A DNA stretch of 64,000 bases. Source: Candidatus Marithrix sp. Canyon 246 (GTDB taxonomy: Bacteria; Pseudomonadota; Gammaproteobacteria; Beggiatoales; Beggiatoaceae). The notes beneath the pieces are model-generated. The model worked only from the letters and a program-made list of their open reading frames with translations. It was not told the DNA's origin and did no database searches. The translations under genes were made by a program, and so were the position numbers. Shown here piece by piece: positions 1-64,000 of this stretch (its first letter is position 1; each line of letters opens with the position of its first letter). The stretch is from assembly GCF_001723685.1 (NCBI RefSeq), contig NZ_MCBX01000013.1, positions 1-64,000 of the forward strand, given 5' to 3'.

Positions 1-2
1 TT

Positions 3-1337
3 GCTGAAATGCTGAAAAGACCTAAAGGAGAAAGGGTCAATAAAAATGTTGTGGATCAAATGATTGCTGGAATTGATCATAAATTAAGCGGTCAAGTGGA
101 TGAGATTTTACATAATGATGAATTTCAAAAGCTGGAATCAGCTTGGCGTGGTTTGAAATTTGTGATAGATAGAACTAATTTCCGTGAAAATATTAAAGTG
201 GAAATGTTGAATGTCTCTAAAGATGACTTGTTAGATGATTTTGAAGAGGCACCTGAAATAGTGAAATCAGGTTTATATAAACATGTCTATACAGCGGAAT
301 ATGGTCAATTTGGTGGTAAACCAGTAGGCGCGATGATTGCCAATTATGATTTTGGTCCTTCTGCACCTGATATTAAACTACTGCAAAATGTAGCAAGTAT
401 AGGCGCAATGGCACATGCACCATTTATTGCCGCAGCTGGTCCTCAATTTTTTGGTGATGATGACTTTTTAGCTTTGCCTAACAAAAAAGATTTAAAGTCT
501 ATTTTTGAAGGAGCTAAATATACTAAGTGGCAATCTTTCCGAGAATCTGAAGATTCCCGTTATGTTGGTTTAACTATGCCGCGTTTTCTGTTGCGATTAC
601 CTTATGATCCAGAAAATAATCCTGTTAAAGCCTTTAATTATGAAGAAAGTGTTCAGGGTTCTCATAAAGATTATCTTTGGGGTAATACATCTTACGCCTT
701 TGCTACCCGTTTAACTGATAGTTTTGCTCAATATCGCTGGTGTCCAAATATTATTGGTCCTCAAAGCGGCGGTACAGTAGAAGATTTGCCTCTGCATCAA
801 TATGAAGCAATGGGACAAATTGAAACTAAAATTCCAACCGAAGTATTTGTATCAGATCGGCGTGAATATGAACTGGCTGAGGAAGGTTTTATTGGCCTTA
901 CTATGCGTAAGGATAGCGATAATGCTGCCTTTTTCTCGGCCAATTCAGTACAAAAACCCAAATTTTTTGGTATTAGCAAAGAGGGCAAAGAATCTGAAAC
1001 CAATTATAAATTAGGCACACAATTGCCTTATATGTTCATCATAAATCGTTTAGCGCATTACATTAAAGTGTTGCAACGTGAACAAATAGGTAGTTGGAAA
1101 GAACGTTCTGATTTAGAAGCTGAGTTAAATAAATGGTTAAGCCAATATATAGCTGATCAAGAAAATCCATCGTCTGATGTTCGTAGTCGCCGCCCCCTTC
1201 GTAAAGCTCAAATTACTGTCGAAAATGTGGAAGGTGAACCGGGATGGTATAAAGTTAATATGAAAGTGCGTCCACATTTTAAATATATGGGAGCTGATTT
1301 TACCTTGTCATTAGTTGGTAAATTGGATAAAGAATAA
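3..1337 (+). CDS. tssC: Type VI secretion contractile sheath large subunit TssC (5' end outside window)
   Basis: TssC (VipB/ImpD) polymerises with TssB into the contractile sheath that drives the Hcp tube and spike out of the cell. The frame is open to the left edge of the window; about 445 residues are visible against roughly 490-500 for the family, so only the N-terminus is missing. Family landmarks seen are the LESAWRGLKFVIDRT segment near the start of the visible part, a central block with GAMAHAPFIAAAGP, and the C-terminal KVNMKVRPHFKYMGADFTL. tssE follows after 8 bp. The product is confident from sequence recall; the true start cannot be seen. Confidence 0.95.
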   Translation, partial: AEMLKRPKGERVNKNVVDQMIAGIDHKLSGQVDEILHNDEFQKLESAWRGLKFVIDRTNFRENIKVEMLNVSKDDLLDDFEEAPEIVKSGLYKHVYTAEYGQFGGKPVGAMIANYDFGPSAPDIKLLQNVASIGAMAHAPFIAAAGPQFFGDDDFLALPNKKDLKSIFEGAKYTKWQSFRESEDSRYVGLTMPRFLLRLPYDPENNPVKAFNYEESVQGSHKDYLWGNTSYAFATRLTDSFAQYRWCPNIIGPQSGGTVEDLPLHQYEAMGQIETKIPTEVFVSDRREYELAEEGFIGLTMRKDSDNAAFFSANSVQKPKFFGISKEGKESETNYKLGTQLPYMFIINRLAHYIKVLQREQIGSWKERSDLEAELNKWLSQYIADQENPSSDVRSRRPLRKAQITVENVEGEPGWYKVNMKVRPHFKYMGADFTLSLVGKLDKE

Positions 1338-1345
1338 GCTAGCTC

Positions 1346-1756
1346 ATGGAACGCAGCTTACTAGAACGAATTGACCATCCTGAAGTTGAGTCAATTCGTC
1401 AATTAACCTTAGATACTGATGAATTATCGCGCTCAATTTTACGCAATTTGCAAAATATGTTTAATACACGTCAGGGCAGTGTTTTAACTGTAGCTGATTA
1501 TGGTTCACCTGATTTTAATGATTTGGTTGATCAATTTCCAGATGCTATTATGGAAATTAGGAAGTCAATATTATACAATGTGAAGCAATATGAACCCAGA
1601 CTTAAAAATATTCGAGTCAGACATATTGCAGATGAGGAAAATCCACTGGATTTAAAATTTGAAATTTCTGGGCAATTAAATTTGGGTAAAAGTCGAACTT
1701 CGGTGGCATTTACTACTATCATGGGCGATTCAGGGCGTATCAAAATACGAGGATAA
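1346..1756 (+). CDS. tssE: Type VI secretion baseplate protein TssE (gp25-like)
   Basis: TssE is the small wedge protein of the T6SS baseplate, related to phage T4 gp25, and helps start sheath assembly. At 136 residues it has the usual family length. Visible features are the N-terminal SLLERI, the middle stretch ending in DYGSPDF, and the C-terminal segment with LKFEISGQL. It begins 8 bp after tssC and ends 4 bp before tssF, which fits one transcript. The position between tssC and tssF is the standard order. A weak Shine-Dalgarno-like AGCTAG lies just ahead of the ATG. Confidence 0.92.
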   Translation: MERSLLERIDHPEVESIRQLTLDTDELSRSILRNLQNMFNTRQGSVLTVADYGSPDFNDLVDQFPDAIMEIRKSILYNVKQYEPRLKNIRVRHIADEENPLDLKFEISGQLNLGKSRTSVAFTTIMGDSGRIKIRG

Positions 1757-1760
1757 ATAA

Positions 1761-3512
1761 TTGGCATCTCATTTCAATAAATACTATCAAGATGAATTGT
1801 CTTTTCTTAATGAGTTGGGCAAAGAATTTGCGCTGAAAAATCCTAAGTTAGCACCGTTTCTTGCTGAGCGGGGTAATGATCCTGACGTTGAAAGATTGTT
1901 GGAAGGCTTTGCGTTTCTGACTGGGCGTTTGCGCCAAAAATTGGATGATGAATTGCCAGAATTGACACATACGCTGATAAACCTATTATGGCCCCATTAT
2001 TTGCGTCCAATTCCTTCGATGTCGATTCTGCAATTTGAACCAATCGAGAGTGCCTTAGCTGAAAAACAAAGGATTGCTAGAGGTTGCACTGTAGATTCTC
2101 TGCCAGTGGAAGCAACCGCTTGTCATTTTAAAACTTGTTATGATGTTGATATTTATCCTTTACGATTGGAACAAGTTAATTTGGAACGAGTGGCTTCTGG
2201 TTCAGTATTAAAATTGCGTTTCCTGCCAGAAGCTGGTGTTGGTTTAGATAAACTTGCGGTAGATAAATTACGTTTATTTTTGCATGGTGAATCTTATATT
2301 ACTTATTCATTGTATCTTTGGTTATCTCGTTATTTAGATAATGTATTGGTGCAAGCAATTGGTAGTAATGATAAATTTACTTTAGCTAGTAAAGTGGTTA
2401 CTCCAGTAGGTTTTGATGAACAACAAAGTTTGCTTCCTTATCCAGCCAATGCTTTTCCCGGTTATAGATTATTACAAGAATATTTTTCATTACCAGAAAA
2501 GTTTTTATTTTTAGATATAAATGAATTAAATGCAGTAAGTAATTTCAAGAGCGACGGATTTGAATTGATTTTTAATTTTTATCGTCCATTGGATGAGCAA
2601 ATTCACTTGAATTTAAAAGACCATCATATTCGTCTGTATTGCACCCCTATAATTAATTTATTTCCATTGGATGCTTCTCCTATTCGTTTAGATCATAGAC
2701 GTGTAGAATATCAAATTCGACCCGAAGCTAATCCTCCGCAACATTATGAAATATATTCGATTGATAAAGTAGAAGGTTTGTTAGCCGGTCAAAGTAATAC
2801 GCAAACTTATTATGCTTTTGAATCTTTTGATCATGCAGCCAGTGATGTGGCAACTTTTTATCGAACACGAGTTCATCCTAGTGTGGTGCAACAAGGTGTA
2901 GATACTTATATTGCCTTTGTAACTGCCACCGAAGAGGTAACATTACCACCAGTTGAGACTATTTCTTTAGAATTAACTTGTAGTAATCGTAATTTAGCGG
3001 GAGAATTAAAACTTGGTGAAATTCGAGTTGCCACTGGTAATTCGCCGGAATTTGCAACTTTTGAAAATATTACAGTGGTGACATCCTCTTTTCCGCCACC
3101 ATTAGAAGCAGGATTGCATTGGCAACTTATTTCTAATATGTCTTTAAATTATCTTTCTTTAGCCAATGTGGAAGCTTTAAGAATAATATTATCGGCTTAT
3201 GACTTTGGAGCTTATTATAATACTCAAGCTGCGCTAGAAAGTAAGTTGCGCCGCGAAGGTCTAGCCGCAATACAAACGCGCCCGGTTGATGTGCTACATT
3301 ATGGCACTCCGATTAGGGGCATACGTACTCACATTGATATGCTGGTAAGCAAATTTGCTGGTGAAGGAGATATGTATTTATTTGCATCAGTGTTGAATGA
3401 ATTTTTGGCACTTTATGCCAGTATCAATTCTTTCCATCAATTAGAAGTAGAAACTGAAGAGGGTGAAATTTATTTATGGCCACCGAGACAAGGACAACAG
3501 AATCTGATGTAG
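1761..3512 (+). CDS. tssF: Type VI secretion baseplate subunit TssF
   Basis: TssF (VasA/ImpG) forms the baseplate wedge with TssG and TssK. The 583-residue length matches the family. The N-terminus has the typical FNKYYQDELSFLNELGKEFA and DPDVERLLEGFAFLTGRLRQ blocks, and the C-terminus has RGIRTHIDML followed by FLALYASINSF. The start is a TTG at 1761, chosen because the first ATG in frame would remove the conserved N-terminus. The last 37 bp overlap tssG in another frame, which suggests coupled translation of the two wedge partners. Confidence 0.95.
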   Translation: MASHFNKYYQDELSFLNELGKEFALKNPKLAPFLAERGNDPDVERLLEGFAFLTGRLRQKLDDELPELTHTLINLLWPHYLRPIPSMSILQFEPIESALAEKQRIARGCTVDSLPVEATACHFKTCYDVDIYPLRLEQVNLERVASGSVLKLRFLPEAGVGLDKLAVDKLRLFLHGESYITYSLYLWLSRYLDNVLVQAIGSNDKFTLASKVVTPVGFDEQQSLLPYPANAFPGYRLLQEYFSLPEKFLFLDINELNAVSNFKSDGFELIFNFYRPLDEQIHLNLKDHHIRLYCTPIINLFPLDASPIRLDHRRVEYQIRPEANPPQHYEIYSIDKVEGLLAGQSNTQTYYAFESFDHAASDVATFYRTRVHPSVVQQGVDTYIAFVTATEEVTLPPVETISLELTCSNRNLAGELKLGEIRVATGNSPEFATFENITVVTSSFPPPLEAGLHWQLISNMSLNYLSLANVEALRIILSAYDFGAYYNTQAALESKLRREGLAAIQTRPVDVLHYGTPIRGIRTHIDMLVSKFAGEGDMYLFASVLNEFLALYASINSFHQLEVETEEGEIYLWPPRQGQQNLM

Positions 3513-4471
3513 TTGAACAACTCTGTGCTGATAGCCGTTATTATTCTTTTTTTAAATTGGTTGAATTGTTGCAATCTATTTCTAAAACGGCGGTGCCGGT
3601 TGGTCATCAAGGTCCAGTTGAGCGTGAAATTCTTCGATTTCGACCAGCCGCCCATTTAGCCTTTCCTGCCTCTGATATTGCTTCGCTTGAACATTCTGAA
3701 GATAAATTACAATTATCTATCAATTTTTTAGGTTTATATGGTACAACTTCGCCGCTTCCAGCATTTTATACTGAGGCGATCATCGCAGCGGATTTAGATG
3801 ATAGCCTGCGCCGTGATTTTTTAGACTTATTTCATCACCGCATAATTTCATTGTTATATAGAATATGGCAAAAATATCGCTATTATATTGAATACCAAAA
3901 AGGAGCGGTGGATGTTTTTTCGCAACGGATGTATTCTCTAATAGGCTTAGGCAATGAAGAATTACGCCAGTCTAGCAACATAAAGTGGGAACGGCTATTA
4001 TATTACGGTGGTTTATTAAGTATGCGGAGCCGCTCTGCGGTGGTGTTAGAAAAAATAATTTCCCATTATTTTGGTAACTTGCCAGTTAATATTGAACAAA
4101 GTGTTCTCCGTTGGGTGGAAATTGACACAACACAGCGTAACTGTATGGGTGCTGACAATTGTTCATTAGGACTTAATATGACCATAGGAGAACGAGTGTT
4201 AGATCGCGCTGGCAAATTTAATCTACGATTAGGACCACTTGATTTTGAACAATTTAAGGACTTTTTGCCGACGGGAAAATATTATGATAGTTTACGTGAA
4301 TTAGTCAAAATTTTATTAATTGACCAGTTAGATTTTGATATTGTACTTATTTTAAAACGGGCAGAAGTTCCTTCTATGAGACTTTCAGAAGATACGCCTT
4401 GTCGGCTTGGTTGGTCTGGGTGGGTAGGTGATATTGCTGAAGATGGGGTGGTGGTGTTGTCGGGTAAATAA
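3476..4471 (+). CDS. tssG: Type VI secretion baseplate subunit TssG
   Basis: TssG (VasB/ImpH) is the partner of TssF in the baseplate wedge. The protein is 331 residues, as usual. Seen are the early YYSFFKLVELLQ block, the LRFRPAAHLAFPASD segment, NFLGLYGTTSPLPAFYTE, and a C-terminal half with RLGPLDFEQFKDFLP. The ATG lies 37 bp inside tssF. This is the last T6SS gene here; no tssH (ClpV), vgrG or other component follows in the next kilobases, so the rest of the locus must lie upstream of the window or elsewhere. Confidence 0.94.
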   Translation: MATETRTTESDVVEQLCADSRYYSFFKLVELLQSISKTAVPVGHQGPVEREILRFRPAAHLAFPASDIASLEHSEDKLQLSINFLGLYGTTSPLPAFYTEAIIAADLDDSLRRDFLDLFHHRIISLLYRIWQKYRYYIEYQKGAVDVFSQRMYSLIGLGNEELRQSSNIKWERLLYYGGLLSMRSRSAVVLEKIISHYFGNLPVNIEQSVLRWVEIDTTQRNCMGADNCSLGLNMTIGERVLDRAGKFNLRLGPLDFEQFKDFLPTGKYYDSLRELVKILLIDQLDFDIVLILKRAEVPSMRLSEDTPCRLGWSGWVGDIAEDGVVVLSGK

Positions 4472-4578
4472 CACTAATATTTATACTTATAAAATGAAAT
4501 TCCTAGGCGGTGTTTGAGCATGTAACAATGTTTGCTTTACATCATGTTGAGGTCACACTCTTCTCGAAGAGGCAGGTT

Positions 4579-4963
4579 ATGAGACATAAATGGGTTTTTG
4601 ATGCGTCTCCACTCATTGTGTTAGGAAAGGCTGATCTTCTATCTACCATCAGCCCTTTAGCTGAAACTTGGATTATTCCAGAAAGCGTTGTCAAAGAAGT
4701 ATCGCAGAAGACAGATGTTGATAGTTTGTTAAACAAATTGTCTGAAAATTCGAGAGTTGAACATCAAAGTGTTGCTATTGAACCATTAGTTGCTAATTGG
4801 AATCTTGGAGATGGCGAAAGTGAAGTTATCACATTAGCAGTAGAAAATTCTAAATATGGTGTGAATTTTAAATTTACCTTTAATAGGTTCTTTAGGTTTG
4901 GTAGTTAAAGCCAAAAAAGAAGGTTTGCTAGAATTTGCTAAACCAGCCTTTGAGCTGCATTAG
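4579..4963 (+). pseudogene. Broken PIN-domain (DUF3368-type) toxin gene
   Basis: The frame from the ATG at 4579 encodes a PIN-fold start (HKWVFDASPLIVLGKADLL) with the first acidic residue, then a segment with LGDGESEVITLA that carries the next acid. The normal continuation, which should hold the DD and an ARRxA helix, is missing. The tail NLPLIGSLGLVVKAKKEGLL continues instead in a frame shifted by one base from 4871 to the stop at 4961-4963. An internal deletion with a frameshift has therefore destroyed this RNase toxin. The in-frame part upstream of 4579 is untypical and was left out. The family name comes from motif recall. Confidence 0.7.
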
Positions 4964-5120
4964 CTTTATTTAGATCAGGTAAATTATCAGCTGGGGCAGC
5001 TACAGAATTAGCAGGAATAGATCGTTATGCTTTTATAGCAGAATGCAAAAAACACAATATACCAATTTTGAATTATTCACCTGAAAGTTTAGATGCTGGG
5101 TTACGTTTTTTTACTTTGTA
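4953..5120 (+). pseudogene. UPF0175-type antitoxin remnant (C-terminal part)
   Basis: Read in the frame from 4953, the DNA gives ALALFRSGKLSAGAATELAG, then RYAFIAECKKHNIPILNY, and on through SPESLDAGL. This is the C-terminal helix-turn-helix half of the UPF0175 antitoxin family, which is usually encoded next to DUF3368 PIN toxins. No start codon or N-terminal half is present. The frame then runs into a REP-like hairpin at 5096, which supplies the stop. The order (toxin remnant first, antitoxin remnant second) is the reverse of the common arrangement, suggesting rearrangement during decay. Confidence 0.55.
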
Positions 5121-5141
5121 AAAAAAGCTAACCCAACCTAC
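5096..5141. repeat. REP-like hairpin, GTAGGTTGGGTTA family
   Basis: An imperfect inverted repeat: GCTGGGTTACG, a run of T, then a run of A and GCTAACCCAACCTAC. The same element occurs twice at 27451-27581. It sits between the antitoxin remnant and the end of the PKD gene. The T-rich loop means it could also act as a terminator for the convergent genes. Confidence 0.7.
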
Positions 5142-5159
5142 AAAACTACAAAGCTACAG

Positions 5160-7016
5160 TTAGCGATTACTCAAAACAATTTCGGCAATAGCAATATTTG
5201 ATTTTATAACTGTTGGTCCGCCTGTTATAAAGTTTTTGCCTTCTTTTATAAAAATAGCTGATAATGTGTAATTACCTCCGATATCTTCAGGTACTTGAAG
5301 TTGTAATATTCGGTAGGTTTCATCTATTCTTTCTATTGATGTTATAAAGGGTTGTGCTTTAGTACTAAATAGTTGTGTTATTTTGGGAGTCATATATAAT
5401 ATACCTCCTGCTGGCAATTGTATAGATATCCATAAGTCAACTCGTTGATTACGGTTTTTGATGATTTTTGCTTGTAAGTTTAACATTAGCATATCCCCAA
5501 CTTGATAAAGTGGTTCATAGCCTATGAATTTTAGTTCAGCTACATTTTCATTATTAGTCGTTGGAGTAATATCAGCAGTAGTTACAGTAACAGTTTTAGT
5601 AATTTGAGCAGTTTCACCTTTATCATCTGTCACTGTCAAGCTAATAGTATATGTTCCCGGATTATTAAAAATAAATTGAGTATTTTGACTATTTGCAGCT
5701 TGACCATCAGAAGATGACCATTGATAACTTGTTATGCTTCCATCAGGATCAAAGGATGAACTTGCATTTAAGATCACTGTAAGCGGCGCATCACCTTGAT
5801 TTGGTGACATAGTAAAATTAGCTTGAGGTGGTTGATTTTGTTGGTTTAATGTAATGATTTTATGGGTACTATTAGTAGCTCCTTTATCATCAGTAACAGT
5901 CAATATTATTTCATATGTTCCGGGATTAGGAAAAGTTAATTGACTATTTTTACCATTTGCAGCTTGACCATTAGAAGATGACCATTGATAAGCAGTAATA
6001 CTACCATCAGGATCAAAGGATGAACTCGCATTTAAGCTAACTGTATTACCTTGTGATGACATGGTAAAAGATGCTTTAGGATCTTGATTTTTTGGTTCAT
6101 TTACTGTAATTGTTTTCTCAACACTATTAGTAGCTCCTTTATCATCAGTAACAGTCAATATTATTGCATATGTTCCCGCATTATTAAAGGTTAATTGAGA
6201 ATTTTTACCATTTGCAGTTTGACCATCAGAAGCTGACCATTGATAACTTGTTATGCTTCCATCAGGATCAAAAGATGAACTAGCATTTAAGCTAACTGTA
6301 AATGGCGCATTACCTTGACGTGGTGATAGGGTAAAAGATGCTTTAGGTGGTTGATTTGATGTTTCTTGACTTGACAAATCTTTAATTTCAAAATTATCAA
6401 AAGCAGCATCTAAAGAGTCGGATGCTTCTACACCAATAGCACCACCAGCACAACCATTTATCACTAATCGTTTAACTTCTGTATAGTTAATATAGAACCT
6501 AAATTCATTACCTGATTTGGCAATAGATAATTTATTGGATTTATTTTCCGTTATTAAAGACTTATTTTTTGTCCATTTCTGCAATTCCTTGTAATCTCCA
6601 TCTATTTTAGCATCTATCACAAAATAACGATCTGCACCTGCTCCATTAATCAAAAATCGAACATAATCAGCGTTTCCAAAGCGGTTTTCTGTAACACATA
6701 CATTTATACCATAACCAGAATTATTACCATCTAACCAAATTGTATCCACTGAGGCATTAAAGTCTGTAAAATAGTTAGAATTTTCAGGTTTAGCAGCCCA
6801 ACCACCCTGATTAGAACCACCACCCCATACTGTAAAACTGGAGGTATTACCGCGATTTCCCTGAAACTCAAAACGCTTATTTGATACAGAAAACTGTGTA
6901 CTTTCACTAAATCCACCACTTCCATTATTAAAATTTTCAAAAACATCAGCGGCTAATAACTGTGGCGTATAACATACTAATATAAATAATAAAACAATTG
7001 TCTTCATTGTTTTCAT
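5160..7016 (-). CDS. Secreted protein with three PKD domains
   Basis: This 618-residue protein starts with a signal peptide (hydrophobic core VLLFILVCYTPQLLAA, cleavage after ALAA-like residues near 23). Residues ~25-215 form a concanavalin/laminin-G-like beta region of unknown specificity. Three PKD domains follow at roughly 225-310, 313-392 and 397-482, each with SSFDPDGSI and a late GTY..LTVTDDKG motif. The last ~130 residues are an unrecognised beta-rich tail. PKD repeats are extracellular immunoglobulin-like spacers, so an exported binding or adhesion role is inferred. The start has a good AGGAG site 4 bp upstream. Its 3' end is duplicated at 7823-7871. Confidence 0.85.
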   Translation of the reverse strand: MKTMKTIVLLFILVCYTPQLLAADVFENFNNGSGGFSESTQFSVSNKRFEFQGNRGNTSSFTVWGGGSNQGGWAAKPENSNYFTDFNASVDTIWLDGNNSGYGINVCVTENRFGNADYVRFLINGAGADRYFVIDAKIDGDYKELQKWTKNKSLITENKSNKLSIAKSGNEFRFYINYTEVKRLVINGCAGGAIGVEASDSLDAAFDNFEIKDLSSQETSNQPPKASFTLSPRQGNAPFTVSLNASSSFDPDGSITSYQWSASDGQTANGKNSQLTFNNAGTYAIILTVTDDKGATNSVEKTITVNEPKNQDPKASFTMSSQGNTVSLNASSSFDPDGSITAYQWSSSNGQAANGKNSQLTFPNPGTYEIILTVTDDKGATNSTHKIITLNQQNQPPQANFTMSPNQGDAPLTVILNASSSFDPDGSITSYQWSSSDGQAANSQNTQFIFNNPGTYTISLTVTDDKGETAQITKTVTVTTADITPTTNNENVAELKFIGYEPLYQVGDMLMLNLQAKIIKNRNQRVDLWISIQLPAGGILYMTPKITQLFSTKAQPFITSIERIDETYRILQLQVPEDIGGNYTLSAIFIKEGKNFITGGPTVIKSNIAIAEIVLSNR

Positions 7017-7037
7017 TCTCCTGTTTGTAAGATAGTC

Positions 7038-7072
7038 AATAATAATAAATACAATGTGTATTTATTATTATT
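7038..7072. promoter_or_regulatory. Perfect 16-bp palindrome at the PKD gene promoter (candidate operator)
   Basis: Two perfect 16-bp arms (AATAATAATAAATACA and its complement) flank a 3-bp centre. On the minus strand the palindrome starts at the -10 box of the PKD gene promoter and ends about 20 bp before its ATG. It would therefore overlap the transcription start, as a repressor operator would; an mRNA 5' hairpin is the alternative. Confidence 0.55.
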
Positions 7073-7097
7073 TTATACCTTATTTTTTAAAAGTCAA
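7070..7097 (-). promoter_or_regulatory. Sigma70-like promoter of the PKD gene
   Basis: On the minus strand TTGACT (7097-7092) and TAAAAT (7075-7070) are separated by 16 bp, pointing at the PKD gene. The -10 box touches the palindrome at 7038-7072. This is a pattern match by eye in AT-rich DNA, but the -35 box is close to consensus. Confidence 0.45.
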
Positions 7098-7108
7098 ATG
7101 TGTGATAC

Positions 7109-7225
7109 TTAATTACGAAATTTTTTATCCCAAAGATACATCACAAACACCACCACAAAGCCAAATAGCATCATTAACAAGGCATAAGTGACATTCTAAT
7201 TTCACATTTCTGGTAAATAAGGTGT
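7109..7225 (-). pseudogene. Duplicated 3' fragment of the DUF368 gene
   Basis: These 117 bp align without gaps to 7881-7997, the 3' end of the intact DUF368 gene, with about seven mismatches. They would encode the last ~39 residues of that protein, with no start. The fragment lies upstream of the PKD gene and ends at a palindromic repeat (7223-7245). It is dead DNA left from a duplication that also copied the end of the PKD gene. Confidence 0.85.
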
Positions 7226-7245
7226 CAGGTTTTTAAAACCTGACA
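7223..7245. repeat. Dispersed palindrome, CCTGACAGG family (short copy)
   Basis: TGTCAGGTTTTTAAAACCTGACA is a near-perfect palindrome. Longer copies lie at 27320-27349, 46357-46389 and 60841-60873, and a half copy near 30117. It sits exactly at the end of the duplicated DUF368 fragment. Confidence 0.75.
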
Positions 7246-7276
7246 GATCTGAGTATTTTATACGATATTATAGAGT

Positions 7277-7526
7277 TTAGTTATAATGGTAACGACATTG
7301 CACAATGATTAGTTCATCGTTGGAAAAAGTATATATCAAACGATGTTCATCAGTAATACGACGTGACCAAAAACCATTAAATTGATGTTTTAATTGTTCC
7401 GGTTTACCTAAACCAGTAAATGGTTCACGCTGAATATCCTTAATCAAAATATTAATCCTTTTCAAAATTTTCTTGTCGTTGCCAATATAAGTAATCTTGC
7501 CAAGCTCGATCACGAAAACAAATCAT
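7277..7526 (-). pseudogene. yoeB: YoeB-type mRNA interferase toxin, frameshifted
   Basis: YoeB cleaves mRNA in the ribosomal A site. The expected start ATG (7526-7524) overlaps the antitoxin stop as ATGA and gives MICFRDRAWQDYLYWQ, the normal YoeB N-terminus. That frame then hits a stop. The rest of the protein (NDKKILKRINILIKDIQ through GFWSRRITDEHRLIY to CRYHY) is in the next frame. The total span is 250 bp, which is not a multiple of three, so one extra base or two missing bases near 7475 break the gene. Catalytic-region residues, including the C-terminal RYHY, remain. A sequencing error is the alternative. Confidence 0.8.
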
Positions 7527-7783
7527 AGCGTTTCGACTAATTCATGTGATGTCAAATTTTTACGCATATTAATTTCTTCAACTGCTTCTAGCAAGTCTTT
7601 AGCATTAGCACTAGAGCGGGTTAAATAGCTTGTTTCTTGCCAAGCATTAAAGTCATCTAAACTCATAATTACTATCGGTTTATGATGCTCATCAGTTACG
7701 ACCAATGGTTCATGATTATCATTAACAGCATCTATCACGCTCCATAAATCTTGTGCCGCTTCATTTAATGTCATTGCTTGCAT
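7523..7783 (-). CDS. yefM: YefM/Phd-family antitoxin
   Basis: The 86-residue protein has the Phd/YefM fold signature: N-terminal MTLNEAAQDLWSVIDAVNDN, then EPLVVTDEHHKPIVIMSLDDFNAW. It should bind YoeB through its C-terminus and repress its own promoter. A clear AAGGAG precedes the ATG. It is intact although its toxin partner is frameshifted. The stop overlaps the toxin ATG as ATGA. Confidence 0.92.
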   Translation of the reverse strand: MQAMTLNEAAQDLWSVIDAVNDNHEPLVVTDEHHKPIVIMSLDDFNAWQETSYLTRSSANAKDLLEAVEEINMRKNLTSHELVETL

Positions 7784-7810
7784 CGTTTACTCCTTAAATT
7801 ACCTTTATTT

Positions 7811-7826
7811 GTAGTAATTATACTAC
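7811..7826 (-). promoter_or_regulatory. Promoter/operator of the yefM-yoeB pair
   Basis: On the minus strand GTAGTA-TAAT-TACTAC is an inverted repeat with 6-bp arms that contains a perfect TATAAT -10 box (7822-7817). It lies about 30 bp upstream of the yefM ATG. A -10 box inside a palindrome is what autorepression by a YefM-type antitoxin would need. No good -35 box was found. Confidence 0.5.
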
Positions 7827-7871
7827 AGTTAGCGATTACTTAAAACAATTTCCGCAATAGCAAAATTTTAT
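7823..7871. repeat. Second copy of the PKD gene 3' end
   Basis: About 49 bp from CTACAGTTAGCGATTAC onward match 5154-5202 with a few substitutions. The original covers the last codons and stop of the PKD gene; here no PKD frame remains. It joins directly to the end of the DUF368 gene. Confidence 0.8.
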
Positions 7872-7880
7872 TTTTTAAAA

Positions 7881-8786
7881 TTAATTACGAAATTTTTTCC
7901 CCCAAAGATACATCACAAACACCACCACAAAGCCAAATAACATCATTAATAAGGCATAAGTGACATTTTCATTCCACATTTCTGGTAAATAAGGTGTAGA
8001 ACTAATTAGACGTTCTTTTTCGTGAACTTCTATATATGTGCGGTGTTGAAATGGCCATATTATCCATAATGATCCTATTAATATACCTATTATGATTTGT
8101 AAAGTCGCTGCATAATATTTTTGTAATAGCCAACCCAAAAATCTACTGAAGACTATTAATCCAGCTAAAACTCCGAATCCAAAAGGTACTAAAATCATAA
8201 AATTAAAATGACCAATCGCGTTTAATATTGTATCATATTTGTGTAATACCAATAAGATAAAGGAGCCAGATATGCCCGGTAAAATCATAGCTGTTATCGC
8301 TATCATGCCGCTTAGAAATATAAATAATGGTGTATCTGGTGTAGTCACTGGAACTAAAGTTACTATAAACAATCCAGATATAGCTCCAATACTAATAAAA
8401 AACATAGCACCAAAGTTAAATTTTTCTATTTCTGCTGATAAAGTTACTATTGATCCAATGATAAGCCCAAAAAATAGTCCATAAATAGGTTCTGGATGTG
8501 TATGTAATAACACAGGTAATGGAATTACTCGTGTGAAAAATAATAATGCGCAAAATAGTCCGATTACTAATGGAATTATAAATGCAAAATGTGGCTTTTC
8601 TAAAGCTGGTTTTATTTCAAATTTGATTACATGTTGTAACCAAACTAAATCAAAAGAACGAATAGCATCAATTAATTGTCTATAAATTCCTAAAATAAAA
8701 GCCATTGTGCCGCCACTAACTCCGGGAACCACATCGGCTGCTCCCATGCAAAATCCTTTAGCGGCTAAAATTACTTTGTCAATCAT
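7881..8786 (-). CDS. DUF368 membrane protein (PopT-type undecaprenyl-phosphate translocase)
   Basis: A 301-residue polytopic membrane protein with the DUF368 opening GFCMGAADVVPGVSGGTMAF and a second GISGSF motif near the middle, the two inverted-repeat signatures of the family. Members called PopT return undecaprenyl phosphate from the outer to the inner face of the membrane for cell-wall and polysaccharide synthesis; assignment of that activity to this protein is inference. The gene is followed upstream by hemE on the same strand with a 16-bp gap. Its 3' end exists as a relic copy at 7109-7225. Confidence 0.88.
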   Translation of the reverse strand: MIDKVILAAKGFCMGAADVVPGVSGGTMAFILGIYRQLIDAIRSFDLVWLQHVIKFEIKPALEKPHFAFIIPLVIGLFCALLFFTRVIPLPVLLHTHPEPIYGLFFGLIIGSIVTLSAEIEKFNFGAMFFISIGAISGLFIVTLVPVTTPDTPLFIFLSGMIAITAMILPGISGSFILLVLHKYDTILNAIGHFNFMILVPFGFGVLAGLIVFSRFLGWLLQKYYAATLQIIIGILIGSLWIIWPFQHRTYIEVHEKERLISSTPYLPEMWNENVTYALLMMLFGFVVVFVMYLWGKKFRN

Positions 8787-8802
8787 TTAAATTCCTTAAT
8801 TA

Positions 8803-9864
8803 TTAAGACGAAGTTGTATGGTATTTTGCACTTAAACTATGTACAGCATCAATAAATACAGCTACATTGTCAGGATCAATATGTTGATGAATGCCATGTC
8901 CTAAATTAAACACATGTCCATTGCCATGACCAAAACTAGCTAAAGTTGAAGCTACTTCTTGACGAATACGATCTGGTGAAGCATATAATACGCAAGGATC
9001 CATATTTCCTTGTAATGCAACTTGATCGCCAATACGTTGACGCGCTAATCCTATTGGTAGTTTCCAATCTAAACCAACAGCGTCACAACCAGTTGCCGCT
9101 ATATTCTCTAGCCATTCATTACCATCTTTGGTAAATAAAATTATTGGTATATCTTTATTTGTTATATTTTCAACAATTTGTTGCATATAAGCTAAAGAAA
9201 ATTCCAGATAATCACGACTACTAAGAACCCCGCCCCAAGTATCAAATACCATGATAGCTTGCGCTCCAGCGGCGATTTGAGCATTTAAATAAGCAGTAAC
9301 TGCTTCTGTGATTTTTTCCAACAATTGAAATAATAATCTAGGTTGGTCAAACATTAAGCCTTTTATTTTACTAAAGTTTTTGCTAGGTCCACCTTCGACC
9401 ATATAGGTAGCAAGAGTCCAAGGGCTGCCTGCAAAACCTATTAAAGGAACTGTTCCATCTAATTCACGCTTAATCAAACTAACTGCATCCATTACATAGG
9501 ATAATTCCTCATTAGGATCTGGTATTACTAATTGTTCAATTGCCTTAGCGTCACGTATAGGGTGTTTAAATTTTGGTCCTTCGCCTTCACTAAAATATAA
9601 ACCTAAGCCCATTGCATCTGGAATTGTCAATATATCGGAAAATAAAATAGCGGCATCCAGATCAAAGCGTGCTAATGGTTGTAAAGTTACTTCACAGGCT
9701 AATTCTGGTGTTTTGCATAAAGTAAGAAAATCATTAGCGCGTTTTCTAGTTTCAAGATATTCTGGCAAATAACGCCCTGCTTGACGCATCATCCATACTG
9801 GAGTTCGATCAACATCTTTGCCTTGTAATGCACGTAAAAAGCTGTCATTTTTTAATGAAGTCAT
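8803..9864 (-). CDS. hemE: Uroporphyrinogen decarboxylase
   Basis: HemE removes four carboxyl groups from uroporphyrinogen III to give coproporphyrinogen III in heme synthesis, in the cytoplasm. The 353-residue protein has the N-terminal signature [16 protein letters not shown] near residue 22, the [15 protein letters not shown] block, [17 protein letters not shown], and the C-terminal [12 protein letters not shown]. All are family hallmarks and the length is normal. The ATG overlaps the stop of the upstream LysM-like gene as ATGA, so the two are co-translated. Confidence 0.97.
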
Positions 9865-10421
9865 AATATATTGGTGTTTTTGAAATTTTTTGTAATTTTT
9901 TTATTCATTTGAATCCATAAAAAAATAATAATAATTAGTAAAACCATTAACACTAAAGTAATGGTTAATAGATTTAACTGAAACTTATCTTTTATAACAA
10001 TATCATTTTTAATTTCTATATTTTTTTTAATTTCTATATTTGGTAATATTTCAGTAGTTTCTATAACTAAAATTGGACATTCAATTGGAAAATCATAACG
10101 ATTTTTCCATTCATTATTTTGCCGATTATATTCTTCTTGTGCGTCATAATATGTAATTGTTTGCATTTCTTCAACATTAGGAAGTTCTAAACTAACACCT
10201 ACTTTTAAAGAGTTTATATTGCATGGTAGCTTAAAGGCATTAGGATTGAGTTTTTGTAAGGCTAAAATAACTTGATATATACTAACAGATGTTGAAGGTG
10301 GGCTTAGTTTTTTAGCTATATGCCATAAGTCTTCACTTGCTGTTGTTGGTCCATAAGTTGCTGCTTCAGCATTGCTGTTTGAATGTATTAATATACATAT
10401 TATTAGTAATAAAATTGGCAT
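9861..10421 (-). CDS. FimV-like N-terminal LysM membrane protein
   Basis: This 186-residue protein has an N-terminal signal segment ([12 protein letters not shown]), then a region with [28 protein letters not shown] and [10 protein letters not shown]. This is the FimV/TspA-type peptidoglycan-binding N-terminal pattern. A strongly hydrophobic helix near residues 150-170 is followed by a lysine-rich cytoplasmic tail. It is far shorter than FimV (over 700 residues), so it keeps only the periplasmic domain and the anchor. Function is not known; a cell-wall anchoring role is inferred. It overlaps hemE by 4 bp. Confidence 0.65.
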
Positions 10422-10444
10422 TTTATAAAAAAAGTGATCAAATT

Positions 10445-10720
10445 TTATGCTTGCAGTGTGTTGTTATGAATATTTTTATGCGCATCACAGGGAATAGAAA
10501 AACCAGCAACCGATACTGGGCGTGTGATAGCAAAACTTTGGCGATGAAGCTTTATACGTTCTATCTCATATAATGTTTCTGCTGTTAAGTAACTTTCTCC
10601 ACAATGTTGGCAAGTCATAACGGGAATATTTTCAATTACTAATAAATTTTCCCCTTTGCCATAACTGCGTGTCATCAGATGGGTGTGTACGCCTTCTTCA
10701 TTGCATAAGTCACATTTCAT
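10445..10720 (-). CDS. YgiT-type zinc-finger antitoxin (MqsA N-terminal-like)
   Basis: A 91-residue protein with two CxxC pairs: CDLCNEEG at residues 3-6 and CQHCGE near 37-40. They are separated by VIENIPVMT, the MqsA/YgiT zinc-binding pattern. MqsA-type proteins neutralise a partner toxin and often repress their own operon; the HTH half of full MqsA is absent. It follows the DUF4258 gene by 18 bp on the same strand, which is the usual pairing. Confidence 0.85.
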   Translation of the reverse strand: MKCDLCNEEGVHTHLMTRSYGKGENLLVIENIPVMTCQHCGESYLTAETLYEIERIKLHRQSFAITRPVSVAGFSIPCDAHKNIHNNTLQA

Positions 10721-10738
10721 AATTTTTTCCTTGTTATT

Positions 10739-11020
10739 TTACAATAGGAATACGGTAATAATAACCAATTTGCCAGTTATACTTAACTTACTCACCACAA
10801 TGATCTTATTATGAGTTAAGGTATAGCCTTTAATAAGGTATTTCCATTCCCCTATTTTATGCTCTTTTTGCCGTTCAACAATTTCACCAGTGAGTATGGC
10901 ACGTTCGACATCAAAAATTGTCAGTTCATCATTGTCCATTTCTTCTTCAGCATGTAGAGTCATTATATACTGACGGCTTCGGATTTTTTCCTGCATCTGT
11001 TTTAGAATACGTTCAAACAC
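10739..11020 (-). CDS. DUF4258 putative toxin
   Basis: The 93-residue protein has the DUF4258 pattern: an early YIMTLHAEEEM, then DVERAILTGEIVERQ, and the late KLSITGKLVIITVF. DUF4258 genes sit directly before YgiT-type zinc-finger genes and are regarded as the RelE-fold toxin half of such pairs; that is family knowledge, not shown here. The gene appears intact. Its upstream region is the 89-bp repeat at 11031-11119, so it shares promoter DNA with the CaCA exchanger gene that lies 6.7 kb away. Confidence 0.8.
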   Translation of the reverse strand: MFERILKQMQEKIRSRQYIMTLHAEEEMDNDELTIFDVERAILTGEIVERQKEHKIGEWKYLIKGYTLTHNKIIVVSKLSITGKLVIITVFLL

Positions 11021-11030
11021 AATATATATA

Positions 11031-11119
11031 ATCTTTCTTAGTTTGTTTTATAATTATAAGATTTATTTTTATTCTTAGCAGAGGTATTTTGTGGATTCAT
11101 TGACATTAGTTTTATTTAT
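11031..11119. repeat. 89-bp direct repeat, left copy, bounding the acylation cluster
   Basis: Matches 17670-17758 over 89 bp with two substitutions. The right copy holds the leader, the AGAGG site, the GTG start and the first codons of the CaCA exchanger gene. This left copy has the same start and codons but no gene behind it; the match ends where the cluster begins. The pair therefore marks the ends of an insertion of about 6.55 kb. Confidence 0.92.
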
Positions 11120-11256
11120 ATTTCCATATATCTAAAAACTCCAGATTCTGGAGCCGCTAATAAAATGGTAGCAATGATCAATAAAAAATAAATCAATACA
11201 ACCGTTACTGCTGCTACATTTTCTGGCATAAAGTTCATTAAGTAGTTATAAAGCAT
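11116..11256 (-). CDS. DltX-like one-helix microprotein of the acylation cluster
   Basis: A 46-residue frame starts at an ATG (11256-11254) preceded by a strong TTTGGAGGATAATA site, 2 bp after the MBOAT stop. It has a short N-terminal amphipathic part, one transmembrane helix (about residues 13-34, VAAVTVVLIYFLLIIATILL), and the tail PESGVFRYMEI. The ending F-x-Y-x-E-[FI] matches the conserved C-terminus of Gram-positive DltX, whose tyrosine carries the acyl group from DltB to DltD. The position beside MBOAT, SGNH and ligase-ACP genes supports the same role. Its stop codon lies in the 89-bp repeat, so the last residue may have been set by the recombination. Homology is by motif and context only. 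Confidence 0.7.
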   Translation of the reverse strand: MLYNYLMNFMPENVAAVTVVLIYFLLIIATILLAAPESGVFRYMEI

Positions 11257-11258
11257 TA

Positions 11259-12383
11259 TTATCCTCCAAATATAAGACGTTGATAATTTTGGATTATATC
11301 TTGTGAACGTGTGATTTCAAATCCTAATATCACAAAATTAAAAGTTATTAATACTGAAATTATTTTAATAATCCACAGCATTATAACGCGATCTTTATAA
11401 TAATTTTCAATAGTTTGCCCAAAGCTATTGGTAAATTTATAATAAACTACTAAACCAAGAGCATGATAGCCTCCCCACAGCAGGTATCGAAATGATAATT
11501 CATGCCATAAACCAATTCCTATCATGGTAGCTACAATAGCTAATTGGTGATTTCGTGTTAGTGATGCAACTGGTTGATAAATGTAAGAGCGGCACCAGTC
11601 AGATAAACTGATATGCCAACGTCGCCAAAATTCCGCAATATTAGTGCTTAAAAAAGGATTATTAAAGTTTTCATTGAGACGAAAACCTAGCATTAGGGCT
11701 AATGCAATGGCAATGTCAGTAGCACCAGAGAAGGAAAAATATAAATGAAAACCATATTGAAGGGATAGTAGATATTCAGCCAATCTTGGATAATCTGCTT
11801 CAATTGTAGTTATGAAATTCATAATCTTTCGATTAAATAAATAATCTGCTAGAATAACTAATTTTGCATATCCCCATATTAAACGTTCCAGTGCTAAAGA
11901 TATTATGGATTTATCAAAAGTCTGACGTTGCCAATCTGATTGGAATTCTTTATAACGATGAATTGGTCCAATTAAGAGAGAAGGAAAAAACATTAAATAT
12001 GCAAATAGCATATCGGTGGATATTTTGCCTAAATGTCCCTTATAATTTTCCATCAGAAAATGGATTGCCTTGAGAAGATAAAAAGCTAAACCGATTAATA
12101 TAATTATATTATTTGATGGTAAGGCACGGTAAGCTATAAAGATTAATATAAGGATTATTATTCCCCATAAGCCATGTATCAATCTGTTTGCAGGAAAGCG
12201 TAAAGCAATTAAGGTTAATATACTGATAATGACCAGCATTATGGCAGAAATCCATGAAAAAAACGAAAGTATTAATCCACTGCCAATTGAAAGATACCAT
12301 AGTCGCCAAATTCTTGGTACAAGCCAATATCCTATAATTAATATGCTTGCTAAGATTAAGTATAAAGGATCAAGTAGATTCAT
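11259..12383 (-). CDS. MBOAT-family membrane O-acyltransferase (DltB/AlgI-like)
   Basis: MBOAT proteins pass acyl groups across the inner membrane. The 374 residues hold about ten hydrophobic segments. Family signatures are FFPSLLIGPIHRY (near 135), FSFSGATDIAIALALMLGF (near 216), NPFLSTNIAEFWRRWHISLS (near 243) and GIGLWHELSFRYLLWGGYH (near 285), carrying the two conserved histidines. At 374 residues it is close to DltB and shorter than AlgI. It overlaps the SGNH gene by 14 bp and is followed by the microprotein, so the operon reads ligase, SGNH, MBOAT, microprotein. The acyl group and acceptor are unknown. Confidence 0.9.
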   Translation of the reverse strand: MNLLDPLYLILASILIIGYWLVPRIWRLWYLSIGSGLILSFFSWISAIMLVIISILTLIALRFPANRLIHGLWGIIILILIFIAYRALPSNNIIILIGLAFYLLKAIHFLMENYKGHLGKISTDMLFAYLMFFPSLLIGPIHRYKEFQSDWQRQTFDKSIISLALERLIWGYAKLVILADYLFNRKIMNFITTIEADYPRLAEYLLSLQYGFHLYFSFSGATDIAIALALMLGFRLNENFNNPFLSTNIAEFWRRWHISLSDWCRSYIYQPVASLTRNHQLAIVATMIGIGLWHELSFRYLLWGGYHALGLVVYYKFTNSFGQTIENYYKDRVIMLWIIKIISVLITFNFVILGFEITRSQDIIQNYQRLIFGG

Positions 12384-13224
12384 GAATTAATTTCAATATA
12401 CGTTCACGAAGCCAAGTAGAATATTTAGCTCTACCAGCTTCATTAAGGTGACTATTATCACAATATTTTTCGGAAGTAAGTTTATCTGGGTAAACAATTA
12501 GTGGTAAATTAAGTTTTTTTGCCAAAGAATTAACTAATTTTCGCCATCTATCTAAGTCTGAGGCAAGAGCGCGTTCCATTTGATCTGCGCGAGGAATATC
12601 TACTAATACAATTCTTATTCCTTGATTTTGTATATTTTTAATCCATTCAATAACATTGACAGAAATAGGGATAGAATTTCTATAATATTTCTGAAGTGCT
12701 TTTACTTTCTCTGACTTAGGAGAACCATTATAAATATGACCACAATTTTGTTTGTATATTTTTTCATTTTTTCCAATTAAATATTTGATAAAAAATTTAA
12801 TTTTGGTACGTACTTGACGTGCTTTTTCCTGCCATATTTTTGGTTTTAATTTCTTCATTAGCAATAAATCTGTCTGTAGCACTAATATTGTAGTTTTTTT
12901 TCTTAAAGCTATATCTAAATAAGGTTTTATTTTTCTAAAATCAGCTCCTGAAACTGCTAACAAAAAACTATATACATCAGATCCCAAGGCATCCGACGCT
13001 AACCATGCAGCATTTCTCATTAATGAGTTACCAGCTAATATAACTAATGCCTTTTTATTTTCTTCTAAGTTTTTAAAAGTATTTAAATAAATCTGTTCTT
13101 GCCAAAGTTTATTTTTGTTATCTATCCAATCATCAATAACTAATGAATAAACTATTAATACTAAGCATAATAATCCTAATATCCACCACCATAAATATAT
13201 TGGCATTCCGCGAATTTTACTCAT
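12370..13224 (-). CDS. Membrane-anchored SGNH-type acyltransferase (DltD role)
   Basis: A 284-residue protein with an N-terminal membrane anchor (WWWILGLLCLVLIVYSLVI, residues 12-30) and a periplasmic SGNH-like domain. The nucleophile block is ILAGNSLM near residue 65 and the C-terminal catalytic block is CDNSHLNEAGRAKY near 255, giving the Ser...Asp-x-x-His arrangement of DltD and AlgX/AlgJ-like enzymes. The family usually moves an acyl group to a sugar or polymer outside the membrane after an MBOAT delivers it. It overlaps the ligase-ACP gene by 8 bp and the MBOAT gene by 14 bp, so tight coupling is likely. It is shorter than DltD (about 390-420). Confidence 0.75.
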   Translation of the reverse strand: MSKIRGMPIYLWWWILGLLCLVLIVYSLVIDDWIDNKNKLWQEQIYLNTFKNLEENKKALVILAGNSLMRNAAWLASDALGSDVYSFLLAVSGADFRKIKPYLDIALRKKTTILVLQTDLLLMKKLKPKIWQEKARQVRTKIKFFIKYLIGKNEKIYKQNCGHIYNGSPKSEKVKALQKYYRNSIPISVNVIEWIKNIQNQGIRIVLVDIPRADQMERALASDLDRWRKLVNSLAKKLNLPLIVYPDKLTSEKYCDNSHLNEAGRAKYSTWLRERILKLIHEST

Positions 13225-14977
13225 CCATTTTTTCCTGAACTAAACGGATCACATCATTTAGCCGTTCAATTGACATCATTTCACGAGCTGTAAAGCTAAT
13301 TTTATAATGTTTTTCAACAGCTAGAATTAGTTGAAGATGTCCTAGAGAATCCCAGCCCAATGTAGTTTCTGGACTACTGTCACTTGACAGTGTATTGGTA
13401 TCTACCTTAAACATATCCGTAGCTAAATGAATTATTTTAAATGATATATCTGGACTATCACCCTTTTCTTTACGCTCTTCACATATTTTTTGTAATGTTT
13501 GAAGAGCAACTTTTCCAGAAGGACCTCGTGGCAGACTATCAAATTCAAAAATATAATCAGGATGCTTATATGTTGATAGCTTACTAGCATAAAAATTCTT
13601 TAAATCCAATTTATTAAATTCTGTAGAAGTCACAATACAAGCAATTACTTGTTCTTCCATTTCTGGATTAGCTAAGCCTATCACTTCACATTCACAAACC
13701 TCTGGGTGCTGCAACAATACATCTCTAATTTCTTCAGGGCTGATATTTTCACCGCCTTTGATAATTACATTTTTCAAACGACCAACTATTGAAATAAATC
13801 CTTTATCATCTATAGACGCTAAATCTCCTGTGTGAAGCCAACCATCTTTTAAAACCTCTAATGTTGCTTTTGGATTATCTATATATTCTTTAAAAAGCAT
13901 ATTGCCGCTAACAATTAATTCGCCAGCACTACTTATCTTTATTTCAATACCATTTAAAACCTTACCAACTGTGCCTTTACGATCATCAGGACCACAAATA
14001 GAGATAGCCATGCTGGTTTCCGTGAGTCCATAAATATTACAAATACGAACATTAAATTCATCTTCAAATAGTTGCCATAACTCATTGTTCAATGGACCAG
14101 CGGTTGATATAACATATTTAAAAGTTTGCCATTGAAATAATTCTGCCGCTTGATCTTTAATACGATTAAAATAGGATAAAATAACTGGAACCGTTATAAA
14201 ATGAGTGACTTGTTCACGATACAATTCGCCAATAAAAGCATCTATATTGGTAAAACTAAAAGGCTTTGAACGAACCAAAGTTGCGCCATTAAACAAAGTA
14301 AGAATTGGACCATGTAATAGTCCGTCAGCATGATGAAGGGGCAAGGCATTATGTATTCGATCTGAAGATGAATAATGCATATGTTGCGAAATAGCTTTAA
14401 TATTACTCAGTATAGCATCCAATGATAATAAAATAGCTTTTGGACGGCTAGTTGTACCCGACGAAAACAATACAAGCCCTGATGTATCAGACTGACGAAT
14501 ATCTGCTATACCATTGATTGAATCAAGAATAGAAGGATAATTATCTTCATGTTCTGTTACACGTTTTCTCAATAGTTTTTTTAGTAACTTAGCCTTTTTT
14601 GGTCTTGAATTAACCAATAATAATGGAAGCGACATTTTAGTGAAATTACTATCGCGTTCTGTACAAATCCAATTCGGTTTTACTATATCAATTAAGATTT
14701 CAGCCTCATACTGACTAACTTTAGGATCCGCAACAATAACAACTGCACCAGCTCGCCATGCGCCTAAACAAAGTTGAACAAGTAAACGATCATCATTAAC
14801 CGCTAAAAATATTCGTTCTCCAGCTTTAACGCCTTGTGACTCATACCATATTTGAGTTTTAGCAGTTATTTCTAAGAAATCGCCATAATTAAGCTTTTGA
14901 CCATCATTTAGCCAGTAAATATGTTTTGGTGAGTTTTCATATGCTTTTTGAAAAAGTGTCAATAATGGATTACTCAT
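13217..14977 (-). CDS. Adenylate-forming ligase fused to an acyl-carrier protein (DltA+DltC roles)
   Basis: Residues 1-500 are an ANL ligase: core loop VLFSSGTTSRPKAILLS (A3), NIYGLTETSMAI (A5), GWLHTGDLASID (A7), GRLKNVIIKGGENISPEEI (A8) and LPRGPSGKVALQTL with the A10 lysine. The last ~70 residues are a carrier domain with ETTLGWDSLGHLQLI, where the serine would carry phosphopantetheine. The enzyme should activate an acid with ATP and load it on its own carrier, like DltA loading DltC. Its ATG overlaps the TGA of a frame at the end of the upstream gene, and its 3' end overlaps the SGNH gene. Substrate cannot be read from the sequence. Confidence 0.88.
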   Translation of the reverse strand: MSNPLLTLFQKAYENSPKHIYWLNDGQKLNYGDFLEITAKTQIWYESQGVKAGERIFLAVNDDRLLVQLCLGAWRAGAVVIVADPKVSQYEAEILIDIVKPNWICTERDSNFTKMSLPLLLVNSRPKKAKLLKKLLRKRVTEHEDNYPSILDSINGIADIRQSDTSGLVLFSSGTTSRPKAILLSLDAILSNIKAISQHMHYSSSDRIHNALPLHHADGLLHGPILTLFNGATLVRSKPFSFTNIDAFIGELYREQVTHFITVPVILSYFNRIKDQAAELFQWQTFKYVISTAGPLNNELWQLFEDEFNVRICNIYGLTETSMAISICGPDDRKGTVGKVLNGIEIKISSAGELIVSGNMLFKEYIDNPKATLEVLKDGWLHTGDLASIDDKGFISIVGRLKNVIIKGGENISPEEIRDVLLQHPEVCECEVIGLANPEMEEQVIACIVTSTEFNKLDLKNFYASKLSTYKHPDYIFEFDSLPRGPSGKVALQTLQKICEERKEKGDSPDISFKIIHLATDMFKVDTNTLSSDSSPETTLGWDSLGHLQLILAVEKHYKISFTAREMMSIERLNDVIRLVQEKMDE

Positions 14978-17650
14978 ATATAATCTACCTCAATCTCTCC
15001 TAAAGAAATACCAACAATATCACGCATTTTTGTTATTATATTGTTTGCCAATGCCGAATTTTACATTTGGTAATGCTTCTTTTACTTCAGATTCAAGCGC
15101 ATTTAAATATAATATTTCACCATTTGGCAAATTTATTTGATCATCCTTTCGTCCTAATAATATAATGTCACCATTTTGTTCTTTATAACCAAAATCATTG
15201 GTATAAAACCAACCAGAATTAATTTCCTTAACACCATCATAGTCAGAGCAATATTTTTGCATGAGCTGATCTGAGAAAACGCGAATTTCTCCAATTTTTT
15301 CATCTGTATTCTTAACAATATCAATTAAGGCACCCACCGGCTTGCCGATACTTGCTGAATTGGAATGTTCCTTATTTACAGTGCAAATACCACCAGTTTC
15401 TGTTAAACCATAATAAGTTCCAATATCAATAGAAAATTTATCTTTAAGACCATCATTTATTGATTTAGAAGCTCTAGCACCTGTAATTAACCAAAGTTTA
15501 AGACTGGAAAAAGTATGTTTAGATAAACGATCTTTTAGACCATAGATAATTTTAGCTAAAATTGGTGTACTCACTAAAGTATCAGGATGATATTGTTGAC
15601 ATAGTTCAATCAAAGTTTGTGCTGAATTTTTGACTGGAATATCTGGCAATATAATTTCTACATTTGCTACAAACCCTAATACCGCAGCATTTCTCAAACC
15701 ACTCATTGTATGAAAGCCACCTAAACCTAGAAACCTCGAACCAGATATTAAATTAAAATTTGCTGCAAGTTTGCTGGCACCACGATATAATGCAGAAAAA
15801 CTATGTACCACACCTTTAGCTTTTCCAGTGCTACCAGATGTATATAAGATAACAGCAGTTTCATAATCCGCATATCGCGGTTTAATATTGCGTTCTTGCG
15901 TCAAATAGTCACTTAGATACTTATAATCTTGTTTAAAGTTTGACTCAGAAAGTGGATCAAAATGTATTATCAAATCCGATTGATATGGAATAAGCTCTGA
16001 ATTATATTCCAAGAATAATGCTTTAGGTTTGACTTCTTGAAGAACTTCAACTTTTCTCGTTTCTGACCATTCATGACAGATTGGCACGGCTACCAAACCT
16101 GATAACCAGCACGCCCATATAACTAACAAATATTCAGGATGAGGTGGAGAAATAATGGCAACATTATCACCAACATTTAATCCTTCAGCAACTAGAAAAG
16201 CATTGATTTCAAGTACAATTTCTCGCACATCATTCCAGCTAAATTCTTCATCATGGTAGGCACTAATCATAATTGATGGATTCGATTTATTACTTTCCAT
16301 TAGTTGCCACAAATCAGAAAACTTACCGCTACGATATACAGGATCCATGATTTGTAGTGTTGAATAAAAATTCTGCAAATCAAACATAGCATCAGATACA
16401 GAACTAATAAATCCAATATCACGTTCCTGTAAAGAAAGTGCATATTTAGCTGTTTCATCAAAATCTATTTGGCATTTAGACGAAGTTTCACCAAGACTTA
16501 ATCCTTGTTGTAAACAAAAAAGCACTTGGCGTTCTCTATCACTCAATTGATATGGAAAATGCTTACTGATGTAGTTATAGTACAAAGGATGTCTTGACAG
16601 CAAATACTGACAATGCCCTGCTAAATTGCTAGAACTGATCTTGACATTAGAAGAATTTAAGTCAACATCCAGTAATGGATTAATTAAAAAATGTGAACTT
16701 GGTTTTATATCAATCCTAGCCCAACGACTTGGATATAAATAGAGTTTATCTTGCCCAACAGGTGCTATATATAGTAAAGCGTTATAATGTGACATATCAG
16801 GATCATCTTGAGCTTCTTCTACATTTTTAAGTTCAAAAAGATGTTGTTCTGATAATAAATAACTCTTTCTATTTATAGGTTTAAGTATTCGATCCAGATA
16901 TTTTCGGTAATGATTACCATGATACTGAATACATCCTCTATCAAAATATGGAGATGGTTCGCTATTTGTGAGATGGATATGAGGAAATACTAAAGCAGCT
17001 GATTTTTTTGCAACACGCAAACATTCTCCTATGAGAGGAGAATGGCTATAACGATGAAATGTATCCAATCCATGAATTAAACCAAAAAAGTTATCTTTAA
17101 ATGGTAAACCTTTTTCAATATCCAAAAAAATAACATGTAGATTTGAGGACCTTTTTTTTAACCAATAACAATATCCATGATAACCCAAGACATTTTTATT
17201 ACCTTCCCACACCATAAATATAGGATTATCAGGAAATAATGAAGCCAATAATTCGCCAGACCAACCAGTGCGCCCCCATAAATCTAAAATAGGAACTTTA
17301 GGCTTTATTTGTTGAGCTATATCTTTTAAAAGGGGAAATAATGCGCGAGTTGATTCATTAAAGGGTTGAAATGCTGCATAAGAATCAAAGACTGATTTTT
17401 CTTGTTTTATAAAATAGCTATAATCAGGCAAATTACCCCAAAAATTTTTACGCAGTTGATCATAATCAGATTGAATCTGATCAATAAATAATTTTCCTTC
17501 AGTAAAAAATAAAAATCCATCTAATGACGGAAACCCCACACCACATTTTGGACAAACAAAATGACCAGTGTCTTTATTGAAGCCATACCATTTTAAATTT
17601 TCTCGACATGATAAGCATAAGAATGTTGGTTTTACATTATTTTGATACAT
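14974..17650 (-). CDS. Zinc-ribbon/methyltransferase/adenylate-forming ligase fusion, frameshifted near its 3' end
   Basis: The uninterrupted frame is 15020-17650 (876 residues). Domains: a zinc ribbon with C12, C15, C33 and C36; a class I SAM-methyltransferase-like domain (~100-270; motif I-like LDLWGRTGWSGE); a helical linker with a LuxR-like LSDRERQVLFCLQQGLS stretch; then an ANL ligase (~430-876) with VILYTSGSTGKAKGVVHS and GTYYGLTETGG. The frame ends soon after the A8 hinge without the A10 lysine. In the +1 frame the DNA from about 15060 continues as NNIITKMRDIVGISLGEIEV and stops at 14974-14976, overlapping the next ATG as ATGA. That coupling suggests the ancestral end lay there and that a frameshift arose near 15060. 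It may modify or supply the acid for the carrier. Confidence 0.7.
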
Positions 17651-17669
17651 AAGAAGTATTTTTTATCTA

Positions 17670-17758
17670 ATTTTTCTTAGTTTGTTCTATAATTATAAGA
17701 TTTATTTTTATTCTTAGCAGAGGTATTTTGTGGATTCATTGACATTAGTTTTATTTAT
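17670..17758. repeat. 89-bp direct repeat, right copy
   Basis: The right-hand partner of 11031-11119. It contains the shared upstream region of two divergent genes (the cluster's first gene and the CaCA exchanger) and the first 29 bp of the exchanger gene. The two copies differ at two bases. Confidence 0.92.
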
Positions 17759-18671
17759 TTTAGGATTTGTTTTATTAGTAGGAGGGGCAAATTTATTAGT
17801 AGAAGGTGCATCCCGTTTAGCTGGGCTTCTTGGAGTATCACCTTTAATTATTGGATTGACAGTTGTTGCTTTTGGCACTAGCGCACCTGAATTAGCTGTA
17901 AGTGTTCAATCTAGTTTGCAAGGGCAAACTGATTTAGCTATAGGTAATGTAGTTGGTAGTAATATTTTAAATATATTGTTGGTATTAGGTGTTGCCGCGC
18001 TTATTACGCCAATTAGCGTTCATGAACGTTTGGTGAAGTTAGAGGTGCCTATAATGATTGCTGTTTCTGTGTTGTTACTAGTTTTGTCTTTTGATGGAAT
18101 AATTAGCCGTTGGGATGGTTTGTTGTTATTTAGTGGCATATTGTTATATATATTGTTTACCATCAAAACACAGCATAAAGTTGAGGTTTCTGAAACAGAG
18201 CAGGATTCCAATTCTGGTGTTGCTAGTATCATATTACAATTACTATTTATAATAATAGGATTAGGATTATTAGTTCTAGGTTCACAATGGTTAGTTAATG
18301 GAGCTGTTGCAATTGCAGAATTATTTGGTGTGAGTCAATTAGTTATTGGTTTAACCATTGTTTCTATAGGAACTTCTTTACCAGAATTAGCCACGGTTGT
18401 AGTTGCTAGTTTGAAAAAGCAAGAGGATTTAGTTGTTGGTAATGTAGTTGGTAGTAATATATTTAATATTTTATTAGTGTTAGGTGCTACTAGTTTGGTT
18501 GCACCAAATGGAATAGTTGTATCTGAAGCCGCTATAGAATTTGATATGCTAATAATGATTGCAGTCGCCTTTCTTTGTTTGCCGATTTTCTTTAATGGTA
18601 AAATTCAGCGTTGGGAAGGTGGTTTGTTTTTAGGCTTGTATGTGGCTTATACCACTTATTTATTGTTATGA
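17730..18671 (+). CDS. CaCA-family calcium/sodium exchanger (YrbG type)
   Basis: A 313-residue, ten-helix membrane exchanger. The two inverted repeats each carry the alpha motif: VVAFGTSAPELAVS with GNVVGSNILNILLVLG in the first half, and VSIGTSLPELATVV with GNVVGSNIFNILLVLG in the second. The family swaps Ca2+ for Na+ or H+ across the inner membrane. The start is a GTG at 17730 with AGAGG 5 bp upstream. Its stop overlaps the cvpA start as ATGA. The leader and start region exist as a spare copy at 11031-11119. Confidence 0.93.
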   Translation: MDSLTLVLFILGFVLLVGGANLLVEGASRLAGLLGVSPLIIGLTVVAFGTSAPELAVSVQSSLQGQTDLAIGNVVGSNILNILLVLGVAALITPISVHERLVKLEVPIMIAVSVLLLVLSFDGIISRWDGLLLFSGILLYILFTIKTQHKVEVSETEQDSNSGVASIILQLLFIIIGLGLLVLGSQWLVNGAVAIAELFGVSQLVIGLTIVSIGTSLPELATVVVASLKKQEDLVVGNVVGSNIFNILLVLGATSLVAPNGIVVSEAAIEFDMLIMIAVAFLCLPIFFNGKIQRWEGGLFLGLYVAYTTYLLL

Positions 18672-19189
18672 TTAATTGGGTAGATGTTAGTATTGTTTTT
18701 TTAATCTTATTGTTAGGATATTTAAGTTATTTTCAAAGCTTTGTTAAAGCTTTGTTATCATTAATATCTTGGTCATTATCATTTATAGTAGCTATTTTTT
18801 TCTTAAATGACTTAGCAAATATTTTAACGCCTCTGATTCCTTTTCAGGATTTAAGTATTGGCGTTGCGATTATGCTGCTATTTTTTACTAGTTTTATTTT
18901 ATTGAAATCGCTAAGTTATTTGTTATTAAGTACATTTAATCAAAATTATTTATCAATTTTAGAACGTTTGTTAAGTTTATTTATTGGTTTTAGTAGGGCT
19001 ATAGTAATTGTGGTTTTCTTGATTATGTTAGGTGGTTTAACTCAATTACCCACAAAACCTTGGTGGCAGAATTCCTTTCTAATGACTAATTTAAAACCTG
19101 TTGTAACTGGGTTGCGTAGCTATTTACCTATTGAGGTAGCTACTCAATTTAATTTTGATTTGCCTCCTGAATTTGAAAACTCTAATTAA
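18668..19189 (+). CDS. cvpA: CvpA-family membrane protein
   Basis: CvpA was named for colicin V production and is typically encoded directly before purF, as here (8 bp gap). The 173-residue protein begins [20 protein letters not shown], the family opening, with four hydrophobic segments and a late [11 protein letters not shown]. The start chosen (18668) gives an ATGA overlap with the exchanger gene; an upstream in-frame ATG at 18611 lies deep in that gene and adds no conserved residues. Its exact role is unclear; in other bacteria it affects envelope stress and purine-linked phenotypes. Confidence 0.9.
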
Positions 19190-19197
19190 AAAGATAT

Positions 19198-20721
19198 ATG
19201 TGTGGAATTATTGGAATTGTAGGAAAGTATCCTGTTAATCAGGCTTTGTATGATGGATTAACAGTGTTACAACATCGGGGGCAAGATGCGGCTGGTATTG
19301 TTACTTGTGATGATGATAGGTTATATCTGCGTAAAAATAATGGTCTTGTCCGTGATGTTTTTCATACTCGTCATATGAAAAATTTACATGGCAATATGGG
19401 CATGGGTCATGTGCGATATCCAACCGCTGGTTGTGATTCTAGCGCGGAAGCTCAACCTTTGTATGTGAATTCTCCTTATGGTATAACTCTGGCGCATAAT
19501 GGTAATTTAATAAATGCTGATTCTTTGAAAGAGGAGTTATTTAAGCAGGAATTACGTCATATTAATACTAATTCTGATTCTGAGGTGTTATTGAATGTTT
19601 TTGCCTATGAGTTACATCAGTTAAATAAGTTAAAGGTTACTAAACAGGATATTTTTGAGGCGGTTAGTCGTGTTCATAAGCGTTGTAAAGGTGCTTATGC
19701 AGCGGTTGCTATGATTACTGGTGTTGGTATTGTGGCATTTCGTGATCCTTATGGTATTCGCCCTGTAGTTTTTGGTAAACGTAATACTCCTAATGGCACT
19801 GAGTATATGTTTGCTTCTGAAAGTGTTGCAATTGATATTTTAGGTTTTGAGTTAGTTAGAGATATTCATCCGGGTGAGGCTATTTTTATCAGTGTTGATG
19901 GTAAGTTATATACTCATCAATGTGCTGATAATCCAGTTTATGCTCCTTGTATTTTTGAGCATGTTTATATGGCTCGCCCAGATTCTATTATTGATAATAT
20001 TTCGGTTTATAAGGCGCGTTTACGTATGGGTAAGTATTTAGCTAAAAAGATTTTACATACTTATCCTAAGCATGAGATAGATGTAGTTATTCCAATTCCT
20101 GATACCAGTCGCACTGCGGCTTTACAGTTAGCTTATATTCTGAATTGCAAATTTCGTGAGGGTTTTGTAAAAAATCGTTATATTCCGCGCACATTTATTA
20201 TGCCCGGACAAAGTATGCGTAAAAAGTCTGTACGTCAAAAGTTGAATGCAATTAATTTAGAATTTAGGAATAAAAATGTCTTATTAGTAGATGATTCTAT
20301 TGTGCGTGGAACAACTTCTAAGCAGATTATTGAGATGGCGCGTGATGCTGGAGCTAAAAAGGTGTTTTTTGCATCAGCAGCTCCAGCAGTTCGTTATCCA
20401 AATGTTTATGGTATTGATATGCCATCAGTGCAAGAATTATTAGCTCATAATCGTAATAGTGAGGAAATTGCCGAATTGATTGGCGCGGATTGGTTGATTT
20501 ATCAAGATTTGGAAGATTTAATTTCTTCATGTATGCGTAAAGGCAATAAGAATATTAAGCAATTTGATACTTCTTGTTTTAACGGTAATTATGTAACGGG
20601 TGATGTTGATCAGGATTATCTTGATCATATTGAAACTGCTCGTAATGATGCCGCTAAAAATGGATGTGAAACTGATAAAAATACGGAAAGTATTGATTTA
20701 TATAATGATAGATTGGAATGA
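19198..20721 (+). CDS. purF: Amidophosphoribosyltransferase
   Basis: PurF makes phosphoribosylamine from PRPP and glutamine, the first committed step of purine synthesis. The 507-residue length is normal. The mature N-terminal cysteine is at position 2 (MCGIIGIVG), followed by [11 protein letters not shown] and GMGHVRYPT in the glutaminase domain; the PRPP loop is [18 protein letters not shown]. The last codons and stop (DLYNDRLE) lie in a 29-bp sequence that is repeated at the start of metZ, showing that purF and metZ once overlapped before a TA pair was inserted between them. Confidence 0.97.
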
Positions 20722-20723
20722 AT
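20695..20723. repeat. 29-bp direct repeat, left copy, flanking the inserted TumE-type pair
   Basis: An exact 29-bp match to 21368-21396. In this copy the sequence is read as the last codons and TGA of purF. The 644 bp between the copies contain only the two-gene TA module. Confidence 0.95.
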
Positions 20724-20741
20724 ATTTGAGGTAAATATATC

Positions 20742-21032
20742 ATGGAAATGTTAATAGAAGCAAGATATAAAGATATAGCGCAAAAGTTCTTTATATCAAT
20801 TGAGCAATTGAAACAGGATAGCCTTAAATCTTATTTATTAGATCGAAAAAAAGAATTGATGAATGAAAAATTTGAAATACTATCAAGATATTCGGTAATA
20901 AATGTAGATGAATTAGAAACCAAAATTAAACAAGGTGTTTTAGTGGAACATCCTTCGTGGGAGGATTTAATAGATCTAAGAAATTTAGAAACAGAGATTC
21001 AAGGTATTAAGAATGATATTAGCCGTTTATAA
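20742..21032 (+). CDS. Putative antitoxin of the TumE/DUF6516 pair
   Basis: A 96-residue, mostly helical charged protein beginning MEMLIEARYKDIAQKFF. Its second half, with FEILSRYSVINVDELE and HPSWEDLIDLRNLE, resembles the late part of the protein at 28908-29228 (LIAFEETYSLSSSDFY and FVEWAATVE), which also precedes a DUF6516 gene. This supports an antitoxin role; no DNA-binding motif is obvious. It overlaps the next gene by 20 bp. The site GAGG lies upstream of the ATG. Function is inferred from pairing. Confidence 0.6.
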   Translation: MEMLIEARYKDIAQKFFISIEQLKQDSLKSYLLDRKKELMNEKFEILSRYSVINVDELETKIKQGVLVEHPSWEDLIDLRNLETEIQGIKNDISRL

Positions 21033-21378
21033 GGAGTTGGCATTTATTGCTGAAAATGAATTTGCCGACATTGTTGTGGTTGCTAATATAATTTTTACTA
21101 CCACACGTCGTGCCCAAAAAGTCAGATTATCTTTGATAGACGGTTCTTTAGTTGATATTTGGTTGACACTTGATGGGCGTTATTCCTATCATTGGCATTC
21201 TGTTGATAAGATTTATAGGCATGATAACGCACCGCATGAACAGTGGAATTTTGTTTCTACTTTTCCAAAACATTGCCATGATGGCAAAGAAAAAAATGTG
21301 ATTGATAGTGATATTCCAGACAAATATCAGGAAGCAATTAGGTTTTTTTTGCAAAAAGTTAGAGAAAGATTTATATAA
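21013..21378 (+). CDS. DUF6516 protein, TumE-family putative toxin
   Basis: The 121-residue protein carries the DUF6516 core: RLSLIDGSLVDIWLTLDG, then RYSYHWHS, and HDNAPHEQW followed by a histidine-rich FPKHCHDG. The toxin at 28525-28908 has the same core in the same order. TumE-type proteins are regarded as toxins of two-gene modules. The ATG at 21013 is upstream of an AAGGAG at 21030-21036 that has no well-placed start behind it, so the start is uncertain. The last residues (ERFI) and the stop are supplied by the 29-bp repeat, and the stop shares one base with the metZ ATG. Confidence 0.75.
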   Translation: MILAVYKELAFIAENEFADIVVVANIIFTTTRRAQKVRLSLIDGSLVDIWLTLDGRYSYHWHSVDKIYRHDNAPHEQWNFVSTFPKHCHDGKEKNVIDSDIPDKYQEAIRFFLQKVRERFI

Positions 21379-21396
21379 TGATAGATTGGAATGAAT
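21368..21396. repeat. 29-bp direct repeat, right copy
   Basis: Exact partner of 20695-20723. In this copy it spans the end of the toxin gene and the first six codons of metZ. Confidence 0.95.
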
Positions 21397-22547
21397 TTGG
21401 GTTTAATACCCGTGCGGTGCGTGCTGGGCAAGTACGCACTGAGGAAGGTGAACATAGTGAGCCTATTTTTGCAACTTCTAGTTTTGTGTTTAAAAATGCG
21501 GCTGAGGCGGCTGATAGATTTGCAAATGTTTCGGGTAATATTTATTCGCGTATTACTAATCCAACTGTTCGTAATTTTGAGCAGCGTCTAGCTAGTTTGG
21601 AAGGTGGTGAGCGTTGTATTGCTACTTCTTCTGGTATGGCTGCTATTTTTACTACCTGTTTGGGTTTGTTAAAAGCTGGGGAGCATATTGTTGCTTCACA
21701 AAGTATTTTTGGTCCCACGGTTAGTTTGTTTAATCAAGTACTTAGTAAGTTAGATATATCAACCAGTTTTGTAGATTTGACTGATATAAATAGTTGGCAA
21801 GCGGCTATTCAAGATAATACTAAGATATTATTTTTGGAAACTCCTTCAAATCCACTTATTGATGTAGCAGATATTGCTGCTATTGCTAAAGTTGCTCATG
21901 CTAATGATTGTTTATTGGTAGTTGATAACTGTTTTTGTACCCCGGTTTTACAACAACCTTTGGCTTTAGGAGCTGATATTGTAATTCATTCTGCGACTAA
22001 GTATTTGGATGGGCAAGGTAGAGTTTTAGGTGGTGCGATTGTCGGTTCTGAACAGTTGGTTGGTGGTGATATTTTTTCAGTGTTTCGTTCTAGTGGCTCG
22101 ACTATGAGTGCATTTAATGCGTGGGTATTTCTAAAGGGTTTAGAAACTTTAGATTTACGGATGCAAAGACACTGTGACAATGCTGAAGCATTAGCTGTAT
22201 GGCTATCTGAACAAGCAGCAGTAAAACAGGTTTATTATCCGGGATTAAAGAATCATCCTCAACATGAACTAGCTAAACAACAACAAACTAGATTTGGCGG
22301 CATAATATCGTTTGAAGTAGCGGATCAAGCAGCGGCATGGCAGATAATGGATGCAACTCAAATTATGTCGATAACTGCCAACCTTGGAGATGCTAAGTCA
22401 ACGATTACTCATCCAGCAACTACAACTCATGGGCGGATTACTCCAGAACAACGCGCTGCTGCTGGTATCAGTGATGGTTTAATTCGTATTTCGGTTGGCT
22501 TGGAAGATGTTGAAGATTTGAAAAATGATTTACAAAATGGGTTCTAA
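21378..22547 (+). CDS. metZ: O-succinylhomoserine sulfhydrylase
   Basis: MetZ is a PLP enzyme of the Cys/Met metabolism family that makes homocysteine from O-succinylhomoserine and sulfide. The 389-residue protein has the N-terminal FNTRAVRAGQ, substrate-region NIYSRITNPTVRNFE, PLP-site DIVIHSATKYLDGQGRVLGG with the Schiff-base lysine, and the C-terminal GLIRISVGLEDVEDL. MetZ frequently follows purF in gammaproteobacteria. The alternatives (MetB, MetC, MetY) are less likely given this neighbour and the VLGGAI variant, but cannot be excluded without alignment. Confidence 0.92.
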   Translation: MIDWNEFGFNTRAVRAGQVRTEEGEHSEPIFATSSFVFKNAAEAADRFANVSGNIYSRITNPTVRNFEQRLASLEGGERCIATSSGMAAIFTTCLGLLKAGEHIVASQSIFGPTVSLFNQVLSKLDISTSFVDLTDINSWQAAIQDNTKILFLETPSNPLIDVADIAAIAKVAHANDCLLVVDNCFCTPVLQQPLALGADIVIHSATKYLDGQGRVLGGAIVGSEQLVGGDIFSVFRSSGSTMSAFNAWVFLKGLETLDLRMQRHCDNAEALAVWLSEQAAVKQVYYPGLKNHPQHELAKQQQTRFGGIISFEVADQAAAWQIMDATQIMSITANLGDAKSTITHPATTTHGRITPEQRAAAGISDGLIRISVGLEDVEDLKNDLQNGF

Positions 22548-22548
22548 C

Positions 22549-22989
22549 ATGGGAGCAGCTTACCAACAAGATTTTTATACATGGACTTTGGAGCAGACAA
22601 GCTTATTAAAGCAGAAACGCTTTGATGAGCTTGATTTGGAACATATTATTGAGGAAATGGAAGATATGGGCAAGTCTGAGAAACGTGCCTTGGAGTCATA
22701 TATTGAAAACCTGCTAATGCACCTGTTGAAATGGAAATATCAGCCATATTATATAGGTAGAAGAAGCTGGGAATTAACTATAATTGAGCAACGTAAACGA
22801 CTTAAATGGCATATCAAGGAAAACCCCGGATTGAAGTCTAAACTTCCCGAAGCTATAGAACGATCCTATGAATTAGCAAAATTAGGTGCAGAAAAGGAAA
22901 CTGGCATTCCAATTTCTCGCTATCCAGAAACATGTCCGTGGACTTATCAACAGTTTACTGATTCTGAGTTTTGGCCTGAAGCTTTTTAA
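22549..22989 (+). CDS. DUF29 family protein
   Basis: A 146-residue protein with the DUF29 pattern: YQQDFYTWTLEQTSLLKQKR, then DLEHIIEEMEDMGKSEKRAL, LLMHLLKWKYQP and a late CPWTYQQF. The start at 22549 follows the metZ stop by 1 bp; an in-frame ATG at 22525 lies inside metZ and is less likely. DUF29 proteins are common in Cyanobacteria and large sulfur bacteria and often occur as mobile accessory genes; function is unknown. It converges on rsxC with overlapping stops. Confidence 0.88.
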   Translation: MGAAYQQDFYTWTLEQTSLLKQKRFDELDLEHIIEEMEDMGKSEKRALESYIENLLMHLLKWKYQPYYIGRRSWELTIIEQRKRLKWHIKENPGLKSKLPEAIERSYELAKLGAEKETGIPISRYPETCPWTYQQFTDSEFWPEAF

Positions 22990-24425
22990 CCTTTCTCAGC
23001 ACGAGCTTTTGCAATTTCTGCCTTCATTGCCGCTTTAGTTTTTGCTTTTTTGTGACGTTCAGCGCGTTCCTTTTTTTCTCTTTCTATACGAAAGTTTCTA
23101 AAATCATGTCGTTGTCGCGATAATTCTGAGTTTTTTTGTTGTTGTTGGTTGAAGCGAATTTCAGATTTGGCATATTGATAATAATTCACTAAAGGTATCT
23201 GGCTTGGGCATACGTAGGCGCAAGCTCCGCATTCTATACAGTCAAATATTTTATATTGTTCTACTTTTTCAAAGTCTTTGGCTTTGGTAAACCAATATAA
23301 TTGTTGTGGTATTAATTTAACTGGACATACGTTTGCACACGCTCCACAGCGTATGCAAGGCATAGTAGTCGTGGCTATTGCTGTTTCTTGAGATGCAAGT
23401 ATGCAATTGCTGGTTTTAATTATAGGTATATCATCATTAGGCAGACTTAGCCCCATCATGGTTCCACCCATTATTAGTCTATTGATTTTGCTTGTGACTT
23501 CACATTGATCAAGTACAAAATTCATAGGTGTTCCTAATAACACTAGTAGATTTTGTGGTTTATTTATGCCATTACCTGTGATGGTTACAACCCGTGATAT
23601 TAAAGGTTCGCCATATTCTATTGCTCGATATACCGCGCTGGCAGTTTCAACATTTTGTACCACAATACCAATGCTAGCTGGTATGGTTGAGCGTGATATT
23701 TGGTTGCCAGTTAATACCTCTATTAATTGAATTTCTCCACCCATTGGGTAGATTGTCGGAACTGTTATTATTTCTACAGTGCTATTAGCAGATGCTGTTA
23801 ATAAGGCTTGATAGGCTTCAGGTTTATTATCTTCGACTGCAATAATACAAGATTTGACACCAGCTAAAGTATAACTAATAATTTCTGCGCCCAGCACAAT
23901 TTCTTTGGCGCGTTCACGCATTAAACGATCATCACAAGTTATATAAGGTTCACATTCTGCACCATTAATAATTAAAGTATCTATTTTTGTTGGCTTTAAT
24001 TTTATGTGAGTAGGAAAACCTGCACCGCCTAAACCGACAATACCGGCTGTTGCAATATGTTTACGAATTTCATCGGCTGATAACTTTGTATAATCACTAA
24101 TTGGCTGTAATTCTTGCCATTGATCTTTGCCGTCAGTTTCAATGATGATACAGTCAATTTTTAAACCAGAAGGATGAGGAGTATTACGAGCTTCAATAGC
24201 TATAACAGTGCCTGAACTTGAGGCATGAATACCATGGGCAATAATTTGACCCTTTAAAACATAATCACCGACTTTAACAATAGGATCAGCCAGTTCAGTT
24301 TTATGTTGTAATAAAGGTAAAGTTAAAAATGGTGGAATTTTAGCTTGAGTAATTGGTTGTTCACAAGAAAGTGTTTTATGCCCATCAAGCTTAATACCGC
24401 CGTGAAATTGCCATAAATGTGTCAT
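22986..24425 (-). CDS. rsxC: Electron transport complex subunit RsxC (RnfC)
   Basis: RsxC/RnfC is the peripheral NADH- and FMN-binding subunit of the ion-pumping Rnf complex. The 479 residues (start at 24425, giving an ATGA overlap with rsxB) open with [13 protein letters not shown]. They carry the [16 protein letters not shown] motif (~130) and [17 protein letters not shown]. Two ferredoxin clusters follow, [15 protein letters not shown] and [15 protein letters not shown], and then a lysine/alanine-rich coiled tail. It is shorter than E. coli RsxC, mainly because that tail is short. It is the last gene of wrbA-rsxA-rsxB-rsxC; rsxD, G and E are not in the window. Confidence 0.95.
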
Positions 24426-24951
24426 ATAGGTAACGGATATTTCCAAGTTTTGAGATTAGCTGAGATTGGTACCATTTCAATACAATCAACAGGGCAAGGT
24501 GGCAAACAAAGATCACAACCAGTACATTCTTGTGCAATTACTGTGTGCATAGCTTTAGGCGCACCTAAAATAGCGTCAACTGGGCAGGCTTTAATACATA
24601 AAGTGCAGCCAATACAAGTTTGTTCATCAATTATGGCTACCAGTGGCACTGCTGCTTCAGCTTCTGCGTCTAAGGCTTTAGGTTCACGATCTAATAAATC
24701 GGCTAAAGCTAGCATGGTAGTTTCACCACCCGGAGGGCATTGATTTATTTCAGCCTCTTCTTTAGCGATTGCTTCTGCATAAGGGCGACAGCCGGGATAA
24801 TTGCATTTTCCGCATTGCTGTTGAGGTAATATTGCATCAATGTTATCAACAATAGGATCACCTTCTACTTTAAAACGTACTCCAGCATAAGCTAGCACCA
24901 ATCCAAAAATTAAGGCTAATCCAGCAACTAATAACAATGCAATTATTATTG

Positions 24952-24955
<4 letters not shown>
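24422..24955 (-). CDS. rsxB: Electron transport complex subunit RsxB (RnfB)
   Basis: RsxB is the iron-sulfur subunit that relays electrons within the Rnf complex. The 177 residues have an N-terminal membrane helix and the four-cysteine motif around [18 protein letters not shown]. Two [4Fe-4S] ferredoxin motifs follow, [16 protein letters not shown] and [16 protein letters not shown]. The gene overlaps rsxA and rsxC by 4 bp (ATGA) on each side. Confidence 0.96.
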
Positions 24956-26099
<1,144 letters not shown>

Positions 26100-26121
26100 T
26101 TAAAGATTGGGAATCGGATCT

Positions 26122-26406
26122 ATGAAAAATATAAGTAAATTAGTAGGTATAATTATACTAATAATGATGATTGGTTGCACAACTATGCCTACACAAGAAA
26201 TGAGCGATGCTCGTCAAGCTTTGAATGCGGCTAATCATGTTAATGCAAAATATTATGCACCCAGCAAATGGCAACAAGCTCAAAAACATTTAAAACAAGC
26301 TGAAAAGCATTTAATAAACAATCAATTTCAGTTAGCTCGCAGACATGCTGTTTTAGTTAAACAGCAAGCTGTTAGTGCATATAATGTGGCTATTAGTTTA
26401 AAATGA
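26122..26406 (+). CDS. DUF4398-type outer-membrane lipoprotein
   Basis: A small protein of 94 residues starting at 26122. It has a lipoprotein signal (LVGIIILIMMIGC, lipid cysteine about residue 20), then a helical DUF4398 region with DARQALNAANHV, YYAPSKWQQAQKHLKQAEKHL and FQLARRHAVL. The family is a short helical-hairpin domain often found near OmpA-type proteins; function is unknown. A TTG at 26107 is a possible earlier start but would put residues ahead of the signal peptide. It overlaps the convergent DUF1294 gene by 9 bp. Confidence 0.75.
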   Translation: MKNISKLVGIIILIMMIGCTTMPTQEMSDARQALNAANHVNAKYYAPSKWQQAQKHLKQAEKHLINNQFQLARRHAVLVKQQAVSAYNVAISLK

Positions 26407-26751
26407 TAACCATAAGATAAGAATGATCTGAAGTATTACAATAGCCCAATAAGTCATTTGAAATGAAGTTTTAATTGTCTTATGGCGAAATAATTTTTGT
26501 GCTAATAAGCCTGCTGGTGAACCGCCAGCAAGAGCTAGACTATGTAATACCAATTCTGGTATTCTTACACTTTCAAAACCTGCAATCAGTTTATCAAAAC
26601 CATAATATAAAAATGTTACAAGGTTGATAGAAATCAAGTAGCTAATAATATATAAGTTTAAGCCTAAATATGAAAATAATATTATTAATAATATTATTAA
26701 TATTAAAGCTGTAATTCCATATATGGTATATGGTGAGTTTTTAAACATCAT
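26398..26751 (-). CDS. DUF1294 membrane protein
   Basis: A 117-residue protein with four hydrophobic segments. The family core is visible: FLYYGFDKLIAG, then RIPELVLHSLALAGGSPAGL and KLFRHKTIKTSF. In other bacteria the domain follows a cold-shock domain; here it stands alone. An AGGA site precedes the ATG. The start is only 9 bp from the divergent mobA start, so its promoter must lie inside mobA or in the first codons. Function unknown. Confidence 0.88.
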   Translation of the reverse strand: MMFKNSPYTIYGITALILIILLIILFSYLGLNLYIISYLISINLVTFLYYGFDKLIAGFESVRIPELVLHSLALAGGSPAGLLAQKLFRHKTIKTSFQMTYWAIVILQIILILWLSF

Positions 26752-26760
26752 TTTTTTCCT

Positions 26761-27336
26761 ATGTTAATAACTGGAGTAATCCTAGCTGGAGGGCGTGCTA
26801 CTCGTATGGGTGGGCATGATAAAGGTTTAGTGCAATTTAAGGATAAATATTTAATTGAATATGTGCTTGATAGTTTGCGCCCACAAGTTAGTCAAGTATT
26901 AATCAGCGCGAATCGCAACCAATCACAATATGCAAAAATTTCTGCATGTCCAATTATAGCAGATAGTTTTGATAATTATCAAGGTCCATTAGCTGGAATG
27001 GCAAGTACTTTAGCGGCGGCAGAAACAGATTATGTTTTTTTTGTGCCTTGTGATGCACCTTTATTAAGTTCACAATTAGTTGCACGTTTATATAGCCATT
27101 TAATCCAAACTCAAGCAGATGCTAGTGTTGCTTATGATGGTAAACGTTTGCAGCCAACTTTTTGTTTGCTCAAGCGTCGCTTATTAGATAATTTATTAGT
27201 GTTTTTAGAAACTGAAAAACGCAGTATTCATGGTTTTTTGAAACAACAAGCTTTAGTGTCAGTTGATTGTGCTGATATAGCGGAAACTTTTTTAAATATT
27301 AATACACCTGAAGATTTAAACCTGACAGGTTTTTAA
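26761..27336 (+). CDS. mobA: Molybdenum cofactor guanylyltransferase
   Basis: MobA joins GMP to molybdopterin to form the MGD cofactor. The 191-residue protein has the nucleotidyltransferase signature GVILAGGRATRMGGHDKGL at residues 5-23, and FVPCDAPLLSSQL with the metal-binding Asp. Its last residues (NLTGF) and stop are encoded by the dispersed palindrome at 27320-27349. A second copy of the last ~41 bp before the palindrome lies directly before argB (30264-30304), and another decayed part at about 30016-30125. No Shine-Dalgarno is visible before the ATG. Confidence 0.93.
   Translation: MLITGVILAGGRATRMGGHDKGLVQFKDKYLIEYVLDSLRPQVSQVLISANRNQSQYAKISACPIIADSFDNYQGPLAGMASTLAAAETDYVFFVPCDAPLLSSQLVARLYSHLIQTQADASVAYDGKRLQPTFCLLKRRLLDNLLVFLETEKRSIHGFLKQQALVSVDCADIAETFLNINTPEDLNLTGF
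27275..27315. repeat. mobA 3'-end direct repeat, left copy
   Basis: 41 bp inside the end of mobA that recur at 30264-30304 with three mismatches. The two copies bracket 2.9 kb of decayed and mobile sequence between mobA and argB, which suggests that mobA was originally next to argB. Confidence 0.85.
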
Positions 27337-27349
27337 AACCTGTCAGGTT
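27320..27349. repeat. Dispersed palindrome, CCTGACAGG family
   Basis: ACCTGACAGG, TTTTTAAAA, CCTGTCAGGT: a near-perfect palindrome of 30 bp that provides the stop codon of mobA and could act as its terminator. Other copies: 7223-7245, 46357-46389, 60841-60873 and a half copy near 30117. Confidence 0.85.
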
Positions 27350-27450
27350 TGGAGGTATTTAATCACTCGCCGATTTTTAGCATAAGCTGCGTCAAATTTT
27401 CCTTAATTTTTATTGCTGGAATTGATATAATATCATTGTAGAATTCTTTT

Positions 27451-27581
27451 GTAGGTTGGGTTAGCTTTTTTTACGCAGTAAAAAAACGTAACCCAACAAG
27501 AATGTGCCATAAAATAATATGTTTTGTAGTAAATGTTGGGTTACGTTTTTTTACTGCGTAAAAAAATCTAACCCAACCTAC
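27451..27581. repeat. Pair of REP-like hairpins (BIME-like), GTAGGTTGGGTTA family
   Basis: Two hairpins in a row, 27451-27497 and 27535-27581. Each has GGTTGGGTTA or TGGGTTACG arms around T and A runs with TACTGCGTA or TACGCAGTA at the tip. Their order is inverted, so the outer ends GTAGGTTGGG and CCCAACCTAC form a larger inverted repeat. A single copy is at 5096-5141. The region 27350-27622 otherwise holds no gene, only a spacer repeated around 30130-30218. Confidence 0.85.
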
Positions 27582-27622
27582 AGAATAAATTTTAGATAAG
27601 TTATTAAATAAGAGCTTAAAAT

Positions 27623-28326
27623 ATGTCAAAAAGACCTAAAATTAGAGTTGTTATAGCCACTATCATTATAGGCACTATGATTAGTGCTTGTAATGATGAT
27701 GGTGCTGGTTCAGCGGTTGTTGATTAAATTATCTGAACAGTTAGAAAAACTTCAAGCTGTTAAGAAAGAAAATACTTTTGTTGCCGGAAAAGTCTTTAAA
27801 GATTCTTTAAAAGTTGGTGGTTTTGCTCCAGAGATGGTTATGATTGCTGCTGGTTCTTTTAGGATGGGTGGTGAATATTCAAGTGAAAAGCCAGTGCATG
27901 ATGTTTCGGTTGATAGGTTTGCTATGGGGAAATATGAAGTCACCTTTGCTGAATATGATAAGTTTGCTGATACTACTTAATGTTTCTTGGAATGATGCTA
28001 CAACTTATACAAAATGGCTTAGTAATCAAACTGGTAAACAATATAGTCTTCCTACTGAAGCTGAATGGGAATATGCAGCTCGGGCTGGTACGGAAACTAA
28101 GTATTGGTGGGGTAATGAGATTGATAAAAGTAAAGCAAATTATAACCATAATCTTGCTTTATATGATACTTCAGGAAATGTATGGGAATGGACATGTTCA
28201 GAATATATTGATAAATATAATTATAATGAAAAACAATGTGTTAAAAGTTCTAGCCGCAGCTGGGACACGCCGATGAACCGCACCAGCAACGTGGGCTTCC
28301 GGGTATCCATGTTCGTAACCCTTTAA
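27623..28326 (+). pseudogene. Decayed formylglycine-generating-enzyme-like (SUMF1) lipoprotein gene
   Basis: Starting at 27623 there is a lipoprotein signal (IATIIIGTMISAC) that stops after 34 codons. A shifted frame then gives APEMVMIAAGSFRMGGEYSS and GKYEVTFAEYDKF, the first part of a SUMF1-like domain. After an internal deletion a third frame gives LNVSWNDATTYTKWLS, LPTEAEWEYAARAGTET, DTSGNVWEWTCSEY and TSNVGFRV. The order is correct but about half of the domain and the RGGSW motif are lost. It is therefore a pseudogene with at least two frameshifts and several deletions. Confidence 0.85.
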
Positions 28327-28356
28327 ACTTTTATCACTTTTACCTTTTTAAATTTT

Positions 28357-28380
28357 TCTGATTAGTTTGGGCTAATCAGA
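28357..28380. terminator. Hairpin after the SUMF1-like pseudogene
   Basis: CTGATTAG and CTAATCAG pair around a TTTGGGG-like loop, about 30 bp after the last codon of the pseudogene. A T-rich stretch follows but not a clean T run, so terminator function is only suggested. Confidence 0.4.
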
Positions 28381-28524
28381 ATGTTTTAAGCGTGAAATCC
28401 CCGCGCTGCGGCTATTTTTTATGTTTTATCTTTGCTTATATGCAATCTATGTAGTTTTTTTTGGGGTTTGTTGATATTTATTGCGTTCCGCCGTTGCGTA
28501 TCGTTGTACTCAATGTTATCTGCG

Positions 28525-28908
28525 TTATAATAATTGTTCAATCTGTTCAATGAAATAAAATATATCAGGCACTGTCATTATAGCTAATACTGCACCATCT
28601 TCCTTATGAACATGATGCGGATAATTGGGTAATTGTGGATGATGTGCTGCATTATCCCAACGTTGTTTTAATTTTCCTTTGGAATTTTGCCAATGAAAAC
28701 TATATTTCAATAAACTAATTTTACCACCGACATCGCTAACATACGCAACAAATTCAGCCAATCCTCCGTCAGTTAATGCCATTTTTATGCGTAATTTGCC
28801 ATCAACTGGGGATATTTCTCGTCTGACAACTTCATAAGAGACAATAATTGGGCTTTGAATAATCCTAACCTCAACTGCATCAAAATGTTGTGTAATAATT
28901 AGATTCAT
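28525..28908 (-). CDS. DUF6516 protein, TumE-family putative toxin
   Basis: A 127-residue protein with the DUF6516 core: RIKMALTDGGLAEFVAYVSD, LLKYSFHWQN, RWDNAAHHPQLPNYPHHVH. It matches the order of motifs in the protein at 21013-21378. Its ATG shares one base with the stop of the partner gene (TAATG), so translation is coupled. It lies in the insert between mobA and argB. Toxicity is family knowledge, not shown here. Confidence 0.8.
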   Translation of the reverse strand: MNLIITQHFDAVEVRIIQSPIIVSYEVVRREISPVDGKLRIKMALTDGGLAEFVAYVSDVGGKISLLKYSFHWQNSKGKLKQRWDNAAHHPQLPNYPHHVHKEDGAVLAIMTVPDIFYFIEQIEQLL

Positions 28909-29228
28909 TAATTGACACCTCTTTGTAATAATGTTAATCGTTTTTCAACATTAGTAAACATTTCAACAGTTGCAGCCCATTCCACAAAATCCATTTCATC
29001 TCCCATATCACCTTTTTCATAAGCTCTATAAAAATCACTAGAACTAAGTGAATAAGTCTCTTCAAATGCTATTAATTGGTCTAATAAACGTGTGTTTAGT
29101 TCTTGCATCCGTGCATGTTCGCGTGCTAATAACTTATTAATACTCATATCCAGCACGGGATCAACGGTTGAAGTATCAATGATAAGATATTGTTCTAAAC
29201 ATTTAACCTTTTCAAGTGTTGTCATCAT
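28908..29228 (-). CDS. Putative antitoxin of the second TumE/DUF6516 pair
   Basis: A 106-residue acidic, helical protein. It begins MMTTLEKVKCLEQYLIID and has a coiled middle and the late blocks FEETYSLSSSDFYRAYEKGD and FVEWAATVEMFTNVEKRL. The same two blocks can be aligned with the small gene before the other DUF6516 protein in this window. A GGAGATAACATT region before the ATG offers a ribosome site. Antitoxin role is inferred from the pairing. Confidence 0.65.
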   Translation of the reverse strand: MMTTLEKVKCLEQYLIIDTSTVDPVLDMSINKLLAREHARMQELNTRLLDQLIAFEETYSLSSSDFYRAYEKGDMGDEMDFVEWAATVEMFTNVEKRLTLLQRGVN

Positions 29229-29305
29229 AATGTTATCTCCATTTTATTTATATTATGTAATTTGGAATTCAAAGCCTAGCTTTGTACTCCAGTTTAATCA
29301 CCAAT

Positions 29306-29602
29306 CTATTTAAATTTGCTTTGACATTGTTTTGTTAATTTCACCATTTTTTGTAATCGTTGTTTGTTATAGAGTAAGGCTAAATTTTCTGTTGTTATAA
29401 TTTTGATTTTCTAACAAATTAGCATAATTAGTATGAGCAACAGCATGACTAGGGCAAAGATTCAAGGCAGATTTTAATAAAGTTTTCTCTTGCGGCGGCT
29501 GCAAAAAATAAGAATGTTTAACTAAAGAATTAGCCTGATCACAAGGATTAGCGATTAAAATGTTAGGTGTTGTTAGTATTATGAGTAGGATTATTTTATC
29601 AT
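29306..29602 (-). pseudogene. Short secreted TPR-like protein, frameshifted
   Basis: A good AAGGAG precedes an ATG at 29602, which leads into a stop after three codons. The next frame then reads as a signal-like IILLIILTTPNILIANPCDQ, then FLQPPQEKTLLKSALNLCPS and AVAHTNYANLLENQ, which has the look of a TPR helix pair. A third frame ends with TENLALLYNKQRLQKMVKL and stops at 29306. Two single-base-scale shifts thus break a gene of about 98 codons. The gene is too short and broken for standard calling; the TPR reading is moderately sure. Confidence 0.55.
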
Positions 29603-29672
29603 GATAATTCTCCTTAATTTTTATTGCTGGAATTTATATAATATCATTGTAGAATTCCGTTTTGTAAATTAA

Positions 29673-30004
29673 AATTTAACTGATAAAGGTGTTGGTACTT
29701 TAATTCATTAATATGAATAATTCAAATACAATCGCCGCTGTTGCCACTCCTGCTGGGCGTGGCGGCATTGGTATTATTAGATCAAGGTTTAGCTATTTAT
29801 TTTCCTGCTCCTAATTCTTTTACTGGTGAAGATGTTTTAGAATTACAAGGACATGGTGGTCCTATTATTCTTGATGTTATTTTAAAAAATTTACTAGGAT
29901 TAGGAGCGCGTTTAGCTCGCCCGGGTGAATTTTCTGCTTAAATTCATGCTTTGGTGGATCAACTAATTTGCTGATGGGCAAGTTCTAGCTAAACTAGAAA
30001 ACAT
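29673..30004 (+). pseudogene. Relic copy of the argB end and mnmE start, with internal deletions
   Basis: Bases from 29673 repeat the last ~35 bp of argB and the start of mnmE (from 31167) almost exactly. The copy jumps from the VIRISG region to [15 protein letters not shown], then from the end of LARPGEFS to a later FSAQIHSLV region, and then to the DGQVLAKLE region. The breaks lie at short direct repeats that exist in intact mnmE, for example GGTGAATTTTCTG. No functional GTPase can result. It stands about 1.5 kb upstream of the intact genes. Confidence 0.85.
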
Positions 30005-30009
30005 GATTG

Positions 30010-30125
30010 TTGAATATTTAATGCAAACTCAAGCAGATGCTAGTGTTGCTTATGATGGTAAGCGTTTGCAGCCAACTGAAAAACGCAGTATTCATGGTTT
30101 TTTGTTGAAGATTTAAACCTGACAG
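30010..30125 (+). pseudogene. Relic fragment of the mobA 3' part
   Basis: The sequence matches parts of mobA 27100-27322 (TQADASVAYDGKRLQPT, then EKRSIHGFL, then EDLNLTG) with the stretches between removed. It is joined directly to the mnmE relic and ends in a half copy of the dispersed palindrome, followed by the same spacer that follows mobA at 27350-27440. So a mobA copy once stood here. Confidence 0.8.
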
Positions 30126-30259
30126 GTTTAGAAGTATTTAATCACTCGCCGATTTTTAGCATAAGCCGCTTCAAATTCTCCTTAATTTTTATTGCTGGAA
30201 TTTATATAATATCATTATGCTATTACATCCCTGCTTATATGCAATCTATGTAGTAATAA

Positions 30260-31165
<906 letters not shown>

Positions 31166-31166
31166 T

Positions 31167-32492
31167 ATGAATAATTCAAATACAATCGCCGCTGTTGCCA
31201 CTCCTGCCGGGCGTGGCGGCATTGGTGTTATTAGAATTTCTGGTTCAAAAGTAACTGAAATTGCTAGTAGCATTTTAGGTAAATTACCGCCTGCTCGTTA
31301 TGCCACTTTTAGCGATTTTGTTGATCGCCAAGGTGTATTATTAGATCAAGGTTTAGCTATTTATTTTCCTGCTCCTAATTCTTTCACTGGTGAAGATGTT
31401 TTAGAATTACAAGGACATGGTGGTCCTATTATTCTTGACTTGATTTTAAAAAATTTACTAGGATTAGGAGCGCGTTTAGCTCGCCCGGGTGAATTTTCTG
31501 AGCGGGCATTTTTAAATGATAAAATCGACTTAGCTCAAGCTGAGGCAATTGCAGATTTAATAGATAGTGCTTCAACACAAGCGGCACGTTGCGCTTTACG
31601 ATCTTTGCAAGGTGAATTTTCTGCTCAGATTCATTCGTTGGTAGATCAATTAATTTGGTTGCGCAGTTATATTGAAGCTGGAATTGATTTTGTCGATGAA
31701 GAAATTGATTTATTAGCTGATGGGCAAGTTCTAGCTAAACTAGAAAAAATAACTGTTGAATTAAATCAATTGATTGAAAAATCGCAACAAGGTTATTTGC
31801 TCAAAGAAGGAATGCGAATTGTCTTAGTAGGTGAACCTAATGTTGGAAAATCTAGCTTATTAAATTGCTTATCTGGTAGAGATACGGCTATTGTAACCCC
31901 AATTCCGGGAACTACCCGTGATGTAGTGCGTGAACAAATTCAATTAGATGGAATGCCGCTACATATTACTGATACTGCTGGGTTACGTGAAACTGATGAT
32001 CCGGTTGAACAGGAAGGAATACGTAGAACTAAGTTAGCTTTGAAAGAAGCTGATCTTGTCATCGTGTTGGTAGATGATCGTCATCCTGATGATCATAGTA
32101 ATATATTAAGTGAAATTGAGCAAACACCTTTAATTGTGCGTAATAAAATTGATTTAAGTGATCATAAGGCTGGCATGAGTTCTAGCGATATATGTTATAT
32201 ATCAGCAAAAACAGGAGCAGGAATTGACGGTTTAAAAGACTATTTAAAACAAAAAATGGGGCTAGATAGTAATGCTGAAGGTAATTTCATGGCACGTCGT
32301 CGTCACTTAGACGCTTTACAAACTGCTAAAATCGCTTTTGCTACAGCTTTAAATCATGCTCATAACTATCAAAACGAATTATTAGCAGAAGAATTGCGTA
32401 TAGCACAACAAGCACTTGGAGAAATCACTGGAAAATTTACTGCTGATGACTTATTGGGGGAAATTTTTTCTAGTTTTTGTATTGGAAAGTAA
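31167..32492 (+). CDS. mnmE: tRNA uridine-5-carboxymethylaminomethyl modification GTPase
   Basis: MnmE works with MnmG to modify U34 of tRNAs. The 441 residues have the N-terminal folate-binding TrmE domain ([20 protein letters not shown]). The G domain follows from about 215: G1 [13 protein letters not shown]2/G3 IPGTTRDVV and DTAGLRE, G4 NKID. The C-terminal motif is CIGK. The gene is complete. Its 3' end overlaps the convergent signalling gene by 23 bp, so the two mRNAs are complementary there. A broken partial copy lies at 29673-30004. Confidence 0.97.
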
Positions 32493-33516
32493 AATAAAAC
32501 CTACTACCCTTACCAATTTCACTTTCTACACCTACTTCACCACCAAGCTTTTCTATAATTCGCTGTACAATTGACAAACCTAAGCCATGCCCTTCTTCAA
32601 CAGATGTTTGATGAAGGCGAGTAAATGGCGTAAATAATTTTGCCATTGCTTGTTTGTCTAAACCTAAACCATTATCACGTATCCAAAAACAAATTGTTTC
32701 CGCTTCTTGGCTAGCACCAATTTCCACACATGCTGGTGTTCCACCATATTTAATCGCATTACTTAGATAATTTACCCACACCTCTTCTAACCAAGGAACA
32801 TAAGATATTATTTGTGGCAAGTCAGTTTGTATAAAAATTTTAGCATTATATTGCTCAATCATTGTAGCTAAACGTTGTTCAGCACTAGAAATAACCTCTT
32901 TCATATCCACACTAGTTAAATTAACACCTTGTGTTGAAACATTCGCCAACAATAACAAGGCATTAATAATATCTACCATTTTATAACTAGATCTTAAAAT
33001 GTGTTCTACGCATTCTTTTCCTTGAATATTTAAATCATCTGAATATAATGTTTTTAATAAATCAGACATGCTGATTACATCATGGATTGGATTTTTTAAA
33101 TCATGAGCTACCGTATAAGAAAAAGCTTCTAATTGTTGTTTTAGTTTATATATCGTTACATGAGTATTAATTCTTGCTAAAGCTTCTTCTTGTTGAATTG
33201 GCTTGGTAATATAATCAACTGCACCGATTTCAAAACCTTTAACTTTATCCAAGGTATCAGAAAGTGCAGTCATAAAAATTACTGGTATTTCCTTAGTATT
33301 AGAATTTGTTTTCAAACGCCGACAAGTTTCAAAACCATCAATACCCGGCATCATAACATCTAACAAAATTAAATCAGGGCGTTGATATTCGATAAGTTCA
33401 AGAGCAGATTCTCCATCACGTGCCACTAATACTTCAAAATTATTAATGTCTAAAAAATGGAATAAAGTGCTAATGTTCTCAGGAACATCATCGACGATTA
33501 AGATTGTTGATTGCAT
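32470..33516 (-). CDS. Response regulator-histidine kinase hybrid (REC-HisKA-HATPase)
   Basis: A 348-residue cytoplasmic protein. Residues 1-120 are a receiver ([34 protein letters not shown] with the phospho-Asp, FMTALSD, Lys in DYITKPI). A kinase follows, with the H box [16 protein letters not shown] (~140), the N box LSNAIKYGG, the G1 DNGLGLD and [10 protein letters not shown]. No sensor or membrane part is present, so the input is a phosphorelay, probably from the single-receiver gene that overlaps its start by 29 bp. Confidence 0.92.
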
Positions 33517-34078
33517 GATTTAATTCTCGCTTACTAGCTTGTAATGCCTTTTCTGCATGTTTACGTTCACGAATTTCCTTTTGTAACTGATCATTTAATG
33601 ATGAAGTCATTGCATATTGTTGTTGTAACTTTTCATCTTGAATTTTTATCTGCGAATTTAAATTAGCAAATTGTTTTTTTAATTTACTAATAGTTAAATG
33701 TGTATTGATTCGCGCTAACACTTCTTCTTGTTGAAAAGGTTTAGTTACATAATCCATTCCGCCCAATTCAAATCCCCTTACTTTATCAGTAGTATCTGAT
33801 AAGGCAGTCATGAAAATTACAGTTATATCTTCAGTATTTGGATTAGCTTTTAAACGGCTGCATGTTTCAAAACCATCTATACCCGGTGGCATCATAACAT
33901 CTAATAAGATTAAATCTGGGCGTGGGCAAGCTAATTCTACAAGTTGTAACGCTCCCTCACCACTACGTTCGACTAAAACCTCAAAATCATTCATGATTAA
34001 TAAGTCGAATAAGACGCTAATATTTTCAGCAATATCATCGACAATTAAAATCGTAGAAGTTTCATCTTGCATATTCAT
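33488..34078 (-). CDS. Single-domain response regulator with coiled-coil tail
   Basis: The 196-residue protein has one receiver domain ([52 protein letters not shown]) and a C-terminal helical coiled coil (EIRERKHAEKALQASKREL) that in related proteins joins REC to a kinase. It ends inside the start of the downstream REC-kinase. The receiver is clearly similar to the one in that neighbour, so a duplication is likely. One extra proline in the DVMMPPG motif is unusual. It may be the remnant of a longer REC-kinase. Confidence 0.88.
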   Translation of the reverse strand: MNMQDETSTILIVDDIAENISVLFDLLIMNDFEVLVERSGEGALQLVELACPRPDLILLDVMMPPGIDGFETCSRLKANPNTEDITVIFMTALSDTTDKVRGFELGGMDYVTKPFQQEEVLARINTHLTISKLKKQFANLNSQIKIQDEKLQQQYAMTSSLNDQLQKEIRERKHAEKALQASKRELNHAINNLNRR

Positions 34079-34089
34079 TCCTTTATGTA

Positions 34090-34120
34090 TTGTTTTATAA
34101 TTAACTTTTTTAGCTATATT
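34090..34120 (+). promoter_or_regulatory. Possible promoter of the Cache-domain kinase gene
   Basis: TTGTTT (34090-34095) and TATATT (34115-34120) are separated by 19 bp and end 11 bp before the ATG. No ribosome site lies between, so a very short leader is possible. The match is weak in AT-rich DNA. Confidence 0.3.
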
Positions 34121-34131
34121 ATATTTCTTTT

Positions 34132-36186
34132 ATGAAAAAATTTTTTTTTAATATTAAATTGTCACTGAAAAGCGTCATTATTGTGCCTTTTATACTTCAA
34201 ATCGTCACCACGGTTGGATTAGTCGCTTGGCTGTCTTTTTATAATGGCAAACAAGCAATTGAAGATTTAGCTATACAGTTACGTAGTGAAATTACTGCAC
34301 TTATTGATCAACATATCAAGACTCATACCGCAATGCCTCATTTGGTAAATCAAATTAATTCTGATGCTATTCGTCAAGATTTATTAAAGATAGATTTTTC
34401 AAATCCACAACATTTAGTTTCATATTTTTGGAATCAAATAAAACAATTTAAAACAGTTAGTTATATTGGACTTGGTACTGAACAAGGTAATTATATCGGC
34501 TCTAAAAAACGCGAAAATGGCTCTATTATTGTAGAACTTTCAAATCATAATAAGCTAGAAACGTGGGAAACTGACACTGATGGTAATCGTAGTACAGTTT
34601 CAGCAATTAGACAAAACTATGATCCACGTACTAGACCTTGGTATAAAGCCGCAGTAAATGCCGCTAAGCCGGTTTGGAGTGATATTTATGTTTATTTTTC
34701 TAGTAATAGTACTGGTATTTCTGCTAATCAAGCTATTTATGATAAAAAAGGTAAGTTATTGGCTGTGGCTAGCGTTGATTTAACCTTTTTGGATTTAGGA
34801 TATTTTTTAAAGAATCTGAAAATAGCTAAAACTGGTCAAACTTTTATCATGGAACCATCAGGTTTGTTAGTTGCTAGTTCAACTGATGAAAAGCCATTTC
34901 GTATTATTGATAATAAAACTAGACGTTTTCGAGCAATAGATAGTGAAGATATTTTAACTAGTGCAACTGCTAAATATTTAGAAGGCAAACTTAATAATAC
35001 AAAAAAACAACAACTTGATTTTATCTATCAACAAAAAAAATATTTTCTGGAAGTATTACCATATCATGATAAATGGGGACTTGAATGGTTAATTGTGGTT
35101 ATAGTGCCAGAAAATGATTTTATGGAGCATATACATTTTAATACTCTAGTTAGCATTATGCTCTGTGTATTTGCTTTAATAGTCGCAATTTTAATTGGTA
35201 TTGTTACAGCTCGTTGGATTATTAAACCAATTCAAAACTTAAATATTGCATCTAAAGCTTTAGCTTTAGGGCAATGGGATCAAAAAGTGCAGATTGAACG
35301 TCAAGATGAATTAGGTGATTTAGCTAAATCCTTTAATAGCATGGCACAACAATTAACAGAATTATTGTATGGCTTAGAAGCTGAAGTTGAGGAACGTACT
35401 AAGAAAATTAAACAAGCTCAACAACAACTAATAGAATCAGCAAAAATGGCTGAATTAGGTAATTTAGTTGCAGGTGTTGCGCATGAAATTAATACTCCAG
35501 TTGGCATAGGAGTTACAGCGGCATCAAGATTAAATACTCTTAGTTTGGAATTAGAAAATCTATATAAAACTGGCAAAATGAAACGCGCTGATTTAGATAA
35601 ATATTTAAAATCGACTCAACAAGGCAGCCAACTAATTCAAAAAAATTTAACTAGAGCCGCTGAATTAGTTCAAAGTTTCAAACAAGTCGCAGTCGATCAA
35701 TCTAGTGAACAGCAACGTAGCTTTGTGTTTAAAGATTATTTGAATGAAATTATAACCAGTCTGCGTGCTGAATTAAAACATTACCAAGTAAAAGTCTCTA
35801 TTATATGTGATGAAAATATCGTTTTGACCAGTTATCCCGGTATTTTCTATCAAATATTTACTAATTTAATCATGAATTCCTTAATACATGGATTCTCTAA
35901 TCAACAACAAGGAGAAATCAAAATAAAGGTAAAATCAATGAAGCAGGGTTTAATTTTAGATTATTCTGATAATGGCAAAGGTATTCCTGCTAAGGTTATT
36001 GAACATATTTTTGAGCCATTTTTTACTACTAATCGTCAACAAGGTGGGAGCGGATTAGGTTTACATATTGTTTATAATTTAGTTACTCATAAACTGAATG
36101 GTAATATTAGTTGCGATAGTAGTGAAGGCAATGGTGTGAATTTTATTATTGAAATAAAAAGGATTAATAATGAGTACAGTTTATGA
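34132..36186 (+). CDS. Transmembrane sensor histidine kinase with Cache domain
   Basis: A 684-residue kinase. The first transmembrane helix is near 13-35, a periplasmic double-Cache-like region spans ~40-335 (with YDPRTRPWYKAAV, typical of Cache), and the second helix (VSIMLCVFALIVAILIGIV) is near 345-365. Then follow a HAMP domain (ALALGQWDQKV), a coiled coil, the H box LVAGVAHEINTPVGIG and the ATPase boxes NLIMNSLIHG, DNGKGI and GGSGLGLHIV. It probably senses a small molecule outside the inner membrane. It overlaps the next gene by 17 bp. Confidence 0.94.
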   Translation: MKKFFFNIKLSLKSVIIVPFILQIVTTVGLVAWLSFYNGKQAIEDLAIQLRSEITALIDQHIKTHTAMPHLVNQINSDAIRQDLLKIDFSNPQHLVSYFWNQIKQFKTVSYIGLGTEQGNYIGSKKRENGSIIVELSNHNKLETWETDTDGNRSTVSAIRQNYDPRTRPWYKAAVNAAKPVWSDIYVYFSSNSTGISANQAIYDKKGKLLAVASVDLTFLDLGYFLKNLKIAKTGQTFIMEPSGLLVASSTDEKPFRIIDNKTRRFRAIDSEDILTSATAKYLEGKLNNTKKQQLDFIYQQKKYFLEVLPYHDKWGLEWLIVVIVPENDFMEHIHFNTLVSIMLCVFALIVAILIGIVTARWIIKPIQNLNIASKALALGQWDQKVQIERQDELGDLAKSFNSMAQQLTELLYGLEAEVEERTKKIKQAQQQLIESAKMAELGNLVAGVAHEINTPVGIGVTAASRLNTLSLELENLYKTGKMKRADLDKYLKSTQQGSQLIQKNLTRAAELVQSFKQVAVDQSSEQQRSFVFKDYLNEIITSLRAELKHYQVKVSIICDENIVLTSYPGIFYQIFTNLIMNSLIHGFSNQQQGEIKIKVKSMKQGLILDYSDNGKGIPAKVIEHIFEPFFTTNRQQGGSGLGLHIVYNLVTHKLNGNISCDSSEGNGVNFIIEIKRINNEYSL

Positions 36187-37471
36187 TGACATAATTTTTC
36201 AAGATGATGATATTTTTGAAGAAGTTCAAAAGCAAGAAGAAACATGGGAAATTTTAATTATTGATGATGAAGAAGATGTTCATCAATTAACCCATTTTGT
36301 ATTAGATGATTATAGTTATCAAGGTAAAAAATTAAAATTTGTCAGCGCGTATTCTGCTGAAGAAGCGAAATTGGTATTTGATCAACATCCAAATATGGCT
36401 GTAATTTTCTTAGATGTTGTCATGGAAACTAATGATGCTGGTTTGAAATTAGTAGAATATATACGTGAGCGATTAAACAATCACCTTGTACGTATCATTT
36501 TACGCACTGGGCAAGCTGGATATGCACCTGAAAAACAAGTAATTATTAAATATGATATTAATGATTACAAAAATAAAACTGAGTTGACTGATCAAAAACT
36601 ATTTACAGTAATGACATCCAGTTTACGTAATTATTCCGATATTAAAACCATTGAATCATATCGGCATCATTTGGAAGATAAAGTAGCTGAACGTACTTTA
36701 GAATTAAAGGAAAAAAATGAAATTCTATTACAACTGAATCAACAATTAACCAATCTGAATAAAGAAAAAAATGAATTTTTAAGTATCGCTGCGCATGATT
36801 TGAAAAATCCCTTATCAGCGATTCAGTCTTTAGCAGGTATTATTCATCATTCTTTAGATAATTTATCTAAAGATAAGTTGATTGAATTTGCTTCAATGAT
36901 TGAATTTAGTTCTCGAAAAATGTTTTCTTTAATTAAGAATTTATTAGATGTTAATGCGATTGAGTCTAAAAACATTCACTTCTCTTTTAATACATATAAT
37001 TTTAATAGTTGTTTACAAACCGTGCTAAAAAACTATATTGAAACGGCAAAGAAAAAACAGATTACATTAGAATATCAAGTTAAAGAACAACAAAACTATT
37101 CAATTTTTGTGGATGAAAATGCACTATATCAAATACTTGATAACTTAATTTCTAATGCGATTAAATATTCGCCTATTGGTAAAACTGTTTGTATTAATTT
37201 GTTTGAAGATGCAAATGTAGTGCGTTGTGAAATTCAAGATCAAGGCACAGGAATTGAGAAACAAGAACAAGCTTTATTATTTGGAAAATTTGCCCGTTTA
37301 ACTCCCCAACCTACTGCTGGAGAACATTCAACAGGATTGGGCTTATTTATTGTTAAAAAATTAGTAACCGCTATGAAGGGCAAGGTTTGGTGCGAAAGCG
37401 AATTTGGTGAAGGATCAAAGTTTATTGTTGAATTTCAAAATCCACTTGCCTCCAAGCTTCATACAGAATAA
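36170..37471 (+). CDS. Response regulator-histidine kinase hybrid (REC-HisKA-HATPase)
   Basis: The 433-residue protein starts with an acidic leader. A receiver follows (WEILIIDDEEDVHQLTHFVL, VIFLDVVMETNDAGLKLVEY, LRTGQAG), the variant common beside DUF3369 proteins. A coiled coil (HLEDKVAERTLELKEKNEIL) leads to a kinase with FLSIAAHDLKNPLSAIQSL, NLISNAIKYSP, DQGTGIEKQ and GLGLFIVKKL. Overlap with the Cache kinase suggests they form one pathway. The last 50 bp lie over the convergent trmL gene. Confidence 0.93.
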   Translation: MSTVYDDIIFQDDDIFEEVQKQEETWEILIIDDEEDVHQLTHFVLDDYSYQGKKLKFVSAYSAEEAKLVFDQHPNMAVIFLDVVMETNDAGLKLVEYIRERLNNHLVRIILRTGQAGYAPEKQVIIKYDINDYKNKTELTDQKLFTVMTSSLRNYSDIKTIESYRHHLEDKVAERTLELKEKNEILLQLNQQLTNLNKEKNEFLSIAAHDLKNPLSAIQSLAGIIHHSLDNLSKDKLIEFASMIEFSSRKMFSLIKNLLDVNAIESKNIHFSFNTYNFNSCLQTVLKNYIETAKKKQITLEYQVKEQQNYSIFVDENALYQILDNLISNAIKYSPIGKTVCINLFEDANVVRCEIQDQGTGIEKQEQALLFGKFARLTPQPTAGEHSTGLGLFIVKKLVTAMKGKVWCESEFGEGSKFIVEFQNPLASKLHTE

Positions 37472-37886
37472 CCGCTACAGAATTAGATAAATTTAAGCTG
37501 CGGCTATCTGGATACATTGGAATACGTATTATTTGTTCAGCAGGTAATTCTTGCAAAATACTCATGGGTAAACCTCGTGTCTCTGGTCCAAATAAAAATA
37601 CATCTCCATTTCGATACTGTGGTTTACTATAATTAGTTGTACCCTTTGTCGAACAGGCAAATATACGTTCTGGTTTTAGTTTATCTATAAATTCAGCTAA
37701 GGAATCATATTCTTGAACATTAGCAAATTCACGATAATCAAGCCCAGCGCGTCTTAATTTTTTATCATCTAACTCAAAACCGAGTGGATGAATTAAATGT
37801 AACTTAATTCCGGTATTAACACATAATCGAATGATATTACCAGTATTAGGTGGAATTTCTGGTTGATAAAGTAAGCAATGAAACAT
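37422..37886 (-). CDS. trmL: tRNA (cytidine(34)-2'-O)-methyltransferase
   Basis: TrmL is a small SPOUT enzyme that methylates the wobble ribose of certain tRNA-Leu. The 154 residues show YQPEIPPNTGNIIRLCVNTG at 7-26, the knot motifs LFGPETRGLP and the C-terminal RSLNLSNSVAVILYEAWRQ. The length is typical. It lies alone on the minus strand among signalling genes, and its last 50 bp overlap the kinase gene from the other strand. Confidence 0.95.
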   Translation of the reverse strand: MFHCLLYQPEIPPNTGNIIRLCVNTGIKLHLIHPLGFELDDKKLRRAGLDYREFANVQEYDSLAEFIDKLKPERIFACSTKGTTNYSKPQYRNGDVFLFGPETRGLPMSILQELPAEQIIRIPMYPDSRSLNLSNSVAVILYEAWRQVDFEIQQ

Positions 37887-37988
37887 TATTATAAATACTA
37901 TCCTTTGTAAATCTTGTACAAATTTCGCATCCCAGCAAAAGAAAAACCTTGAACTTTACTATCTTTAGAAGCAATTATCAACATAATT

Positions 37989-40900
37989 ATGGATATTACT
38001 GAAAGAAAACAGATTGAAGAACTATTTAATCTGTCAATAGATATGCAATGTGTCATTGATTTTAATGGTTATTTTAAGCAATTAAATCAGGCATGGGAAG
38101 ATACTTTAGCTTATCATCGTAGTCATTTATTAAGTAAACCGTTTTTAGATTTTATTCATCCAAATGATCGTCAAAGTTCTGAAGAGTTTTTTAACAAATT
38201 ATTACAAGGCGAGCCTGTAAAGAATTTTGAAACTCGCTATAAATGTAAAGATAATTCTTATCGTCTCTTATCTTGGAATGCTTATCCTCTGGTAGAACAA
38301 AGAAAGATTTATGCAATTATTCGTGATATTACTGAATGCAAGCAAAATGAAGTTGCTCTGAAAGATGCTCATGAACGTTTATTAACTATTGTAGATCGTT
38401 ATCGCGCCATTGTACAAGATCAAACTGAGCTTATTTGTCGCTATATACCTAATGGCTGCATCAGTTTTGTTAATGAAGCTTATTGCCGCTATTTCAATAA
38501 AACTGAAAATGAGCTAATTGGATTTGCTGATGAATCAGATGAAATGCAGGCATTAATTCGACAAATGATGGAGAATTTAAGTGAATTAAAGCCTGTTATA
38601 GAAACTGAATACTATCTTGTTATCAATCACGATACGCGCTGGCAACATTGGGTGGCTAGAGCAATGTTTAATCCTCAACATGAACTCATTGAATATCAAT
38701 TAGTTGGGCGTGATATTACTGAACGTAAACAAGCTGAAGCTGAATTACGTAAAGCCAAAGAAACGGCTGAAGCAGCTACCCGTTCCAAAAGCGAATTTTT
38801 AGCTAATATGAGTCATGAAATTCGTACACCTATGAATGGTGTGGTTGGTATGACGGAGTTATTACTAAATACTGAGCTTTCATCTAAGCAACGTGAATAT
38901 GCTCAAATTATTTACCAATCAACTGAAGCTTTACAAACTCTTATCAATGATATTCTTGATTTTTCTAAAATTGAAGCTGGTAAATTATCTTTAGAAGTAG
39001 CCCCTTTTGATTTAGAAGCCGCTGTGTTAGAAGTTGCTCGTTTACTTGCACTTACTGCTGAAGCTAAAGGTGTTAAATTAATTGTACGTTATGCACCTGA
39101 TGCACCTCGTTACTTGGTAGGTGACGCTGGTAGAATAAGACAAATTTTAACCAATTTAACTGGTAATGCAGTGAAATTTACTAATCAAGGGCATGTATTA
39201 ATTGATATAGATTGTCAATGGCAAAGCGTTGAATCAGCACAAATGGTATTTAATATTGAAGATACAGGAGTTGGTATTGCTGCCAATAAATTAAATACTA
39301 TTTTCGATAAATTTACTCAAGCTGATACTTCAACTACTCGTAAATTTGGAGGAACTGGATTAGGTTTAGCAATTAGTCAGCAACTAGTTAAAATGATGAA
39401 GGGTAAAATGGGAGTGGTAAGTGAATTACATAAAGGCTCTAGCTTCAGCTTTAGTTTGCCATTACCCTTAGCAGAAATTCATGCAAGCAATTTTGAACAA
39501 CTAGAATTTGTGAATGCCAATATTGATTTAGATTTAAGCAGTTTAAAAAGCACCCGCATCTTAATCGTAGATGATAATACAGTTAATCAAAAAATCCTGA
39601 TTGAGCAACTAGAAAATTTGGATATTCGTACTAATGCAGTAGATAATGCTCAAGCGGCTGTAAAGGCTTTAACTGATGCACAATTAAACAATGATCCTTA
39701 TTGGTTAGCTATTATTGATCATTTTATGCCTAATATAGATGGCATACAATTAGGGCAAATGATTGGTCAAAATCCGAAATTTCAGAAAACTATATTAATA
39801 ATGTTATCCTCAAGCGGAGAACAAGAAAATAGTAAACAATTACAGCAAATTGGATTTTCTGCTAACTTAATCAAACCTTTACGACGCTATCAATTACAAC
39901 AAGTAATATTAAAACTACGGGAAAATTTTAACAATCCTAATAAAGTACAAGAATTGATAACTATGACTGATGTGAATCAATTATCCTTAAAGCAACATAA
40001 AAAGCTTCTGACTAATATTTCAACATTGTTAGTAGAGGATAATGAAGTCAATCGTATGGTTGCTATTAACATGTTAGAAAAATTAGGTTGTCAAGTTACA
40101 TCTTCTGAAAATGGTGTTGAAGCTATAGAAATATTAGCCACACAAAACTTCGATATCATTTTTATGGATATACAAATGCCAGAAATGGGTGGTTTTGAAG
40201 CAACCGAATGGATTCGTCAACATGAATCTGCAAACAATAAAAATATTATCGTTGCTATGACAGCTAATGCAATGCAAGGTGATGCGGAAAGTTGTTTAGC
40301 GGCAGGTATGGATGATTATCTTGCTAAACCTATTAATTTAGATGGTTTATATAAGATTTTAAATAAATATCTAGTTAAATTTACTACCAAGATCAATAAA
40401 GATAAAAAAATCTTATTAGTAGAAGATAATTCAGTCAACCTTCTAGTTGCAACTAATATGCTTGAGCAACTGAATTACCAAGTAGATATTGCAGAAAATG
40501 GTCAAGAAGCAGTAGAAAAATGTAAAATAAATAATTACAACTTAATTTTAATGGATATACAAATGCCGATAATGGATGGTGTAGAAGCAACAAGACAAAT
40601 ACGTCGTGGTGAAAATAAAGACACTCCTATTGTAGCAGTAACAGCTAATCATCAAGAGCCTGATTTAAAAATTTATTTTGCTGCTGGAATGAATGATTGC
40701 TTAGGTAAACCAGTTGCAATAGAAAATTTACATTCAATAGTAGATAAATATACTCTAGCAACTACTAGCACTGAAGAATTATCAACAGACTTACCGATTT
40801 TTGACGCTGAACAAGCAAAAAGTATTGCGATTGGCAACGTAGCAATATTAAAAATAATCATCGAAAAATTTCTGGAAGATACTCCTAAGCAATTAGAAAA

Positions 40901-41141
40901 ATTAACAATTGCATTAAAAAACAACAAGCTAAAAGACATAGAACGTATTACTCATAGCCTAAAAGGCAGTTCGCGTAGCGTTGGCGCATTACGCTTAGGT
41001 GAAATCGCGTTTCAAGCAGAACAATTAACTAAAGATAATGAATTAACAGCAGCAGAACAAATGCTAAAACCCTTAAACGAGGAATTTTCTCAATTACAGG
41101 CAATATGGGCACAAACTGATTGGGATCATTTTTTAAATTAA
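37989..41141 (+). CDS. Hybrid sensor kinase: PAS-PAS-HisKA-HATPase-REC-REC-REC-HPt
   Basis: A 1050-residue BarA-like phosphorelay protein without transmembrane segments. It starts abruptly with MDITERKQIEELFNLSIDMQ, the end of a PAC motif, so an N-terminal sensor part may have been lost. PAS domains lie at ~15-120 and ~135-250. The H box is FLANMSHEIRTPMNGVVGM (~275), with GGTGLGLAISQQL further on. A degenerate receiver (IIDHFMPNIDG) is followed by two canonical ones (IIFMDIQMPEMGG and LILMDIQMPIMDG). A C-terminal HPt domain has ITHSLKGSSRSVGA. An in-frame stop lies 39 bp upstream of the ATG. Confidence 0.93.
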   Translation: MDITERKQIEELFNLSIDMQCVIDFNGYFKQLNQAWEDTLAYHRSHLLSKPFLDFIHPNDRQSSEEFFNKLLQGEPVKNFETRYKCKDNSYRLLSWNAYPLVEQRKIYAIIRDITECKQNEVALKDAHERLLTIVDRYRAIVQDQTELICRYIPNGCISFVNEAYCRYFNKTENELIGFADESDEMQALIRQMMENLSELKPVIETEYYLVINHDTRWQHWVARAMFNPQHELIEYQLVGRDITERKQAEAELRKAKETAEAATRSKSEFLANMSHEIRTPMNGVVGMTELLLNTELSSKQREYAQIIYQSTEALQTLINDILDFSKIEAGKLSLEVAPFDLEAAVLEVARLLALTAEAKGVKLIVRYAPDAPRYLVGDAGRIRQILTNLTGNAVKFTNQGHVLIDIDCQWQSVESAQMVFNIEDTGVGIAANKLNTIFDKFTQADTSTTRKFGGTGLGLAISQQLVKMMKGKMGVVSELHKGSSFSFSLPLPLAEIHASNFEQLEFVNANIDLDLSSLKSTRILIVDDNTVNQKILIEQLENLDIRTNAVDNAQAAVKALTDAQLNNDPYWLAIIDHFMPNIDGIQLGQMIGQNPKFQKTILIMLSSSGEQENSKQLQQIGFSANLIKPLRRYQLQQVILKLRENFNNPNKVQELITMTDVNQLSLKQHKKLLTNISTLLVEDNEVNRMVAINMLEKLGCQVTSSENGVEAIEILATQNFDIIFMDIQMPEMGGFEATEWIRQHESANNKNIIVAMTANAMQGDAESCLAAGMDDYLAKPINLDGLYKILNKYLVKFTTKINKDKKILLVEDNSVNLLVATNMLEQLNYQVDIAENGQEAVEKCKINNYNLILMDIQMPIMDGVEATRQIRRGENKDTPIVAVTANHQEPDLKIYFAAGMNDCLGKPVAIENLHSIVDKYTLATTSTEELSTDLPIFDAEQAKSIAIGNVAILKIIIEKFLEDTPKQLEKLTIALKNNKLKDIERITHSLKGSSRSVGALRLGEIAFQAEQLTKDNELTAAEQMLKPLNEEFSQLQAIWAQTDWDHFLN

Positions 41142-41190
41142 TGGTTAGCATCTAATATTTTAAGAAGGCAATAATCGCTTGATTATTTCA

Positions 41191-41199
41191 TGATACAAT
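41191..41199 (+). promoter_or_regulatory. Extended -10 promoter element ahead of gltX
   Basis: TGATACAAT matches the extended -10 pattern TGnTAnAAT and ends 31 bp before the gltX ATG. No -35 box is convincing, which extended -10 promoters can tolerate. By-eye match only. Confidence 0.35.
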
Positions 41200-41229
41200 A
41201 ATAAATTTTAAATAATAAAACCATATAAA

Positions 41230-42588
41230 ATGAACCATAAAACTCGTTTTGCCCCCAGCCCTACTGGCTTAATTCATATAGGCAACGCTCGCACTGCATT
41301 ATTTAATGCTTTATCTGCTTATAAAGGTGTGTTTCTATTAAGGATAGAAAATACTGATTTAGAGCGTAGTAAAGATACTTACATTCAACAGTTAAAACTA
41401 GACTTAAAAAGCTTAGGTTTATTGTGGCAACAGGAGGAAAAACAATCAGATCGCTTTGATATTTATGCTAAATATTATCAACAATTAGAACAACAAGATC
41501 TTGCTTATCCTTGCTTTTGTACCCCTGAAGAATTAGCATTATCGCGAAAATTACAACGCGCCTCTGGCAAAGCACCACGTTATGCAGGTACTTGTACCCA
41601 TCTTAGTGAGGCTGAAACAGCGGCAAAACTTGACAAAGGTTTAAAACCAACTTTACGTTTTCGAGTTCCGCGCGGACAAAATGTTGAATTTAATGACTTA
41701 GTTAGAGGAACACAACAATTTGCTAGTTATGATTTAGGAGATTTTATAATTCGTCGCGCTGATGGAACACCTGCATTTTTCTTCTGTAATGCAGTAGATG
41801 ATGCACTGATGGAAGTTAGTCATGTATTTCGCGGCGAAGATCATTTAACTAATACACCGCGCCAAATTTTAATTTTGCAAGCCCTAAATTTACCCATTCC
41901 AGAATATGGACATATATCATTGATATTAGGTAATGACGGCTTACCACTATCTAAACGCAATGGTAGCCAAAATATTCAAGGCATGATAAATGATGGTTGG
42001 TTAGCAACAGCATTAGTAAACTATTTAGCCCGATTAGGTCATACTTATACAGATGATAACTTGCTATCATTAGAACAACTAGCAGAACAATTTTCAATAG
42101 AACGCTTAGGGCGTGCGCCAGCTCGTTTTGATGAACAACAATTACGACATTGGCAACAATCCGCCATTATCAAAGCAAGCACAGAAGAATTATGGCAATG
42201 GATGGGAGAACAAGTACACCAGCTAGTTCCAGAAACAGCGCGTGATGAATTTATAAATGCAATTCGCCCCAATATAACCTTTCCTAAACAAGCAGTAGAA
42301 TGGGCAAACACTTTATTCATAGACGAGATTGTACGACAACCAGAAGCACAAACTGTCATTGACAACACAGAAAAAAAATTCTTTAATCATGCTATAACAG
42401 CCTTAGAAGCTAGCCAAGGTGACTATAAAGAATTGATAAAACAACTAAAACAAACCAGCGGAGCCAAAGGTAAAAAATTATTTATGCCTTTACGCGCCGC
42501 CCTCACAGGTGCAACACATGGTCCAGAATTAGCGAGTTTATTATCGTTGATGGGAACTGAACTAGCCAAAATGCGTTTGAGATTTTAA
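41230..42588 (+). CDS. gltX: Glutamyl-tRNA synthetase
   Basis: GltX charges tRNA-Glu (and in some bacteria tRNA-Gln). The 452 residues have the class I HIGH region FAPSPTGLIHIGNARTALFN at the start and the KMSKS-type loop LPLSKRNGSQN near 240. In between is DDALMEVSHVFRGEDHL. The zinc-finger region keeps CFCTPEE near residue 96. The length and the atypical LSKRNG loop resemble the shorter second-type GluRS found in some gammaproteobacteria, so a discriminating or specialised role is possible; no other copy is in the window. Confidence 0.93.
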   Translation: MNHKTRFAPSPTGLIHIGNARTALFNALSAYKGVFLLRIENTDLERSKDTYIQQLKLDLKSLGLLWQQEEKQSDRFDIYAKYYQQLEQQDLAYPCFCTPEELALSRKLQRASGKAPRYAGTCTHLSEAETAAKLDKGLKPTLRFRVPRGQNVEFNDLVRGTQQFASYDLGDFIIRRADGTPAFFFCNAVDDALMEVSHVFRGEDHLTNTPRQILILQALNLPIPEYGHISLILGNDGLPLSKRNGSQNIQGMINDGWLATALVNYLARLGHTYTDDNLLSLEQLAEQFSIERLGRAPARFDEQQLRHWQQSAIIKASTEELWQWMGEQVHQLVPETARDEFINAIRPNITFPKQAVEWANTLFIDEIVRQPEAQTVIDNTEKKFFNHAITALEASQGDYKELIKQLKQTSGAKGKKLFMPLRAALTGATHGPELASLLSLMGTELAKMRLRF

Positions 42589-42590
42589 GT

Positions 42591-43391
42591 ATGAAAACCA
42601 TTGCCATTAAACAAACATTTCAAACAATCCGCCATAACAAATTTTTTGAATTGTTTGTTATTTTTATAATCATTTTTTCTGCTTTGGTGGTAGGTGTGAA
42701 AACCTATTCCATTTCACCAGTGATGTTACAAGTAATATCGATACTGGATTGGTTAATTACCATTTTTTTTCTAATAGAAATCTGTATTCGCTTTATTAGT
42801 GAAGAAAATAAAAAGGACTTTTTTAAAAATGGCTGGAATATTTTTGATACCTTAGTTGTAACTATCAGTTTAATACCAATTGAAAATAGTGAAATGGCAG
42901 TAGTAGGGCGTTTAATACGTATATTCCGTGTCTTGCGGATGATATCTATCATTCCAGACTTACGTATATTATTGACTTCATTAATGAAGGCTATGCCACA
43001 GCTAGGTTATATTGTCTTAATGCTATTTATTATTTTTTATATTTATGCAGCCGTTGGTAGTATCTTTTTTGAAGCAATTAATCCGACTTTATGGGGTAAT
43101 ATCAGTATCTCAATGTTAACCCTGTTTAGAATCATGACTTTTGAAGGTTGGGCGGATATAATGTATGAAAGTATGGCTGTCTATCCTCTAAGCTGGATGT
43201 ACTATCTATCCTTTATATTCTTGACAACTTTTGCATTTTTAAACATGGTGATAGGTATTGTTGTTAATGTTTTGGATGAAGAACACCGCGCAGCCAGATT
43301 AAAAAAAGAACAACAAACACATCCTCTAACTCTGGAAGATTTAGATAGAAAAATTGAACGATTAATGGAAATTATTGAGACTAAAAAGTAG
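42591..43391 (+). CDS. Voltage-gated sodium-type ion channel (NaChBac/NavAb family)
   Basis: A 266-residue six-helix channel. S1-S3 are hydrophobic segments from ~20 to 95. S4 is the arginine ladder GRLIRIFRVLRMISI with charges every third residue. The pore has LTLFRIMTFEGWADIMYE, and S6 is FLTTFAFLNMVIGIVVNVL, followed by a helical tail. The filter TFEGWAD differs from TLESWS/TLESWA of the well-known sodium channels (Gly for Ser), so ion choice is uncertain. It starts 2 bp after gltX and ends 2 bp before the next gene, so all three are probably co-transcribed. Confidence 0.92.
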   Translation: MKTIAIKQTFQTIRHNKFFELFVIFIIIFSALVVGVKTYSISPVMLQVISILDWLITIFFLIEICIRFISEENKKDFFKNGWNIFDTLVVTISLIPIENSEMAVVGRLIRIFRVLRMISIIPDLRILLTSLMKAMPQLGYIVLMLFIIFYIYAAVGSIFFEAINPTLWGNISISMLTLFRIMTFEGWADIMYESMAVYPLSWMYYLSFIFLTTFAFLNMVIGIVVNVLDEEHRAARLKKEQQTHPLTLEDLDRKIERLMEIIETKK

Positions 43392-43393
43392 GA

Positions 43394-46222
43394 ATGAAAC
43401 ACCTAACAAAATTCTTTTTTCTTATAATCTTTATACCCAATAATATTCAGCTATCAGATTTAAAAGTTGTTTATACATGGGTATTATTAGCAATACCATT
43501 AATCTTAATATTTAACTTCTGGTGGCGACGTAAAGACTTAGATAGTTTTCAAATCACCAAACCTCAATTAGCGATTGAACAATTAGTTGTTCAATCTTCA
43601 GAACCAAGCTTACAAAATGTCAAACGAATAGCACAGTTTCTAAACACTAACAAATGTATTGTTTTAATAGAAAAAGTTAGTTTTAATGATCACCAAGCTG
43701 AATTTTTTGATCGCTTAATAAACCAATTAAGCGAGCTAGATATTAATATTACTCGTTATTTTTTTAAAGCTAATTTTCATAGCGGCTATAAAACCCAAAT
43801 TTCGCAGCAATTGTTGGCACAAGTTAGCAAGCATTCCTCTGAAAATCGCTTAATAATTATCTCTGAAGGTAATAACCCCATTACCAATCAATTATTAGCT
43901 TGGGTTTTAAATTCTTCACAGTGGTCAAATTGCATCTTATTGACTTTAGACGATATATGGAATCACAAATCTTTACAAATTGACAATTTGTATATCTCAT
44001 CAATAGATGAAATTCCACAACGCGCTAAAGATTTAGCTGTAGATAGACAATGGCATTCTAAATATCCAAGATATTTATATGAATATCCAAGCCGCTGGTT
44101 AGAGGCAAATTCACCAGAAGCAACTGTACAAGCAGAATTATTAAGACAACTTAAAGTTTATTTAGGCAAAGATAATTATCAATGTCTATGTGCCACTGCT
44201 GCATATCCAGAATTACATTCGGCATTAACCCTACACTTAGCAAATAATTTTAACTGCTTAAATACAACTAAACTGATTCGCCTACCTTGGTTTCGTCAAG
44301 CCTACATGCCAGATTGGTTACGTCAGCGGTTATTAGAAGATTTATCAACACCACAAATACGTGCCGCTTTAAAAACAGTTCCATTAGCGGCAACAGATAA
44401 AGTCTTAACTGATAAATTATATATCAAGGTAATTGGTCAAAATTGGGCAATTACTTCTGCAAAATTTTTAGCCTATATTGCAACTCAATTTTATCGCCTT
44501 TTAACTCCTTTAAAACTAAGTTTTGCAATTATAACGCTGGTATTTATACTCACAAATCCACATTTATATCCACACTTGCAAGAAAATCCTCGTGTAATAC
44601 CAGAAAAAATCGCTACTACATTACCTAGAAACGAGACAAATTTTATTGTATTAATCCAAGACACTGTAGAAATTGATCAAGTAGCACGATATTTAATTGC
44701 AGCGAATTTACCAAAATTATTATATACAGGAACAATCCCTTATCGCCCAAAACTAGATTATCTATCTTTAATATTTGTGGGTTCCAAATTTCAATGGCAA
44801 ACTATAAAACAAGGGCAAAATCAAGCATATTTTAGTAATACTTTAAGCCAAATAATGTCTAAAGATAATCGCGCGAAAGGCACAAACTATTCTCGCTTCT
44901 TGGCAAAAATGACAGTTTTACCCTATGTTGAAAAACACCTAACAAATCTCAAGGCATTTTCTCGCACCATTCTAATTAGCATTGATAAACAAACCAGTAA
45001 CAATATAGAACAGCCAAATGAGATAACTAAAAAAGTCAATAAATTTTTTAAAATTGAAGAACAATCAAGTTTGACGATTACATCACCTAGTAATAACAAT
45101 AATTTAAATTATACAATCGCAGAAGTTTCACCAAAACCACCAGCAACCATACTTGATTATCCAAAACAAATAAAATTAGATCGAATCGCTATATCTAATA
45201 AAAAATTGCGAATCGTACAAATCAGTAAACGAGGAATTAATTTAAAAATAGCGGCATCTGAATATTGGAAACCTGAAACGATAGAAATATTGTTTAACAA
45301 ACAAGTGAATCACATAGAAATTCCTAGCTCAATAGCCGCTTGTCTCAAATCAAAAATTTGCCAGCGTCAAGCAGACGGCACAATTTTTATTCCATTTATT
45401 GATAAAAACAATCCTCTATTAAACAATTTAGAAATAAAATTTAAGCTAAAATTTCATTACAAAATTCCAGATATATATACACACCAATGGCTAAACCTTG
45501 ATGATAATAGCATTAAAATTGACAGCATAAAACCATTAGTAATACCAGCACACAGCTTTTTTTCTAGCATATTCCCAGAACGAATACTAGACAATAAAAC
45601 ACTATTAGAACTATATGATCCATCAAAAGATGCAAGCCAAGGCTTAAATCAAGAAACAGCTAAAAATCGCATATTAAAACCACGAACAGAATTCAACCAA
45701 CAAATTTGGATTACAGCATCAATATTTGCAGTAATACAAATAAGCCTATTTATATTACTATTTTATGAATTTTACTATCGCCGTCGCTACCACTTAAAAT
45801 TAAACTGGCTAGCTCTAAATAACATTGAAATTGATTTAAACACAGCCACCAAACAGCTATTAGGCTCCATAGTTATTAAGCATGACAAGCGCAAACCAGA
45901 AACGGAAATTGTAATTGAAATAAACTATGACAACACACAATTCAGCGAAAATGGAATATTACTAACAGAAAGTAACTCAATACCGATAGGCTTCAAAGGC
46001 GAAGGCGAAGAATTACAAACTAAAATAACAGAAACCCTAACAAACACACTAACCCTATATTTATTTATAGATACAGCAGCGATAAATTCTTATACGGCTA
46101 GCAATAAAGCAATAAGATTCGACAAATTAGAAGTTGAAGTAAACATAGCAGGCAAAACAGTATTAAAACAAAAATTAGAATTTAATTTTCAATTACTAGG
46201 AAAAAATAATGTCATACAGTAA
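43394..46222 (+). CDS. Large membrane protein of unknown function
   Basis: 942 residues without a family I can name. A transmembrane segment lies at ~27-42 (VVYTWVLLAIPLILIFNFWW). A cytoplasmic region of about 300 residues resembles a nucleotide-binding core by its strand/helix pattern (KCIVLIEKVS, NRLIIISEG, NCILLTLDDIW), but no Walker A loop is present. It includes RLPWFRQAYMPDWLRQRLL, a motif I have seen near AAA or STAND-like proteins. Another segment, SFAIITLVFILTN, starts the middle part. A third helix (ITASIFAVIQISLFILLFYEF) precedes a beta-rich C-terminal domain. It follows the channel gene by 2 bp. Confidence 0.6.
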   Translation: MKHLTKFFFLIIFIPNNIQLSDLKVVYTWVLLAIPLILIFNFWWRRKDLDSFQITKPQLAIEQLVVQSSEPSLQNVKRIAQFLNTNKCIVLIEKVSFNDHQAEFFDRLINQLSELDINITRYFFKANFHSGYKTQISQQLLAQVSKHSSENRLIIISEGNNPITNQLLAWVLNSSQWSNCILLTLDDIWNHKSLQIDNLYISSIDEIPQRAKDLAVDRQWHSKYPRYLYEYPSRWLEANSPEATVQAELLRQLKVYLGKDNYQCLCATAAYPELHSALTLHLANNFNCLNTTKLIRLPWFRQAYMPDWLRQRLLEDLSTPQIRAALKTVPLAATDKVLTDKLYIKVIGQNWAITSAKFLAYIATQFYRLLTPLKLSFAIITLVFILTNPHLYPHLQENPRVIPEKIATTLPRNETNFIVLIQDTVEIDQVARYLIAANLPKLLYTGTIPYRPKLDYLSLIFVGSKFQWQTIKQGQNQAYFSNTLSQIMSKDNRAKGTNYSRFLAKMTVLPYVEKHLTNLKAFSRTILISIDKQTSNNIEQPNEITKKVNKFFKIEEQSSLTITSPSNNNNLNYTIAEVSPKPPATILDYPKQIKLDRIAISNKKLRIVQISKRGINLKIAASEYWKPETIEILFNKQVNHIEIPSSIAACLKSKICQRQADGTIFIPFIDKNNPLLNNLEIKFKLKFHYKIPDIYTHQWLNLDDNSIKIDSIKPLVIPAHSFFSSIFPERILDNKTLLELYDPSKDASQGLNQETAKNRILKPRTEFNQQIWITASIFAVIQISLFILLFYEFYYRRRYHLKLNWLALNNIEIDLNTATKQLLGSIVIKHDKRKPETEIVIEINYDNTQFSENGILLTESNSIPIGFKGEGEELQTKITETLTNTLTLYLFIDTAAINSYTASNKAIRFDKLEVEVNIAGKTVLKQKLEFNFQLLGKNNVIQ

Positions 46223-46356
46223 TTTTACGATCAAACAAGTTCAAGATGAATATTGATTTAAGAGATTATAGCATTGAAGACAATCCCGGTAGAATAATAG
46301 GTATATTATCAACTATGGTAAAACAAGAAGCCTAAGACTTTATGAAACCCGAAATT

Positions 46357-46389
46357 AAACCTGACAGGTTTTAAAAACCTGTCAGGTTT
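46357..46389. repeat. Dispersed palindrome, CCTGACAGG family
   Basis: AAACCTGACAGG, TTTTAAAAA, CCTGTCAGGTTT, a 33-bp near-perfect palindrome between the unknown membrane protein and the lectin-like gene, which converge on it. It could serve as a shared terminator. The same element occurs at 7223, 27320 and 60841. Confidence 0.85.
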
Positions 46390-46421
46390 GGCTATAAACA
46401 AGGAATTACCAAGATAAAAAA

Positions 46422-47066
46422 TTATTTAATAACTTTATAATCAATAATTTGAAATATATATTGACTAGAATTTGTAATTTTCATATCAACTGATAAAGGC
46501 ATAATCTCGTCATTACCAGCAAGTGGAGAATAATGTAGAAGCGGAATATGCAGTTTGAAGTCATAAGATAGAGTGGCAGGCTTACAAGTCTCAGGCGTTG
46601 GCTGCGTTGATGATCCATCATTTTGATATTCTACAATAAATCCATTTGCTTTATGGCTTCCCGAAGCATCAACCCATCCATAAGATTGATTATAAAATAA
46701 GAAATTCTCATTACCACCATAATTATTAGGCTCACCATTAGCCCAGCGATCATACACCCATTCTTCATTAGTAACCCATGTCCATTTTCCTTCTTCAAGC
46801 GCATCGGTTCCTCCTAAGAAATAATAAAGTTTACCGACATTATCAAAAACCCATCGGTTTTCTGCATCTGAAGTGATAGTTGCCAAATGCCCGCCCAATG
46901 CTTTTGCCAGACTATTGGCTTCACTCCAAATAACACTAGCATCAAAACCTTCGTAATAATGCCCATTGCCACCATCTTCAACTTTCCATTGTAAACGTTC
47001 AGCCAATACATTGTTTGTTGTTAAACAGAGTAGCCCAGTCATACACCAACTAAGTAATTTTTTCAT
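46422..47066 (-). CDS. Secreted C-type-lectin-like domain protein
   Basis: The 214-residue protein has a signal peptide (LLSWCMTGLLCLTTNNVLA, cleavage near 22) and a C-type lectin fold at ~27-155. Visible are SEANSLAKALGGHLATITS, FLGGTDALEEGKWTWVTNEE and RWANGEPNNYGGNENFLF (with the EPN-type loop that binds calcium and sugar in animal lectins), ending in GFIVEY. A beta-rich tail of about 50 residues follows. Such bacterial domains bind sugars or proteins outside the cell; the ligand is unknown. It is divergent from the lysine-rich gene. Confidence 0.88.
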   Translation of the reverse strand: MKKLLSWCMTGLLCLTTNNVLAERLQWKVEDGGNGHYYEGFDASVIWSEANSLAKALGGHLATITSDAENRWVFDNVGKLYYFLGGTDALEEGKWTWVTNEEWVYDRWANGEPNNYGGNENFLFYNQSYGWVDASGSHKANGFIVEYQNDGSSTQPTPETCKPATLSYDFKLHIPLLHYSPLAGNDEIMPLSVDMKITNSSQYIFQIIDYKVIK

Positions 47067-47137
47067 TAAAATTATCCTTAAAATTGAATCAAGAAGTTGA
47101 TATTATATTTCATAAATAAATTAAAAGCAAAAAATAT

Positions 47138-47167
47138 TTGACATATTTATAATACTTTTTATATACT
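47138..47167 (+). promoter_or_regulatory. Strong sigma70-like promoter of the lysine-rich protein gene
   Basis: TTGACA (47138-47143) and TATACT (47162-47167) are separated by 18 bp. The ATG at 47174 lies where transcription would be expected to start, with no ribosome site before it, so a leaderless mRNA is likely. Confidence 0.6.
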
Positions 47168-47173
47168 AATTGA

Positions 47174-47881
47174 ATGAAACAACTTCTGCAATTATTACTA
47201 ATAATAATCTTACTATGCACTCAATCTCCAGCAATAAAAGCAGAAGGCTTATTGCGTTTATTCACAACACCAGCACAACGTGAAGCACTTGATGCAGCGC
47301 GTGCCAAACCAATCATAAAAAAACCTAAACGAAAAAAACGAGTCAAAAAGCGAGTCAAGAAACGCAAAAAAGTAACTAAACGAAAAAAACGCCGTATTAA
47401 AATAAAAAAACCTAAAAAACGAAAATCAGCTAAAAAAATTAAGAGAAAAAAACGAATCAGAAAACCTAAAAAACTGAAACCAAAAATAGCTAAGAAAAAA
47501 CCTATAAAAGTCATAAAGCCCAAAAAAACAATCCAAAAACCACCTGTTAAAATCAAAAAGATTGAACAACCAAAAATAGAGCCAAAAAAACCTATAAAAG
47601 TCACTAAACCGAAAAAGATTGAAATTCCAAAACCCAAATTACCAAGATATATAAGCTTTGAAGGTTTAATGACGCGCAGTGATGGAACAACCACAATATG
47701 GATAAATGGAACAAACGACTTATATAGAGAAGGATTTACAATAGAAATTGATAAAATAAAACCAGATTACTCAATACCAATTATATTAAATTATACAAAA
47801 CAAAGGATTATATTAAAACCCGGACAAAATTATGATACATTAGAAAGAAAAATTAAAGAAAGTTATATGATTCAAAAATAA
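47174..47881 (+). CDS. Exported lysine-rich low-complexity protein
   Basis: 235 residues: a signal peptide (LLQLLLIIILLCTQSPAIKA), the motif GLLRLFTTPAQREALDAARA, a central stretch of about 110 residues that is almost only Lys, Arg, Pro and Ile (KKPK-type repeats), and a C-terminal domain with FEGLMTRSDGTTTIWINGT. The N- and C-terminal motifs recall small periplasmic proteins encoded near type IV/MSHA pilus genes in gammaproteobacteria, but with a much longer basic linker. No pilus gene is nearby here. The basic part could bind nucleic acid or polyanions; this is inference. Confidence 0.65.
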   Translation: MKQLLQLLLIIILLCTQSPAIKAEGLLRLFTTPAQREALDAARAKPIIKKPKRKKRVKKRVKKRKKVTKRKKRRIKIKKPKKRKSAKKIKRKKRIRKPKKLKPKIAKKKPIKVIKPKKTIQKPPVKIKKIEQPKIEPKKPIKVTKPKKIEIPKPKLPRYISFEGLMTRSDGTTTIWINGTNDLYREGFTIEIDKIKPDYSIPIILNYTKQRIILKPGQNYDTLERKIKESYMIQK

Positions 47882-47919
47882 AAAAGATACAAAAAATTTA
47901 CATTTAAAAGGTATAAAAA

Positions 47920-48393
47920 ATGCAATATAGACGTTATCGGGTTGCTGGTGGCACGTATTTTTTTACTGTAAATTTGGCGGATCGTTCTTCATCTTTGCTT
48001 GTTGAGCATATTGATCTGTTGAGAGATGCAGTGCGAGAAGTTAAATGTCGTCATCCATTTACTATTGATGCAATTGTGATTTTACCTGATCATATTCATG
48101 CAATATGGACATTATCGGTAAATGATGTTGATTATTCTAAACGTTGGATGTTAATAAAATCAATGTTTTCACGTCATATTCCAAAAACCGAGTTGATTAA
48201 TGATTCAAGAATGAAAAAACGAGAACGCGGCATTTGGCAACGTCGTTTTTGGGAACATACAATACGTGATGAATTTGATTGGCAACAACATGTAGATTAT
48301 ATTCATAATAATCCTGTCAAACATGGTTGGGTAAAACAGGCAATTGATTGGCCTTATTCATCAATTCATAGCTATCTCAAAGCCGCTCAATAA
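47920..48393 (+). CDS. REP-associated tyrosine transposase (Y1/IS200-like)
   Basis: A 157-residue single-strand transposase. The HUH-type metal motif is ILPDHIHAIWTL near residue 67, and the likely catalytic tyrosine lies in HVDYIHNNPVKHGWV. The N-terminal YRRYRVAGGTYFFTVNLADR is typical of RAYT proteins, which move or maintain REP hairpins. Its stop codon overlaps the left arm of a perfect inverted repeat (48393-48494), presumably its own substrate. The gene looks intact. Confidence 0.92.
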   Translation: MQYRRYRVAGGTYFFTVNLADRSSSLLVEHIDLLRDAVREVKCRHPFTIDAIVILPDHIHAIWTLSVNDVDYSKRWMLIKSMFSRHIPKTELINDSRMKKRERGIWQRRFWEHTIRDEFDWQQHVDYIHNNPVKHGWVKQAIDWPYSSIHSYLKAAQ

Positions 48394-48494
48394 ATTTGTA
48401 GGTTGGGCTGACGACAGGAAGCCCAACGAATCATGGAAGAAATTGACGTTGTGAAAATTGTTGGGCTTCCTTTCGTCAGCCCAACCTACAAATT
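48393..48494. repeat. REP/BIME hairpin element next to the transposase
   Basis: Perfect 21-bp terminal arms (AATTTGTAGGTTGGGCTGACG and its complement) with a second inner inverted repeat, AGGAAGCCCAAC and GTTGGGCTTCCT. The outer sequence GTAGGTTGGG is shared with the hairpins at 5096 and 27451, but the inner part differs. Confidence 0.9.
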
Positions 48495-48549
48495 AATATA
48501 AAAAGAATGAGATATCTATGATAAAATACAAAATTTTGTAACGTTTTTT

Positions 48550-49923
48550 TTGAAAATGAAATCAATAAGTTTTAATTATCAATACAATAAATCACATAGG
48601 GTGTTTATTCTCCTATTTTTATTCTTTACCCCCTTAGCTTTTGCCAGTGGCGGTGGAGAAAATGCAATCAATTTATTGTGGATTCCTGTCATATTATTAT
48701 TAGCTAAATTCTCTAGCTTAGTTGAAAAAATTAAACAGCCAGCAGTTTTAGGTGAATTAATTATCGGGGTAATCATCGGTAATTTAATCTTATTTGGGAT
48801 TAATATCTTTGAGCCTATTAAAACCAATCATATCATTTTATTTCTTGCCGAATTAGGTGTCGTAATCTTACTTTTTCAAATTGGTTTAGAATCCAATATT
48901 GAAGAGATGCGTGAAGTTGGATTCAGAGCCTTATTAGTTGCAATTGTAGGGGTTGTACTTCCATTTGCATTAGGGTTTTATGTCGGTAAGTTATTAATGC
49001 CCGGCTTAGAATTTAATTCCTATTTATTTTTAGGTGCTACTCTCACAGCAACTTCAGTCGGTATTACCGGAAGAGTATTCAAAGATTTAAATAAATTACA
49101 GACAAGAGAAGCACAAATTGTCTTAGGTGCTGCCGTTATTGATGACGTTATGGGCTTGATTATATTGGCAGTAGTATCAGCTATTGTTGTGACAGGCGCA
49201 GTCAGTTTGTTTGGTGTCAGCTTTATTACTCTGAAAGCCCTCGGTTTTCTAGTATTAGCTTTATTTTTGGGACAATTATTAGCACCTCAAATTGGACGCT
49301 TGTTCTCGAAAATTCACAGTGGTATGAGCATGAGGTTTACTCTTGTCATCAGCTTAGGATTAATTTTTGCTTATTTGGCAAGTTTAGCTGGTTTAGCTCC
49401 TATAATTGGAGCTTTTGCTGCTGGCTTATTACTAGAACCTGTTCATTTTAATAGATTTGATCATCCTGAAATTAATCAAGAAATTGATAAAGCTATTATA
49501 GATACTGATGATGATACTAAAGAAAAAGTGAAAAATATTTTAAGCAAACATAATGATCATCATCTGAATTATCTGATTGAACCTTTAGGCTATTTTTTAG
49601 TTCCTATATTTTTTGTGGTAACAGGAATGCAAGTAAAACTAGAAACTTTATTTGATCCTAAAATCTTAGGTATCGCTTTAGCTATTACTGTTGTTGCATT
49701 TATTGGTAAATTAGCTTCTGGTTTGCTAGCAGGAAAAGGTGTCAATAAATGGATTGTTGGTTGGGGAATGGCACCTAGGGGCGAAGTCGGGTTAATTTTT
49801 GCTATGATTGGTAATCAACTTGGTGTGATTTCAGAAGAATTGTTCTCTGTTATAATTATAATGGTAATTTTAACTACCTTATTCACACCACCGATTTTAA
49901 ATCATTTATTACGTAAATTATAA
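48550..49923 (+). CDS. Monovalent cation/proton antiporter (CPA2, NapA/KefB type)
   Basis: A 457-residue membrane protein of about 12-13 helices. CPA2 motifs are VLGELIIGVIIGNL, FLAELGVVILLFQIGLESN and TATSVGITGRVFKDL. The ion-site DD-like motif appears as VIDDVMGLI, and the late WGMAPRGEVGLIFAMIG is also conserved. An acidic loop (DDDTKEKVKN) sits between helices around residue 320. No TrkA-N domain follows, so it is a NapA-like Na+/H+ exchanger rather than a KefB type. A signal-like N-terminal segment ends near ALASG. Direction and ion are inferred from the family. Confidence 0.92.
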   Translation: MKMKSISFNYQYNKSHRVFILLFLFFTPLAFASGGGENAINLLWIPVILLLAKFSSLVEKIKQPAVLGELIIGVIIGNLILFGINIFEPIKTNHIILFLAELGVVILLFQIGLESNIEEMREVGFRALLVAIVGVVLPFALGFYVGKLLMPGLEFNSYLFLGATLTATSVGITGRVFKDLNKLQTREAQIVLGAAVIDDVMGLIILAVVSAIVVTGAVSLFGVSFITLKALGFLVLALFLGQLLAPQIGRLFSKIHSGMSMRFTLVISLGLIFAYLASLAGLAPIIGAFAAGLLLEPVHFNRFDHPEINQEIDKAIIDTDDDTKEKVKNILSKHNDHHLNYLIEPLGYFLVPIFFVVTGMQVKLETLFDPKILGIALAITVVAFIGKLASGLLAGKGVNKWIVGWGMAPRGEVGLIFAMIGNQLGVISEELFSVIIIMVILTTLFTPPILNHLLRKL

Positions 49924-49930
49924 AACGTAG

Positions 49931-49952
49931 GGGCAATCCTTTATGGTTGCCC
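49931..49952. terminator. Hairpin between the antiporter and AAA genes
   Basis: GGGCAATCC, TTTAT, GGTTGCCC form a stem 7 bp after the antiporter stop. It lacks a T run and resembles small hairpin repeats seen in many genomes. It spans the TTG at 49947, an argument for using the later ATG as the start of the next gene. Confidence 0.45.
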
Positions 49953-49964
49953 AATTTATCAAAC

Positions 49965-52900
49965 ATGCCTAACACCCTATCTTTACCAATTTGGACTGTT
50001 AATTTAGAATTTTCTGAAAATATTAGTCTTGTTTCCCCTTTATTAATTCCAGAAACCATTGCAATTAATGAATCAAATAAACAGCTTGCTAAAACACTAA
50101 TTCAGCGTTTAGAAGCTAGTCAAGATGATTTATCTCAGGATATTTTTAAATATACTCCTCAAATTTCATTAAAAAAAAAGCAACTAAATCTTAGTATTAA
50201 AATACTAGATTTAACTTTTGATTATTTTTATACACAATTAGCCAATAATTCTTATTTAGGATTTGTACCAGTATTGGGTGTTGAAGGCTATGCTAAAACA
50301 ACTACTGAATTAGTTGAAGCGTTAAAGGCTGCGATTGAATTAGAGTTTTCTCGTAAGAAGCGTCATAAAAACATCAAAGATATTATTACCACAATATGGT
50401 ACGAGAATATAGAATTTACAGAACATTTTATTGATACTAATGTCTCAAAACCAGCAGAGAATAAGAAAAAGCAAACAAAATGGCTGCCTAAAATCGCTAA
50501 TAAATTAGAAACTAGTAAAAGTTGCCGCTGTTTTGGGCGTGATACTGAACTTGAACAAATGCAACGCGCTTTAACTGGTAAATATAGTCGTAGCTTATTA
50601 TTAGTTGGACGTTCTGGAGTAGGTAAAACCGCATTAGTTAAAGAGTTATATAGACAAGGTATTGATTCTGTTGTCTGGGAAACAACCGCTGCGCGTTTAT
50701 TACAAAAGCTAACCGTTGATAGCGGCTGGGAAGAGCCTATGGGTCAACTTTTAGAAGAACTTAGTGAAAGTGGGGATATATTATATGTACATAATCTAGC
50801 GCAATTATTTGAAGTTGGAGCCTATGTTGGTAATCCGATTAGCATGGCAGAATTTATGCGCGAACAATTAGCATTAGCCAGTGTACGTATGATGAGTGAA
50901 TGTACAGATGAAGAATTGGCACGTATTGAAACCACATCTTTGGGTTATACAAATTTATTTAATATTCAACGCATTGAAGCTCCAACATTTAAACAACAAT
51001 TAGCAATTATTCACAGTTTATTAAAGATTCCAAAGCCTATAATTGAAGAAACCTTACGCTTACAACATCGTTATTCATTATATTCTGGTTTTCCGGGCAA
51101 AACCATTAGCTTCTTAGAAAATATCCATACCAAACAAATCACTCGTGAAATGGTAGTAACTAGATTTTGTAATGAATCTGGAATGCCGCGTTTTTTAATA
51201 GATAGTCATACTCCTTTAAAACTGGATACCACACGAGAATTTTTTCAATCGCGTTTATTTGGACAAAATGCCGCTATAGACATATTAGTTAATTTATTAG
51301 CCGCCGTAAAAACTCGCCTTACTCGCCCGGGAAAACCAATTGCCTCACTACTATTTGTTGGACCAACAGGGGTTGGTAAAACTGAATTAGTTAAAGCATT
51401 AGCAGAATTTATGTTTGGTGATAGTGAACGTTTAATTCGTTTTGATATGAGTGAATTTTCTGATGAAGTCGCGGTATTACGTTTAACTGGCGATGTGGGT
51501 GCGCAAGGTTTATTAACCAATAAACTGAGACAACAACCATTTTCAGTAGTTTTATTTGATGAATTAGAAAAAGCTCATTATAGTTTTTATGATTTATTAC
51601 TACAAATAATGGGTGAAGGGCGTTTAACCGATGCCAAAGGGCAAGTTGCTGATTTTTGTAGCAGTGTGATTATTATGACATCAAATATAGGTGCTGGGCA
51701 TAGTCGTCAACTTAGCCCGGGATTTCATAATATTTCTAATAGCGGCGATGAATTACAAAAGCATTATTTACATGCAGTACAAAAATTTTTTAGACCAGAA
51801 TTATTTAATCGCATTGATCAAATAATTCCTTTTAATAGTTTGAATTTAAAAGTATTACATCCAATAGTAAAACGTGAACTAGATAAAATATTAGCACGAT
51901 ATGGTTTAATGACACGTAATATTTCGATTGAATTTGAAGATGCTGTGATTAATTATTTAGCTAATTTAAGCAGCAATAGCCCATATGGTGCGCGTCAATT
52001 ACAACGTAATTTACAAGAAAAAGTAGTAATTCCATTAGCCAAAACTTTAAATCGTTATAGTATTTCAACTTCAATGAAGATTGTGATAACTATAAAAAAC
52101 AATCAACTAGAATTTAATTCCAACATTTTTACCGAAAAGCGCGATCTTGATAAAACTTTACCAGAGCTTGTTACTCAAGTTACAGCTGCTCGTCGTTTAG
52201 CACAACAAATAAATGATGGAGCAATTATGAATAAATTATGGAGCCGCTGGGATATTTTAGAACGTAATCGTAATTGTAAACAATTTTGGCAAACTAATGC
52301 TAATGAATATGCTAAATTACATCAACTTTTAGAACAAAATAAAACTTTATTTAAACAAATACAAACGATTGAAACAGAAACAACATTAGCTTTAATAGCA
52401 ATTAAAAAATTTAATAATCAACTAACAACAAGCTTCACAGATTGGCAACAAGCTAATAAAAAATGGCAATTAGAATTATTAGATACAATACAAGTAAAGA
52501 CTGGGCGATGCTTATTAGCTATTTATGGTAAATATGAAAATATTGAAAAAATATATAATATATTTATCAATTTAATTGCTGATTACTCTTGGAATATAAA
52601 TCAACGTGCTGTATGGATACAAGCTAAAGATCAGAAATATATTTATACAGATAATTTATATCGTTCATACAATTCTCATGATAAATTAGTTGGTTATGAA
52701 TTAGAAATTATAGGTGCAGGAGCAGGGCTGTTCTTTTCAAAAGAAAGTGGTATTCATGTTTGGCGTGATCATAATCATAAACCATATAAATATGCTATTT
52801 TAACAGCAGAAACTAAGTTAAATAAGTTTCAAACACCAATAGGAATCCATAGAAAACAATTTTCAGAAGGAATGCAAGTTAAAAGAGAATATTCAAAAAA

Positions 52901-53024
52901 TGGATTTTTTGATCCTATCACGAAATTCACTAGTAATCGTTCTAATTGGCAAAGCATTTTAGAACAACAACTAAATGAACAATTTGAAGAATCCTTGAGA
53001 AAGGTGTTGTTAGGCAGTGTCTAG
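49965..53024 (+). CDS. Double-AAA ClpA/B-like ATPase with unusual C-terminal tail
   Basis: A 1019-residue protein (start at ATG 49965; an in-frame TTG at 49947 lies in a hairpin). The first ~185 residues are not the usual Clp N domain. AAA1 begins near CRCFGRDTELEQMQRAL with Walker A LLLVGRSGVGKTALVKELY. AAA2 has LFVGPTGVGKTELVKALAEF, RFDMSEFSD, VVLFDELEKAHYSFYDLLLQ and a ClpB-type small domain (SPYGARQLQRNLQEKV). The final ~290 residues are helical and then contain ELEIIGAGAGLFFSKESGIH, which resembles the PCRF region of peptide-chain release factors. It is not ClpV-like at its N-terminus. Substrate unknown. Confidence 0.82.
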   Translation: MPNTLSLPIWTVNLEFSENISLVSPLLIPETIAINESNKQLAKTLIQRLEASQDDLSQDIFKYTPQISLKKKQLNLSIKILDLTFDYFYTQLANNSYLGFVPVLGVEGYAKTTTELVEALKAAIELEFSRKKRHKNIKDIITTIWYENIEFTEHFIDTNVSKPAENKKKQTKWLPKIANKLETSKSCRCFGRDTELEQMQRALTGKYSRSLLLVGRSGVGKTALVKELYRQGIDSVVWETTAARLLQKLTVDSGWEEPMGQLLEELSESGDILYVHNLAQLFEVGAYVGNPISMAEFMREQLALASVRMMSECTDEELARIETTSLGYTNLFNIQRIEAPTFKQQLAIIHSLLKIPKPIIEETLRLQHRYSLYSGFPGKTISFLENIHTKQITREMVVTRFCNESGMPRFLIDSHTPLKLDTTREFFQSRLFGQNAAIDILVNLLAAVKTRLTRPGKPIASLLFVGPTGVGKTELVKALAEFMFGDSERLIRFDMSEFSDEVAVLRLTGDVGAQGLLTNKLRQQPFSVVLFDELEKAHYSFYDLLLQIMGEGRLTDAKGQVADFCSSVIIMTSNIGAGHSRQLSPGFHNISNSGDELQKHYLHAVQKFFRPELFNRIDQIIPFNSLNLKVLHPIVKRELDKILARYGLMTRNISIEFEDAVINYLANLSSNSPYGARQLQRNLQEKVVIPLAKTLNRYSISTSMKIVITIKNNQLEFNSNIFTEKRDLDKTLPELVTQVTAARRLAQQINDGAIMNKLWSRWDILERNRNCKQFWQTNANEYAKLHQLLEQNKTLFKQIQTIETETTLALIAIKKFNNQLTTSFTDWQQANKKWQLELLDTIQVKTGRCLLAIYGKYENIEKIYNIFINLIADYSWNINQRAVWIQAKDQKYIYTDNLYRSYNSHDKLVGYELEIIGAGAGLFFSKESGIHVWRDHNHKPYKYAILTAETKLNKFQTPIGIHRKQFSEGMQVKREYSKNGFFDPITKFTSNRSNWQSILEQQLNEQFEESLRKVLLGSV

Positions 53025-53608
53025 TTAATTTGAATAGAAGGCAAAATTCCACTAATATCCTGAAATGGACCAAGTGGATTTCTTTTGTCTTCAAATTCAG
53101 ATACTTTCGGTTCACCACCCCATATTTTATGTACCACTAAATCCTTTTTTAATACAATTAAAGCCTTAAATTTCCAGCCGCTGGTTCTTTTTTTTCTTCT
53201 AAAATTTAGCAAATCTAAAAATAGATTTCCATAGCGTTTGCTATCTAAGATGCTAGGCGTTGCTTCATAACCAAAACATTGATCTCTCGCTTCTAAACAA
53301 GACTTAACTCCGGGATCAATATCTTGTAGTCTGATAGAAGGGTTTGGCATAAATTTTTCCAATAAATCTAAATATGTCAATAATTTCACATTTGGTGTTT
53401 CAAAAGGATTAAAGCCTAATTTTTTTAAATCGGTGCTGGTTGTAACATTCGGATTTATTTGATCAAAAGTTTGTTTTACATCATCAAAACTATTCCAAGG
53501 TGATTGAGTAGTGTGTTGCACTGAGGGAAAAAAACTCGCACAGCCATTAATCATTAGTACACTAATAATTATTAATATTTTTCTTTCATTTGTTGTTCTT
53601 CTTGCCAT
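53021..53608 (-). CDS. Lipoprotein of unknown function
   Basis: A 195-residue protein with a basic N-terminus, hydrophobic core and lipobox (ILIIISVLMINGC, cysteine at about 23). The mature part has FDQINPNVTTSTDLKKLGFNPF and LQDIDPGVKSCLEARDQCFG; two cysteines there could pair. I recall such proteins near outer-membrane assembly genes but cannot name the family. The start overlaps the end of bepA by 37 bp, so it is probably made together with that periplasmic chaperone-protease. Its stop and that of the convergent ATPase gene share the bases CTAG. Confidence 0.7.
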   Translation of the reverse strand: MARRTTNERKILIIISVLMINGCASFFPSVQHTTQSPWNSFDDVKQTFDQINPNVTTSTDLKKLGFNPFETPNVKLLTYLDLLEKFMPNPSIRLQDIDPGVKSCLEARDQCFGYEATPSILDSKRYGNLFLDLLNFRRKKRTSGWKFKALIVLKKDLVVHKIWGGEPKVSEFEDKRNPLGPFQDISGILPSIQIN

Positions 53609-54999
53609 TCTGCTTCTAATATTTTATGTCGCATCTTTATACGCGCCTTTAAATAATAATCCGCTTTATATTTATTAGCGAAATTCACTTGCTCTAAAGC
53701 TAATCTAGTTTTTCCCATTAAATAATACCAATCTGATAAGGCTAAATGTGATTGTGCTTTTTCATTATTTAATTGATAAGCGCGTGATAATAAACTATAA
53801 TAATAAGGGTTATTATCTGCTGCTAATCTTAATAACACCCGTTTTGCTTTGCGGCTTTGTTTATGTTGTAATAACTTTTCCGCATAATCTAAGCCGATCA
53901 TTATATTACCGGGATAAGTTTTTAAAGCTTCATCATACAGTGATGCGGCTTTGACGCGCTTTTTCTTTAACCATTCTAATTGTGCTTGCAATAAACTATA
54001 AATTGCACGATCTTGATCATATTTTAATAACCAGTTTAATTGGATTTTTACTTGATTGAGCAAACCCCTTGATAATGCTGTTTCAGCTATAGCATAACGA
54101 ATTGCCCGTTCATCATGAAATTGTTTGGTTTTTAACATCGTTTTTAATTGCTTTAATAGTTTTTTATGATTCTCGGATGTTAAAGCTAATACTTTAGCTT
54201 TCATTAAATGATAAAACGGCGTGTCTTGTTCTCGTTTTCTTGGATATTGCTCTGCACGATCACGCGATTCTGCGATTCGATCAGTTGTCACTGGGTGAGT
54301 GCGTAAGAATTCAGGAACATTATCATATAAACGGCTAGCTATTTGTAAACGTTGGAAAAATATTGGCATATAGCGTGTATCAAAACCAGCTTTTGCCAAA
54401 GTTTCTATGCCTACACGATCAGCTTCTTTTTCATGGCTACGTGTAAAATTAATTTGTAATTGTATATTACCAGCCATGACGCTCATAACAGCTGCATGTG
54501 CAATCGCAGGATTAGCTAAACCAGCTACTAAACCCACCAATAATCCCGCCATCATCGGTAATGACATACGTTTAGAAGCTGCAACACTACGAGCAATATG
54601 ACGTTGAGTCACATGGGCAATTTCATGAGCTAATACTGAAGCTAATTCAGCTTCGTTGCGGGTTTTTAATATTAAGCCACTATTTACCCCTATAAACCCA
54701 CCGGGTACAGCAAAGGCGTTTATAGCAGGATCTTTAATTACAAAAAATTTAAATTGTTGTTCTGGTTTATGACTATAGGATGCCAAACGATAACCTAAAT
54801 TATTTATATAATCATTAACTTGAGGATCTTCTATTAATTCCACTTGCAAACGTAATTGACGAAAAAAACTGGTGCCTAATTTTTGTTCATCAGCCAATGA
54901 CATTACTAAGTTAGCGGAACTACCAATATCAGGCAGTTCGATTGCTGCTACAGGTAAACTGATTGTAATTAGTACTAAGCAATTTATATACCATTTCAT
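53572..54999 (-). CDS. bepA: Periplasmic M48 metalloprotease BepA (YfgC) with TPR domain
   Basis: BepA assists LptD maturation and degrades stalled outer-membrane proteins. The 475-residue protein has a signal peptide (LVLITISLPVAAI), the zinc motif ASVLAHEIAHVTQRH near residue 125 and the third ligand in FTRSHEKEADRVGIETL. A glycine/alanine-rich membrane-facing helix pair lies between them. C-terminal TPR repeats run from ~300 to 460. The length fits the family (about 480). Confidence 0.92.
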   Translation of the reverse strand: MKWYINCLVLITISLPVAAIELPDIGSSANLVMSLADEQKLGTSFFRQLRLQVELIEDPQVNDYINNLGYRLASYSHKPEQQFKFFVIKDPAINAFAVPGGFIGVNSGLILKTRNEAELASVLAHEIAHVTQRHIARSVAASKRMSLPMMAGLLVGLVAGLANPAIAHAAVMSVMAGNIQLQINFTRSHEKEADRVGIETLAKAGFDTRYMPIFFQRLQIASRLYDNVPEFLRTHPVTTDRIAESRDRAEQYPRKREQDTPFYHLMKAKVLALTSENHKKLLKQLKTMLKTKQFHDERAIRYAIAETALSRGLLNQVKIQLNWLLKYDQDRAIYSLLQAQLEWLKKKRVKAASLYDEALKTYPGNIMIGLDYAEKLLQHKQSRKAKRVLLRLAADNNPYYYSLLSRAYQLNNEKAQSHLALSDWYYLMGKTRLALEQVNFANKYKADYYLKARIKMRHKILEAEWQEEQQMKEKY

Positions 55000-55035
55000 A
55001 AAATTTAATCTTTTCCCATTATTTAACTACTTAAA

Positions 55036-55116
55036 CCTTGATTTAATTTGATTTGCTTGATTACCGTGATTTTTAAAAAATCAAGGTAATCAAGCAAATC
55101 CTTAAAAAAATCAAGG
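55036..55116. repeat. Nested inverted repeat
   Basis: The inner arms GATTTGCTTGATTACC (55050-55065) and its exact complement (55085-55100) enclose complementary T and A runs. Outer arms CCTTGATTT and AAATCAAGG (55036 and 55108) add a second level; the outer right arm contains the stop of the GxxExxY gene. Possible bidirectional terminator or mobile hairpin. Confidence 0.75.
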
Positions 55117-55497
55117 TTCAAGCCTTTTTAATTTATTATTATGAACTCTGTTAAATTGTAAGCTTTTAGCTCCAAAATTAATCAACAACCCAATTTCCGT
55201 ATTATAAGCTTCAAGATAATTCATAGCCTGTGCTAAATGCACATCTTGCAAATTTATAACTGCTTTAATCTCCACCATAATTATTTGTTCAACAAAAAAA
55301 TCAACTCTTCTGGTGCCAACTTCATATCCTCGATAATGAATTTTCATTACCTTTTCTCTCTCAAATTGAATACCGGCATATTGCATTTCAATACTCAAAC
55401 ATCGCTGATAAATAACTTCTTGAAAACCATTTCCCAGCGTTTTGTGAACTTGCATTGCACAACCAATTATCTTATGCGTTAAATTTTCATATTTCAT
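55111..55497 (-). CDS. GxxExxY-family protein
   Basis: The 128-residue protein shows LTHKIIGCAMQVHKTLGNGF followed by the naming motif GFQEVIY at about residues 24-30. Then come FEREKVMKIHYRG, RVDFFVEQIIMVEIKAV with the PD-(D/E)xK-like D...ExK residues, and AQAMNYLEAY. The family occurs in scattered copies in Bacteroidetes, Cyanobacteria and large sulfur bacteria, and is thought to be nuclease-like; the role is unknown. It follows ubiG by 5 bp on the same strand and ends in an inverted repeat, as mobile single genes often do. Confidence 0.9.
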   Translation of the reverse strand: MKYENLTHKIIGCAMQVHKTLGNGFQEVIYQRCLSIEMQYAGIQFEREKVMKIHYRGYEVGTRRVDFFVEQIIMVEIKAVINLQDVHLAQAMNYLEAYNTEIGLLINFGAKSLQFNRVHNNKLKRLEP

Positions 55498-55502
55498 GAG
55501 AA

Positions 55503-56207
55503 TTATTTTTGGCTGTGAACCAAATAATTTACAGACACATCAGCACCCAAAGAATAATTTTGAGTCAAAAGATTATAACTCATACCAGAAATATCTATAA
55601 CTTCTCCATCAACATTACGTATCCAAGTTGCCAATTCAGATGGACAAATAAATTTTTGATAATCATGTGTACCTTTAGGCAACATTTGTAAAATATATTC
55701 AGCACCAATTATCGCATGAAGATAAGATTTAGCATTACGATTCAGAGTAGAAAAAAATAAATATCCACCGGGCTTTACCAGTTTATGACAAGCAGCAACA
55801 ACAGAGGCAGGATTAGGAACATGTTCCAACATTTCCATACAAGTAACCACATCAAAACTAGCAGGATTATTATCCGACAATTCTTCTACAGTAATACATT
55901 TATAATCAACATTAAGTTCAGATTCATATAAATGTAATTTAGCCACATTTAGAGCTTCTTGACTCATATCAATACCAGTAACATTAGCATTTTTGGCTGC
56001 CATACTTTCACTTAAAATACCGCCACCACAACCAACATCCAATACAGATTTACCTGCCAATGTGCCTGCATATTGCATAATATAATTTAAACGCAAAGGA
56101 TTAATATCATGTAGCGTCTTAAATTCTCCATTAGAATCCCACCAATGAGAAGCTAATGAGCTAAATTTTGTTACTTCTTGTTGATCTATATTTTGTATAA
56201 TAGTCAT
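55503..56207 (-). CDS. ubiG: Ubiquinone biosynthesis O-methyltransferase
   Basis: UbiG makes both O-methylations in ubiquinone synthesis. The 234 residues open with the family block [20 protein letters not shown] and [15 protein letters not shown] motif I is [16 protein letters not shown]. Later come [27 protein letters not shown] and [10 protein letters not shown]. The length is normal. It is a membrane-associated cytoplasmic enzyme. Confidence 0.97.
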
Positions 56208-56266
56208 GGCAATAATTAATATTGTGGATTATAATAATAGCATTATATCAAAAGAGAGCATAAGAA

Positions 56267-56695
56267 ATGTTAGAATATGTATTTTTTCATGAAACACCTT
56301 TTCAATCATTTGTCAAATATTTAGAAACTAAGAAAGTTTCACCAAAAATAACAATAGAAGATGATAGTTATGAAATCGGAATATCAGAAGATATAAATGA
56401 AGACTTATCAGATGAAATCGACGATAAATATGATGAATTAATGGAAATGAATCAAGATTTATTGGAAAAAGAAGAAGAAGCAAACGAGCATAATTACAAC
56501 TTAGCCAGTATAGGCTTTAAATTAAAAGATGGTACCAGCTCGAATGCAAATATAGATTCCAATGTAATGTCAAGAATTATGGGAGTCATAACACCATTAG
56601 AACTAAATCTAATGGTAGATGCTATTGTTACGGCAGTGGAAAGCCCAGAACAACGAAGTATTTGCCAACAAATTAGAGAGGGTGATGTTATTTAA
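56267..56695 (+). CDS. Small acidic protein of unknown function
   Basis: 142 residues, acidic in the middle (DEIDDKYDELMEMNQDLLEK, a likely coiled coil), starting LEYVFFHETPFQSFVKYLE. I recall similar small conserved proteins in gammaproteobacteria but no function. An AGAGAG site precedes the ATG. It is divergent from ubiG (59-bp gap) and its stop is 2 bp from that of the convergent 425-residue protein. Confidence 0.7.
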   Translation: MLEYVFFHETPFQSFVKYLETKKVSPKITIEDDSYEIGISEDINEDLSDEIDDKYDELMEMNQDLLEKEEEANEHNYNLASIGFKLKDGTSSNANIDSNVMSRIMGVITPLELNLMVDAIVTAVESPEQRSICQQIREGDVI

Positions 56696-56697
56696 AA

Positions 56698-57975
56698 TCA
56701 AGCCTCATAACGTGGCAATAATTGAATAGTATCATTCATCCAAATATCAATTGCTTTGTCTAAGGCGGTTTCAATCTGTTTTTCCCATTCAGTTTGAGTC
56801 GCTGATAAAGCATCTTCTACATCATTTACAAATGATTTACGTTGTGTTAATTCAACACCTTCATTGATTAAATAATCAACACCTAATCCACCTAGTACTC
56901 CAACTACTGTGCCAACTGGTCCAGCTAATGTTCCCGCTGCACCAGCACCACCAGCTAATATTGCTTTAGATACAAACGGAGCTGATAATTTTGCAAATAC
57001 ACCTTTACTAGCAGCACTTGTTACCACTGTAGCTCCCTTACCAGCAGTAGCAGCTCCAAGTGTTTTTACAGCAATTGCGCCACCAGCGGCTAATGCTCCA
57101 CCAACTGCTGCTTGCTTGGGTCCCTTTTCATATTCTGCCATGTTAAATTTTTGCATTTGACTTTTCCAATCCAGAGTTAATACCGTATTATCTGTCACTG
57201 GCATATCCAGATGGTTAGTGTATTGTGATACAAATACTTGAAAATCTTTGTTCATTTTACTTAAAACATTAACATAATGTTCATGTATTTGTTTTAAAGT
57301 AAAACGATAAGCAAATTGTAATTTAGGATCAGTAATCTCAGGGCGTAATACAATATTTGTATAATGTTTATGCAAATATTTTTCTACATCTAGTGATACT
57401 GCATCTGAGGTGCTGATTGCTTCTGCGCTAAAAGTATGCTTGGCAGCAGAAGTTGTTGCTTCCCATAATATTTTATAAGTAGTAGTATAATTAAAATACC
57501 AATCTGCAAACCTATCCACACGGGTTTTCATTCTACCAAAAATTTTAACTAATTCTTTATTTAATTCCTGATTTTTGATTGCAACTAAATTAGCCTTTTC
57601 TTTTTCTATATAAGCTACTTGTTGATTTACAAATGTAGAATATTCTTCTGCATCTGCAATAACTCGTACTTTTTTACCATCTTTCTGTTCATAAACTAGC
57701 ATTACTGTTGGTTTGATTTGAGCTGTTACACCAGTTTCTATAATTGATTCATCATGATGTACAGATTTATTTAAATCTAAACGCGCTAACAGACTGTCAT
57801 ACCATTGTCTTCCAAAAGTCAGAGCAAAAAATACGAATACAATAAAAGTAAACATCCACATAAAGGATGAAAATATTCCAAACAAACAACCTCGTCGTTT
57901 TGGAGCTTTATATTGAGGAGCTGCTGGAATATATTGAACATTGTCATCTATAACAAGTGTTTTTTTAGATTTCAT
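56698..57975 (-). CDS. Membrane protein with C-terminal glycine-zipper segment, unknown function
   Basis: 425 residues: a basic cytoplasmic N-terminus (YKAPKRRGC), one transmembrane helix (~34-50, FMWMFTFIVFVFFALTFG), a long helical domain, then a segment at ~295-375 made almost only of Gly, Ala and small hydrophobics (GGALAAGGAIAVKTLGAATA; AGGAGAAGTLAGPVGTVVGV). The tail is again helical (ATQTEWEKQIETALDKAIDI). The glycine-zipper hairpin recalls membrane-inserting or oligomerising proteins. No family recognised. It is 2 bp from the acyl-CoA ligase gene on the same strand and could be co-transcribed. Confidence 0.7.
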   Translation of the reverse strand: MKSKKTLVIDDNVQYIPAAPQYKAPKRRGCLFGIFSSFMWMFTFIVFVFFALTFGRQWYDSLLARLDLNKSVHHDESIIETGVTAQIKPTVMLVYEQKDGKKVRVIADAEEYSTFVNQQVAYIEKEKANLVAIKNQELNKELVKIFGRMKTRVDRFADWYFNYTTTYKILWEATTSAAKHTFSAEAISTSDAVSLDVEKYLHKHYTNIVLRPEITDPKLQFAYRFTLKQIHEHYVNVLSKMNKDFQVFVSQYTNHLDMPVTDNTVLTLDWKSQMQKFNMAEYEKGPKQAAVGGALAAGGAIAVKTLGAATAGKGATVVTSAASKGVFAKLSAPFVSKAILAGGAGAAGTLAGPVGTVVGVLGGLGVDYLINEGVELTQRKSFVNDVEDALSATQTEWEKQIETALDKAIDIWMNDTIQLLPRYEA

Positions 57976-57977
57976 AA

Positions 57978-59669
57978 CTAAAAACCTCGATACATTTTTT
58001 CAATTGCAGTTTCATAACGCTTCATAATAACTGCTCGTTTCATTTTTAATGTTGGTGTTAATAAACCATTTTCCACGCTCCAAGCTTCCAAAGAGAATGA
58101 AACGCGGCGTATTTGAGCATAACCGGGAAACTCTTTTATGTGTTTGGCAATACGTTTTAACACTGCTTGTTTTGGATCAATATTTAACTCTTTAGTAAAA
58201 TTTTCCCAATTTTCAGGATTTAACACGATTAAACAACTCAAAAATGGCTTGCCTTCACCAATCAACATAACTTGGTCAAATAAATTATCAACCAAAATTG
58301 CCATTTCCATATCTGTAGGAGGAATTTTTTCTCCATTACCCATCACTATAATATCTTTTATACGCCCAGTTATATATAAATGTCCACCTTCATCTATACG
58401 CGCTTTATCTCCAGTATGAAACCATCCATCCTGATCAATAGCTGCTGCTGTTGCTGTAGGGTTATTCCAATAACCTAACATTACATAAGGGCTATGGGTT
58501 AATAATTCATCATTTTCACCTAACTTGACTTTTGCACCCGGTATTGTTGTACCAATACTACTTGGTATATTATCTTCTAGTCTATTAACAGTTATAACTG
58601 GGCTAGTTTCTGTTAAACCATAACCCTGTAATAATTTTAAACCTAAACCGATAAATAATCTTGAAATTTCGGGTGATAATGCTGCTCCTCCGCTAATAGC
58701 AAAGCGCATTTTTCCACCTAATTTTTTTAGCACCGCTTGTGCAACTAATTTATTTAATAGCGGCCATAATAACAATTTATAATGCCAGCCAGCGCGTTTT
58801 TGCTGATATTCAAAACGTCGCCATCCAACATCTATAGTCAAATTAAATAGCTTTTTCGCAACAGCAGATTTTTTATCTAATTGATTTTGAATTTTGCTAT
58901 AAACTTGTTCATAAATACGAGGCACCGAAATTAAAACGGTTGGAGATTGAGTAACTAAATCAGTTGCTAACTGTGGAACTGAACGAGCATAAGCAACAGT
59001 AGCATTGACTACCATAGGTAAATAATATCCGCCAGTACGTTCAAAAGTATGAGATAATGGCAAAAAGGATAAAAATAAATCGCTTGACTTAAATTCAGTA
59101 CATTCTGAAATAGATAAAACATTACCAACCAGATTACGATGACTAAGCATAACCCCTTTAGGCTTGCCAGTAGTGCCAGATGTATAAACAATGCTAGCTA
59201 ATTCATCTGGAGCCGATTCTTCAGCGCGTAATGATTCAGTAGTAGAATTAGGCAACCAATCTTCTAAATTGATTGTAATAATCCGTTGCACAGATTCTAA
59301 TTTGGATAAAGACTGCCATTGTTTTGCGTCTGCTATTAGCAATAATTTAACATTAGCATCATTAATAATATATGCAATATTATCAGGGCGATCATCCATA
59401 TATAATGGTACAGTTACCAAACCTAAGCCAAGAGCGGCTTGATCAAACATTACCCATTCAGGGCAATTACGTAACATTATAGCGACTCTATCACCAGCGG
59501 CTAAATTTTCTTTTGCTAATGCTGCTTGCCAATTTGCAACATGTATTGACATATCTTGCCAAGTTAAATCATGCCAATTTTTATTTTTAAAATAACGATA
59601 AGCAATATGTTCAGGCGAAGCTTTGACACGTTCACGAAATAATTGTGCTAATGTAGTTACAGGTATCAT
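57978..59669 (-). CDS. Long-chain acyl-CoA synthetase (FadD15-like)
   Basis: A 563-residue ANL ligase: IVYTSGTTGKPKGVMLSHRN (A3), LPLSHTFERTGGYYLPM, LLQGYGLTETSPVITVNRL (A5), GWFHTGDKARIDEGGHLYIT (A7/A8) and GRIKDIIVMGNGEKIPP. The LTPTLKMKRAVIMKRY ending, with the catalytic lysine, is typical of FadD15/long-chain types. It activates free fatty acids as CoA thioesters at the inner membrane. It is unrelated in detail to the two ligases in the 11-17 kb cluster. The start is 45 bp from the divergent LysM gene. Confidence 0.92.
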   Translation of the reverse strand: MIPVTTLAQLFRERVKASPEHIAYRYFKNKNWHDLTWQDMSIHVANWQAALAKENLAAGDRVAIMLRNCPEWVMFDQAALGLGLVTVPLYMDDRPDNIAYIINDANVKLLLIADAKQWQSLSKLESVQRIITINLEDWLPNSTTESLRAEESAPDELASIVYTSGTTGKPKGVMLSHRNLVGNVLSISECTEFKSSDLFLSFLPLSHTFERTGGYYLPMVVNATVAYARSVPQLATDLVTQSPTVLISVPRIYEQVYSKIQNQLDKKSAVAKKLFNLTIDVGWRRFEYQQKRAGWHYKLLLWPLLNKLVAQAVLKKLGGKMRFAISGGAALSPEISRLFIGLGLKLLQGYGLTETSPVITVNRLEDNIPSSIGTTIPGAKVKLGENDELLTHSPYVMLGYWNNPTATAAAIDQDGWFHTGDKARIDEGGHLYITGRIKDIIVMGNGEKIPPTDMEMAILVDNLFDQVMLIGEGKPFLSCLIVLNPENWENFTKELNIDPKQAVLKRIAKHIKEFPGYAQIRRVSFSLEAWSVENGLLTPTLKMKRAVIMKRYETAIEKMYRGF

Positions 59670-59756
59670 TCTTATAATTCCATATAAATAATAAGTTGAT
59701 TAAAAGGAGTTTTTATGCCAACATGTAATTGTAATTCTAATTTAGGAGAAAAACAT

Positions 59757-60833
59757 ATGTTTAGGGTAGTATTGCCCGCCTTGGTAGGCTTTATTTTGTT
59801 AAATGGTTGCTCATCCACAGCGGTAAATAATAAAAAAATTATAGAACCCCCAACAAGTTCAGACATAGAGATAGAGAATTATCATATTGTCAAACGTGGT
59901 GAGAGTTTATATGCTATTGCAAGAATGTATGGTCGTGATCATAAAGATCTTGCACGCTGGAATAATATTCCACCACCTTACGCGCTGAATATTGGTCAAC
60001 GTTTAATTCTTGATGGATCACCTGCGGATGATCCAGAACCAGAAATATCTACACCTATTGTAGAAGCACCGCCAGTTCCAAAAGGCAGTCATAGAGTTGC
60101 ACCACAGGAAGGTTTATTTTCGATTGCACAAAAATACAATGTAAATTGGAAGGAGCTTGCAAAATGGAATAATATTCAAGAACCTTATGCTGTAAATGTT
60201 GGACAAATTTTAGTAGTTGAAGCACCTGCTGGTTATATAGCAAATAATGATCCAACGCCAATCACCACTCCTACTGTTATTACGCCCGCACCAAGTAATG
60301 ATAAAAATTATCACATAGTACTAAAAGGGGATAATTTATATAAGATTGCCAAACATTATGGGCATACTATGGCAGATTTAGGTAAATGGAATAATATACC
60401 AGCTCCATATAGCGTTAGATTAGGGCAAAAAATACGTGTTACTCCACCAGAAGGTATTGATAACAACACATTGCCATCAGTTGTACCATCTGTATCTAAT
60501 TCAGATTATCATATTGTACAAGCAAAAGATACTTTATATAGTATTTCTAAAATATATAAAATCAGTATAGGCAATTTGAAATCATGGAATAACTTGCAAC
60601 CGCCTTTTAATGTATTTCTAGGGCAAAAATTAAGGATTACAGCACCTGCAACATCAAATAGTGGCGGTTTACGCCCAGTTTCATTGGCTTCTTATCATAT
60701 AGCCAAATCAGGGGAATCCTTGCAAAAGATTGCTCAGAGATATGGTTTATCAGCTTCAGATATAGCTAAATGGAATGGTATTGGTAACCCGCCTAATATA
60801 TATCCCGGGCAAAGATTAAAACTCACTCCATAG
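59757..60833 (+). CDS. Lipoprotein with five LysM domains (NlpD position)
   Basis: 358 residues from the ATG at 59757: a lipoprotein signal (VVLPALVGFILLNGC) and then five LysM repeats, each with a YHIV..G(E/D)(S/N)LY start and a WNNI..PY..(N/R)(I/V/L)GQ end. They begin near residues 40, 100, 165, 230 and 290. LysM binds peptidoglycan. The M23 peptidase-like domain of NlpD is absent. An in-frame ATG at 59715 also has an AGGAG site and would add 14 residues (PTCNCNSNLGEKH); the lipobox position favours the later start, also with AGGAGA upstream. Confidence 0.88.
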   Translation: MFRVVLPALVGFILLNGCSSTAVNNKKIIEPPTSSDIEIENYHIVKRGESLYAIARMYGRDHKDLARWNNIPPPYALNIGQRLILDGSPADDPEPEISTPIVEAPPVPKGSHRVAPQEGLFSIAQKYNVNWKELAKWNNIQEPYAVNVGQILVVEAPAGYIANNDPTPITTPTVITPAPSNDKNYHIVLKGDNLYKIAKHYGHTMADLGKWNNIPAPYSVRLGQKIRVTPPEGIDNNTLPSVVPSVSNSDYHIVQAKDTLYSISKIYKISIGNLKSWNNLQPPFNVFLGQKLRITAPATSNSGGLRPVSLASYHIAKSGESLQKIAQRYGLSASDIAKWNGIGNPPNIYPGQRLKLTP

Positions 60834-60840
60834 GAATTTC

Positions 60841-60873
60841 AGACCTGACAGGTTTTAAAAACCTGTCAGGTCT
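60841..60873. repeat. Dispersed palindrome, CCTGACAGG family
   Basis: AGACCTGACAGG, TTTTAAAAA, CCTGTCAGGTCT, a 33-bp palindrome between the two LysM genes, 7 bp after the first stop. It could attenuate transcription into the second LysM gene and rpoS. Confidence 0.85.
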
Positions 60874-60896
60874 TTGAACATAGGATTTATAAAATT

Positions 60897-61976
60897 ATGC
60901 CTTTATTATTTATATTACTTATAGTAGCACCGATTCAAGTATATGCAAATTCAACACTATATGATTATAGTTATAGTGAAACGAAAGCTGTAAAATTATT
61001 TTCTGCGCCTAAGTCTAAACAACTTAAAGTTAGCCGGAACAGTCGCAAAACTAAAACTTCTCATATTGTGAGACGTGGTGATAGTATCTATAAAGTTGCG
61101 AAACGCTATGGTTATAGCTACAAACAATTAGCTAGATGGAATGGATTAAAATATCCTTATAGATTAAAAGCTGGAAGACGTTTACGTGTTGCACCATTGT
61201 CTAAAATTCGTGTTAGAAAAAAAACTTACAAAGGTAAAAGCTCTTATGTTATTAAACGTGGTGATAGCATCTATAAAATTGCGCGACGCTTTGGTTATAG
61301 CTATAAACAATTAGCTAGATGGAATGCTTTAAAATATCCTTATAAACTGATAGCAGGAAGACGTTTACGTATTGCGCCATTGCCGTGGAATCGTACTAAA
61401 AAATCTAAAGTTAAAAGAAAAACCAAATCAATCACTATTCAACCAAAATCATTTCGTAATACTAAAGGCTATCATAAGATTCAACGTGGTGAAACACTAT
61501 ACAGTATATCCAGACAATACCGTGCTAGTGTAACCAATATAATTAGATGGAATCGTTTATCTAAACCTTATAATTTATCAGTTGGGCAAGTATTAAGAGT
61601 TTATTCACCATCAGGTGTTCGTTTAGGCAGTAAAAAAAGAAAAATTAGAAGCAAGATAACTAGTACTCGCACTAATAGGCGATATCATACCGTATCTCAA
61701 GGAGAAACATTATATAGTATTGCTAGACATTATAGAAAATCGGTTCAACAAATTGCTATCACTAATAAGTTAAAAAAACCTTATCATTTATATAAGGGTC
61801 AAAGATTGAGAATTAATTCTAAAAAACGTACTAGTTATCATTACGTTAAAAGCGGAGAAAATCTCAAAATGATTGCTGCTAAATATGGTCTAAAAGCGTA
61901 TGAACTGGCTAAACAAAATGGTATAGGTAATCCTTATACAATTTATCCCGGGCAAAGATTATCTATAAGAAGATAA
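60897..61976 (+). CDS. Basic exported protein with five LysM domains
   Basis: 359 residues with a signal peptide ([15 protein letters not shown]) and five LysM repeats: [17 protein letters not shown] at ~56, [16 protein letters not shown] at ~117, [16 protein letters not shown] at ~190, [16 protein letters not shown] at ~262 and [17 protein letters not shown] at ~312. The linkers are rich in Lys and Arg. No lipobox and no peptidase domain. The first two repeats are nearly identical ([11 protein letters not shown]), a recent internal duplication. It is probably a periplasmic wall binder and is paralogous to the preceding gene. rpoS starts 10 bp later. Confidence 0.88.
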
Positions 61977-61986
61977 AATTAAGATT

Positions 61987-62925
61987 ATGAAAGATAAGGA
62001 AGTTCTTGATGACAATGATGAATTATTAGAACAATTCAAAGAGGATGAACACTCTGAACCTGAGTATTTGGTGCCTGAAAGAGATACCACCAGTTTAGAT
62101 GCTGATCAAATCTATAGACAAGAAATTAGTCATCATGAACTTTTAACCGCTGAAGAAGAAGTTAAATATGCACGACTGACATTAAAAGGTGATGTAAAAG
62201 CGCGTCAGCATTTGATTGAAAGCAATTTACGTTTAGTTGTAAAAATTGCACAAAAGTATAAATTTAGCGGTTTAGCATTAGCAGATTTAATTGAAGAAGG
62301 TAATATTGGCTTAATCCAAGCAGTTGAAAAATTCGATCCTGAAAGAGGTTTTCGTTTTTCAACTTATGCCACATGGTGGATTAGACAATCGATGGTACGT
62401 GCTATTATGAATCAAGCTCGTACTATTCGTTTACCAGTCCATATTCTCAGAGAGATAAATGATTGTGTACGCGCCAAGAAACAACTTTCTCAACAAATGG
62501 ATCGTGAACCAACTGTTGATGAAATAGCGGCAGCACTTAACAAGTCTTCTGAAAACGTTCACAAAATGTTAGGATGGAATGAACGTACTACATCCTTAGA
62601 TAATTCATATTTGGCAGATTCTGAGAAAAGCCTAATTGATACAATTCCTGATGAATGTAATATTGACCCTTTAACAACATTACAAGAGAATGACTTAACA
62701 AGTATATTAAAACTATGGTTAAATCAACTTCCAGAAACACATCGTCTTATTATCCAATATCGTTTTGGTTTAGATAATCAAGATCCAAAAACATTAGAAG
62801 AAGTAGGCAATGCCGTTGGTTTAACTCGTGAACGAGTCAGACAAATTCAACTTAAAGCCATAGAAAAATTACATGAAATCATGACTAATGAAGGATTTTC
62901 TAAGTCTGATTTTATATTTCTATAA
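61987..62925 (+). CDS. rpoS: Stationary-phase sigma factor RpoS
   Basis: A 312-residue primary-like sigma factor. Region 1.2/2 is visible in [55 protein letters not shown] and [19 protein letters not shown]. Region 3 has [14 protein letters not shown], and region 4 has [20 protein letters not shown]. The length, and [10 protein letters not shown] instead of the RpoD form DLIQEGNIGL, favour RpoS. The position after LysM (NlpD-like) genes is the classical nlpD-rpoS arrangement. The stop overlaps the convergent gabD stop region by 6 bp. Confidence 0.95.
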
Positions 62926-64000
62926 TCCACCCATACACACATATTTAATTTCTAAAAACTCATCAACTCCATATTTAGAACCTTCACGCCCCAAACCTGA
63001 TTCTTTAATACCTCCAAATGGAACTACAACATTAGAAATAATACCCTCATTAATACCGACCATACCATATTCTAAAGCCTCTGCAATCCGCCAAGCACGA
63101 CCCAAATTACGAGTATAAAAATAAGAGGCTAATCCAAATGGTGTGTCATTAGCTAAAGCAATCGCTTCTTGTTCTGCTTTAAAACGAAATAGTGGTGCAA
63201 CTGGTCCAAAAGTTTCTTCTTGAGCAATTTTCATATTAGCAGTGACTTCAGTTAAAACTGTTGGCTCAAAAAATGTTCCACCAAGTGTATGTCTTTGACC
63301 ACCTTGTACTACTTTTGCGCCATTAGTAACAGCATTACCAATATGATCTTCAACTTTTTCGACAGCGGCTATATCAATTAATGGACCCTGTTGAGTTCCA
63401 GTTTTTGAGCCATCACCAACTTTTAATTTAGCTACTGCTTGTGCTAATTTGCTGGCAAATTCATCATAGACACTATCTTGTACCAGAAAACGATTAGTGC
63501 AAACACAAGTTTGTCCAGTATTACGATATTTAGAAGCTACAGCACCTTCTACAGCAGCATTTATATCAGCATCATCAAATACTATAAAAGGCGCGTTACC
63601 TCCTAATTCTAAAGATACTTTCTTTACAGTGCTTGCGCATTGCTGCATCAGCAATTTACCAATTTCAGTCGAACCAGTGAATGATAATTTACGTACAACT
63701 GGATTACTAGTTAATTCAGCACCAATTGTTTTTGGATTACCAGTAACAACATTAATTACACCTTTAGGAAAACCAGCGCGTTCTGCTAATTCTGCTAATG
63801 CCAATGCTGAATATGGAGTTGATGTAGCTGGTTTGATTATAACTGGGCAACCTACAGCTAAAGCTGGTGCGCATTTACGAGTAATCATCGCATTAGGAGA
63901 ATTCCAAGGTGTGATAGCGGCAACTACGCCTATTGGTTGCTTAATAACAACAATACGTCGCCCAGCTTGTGGTGTTGGAATCACATCACCATAAATTCGT
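62920..64000 (-). CDS. gabD: Succinate-semialdehyde dehydrogenase (5' end outside window)
   Basis: The frame stays open to the right edge; about 359 residues are visible against ~480 for the family, so the N-terminal quarter is missing. Visible are [72 protein letters not shown] (catalytic Glu) and [16 protein letters not shown] (catalytic Cys), then [20 protein letters not shown] at the end. These fit GabD, which oxidises succinate semialdehyde with NAD(P)+; a close relative acting on another semialdehyde is possible. Confidence 0.9.

Follow-up and report, generated by a model that had tools for sequence, protein, structure and literature searches.

The open reading frame at positions 11116-11256 on the minus strand of the window (the whole 64,000-nucleotide stretch of DNA analysed here, part of the 3.24 Mb draft genome of Candidatus Marithrix sp. 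Canyon 246) is a real gene of a conserved kind. It encodes a microprotein of 46 amino acids and lies last in a set of five close genes. Our preferred reading, to which we give a probability of about 0.83, is that the microprotein acts as the acyl shuttle of a carrier-dependent MBOAT-SGNH system, Dlt-like in build and housed in a Gram-negative host. Central to this reading is a survey of MBOAT loci: an MBOAT that lacks the C-terminal tyrosine motif nearly always has that motif on a neighbouring microprotein.

The microprotein gene and its cassette

The features of the cassette, all on the minus strand, are as follows.

11116..11256 (-), stop included: DltX-like microprotein gene, 46 aa, one membrane helix (frame and relatives)
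11119..11136 (-): C-terminal motif F41-R-Y43-M-E-I, with Tyr43 the proposed acyl carrier (Tyr invariance; known motif FXYXXF)
11263..11267 (-): GGAGG ribosome-binding site, 6 nt upstream of the microprotein ATG and within the last MBOAT codons
11259..12383 (-): DltB-like MBOAT, 374 aa, without the C-terminal motif, ending YQRLIFGG (profiles, fold)
11613-11615 and 11502-11504 (-): conserved MBOAT histidines His257 and His294, respectively (alignment)
12370..13224 (-): SGNH-like transferase with an N-terminal helix, 284 aa; candidate Ser67, Asp256 and His259 (weak Pfam GDSL match, weak model)
13217..14977 (-): AMP-forming ligase fused to an acyl carrier domain, 586 aa (Pfam)
15020..17650 (-): second AMP-forming ligase of this operon, with a weak N-terminal methyltransferase-like part, 876 aa (Pfam)

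The genes run in the order ligase, ligase/ACP, SGNH, MBOAT, microprotein, and the last three junctions either overlap or leave at most 2 nt between neighbours. Indeed, the microprotein ATG (11254-11256) lies just 2 nt past the MBOAT stop codon (11259-11261). The translated frame, MLYNYLMNFMPENVAAVTVVLIYFLLIIATILLAAPESGVFRYMEI, has a single hydrophobic stretch and the tail F41-R42-Y43-M44-E45-I46. A first-pass annotation of this DNA had described a short frame with a GGAGG site directly after the MBOAT stop, encoding one helix and the tail FRYMEI; the translation bears this out, and fixes the gene at 11116-11256(-) and 46 aa. The MBOAT, SGNH and ligase-ACP neighbours are likewise as it claimed, with the second AMP-ligase gene (15020-17650) additionally preceding the ligase-ACP gene. 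Since there are few charges at the N-terminus of the microprotein, the topology of its helix is not fixed by flanking charge alone.

A frame comparable to this one (at least 40 aa, a start within 12 nt, a hydrophobic stretch and a tail of the same kind) arose in 15 of 200,000 first-order Markov sequences built from the same stretch. Stronger evidence for a gene than this chance estimate comes from recurrence beside the MBOAT and from selection in relatives. Two pairs of related microproteins are under strong purifying selection, with dN/dS near 0.1, as measured on these relatives, the window gene itself being without a close one. For G003 and G406 the microproteins gave a dN of 0.053 and a dS of 0.473, close to the values of 0.041 and 0.403 for their MBOATs; for G012 and G425 the microprotein values were 0.156 and 1.98, a dS near 2 being saturated.

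Elsewhere in the window, just downstream of the microprotein gene, 10445-11020(-) encodes a DUF4258 protein together with a small one that weakly resembles MqsA, below cut-off; the two are probably another toxin-antitoxin pair. Further along, a YoeB-YefM toxin-antitoxin pair (7277-7783) is flanked by a 128-nt direct repeat (7098-7225 and 7870-7997; 91% identical). Since the second repeat copy spans the 3' end of a VCA0040-like gene, this module seems to have been inserted there, with the gene end rebuilt or copied.

Predicted partner proteins

The window MBOAT is DltB-like in both sequence and predicted fold. It belongs to the MBOAT superfamily (PF03062; 89.7 bits against a cut-off of 27), with the conserved histidines and the fold, and its nearest family is DltB (TIGR04091), at a score of 157.2 bits that lies below the equivalog cut-off of 375. 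The only PDB entries matched by sequence represent two distinct DltB sequences, and the three best fold matches of its model (pLDDT 89.5) are DltB as well, with a TM-score near 0.75 when normalised by query length. All 28 aligned MBOAT rows share His257 and His294, which correspond to the histidines of RWH and WHG in DltB.

Support for the SGNH assignment is less strong than for that of the MBOAT. The protein scores 16.5 bits with Pfam GDSL, under the cut-off of 32.9, and a phmmer search of PDB returned one chance match. The candidate residues S67, D256 and H259 are common to the G012 protein, although the histidine is not retained in a three-row alignment. Fold matches of the model, itself weak (pLDDT 63), are mainly TesA, GDSL lipases and sialate O-acetylesterases; the best is a designed scaffold, and DltD appears at E 0.04 to 0.13. 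No relatives of the SGNH-like protein were found in viral contigs.

Both ligases are recognised by Pfam AMP-binding, the 586-aa protein at 152.5 bits together with PP-binding at 21.3 bits (cut-off 20.8), and the 876-aa protein at 156.4 bits. In the latter (15020-17650(-)) the ligase domain is preceded by a methyltransferase match, at 13.4 bits and under cut-off, and by a weak LuxR-like match, an unusual fusion.

Related loci and gene orders

Searching with the MBOAT, and not the microprotein, as query yielded nine further Gram-negative loci, ten with the window, in which a motif-less MBOAT adjoins a short helix protein ending F/Y-x-Y-x-x-x. They fall into three gene orders. In order A (ligase, ligase-carrier, SGNH, MBOAT, then microprotein) the window is joined by G012, with the tail FIYWDH, and G425, with FIYWDN, so that a short frame right after the MBOAT stop is present in both other same-order genomes found. 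Pfam reported no carrier domain in the G425 ligase at E 0.01; its tail shares an LGHLNLI stretch with the protein of G012. A radical SAM/SPASM-type gene lies 3' of the microprotein in G012 (L028 177-1184(-)) and G425 (L114 9615-10568(+); Pfam-tested in L114), and not in the window.

Order B, SGNH - microprotein - MBOAT, comprises G003 (FRYQGF), G406 (FRYQVF), G401 (FLYQAF), G476 (FRYAGF) and G262 (FRYQNF). All five clusters contain a discrete carrier gene, and the PP-binding cut-off was passed by the four tested (G003, G401, G476 and G262). For the ligase and decarboxylase of G003, the likeness is to two exosortase-A-associated families, TIGR03098 (547 bits, cut-off 592) and TIGR03099 (389 bits, cut-off 478), and the G003 carrier matches DltC weakly (29.1 bits, cut-off 68). 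Wider stretches of G401, G476 and G262, judged by eye, hold a ligase-like gene too. A decarboxylase accompanies the carrier in four of the five clusters and was not seen in G401. BtrJ-BtrI-BtrK chemistry provides a model for what this pairing might mean, and our guess is that it hints at an amine-bearing acyl group in these clusters. Order C, MBOAT - SGNH - microprotein, was found in G438 (FIYVSF) and in a Flavobacteriales MAG, L040 (YLYIDF); in neither did the stretch read contain a carrier or ligase.

The tail motif

When nine of the Gram-negative microproteins (without G262) were aligned with the DltX of contig L073, only Met1 and the tail tyrosine were invariant across the ten rows. The tyrosine remained invariant after G262 and two DUF5989 proteins were added, in line with the conservation that had been predicted for it. 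The phenylalanine two residues before it is kept in all rows except L040, which has tyrosine. The pattern first proposed, F-x-Y-x-E-[FI], was too narrow, the common ground being F/Y-x-Y-x-x-x at the very end of the protein. FXYXXF is a known motif (PMC12148441). The three closest cassettes all depart from it, because their tails end in Ile (window), His (G012) or Asn (G425).

A similar tail occurs in DUF5989 (PF19451), a protein of about 50 aa built from RKK, a helix and a C-terminus whose FxYxxF ending is as in DltX (for example FIYTLF). The tail [FL]xYT[LMV]F was present in 25 of the 25 loci listed (sites: G000:C11:167815-167958, or L147 9810-9962; L122 to L146; L028 6482-6634), and the family occurs in 41 of the 150 phylum genomes searched. 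Its gene adjoins a carbamoyltransferase gene (Pfam-tested in L148) and, in G425, also that of a GDSL-like protein. The name DUF5989 was absent from the open-licence literature searched. DUF5989 may be another tyrosine shuttle.

The motif nearly always lies on the MBOAT or on a neighbouring microprotein

The survey covered 136 MBOAT loci, all retrieved through their similarity to the window MBOAT or to DltB, with G003 and G406 near relatives. These gave 127 frames once those shorter than 300 aa, or with their last 200 residues repeating another's, had been dropped; broader stretches duplicating these loci (L028, L029, L034 to L038, L039, L084, L114 to L118, L121, L180, L181) were left uncounted. 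The motif was defined as [FYWLIMV]xYxxx at the very end of the protein. An earlier pattern, which needed a hydrophobic last residue, had missed FIYWDH, seen by eye, and was then widened; similarly, a hydrophobicity limit of 1.6 was relaxed to 1.0 once the G476 microprotein, also seen by eye, had failed it. Both final settings were applied alike to all frames.

By this definition 114 of the MBOATs end in the motif themselves and 13 do not. A microprotein with the motif lies beside 11 of the 13 motif-less MBOATs, compared with any fitting nearby frame at 5 of the 114 motif-bearing ones (Fisher p 1.4e-10, or 9.5e-10 without the window, treating as independent loci that are not so). In the first version of the survey, with 101 frames, the corresponding figures were 10 of 11 and 5 of 90. 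The same scan caught the positive control, a DltB on contig L073 with a Pfam-recognised DltX (57.2 bits), which is among the 11. Within the window's own genome, three other MBOATs carry the motif in cis, ending FLYFNF, FLYFQF and FLYFQF. As for the two motif-less MBOATs that had no microprotein, the contig end truncates L173, which resembles the cis type in that its frame runs on past one stop to EFLYFNF. The other, G435 (L087; L121 3815-5482), has none within 2 kb and is the one unexplained exception; its MBOAT frame, of 555 aa, has an extra N-terminal part and is preceded by an SGNH-like gene.

AMP-ligase DNA was found near 6 of the 13 motif-less MBOATs and 1 of the 114 motif-bearing ones, most loci extending 1.5 kb to each side. 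In unrooted trees made by a quick method without bootstrap, and with several long branches, the motif-less MBOATs lay on one side of one branch, with SH-aLRT support of 99 (101 rows) and of 96 to 98 (75, 74, 74 and 73 rows). This places the window MBOAT on the side of DltB.

Likeness to DltX

The first-pass annotation had called the microprotein DltX-like. As regards design and context this stands, but sequence homology to DltX was not detectable. The microprotein matches no family in Pfam or NCBIfam, and Pfam DltX (PF12459) gave no match to it at E up to 1; it is not a member of that family. The same profile was positive in the controls, Bacillus subtilis and Lactococcus lactis, and found nothing in 299 genomes of the phylum, the window's own included. 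Comparison of the nine Gram-negative microproteins with real DltX by hhalign gave a non-significant probability of 7%, and phmmer with the G003 microprotein returned only chance matches from PDB. PMC5541007 mentions in passing a DltX of Gram-negative species that shares the topology but no sequence similarity; the same source counts dltX in 809 species, 805 of them Firmicutes. Judged by function, the microprotein shares with DltX the single helix, the C-terminal F-x-Y and the invariant tyrosine, and differs in ending in Ile in place of the final Phe of FXYXXF. Its gene context also agrees, with a DltB-like MBOAT, an SGNH protein (under the Pfam cut-off), a ligase and a carrier adjacent. The reading that the protein works like DltX is supported.

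Proposed mechanism and alternatives

In the mechanism that we envisage, the ligase would, to judge by its domains, activate a carboxylic acid and load it onto the fused carrier domain. By analogy with DltX and PatA, for both of which PMC12148441 describes acyl transfer to the motif tyrosine, the microprotein tail would enter the MBOAT channel from the periplasmic side, and at the cytoplasmic face the MBOAT would receive the carrier's acyl group and transfer it to Tyr43. From there the group would move to the SGNH serine and on to some periplasmic or surface polymer.

The alternative that survives best, though we consider it unlikely, is a true but diverged D-alanylation (Dlt) system that acts on lipopolysaccharide and includes DltX as such. 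The MBOAT is indeed closest to DltB, the G003 carrier has its weak DltC match, and Gram-negative dlt genes exist: PMC3544676 reports dltBAC and dltD in Dickeya, and a polymyxin-sensitive dltB mutant of Dickeya dadantii. Against this, the window MBOAT falls well short of the DltB equivalog score (157 of 375 bits), and the ligase is matched best by general ligases of the fatty-acyl, oxalyl and malonyl kinds, none reaching its cut-off, with DltA absent among the 25 of 117 NCBIfam families and the 33 PDB sequences listed for it.

Slightly less probable still is that the microprotein is a structural subunit holding the MBOAT and SGNH proteins together, its tyrosine binding without being acylated while the acyl group goes to another acceptor. 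DltX too holds DltB and DltD together (PMC12148441). However, beyond the start Met the tyrosine alone is invariant among otherwise divergent proteins, the motif sits on the MBOAT itself wherever no microprotein was found (114 of 127), and, by the same source, the tyrosine of this motif is acylated in PatA.

We rejected the idea that the two genes are broken halves of one MBOAT gene, a frameshift having detached the final helix and its motif. The 2-nt spacing and the presence of the motif at the end of most surveyed MBOATs would suit such an origin, but gene order contradicts it: the microprotein precedes the MBOAT in five loci and follows the SGNH gene in two. Moreover, in G012 and G425 this gene is likewise separate and has a start codon of its own, and motif-less MBOATs group apart from the others, so that we give this origin very little weight. 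A chance frame without function, for which its shortness and lack of a Pfam or NCBIfam family might speak, is scarcely credible and was rejected given its recurrence beside motif-less MBOATs, dN/dS near 0.1 in two relative pairs and the 15 in 200,000 random sequences.

Distribution and significance

The cassette has a patchy distribution. Within the genus, the MBOAT of the one other genome is of the motif-bearing type only, and among 369 genomes of the class the window alone passed 1e-40, G262, of the same class, being found later with the DltB profile. In the order of G425 (78 genomes) the cassette occurs in G425 only; at 1e-58, that order and the order of G476 (48 genomes) yielded no further motif-less MBOAT except G435. 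Across 296 genomes of Bacteroidota only the starting genome matched its MBOAT at 1e-45, and 84 plasmid records gave partial matches, none covering more than 80% of the query. This patchiness suggests horizontal transfer.

We recognised no description of these cassettes in the open-licence literature on DltX, MBOAT microproteins and exosortase. On balance, we lean towards the view that they represent a separate Gram-negative class, in Pseudomonadota and Bacteroidota, of carrier-dependent MBOAT-SGNH systems with an acyl-tyrosine microprotein, reaching beyond D-alanine and with DUF5989 as a further branch; such a class would have escaped notice because its shuttle gene is too small, and has diverged too far, for annotation. 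If so, the split Dlt design, with the tyrosine on its own tiny protein, serves Gram-negative envelopes and groups beyond D-alanine. This would contradict the statement, in a 2025 paper (PMC12148441), that non-Dlt MBOAT pathways have neither a DltX-like microprotein nor a similar carrier. A practical annotation rule follows, that a short partner gene is to be expected near any MBOAT lacking the C-terminal motif, and the natural tail variants (Ile, His and Asn ends) should be useful for testing how the MBOAT and SGNH proteins read the tail.

Comparison with known systems

The closest counterpart in design is DltX of the Gram-positive dltXABCD operon, likewise about 40 to 50 aa with one helix and a C-terminal F-x-Y, and likewise adjacent to genes for a DltB-like MBOAT, an SGNH protein, a ligase and a carrier. 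The window gene differs in that it follows the MBOAT gene, whereas dltX precedes the ligase gene; its ligase and carrier are fused, its tail ends in Ile, its host is Gram-negative and no profile match links the two. The dltBAC and dltD genes of Dickeya, Pectobacterium and Photorhabdus share with the window a Gram-negative setting and genes for DltB, ligase and carrier (PMC3544676); they differ in being described as D-alanylation genes, and a DltX of such species receives only a passing mention (PMC5541007). Finally, MBOATs of the PatA/AlgI type carry the motif on the MBOAT itself, with two more helices, an acyl-CoA donor, no microprotein and a separate branch in the tree, yet they have the same motif and, according to the published PatA work (PMC12148441), the same acyl-tyrosine chemistry that we propose for the window microprotein.
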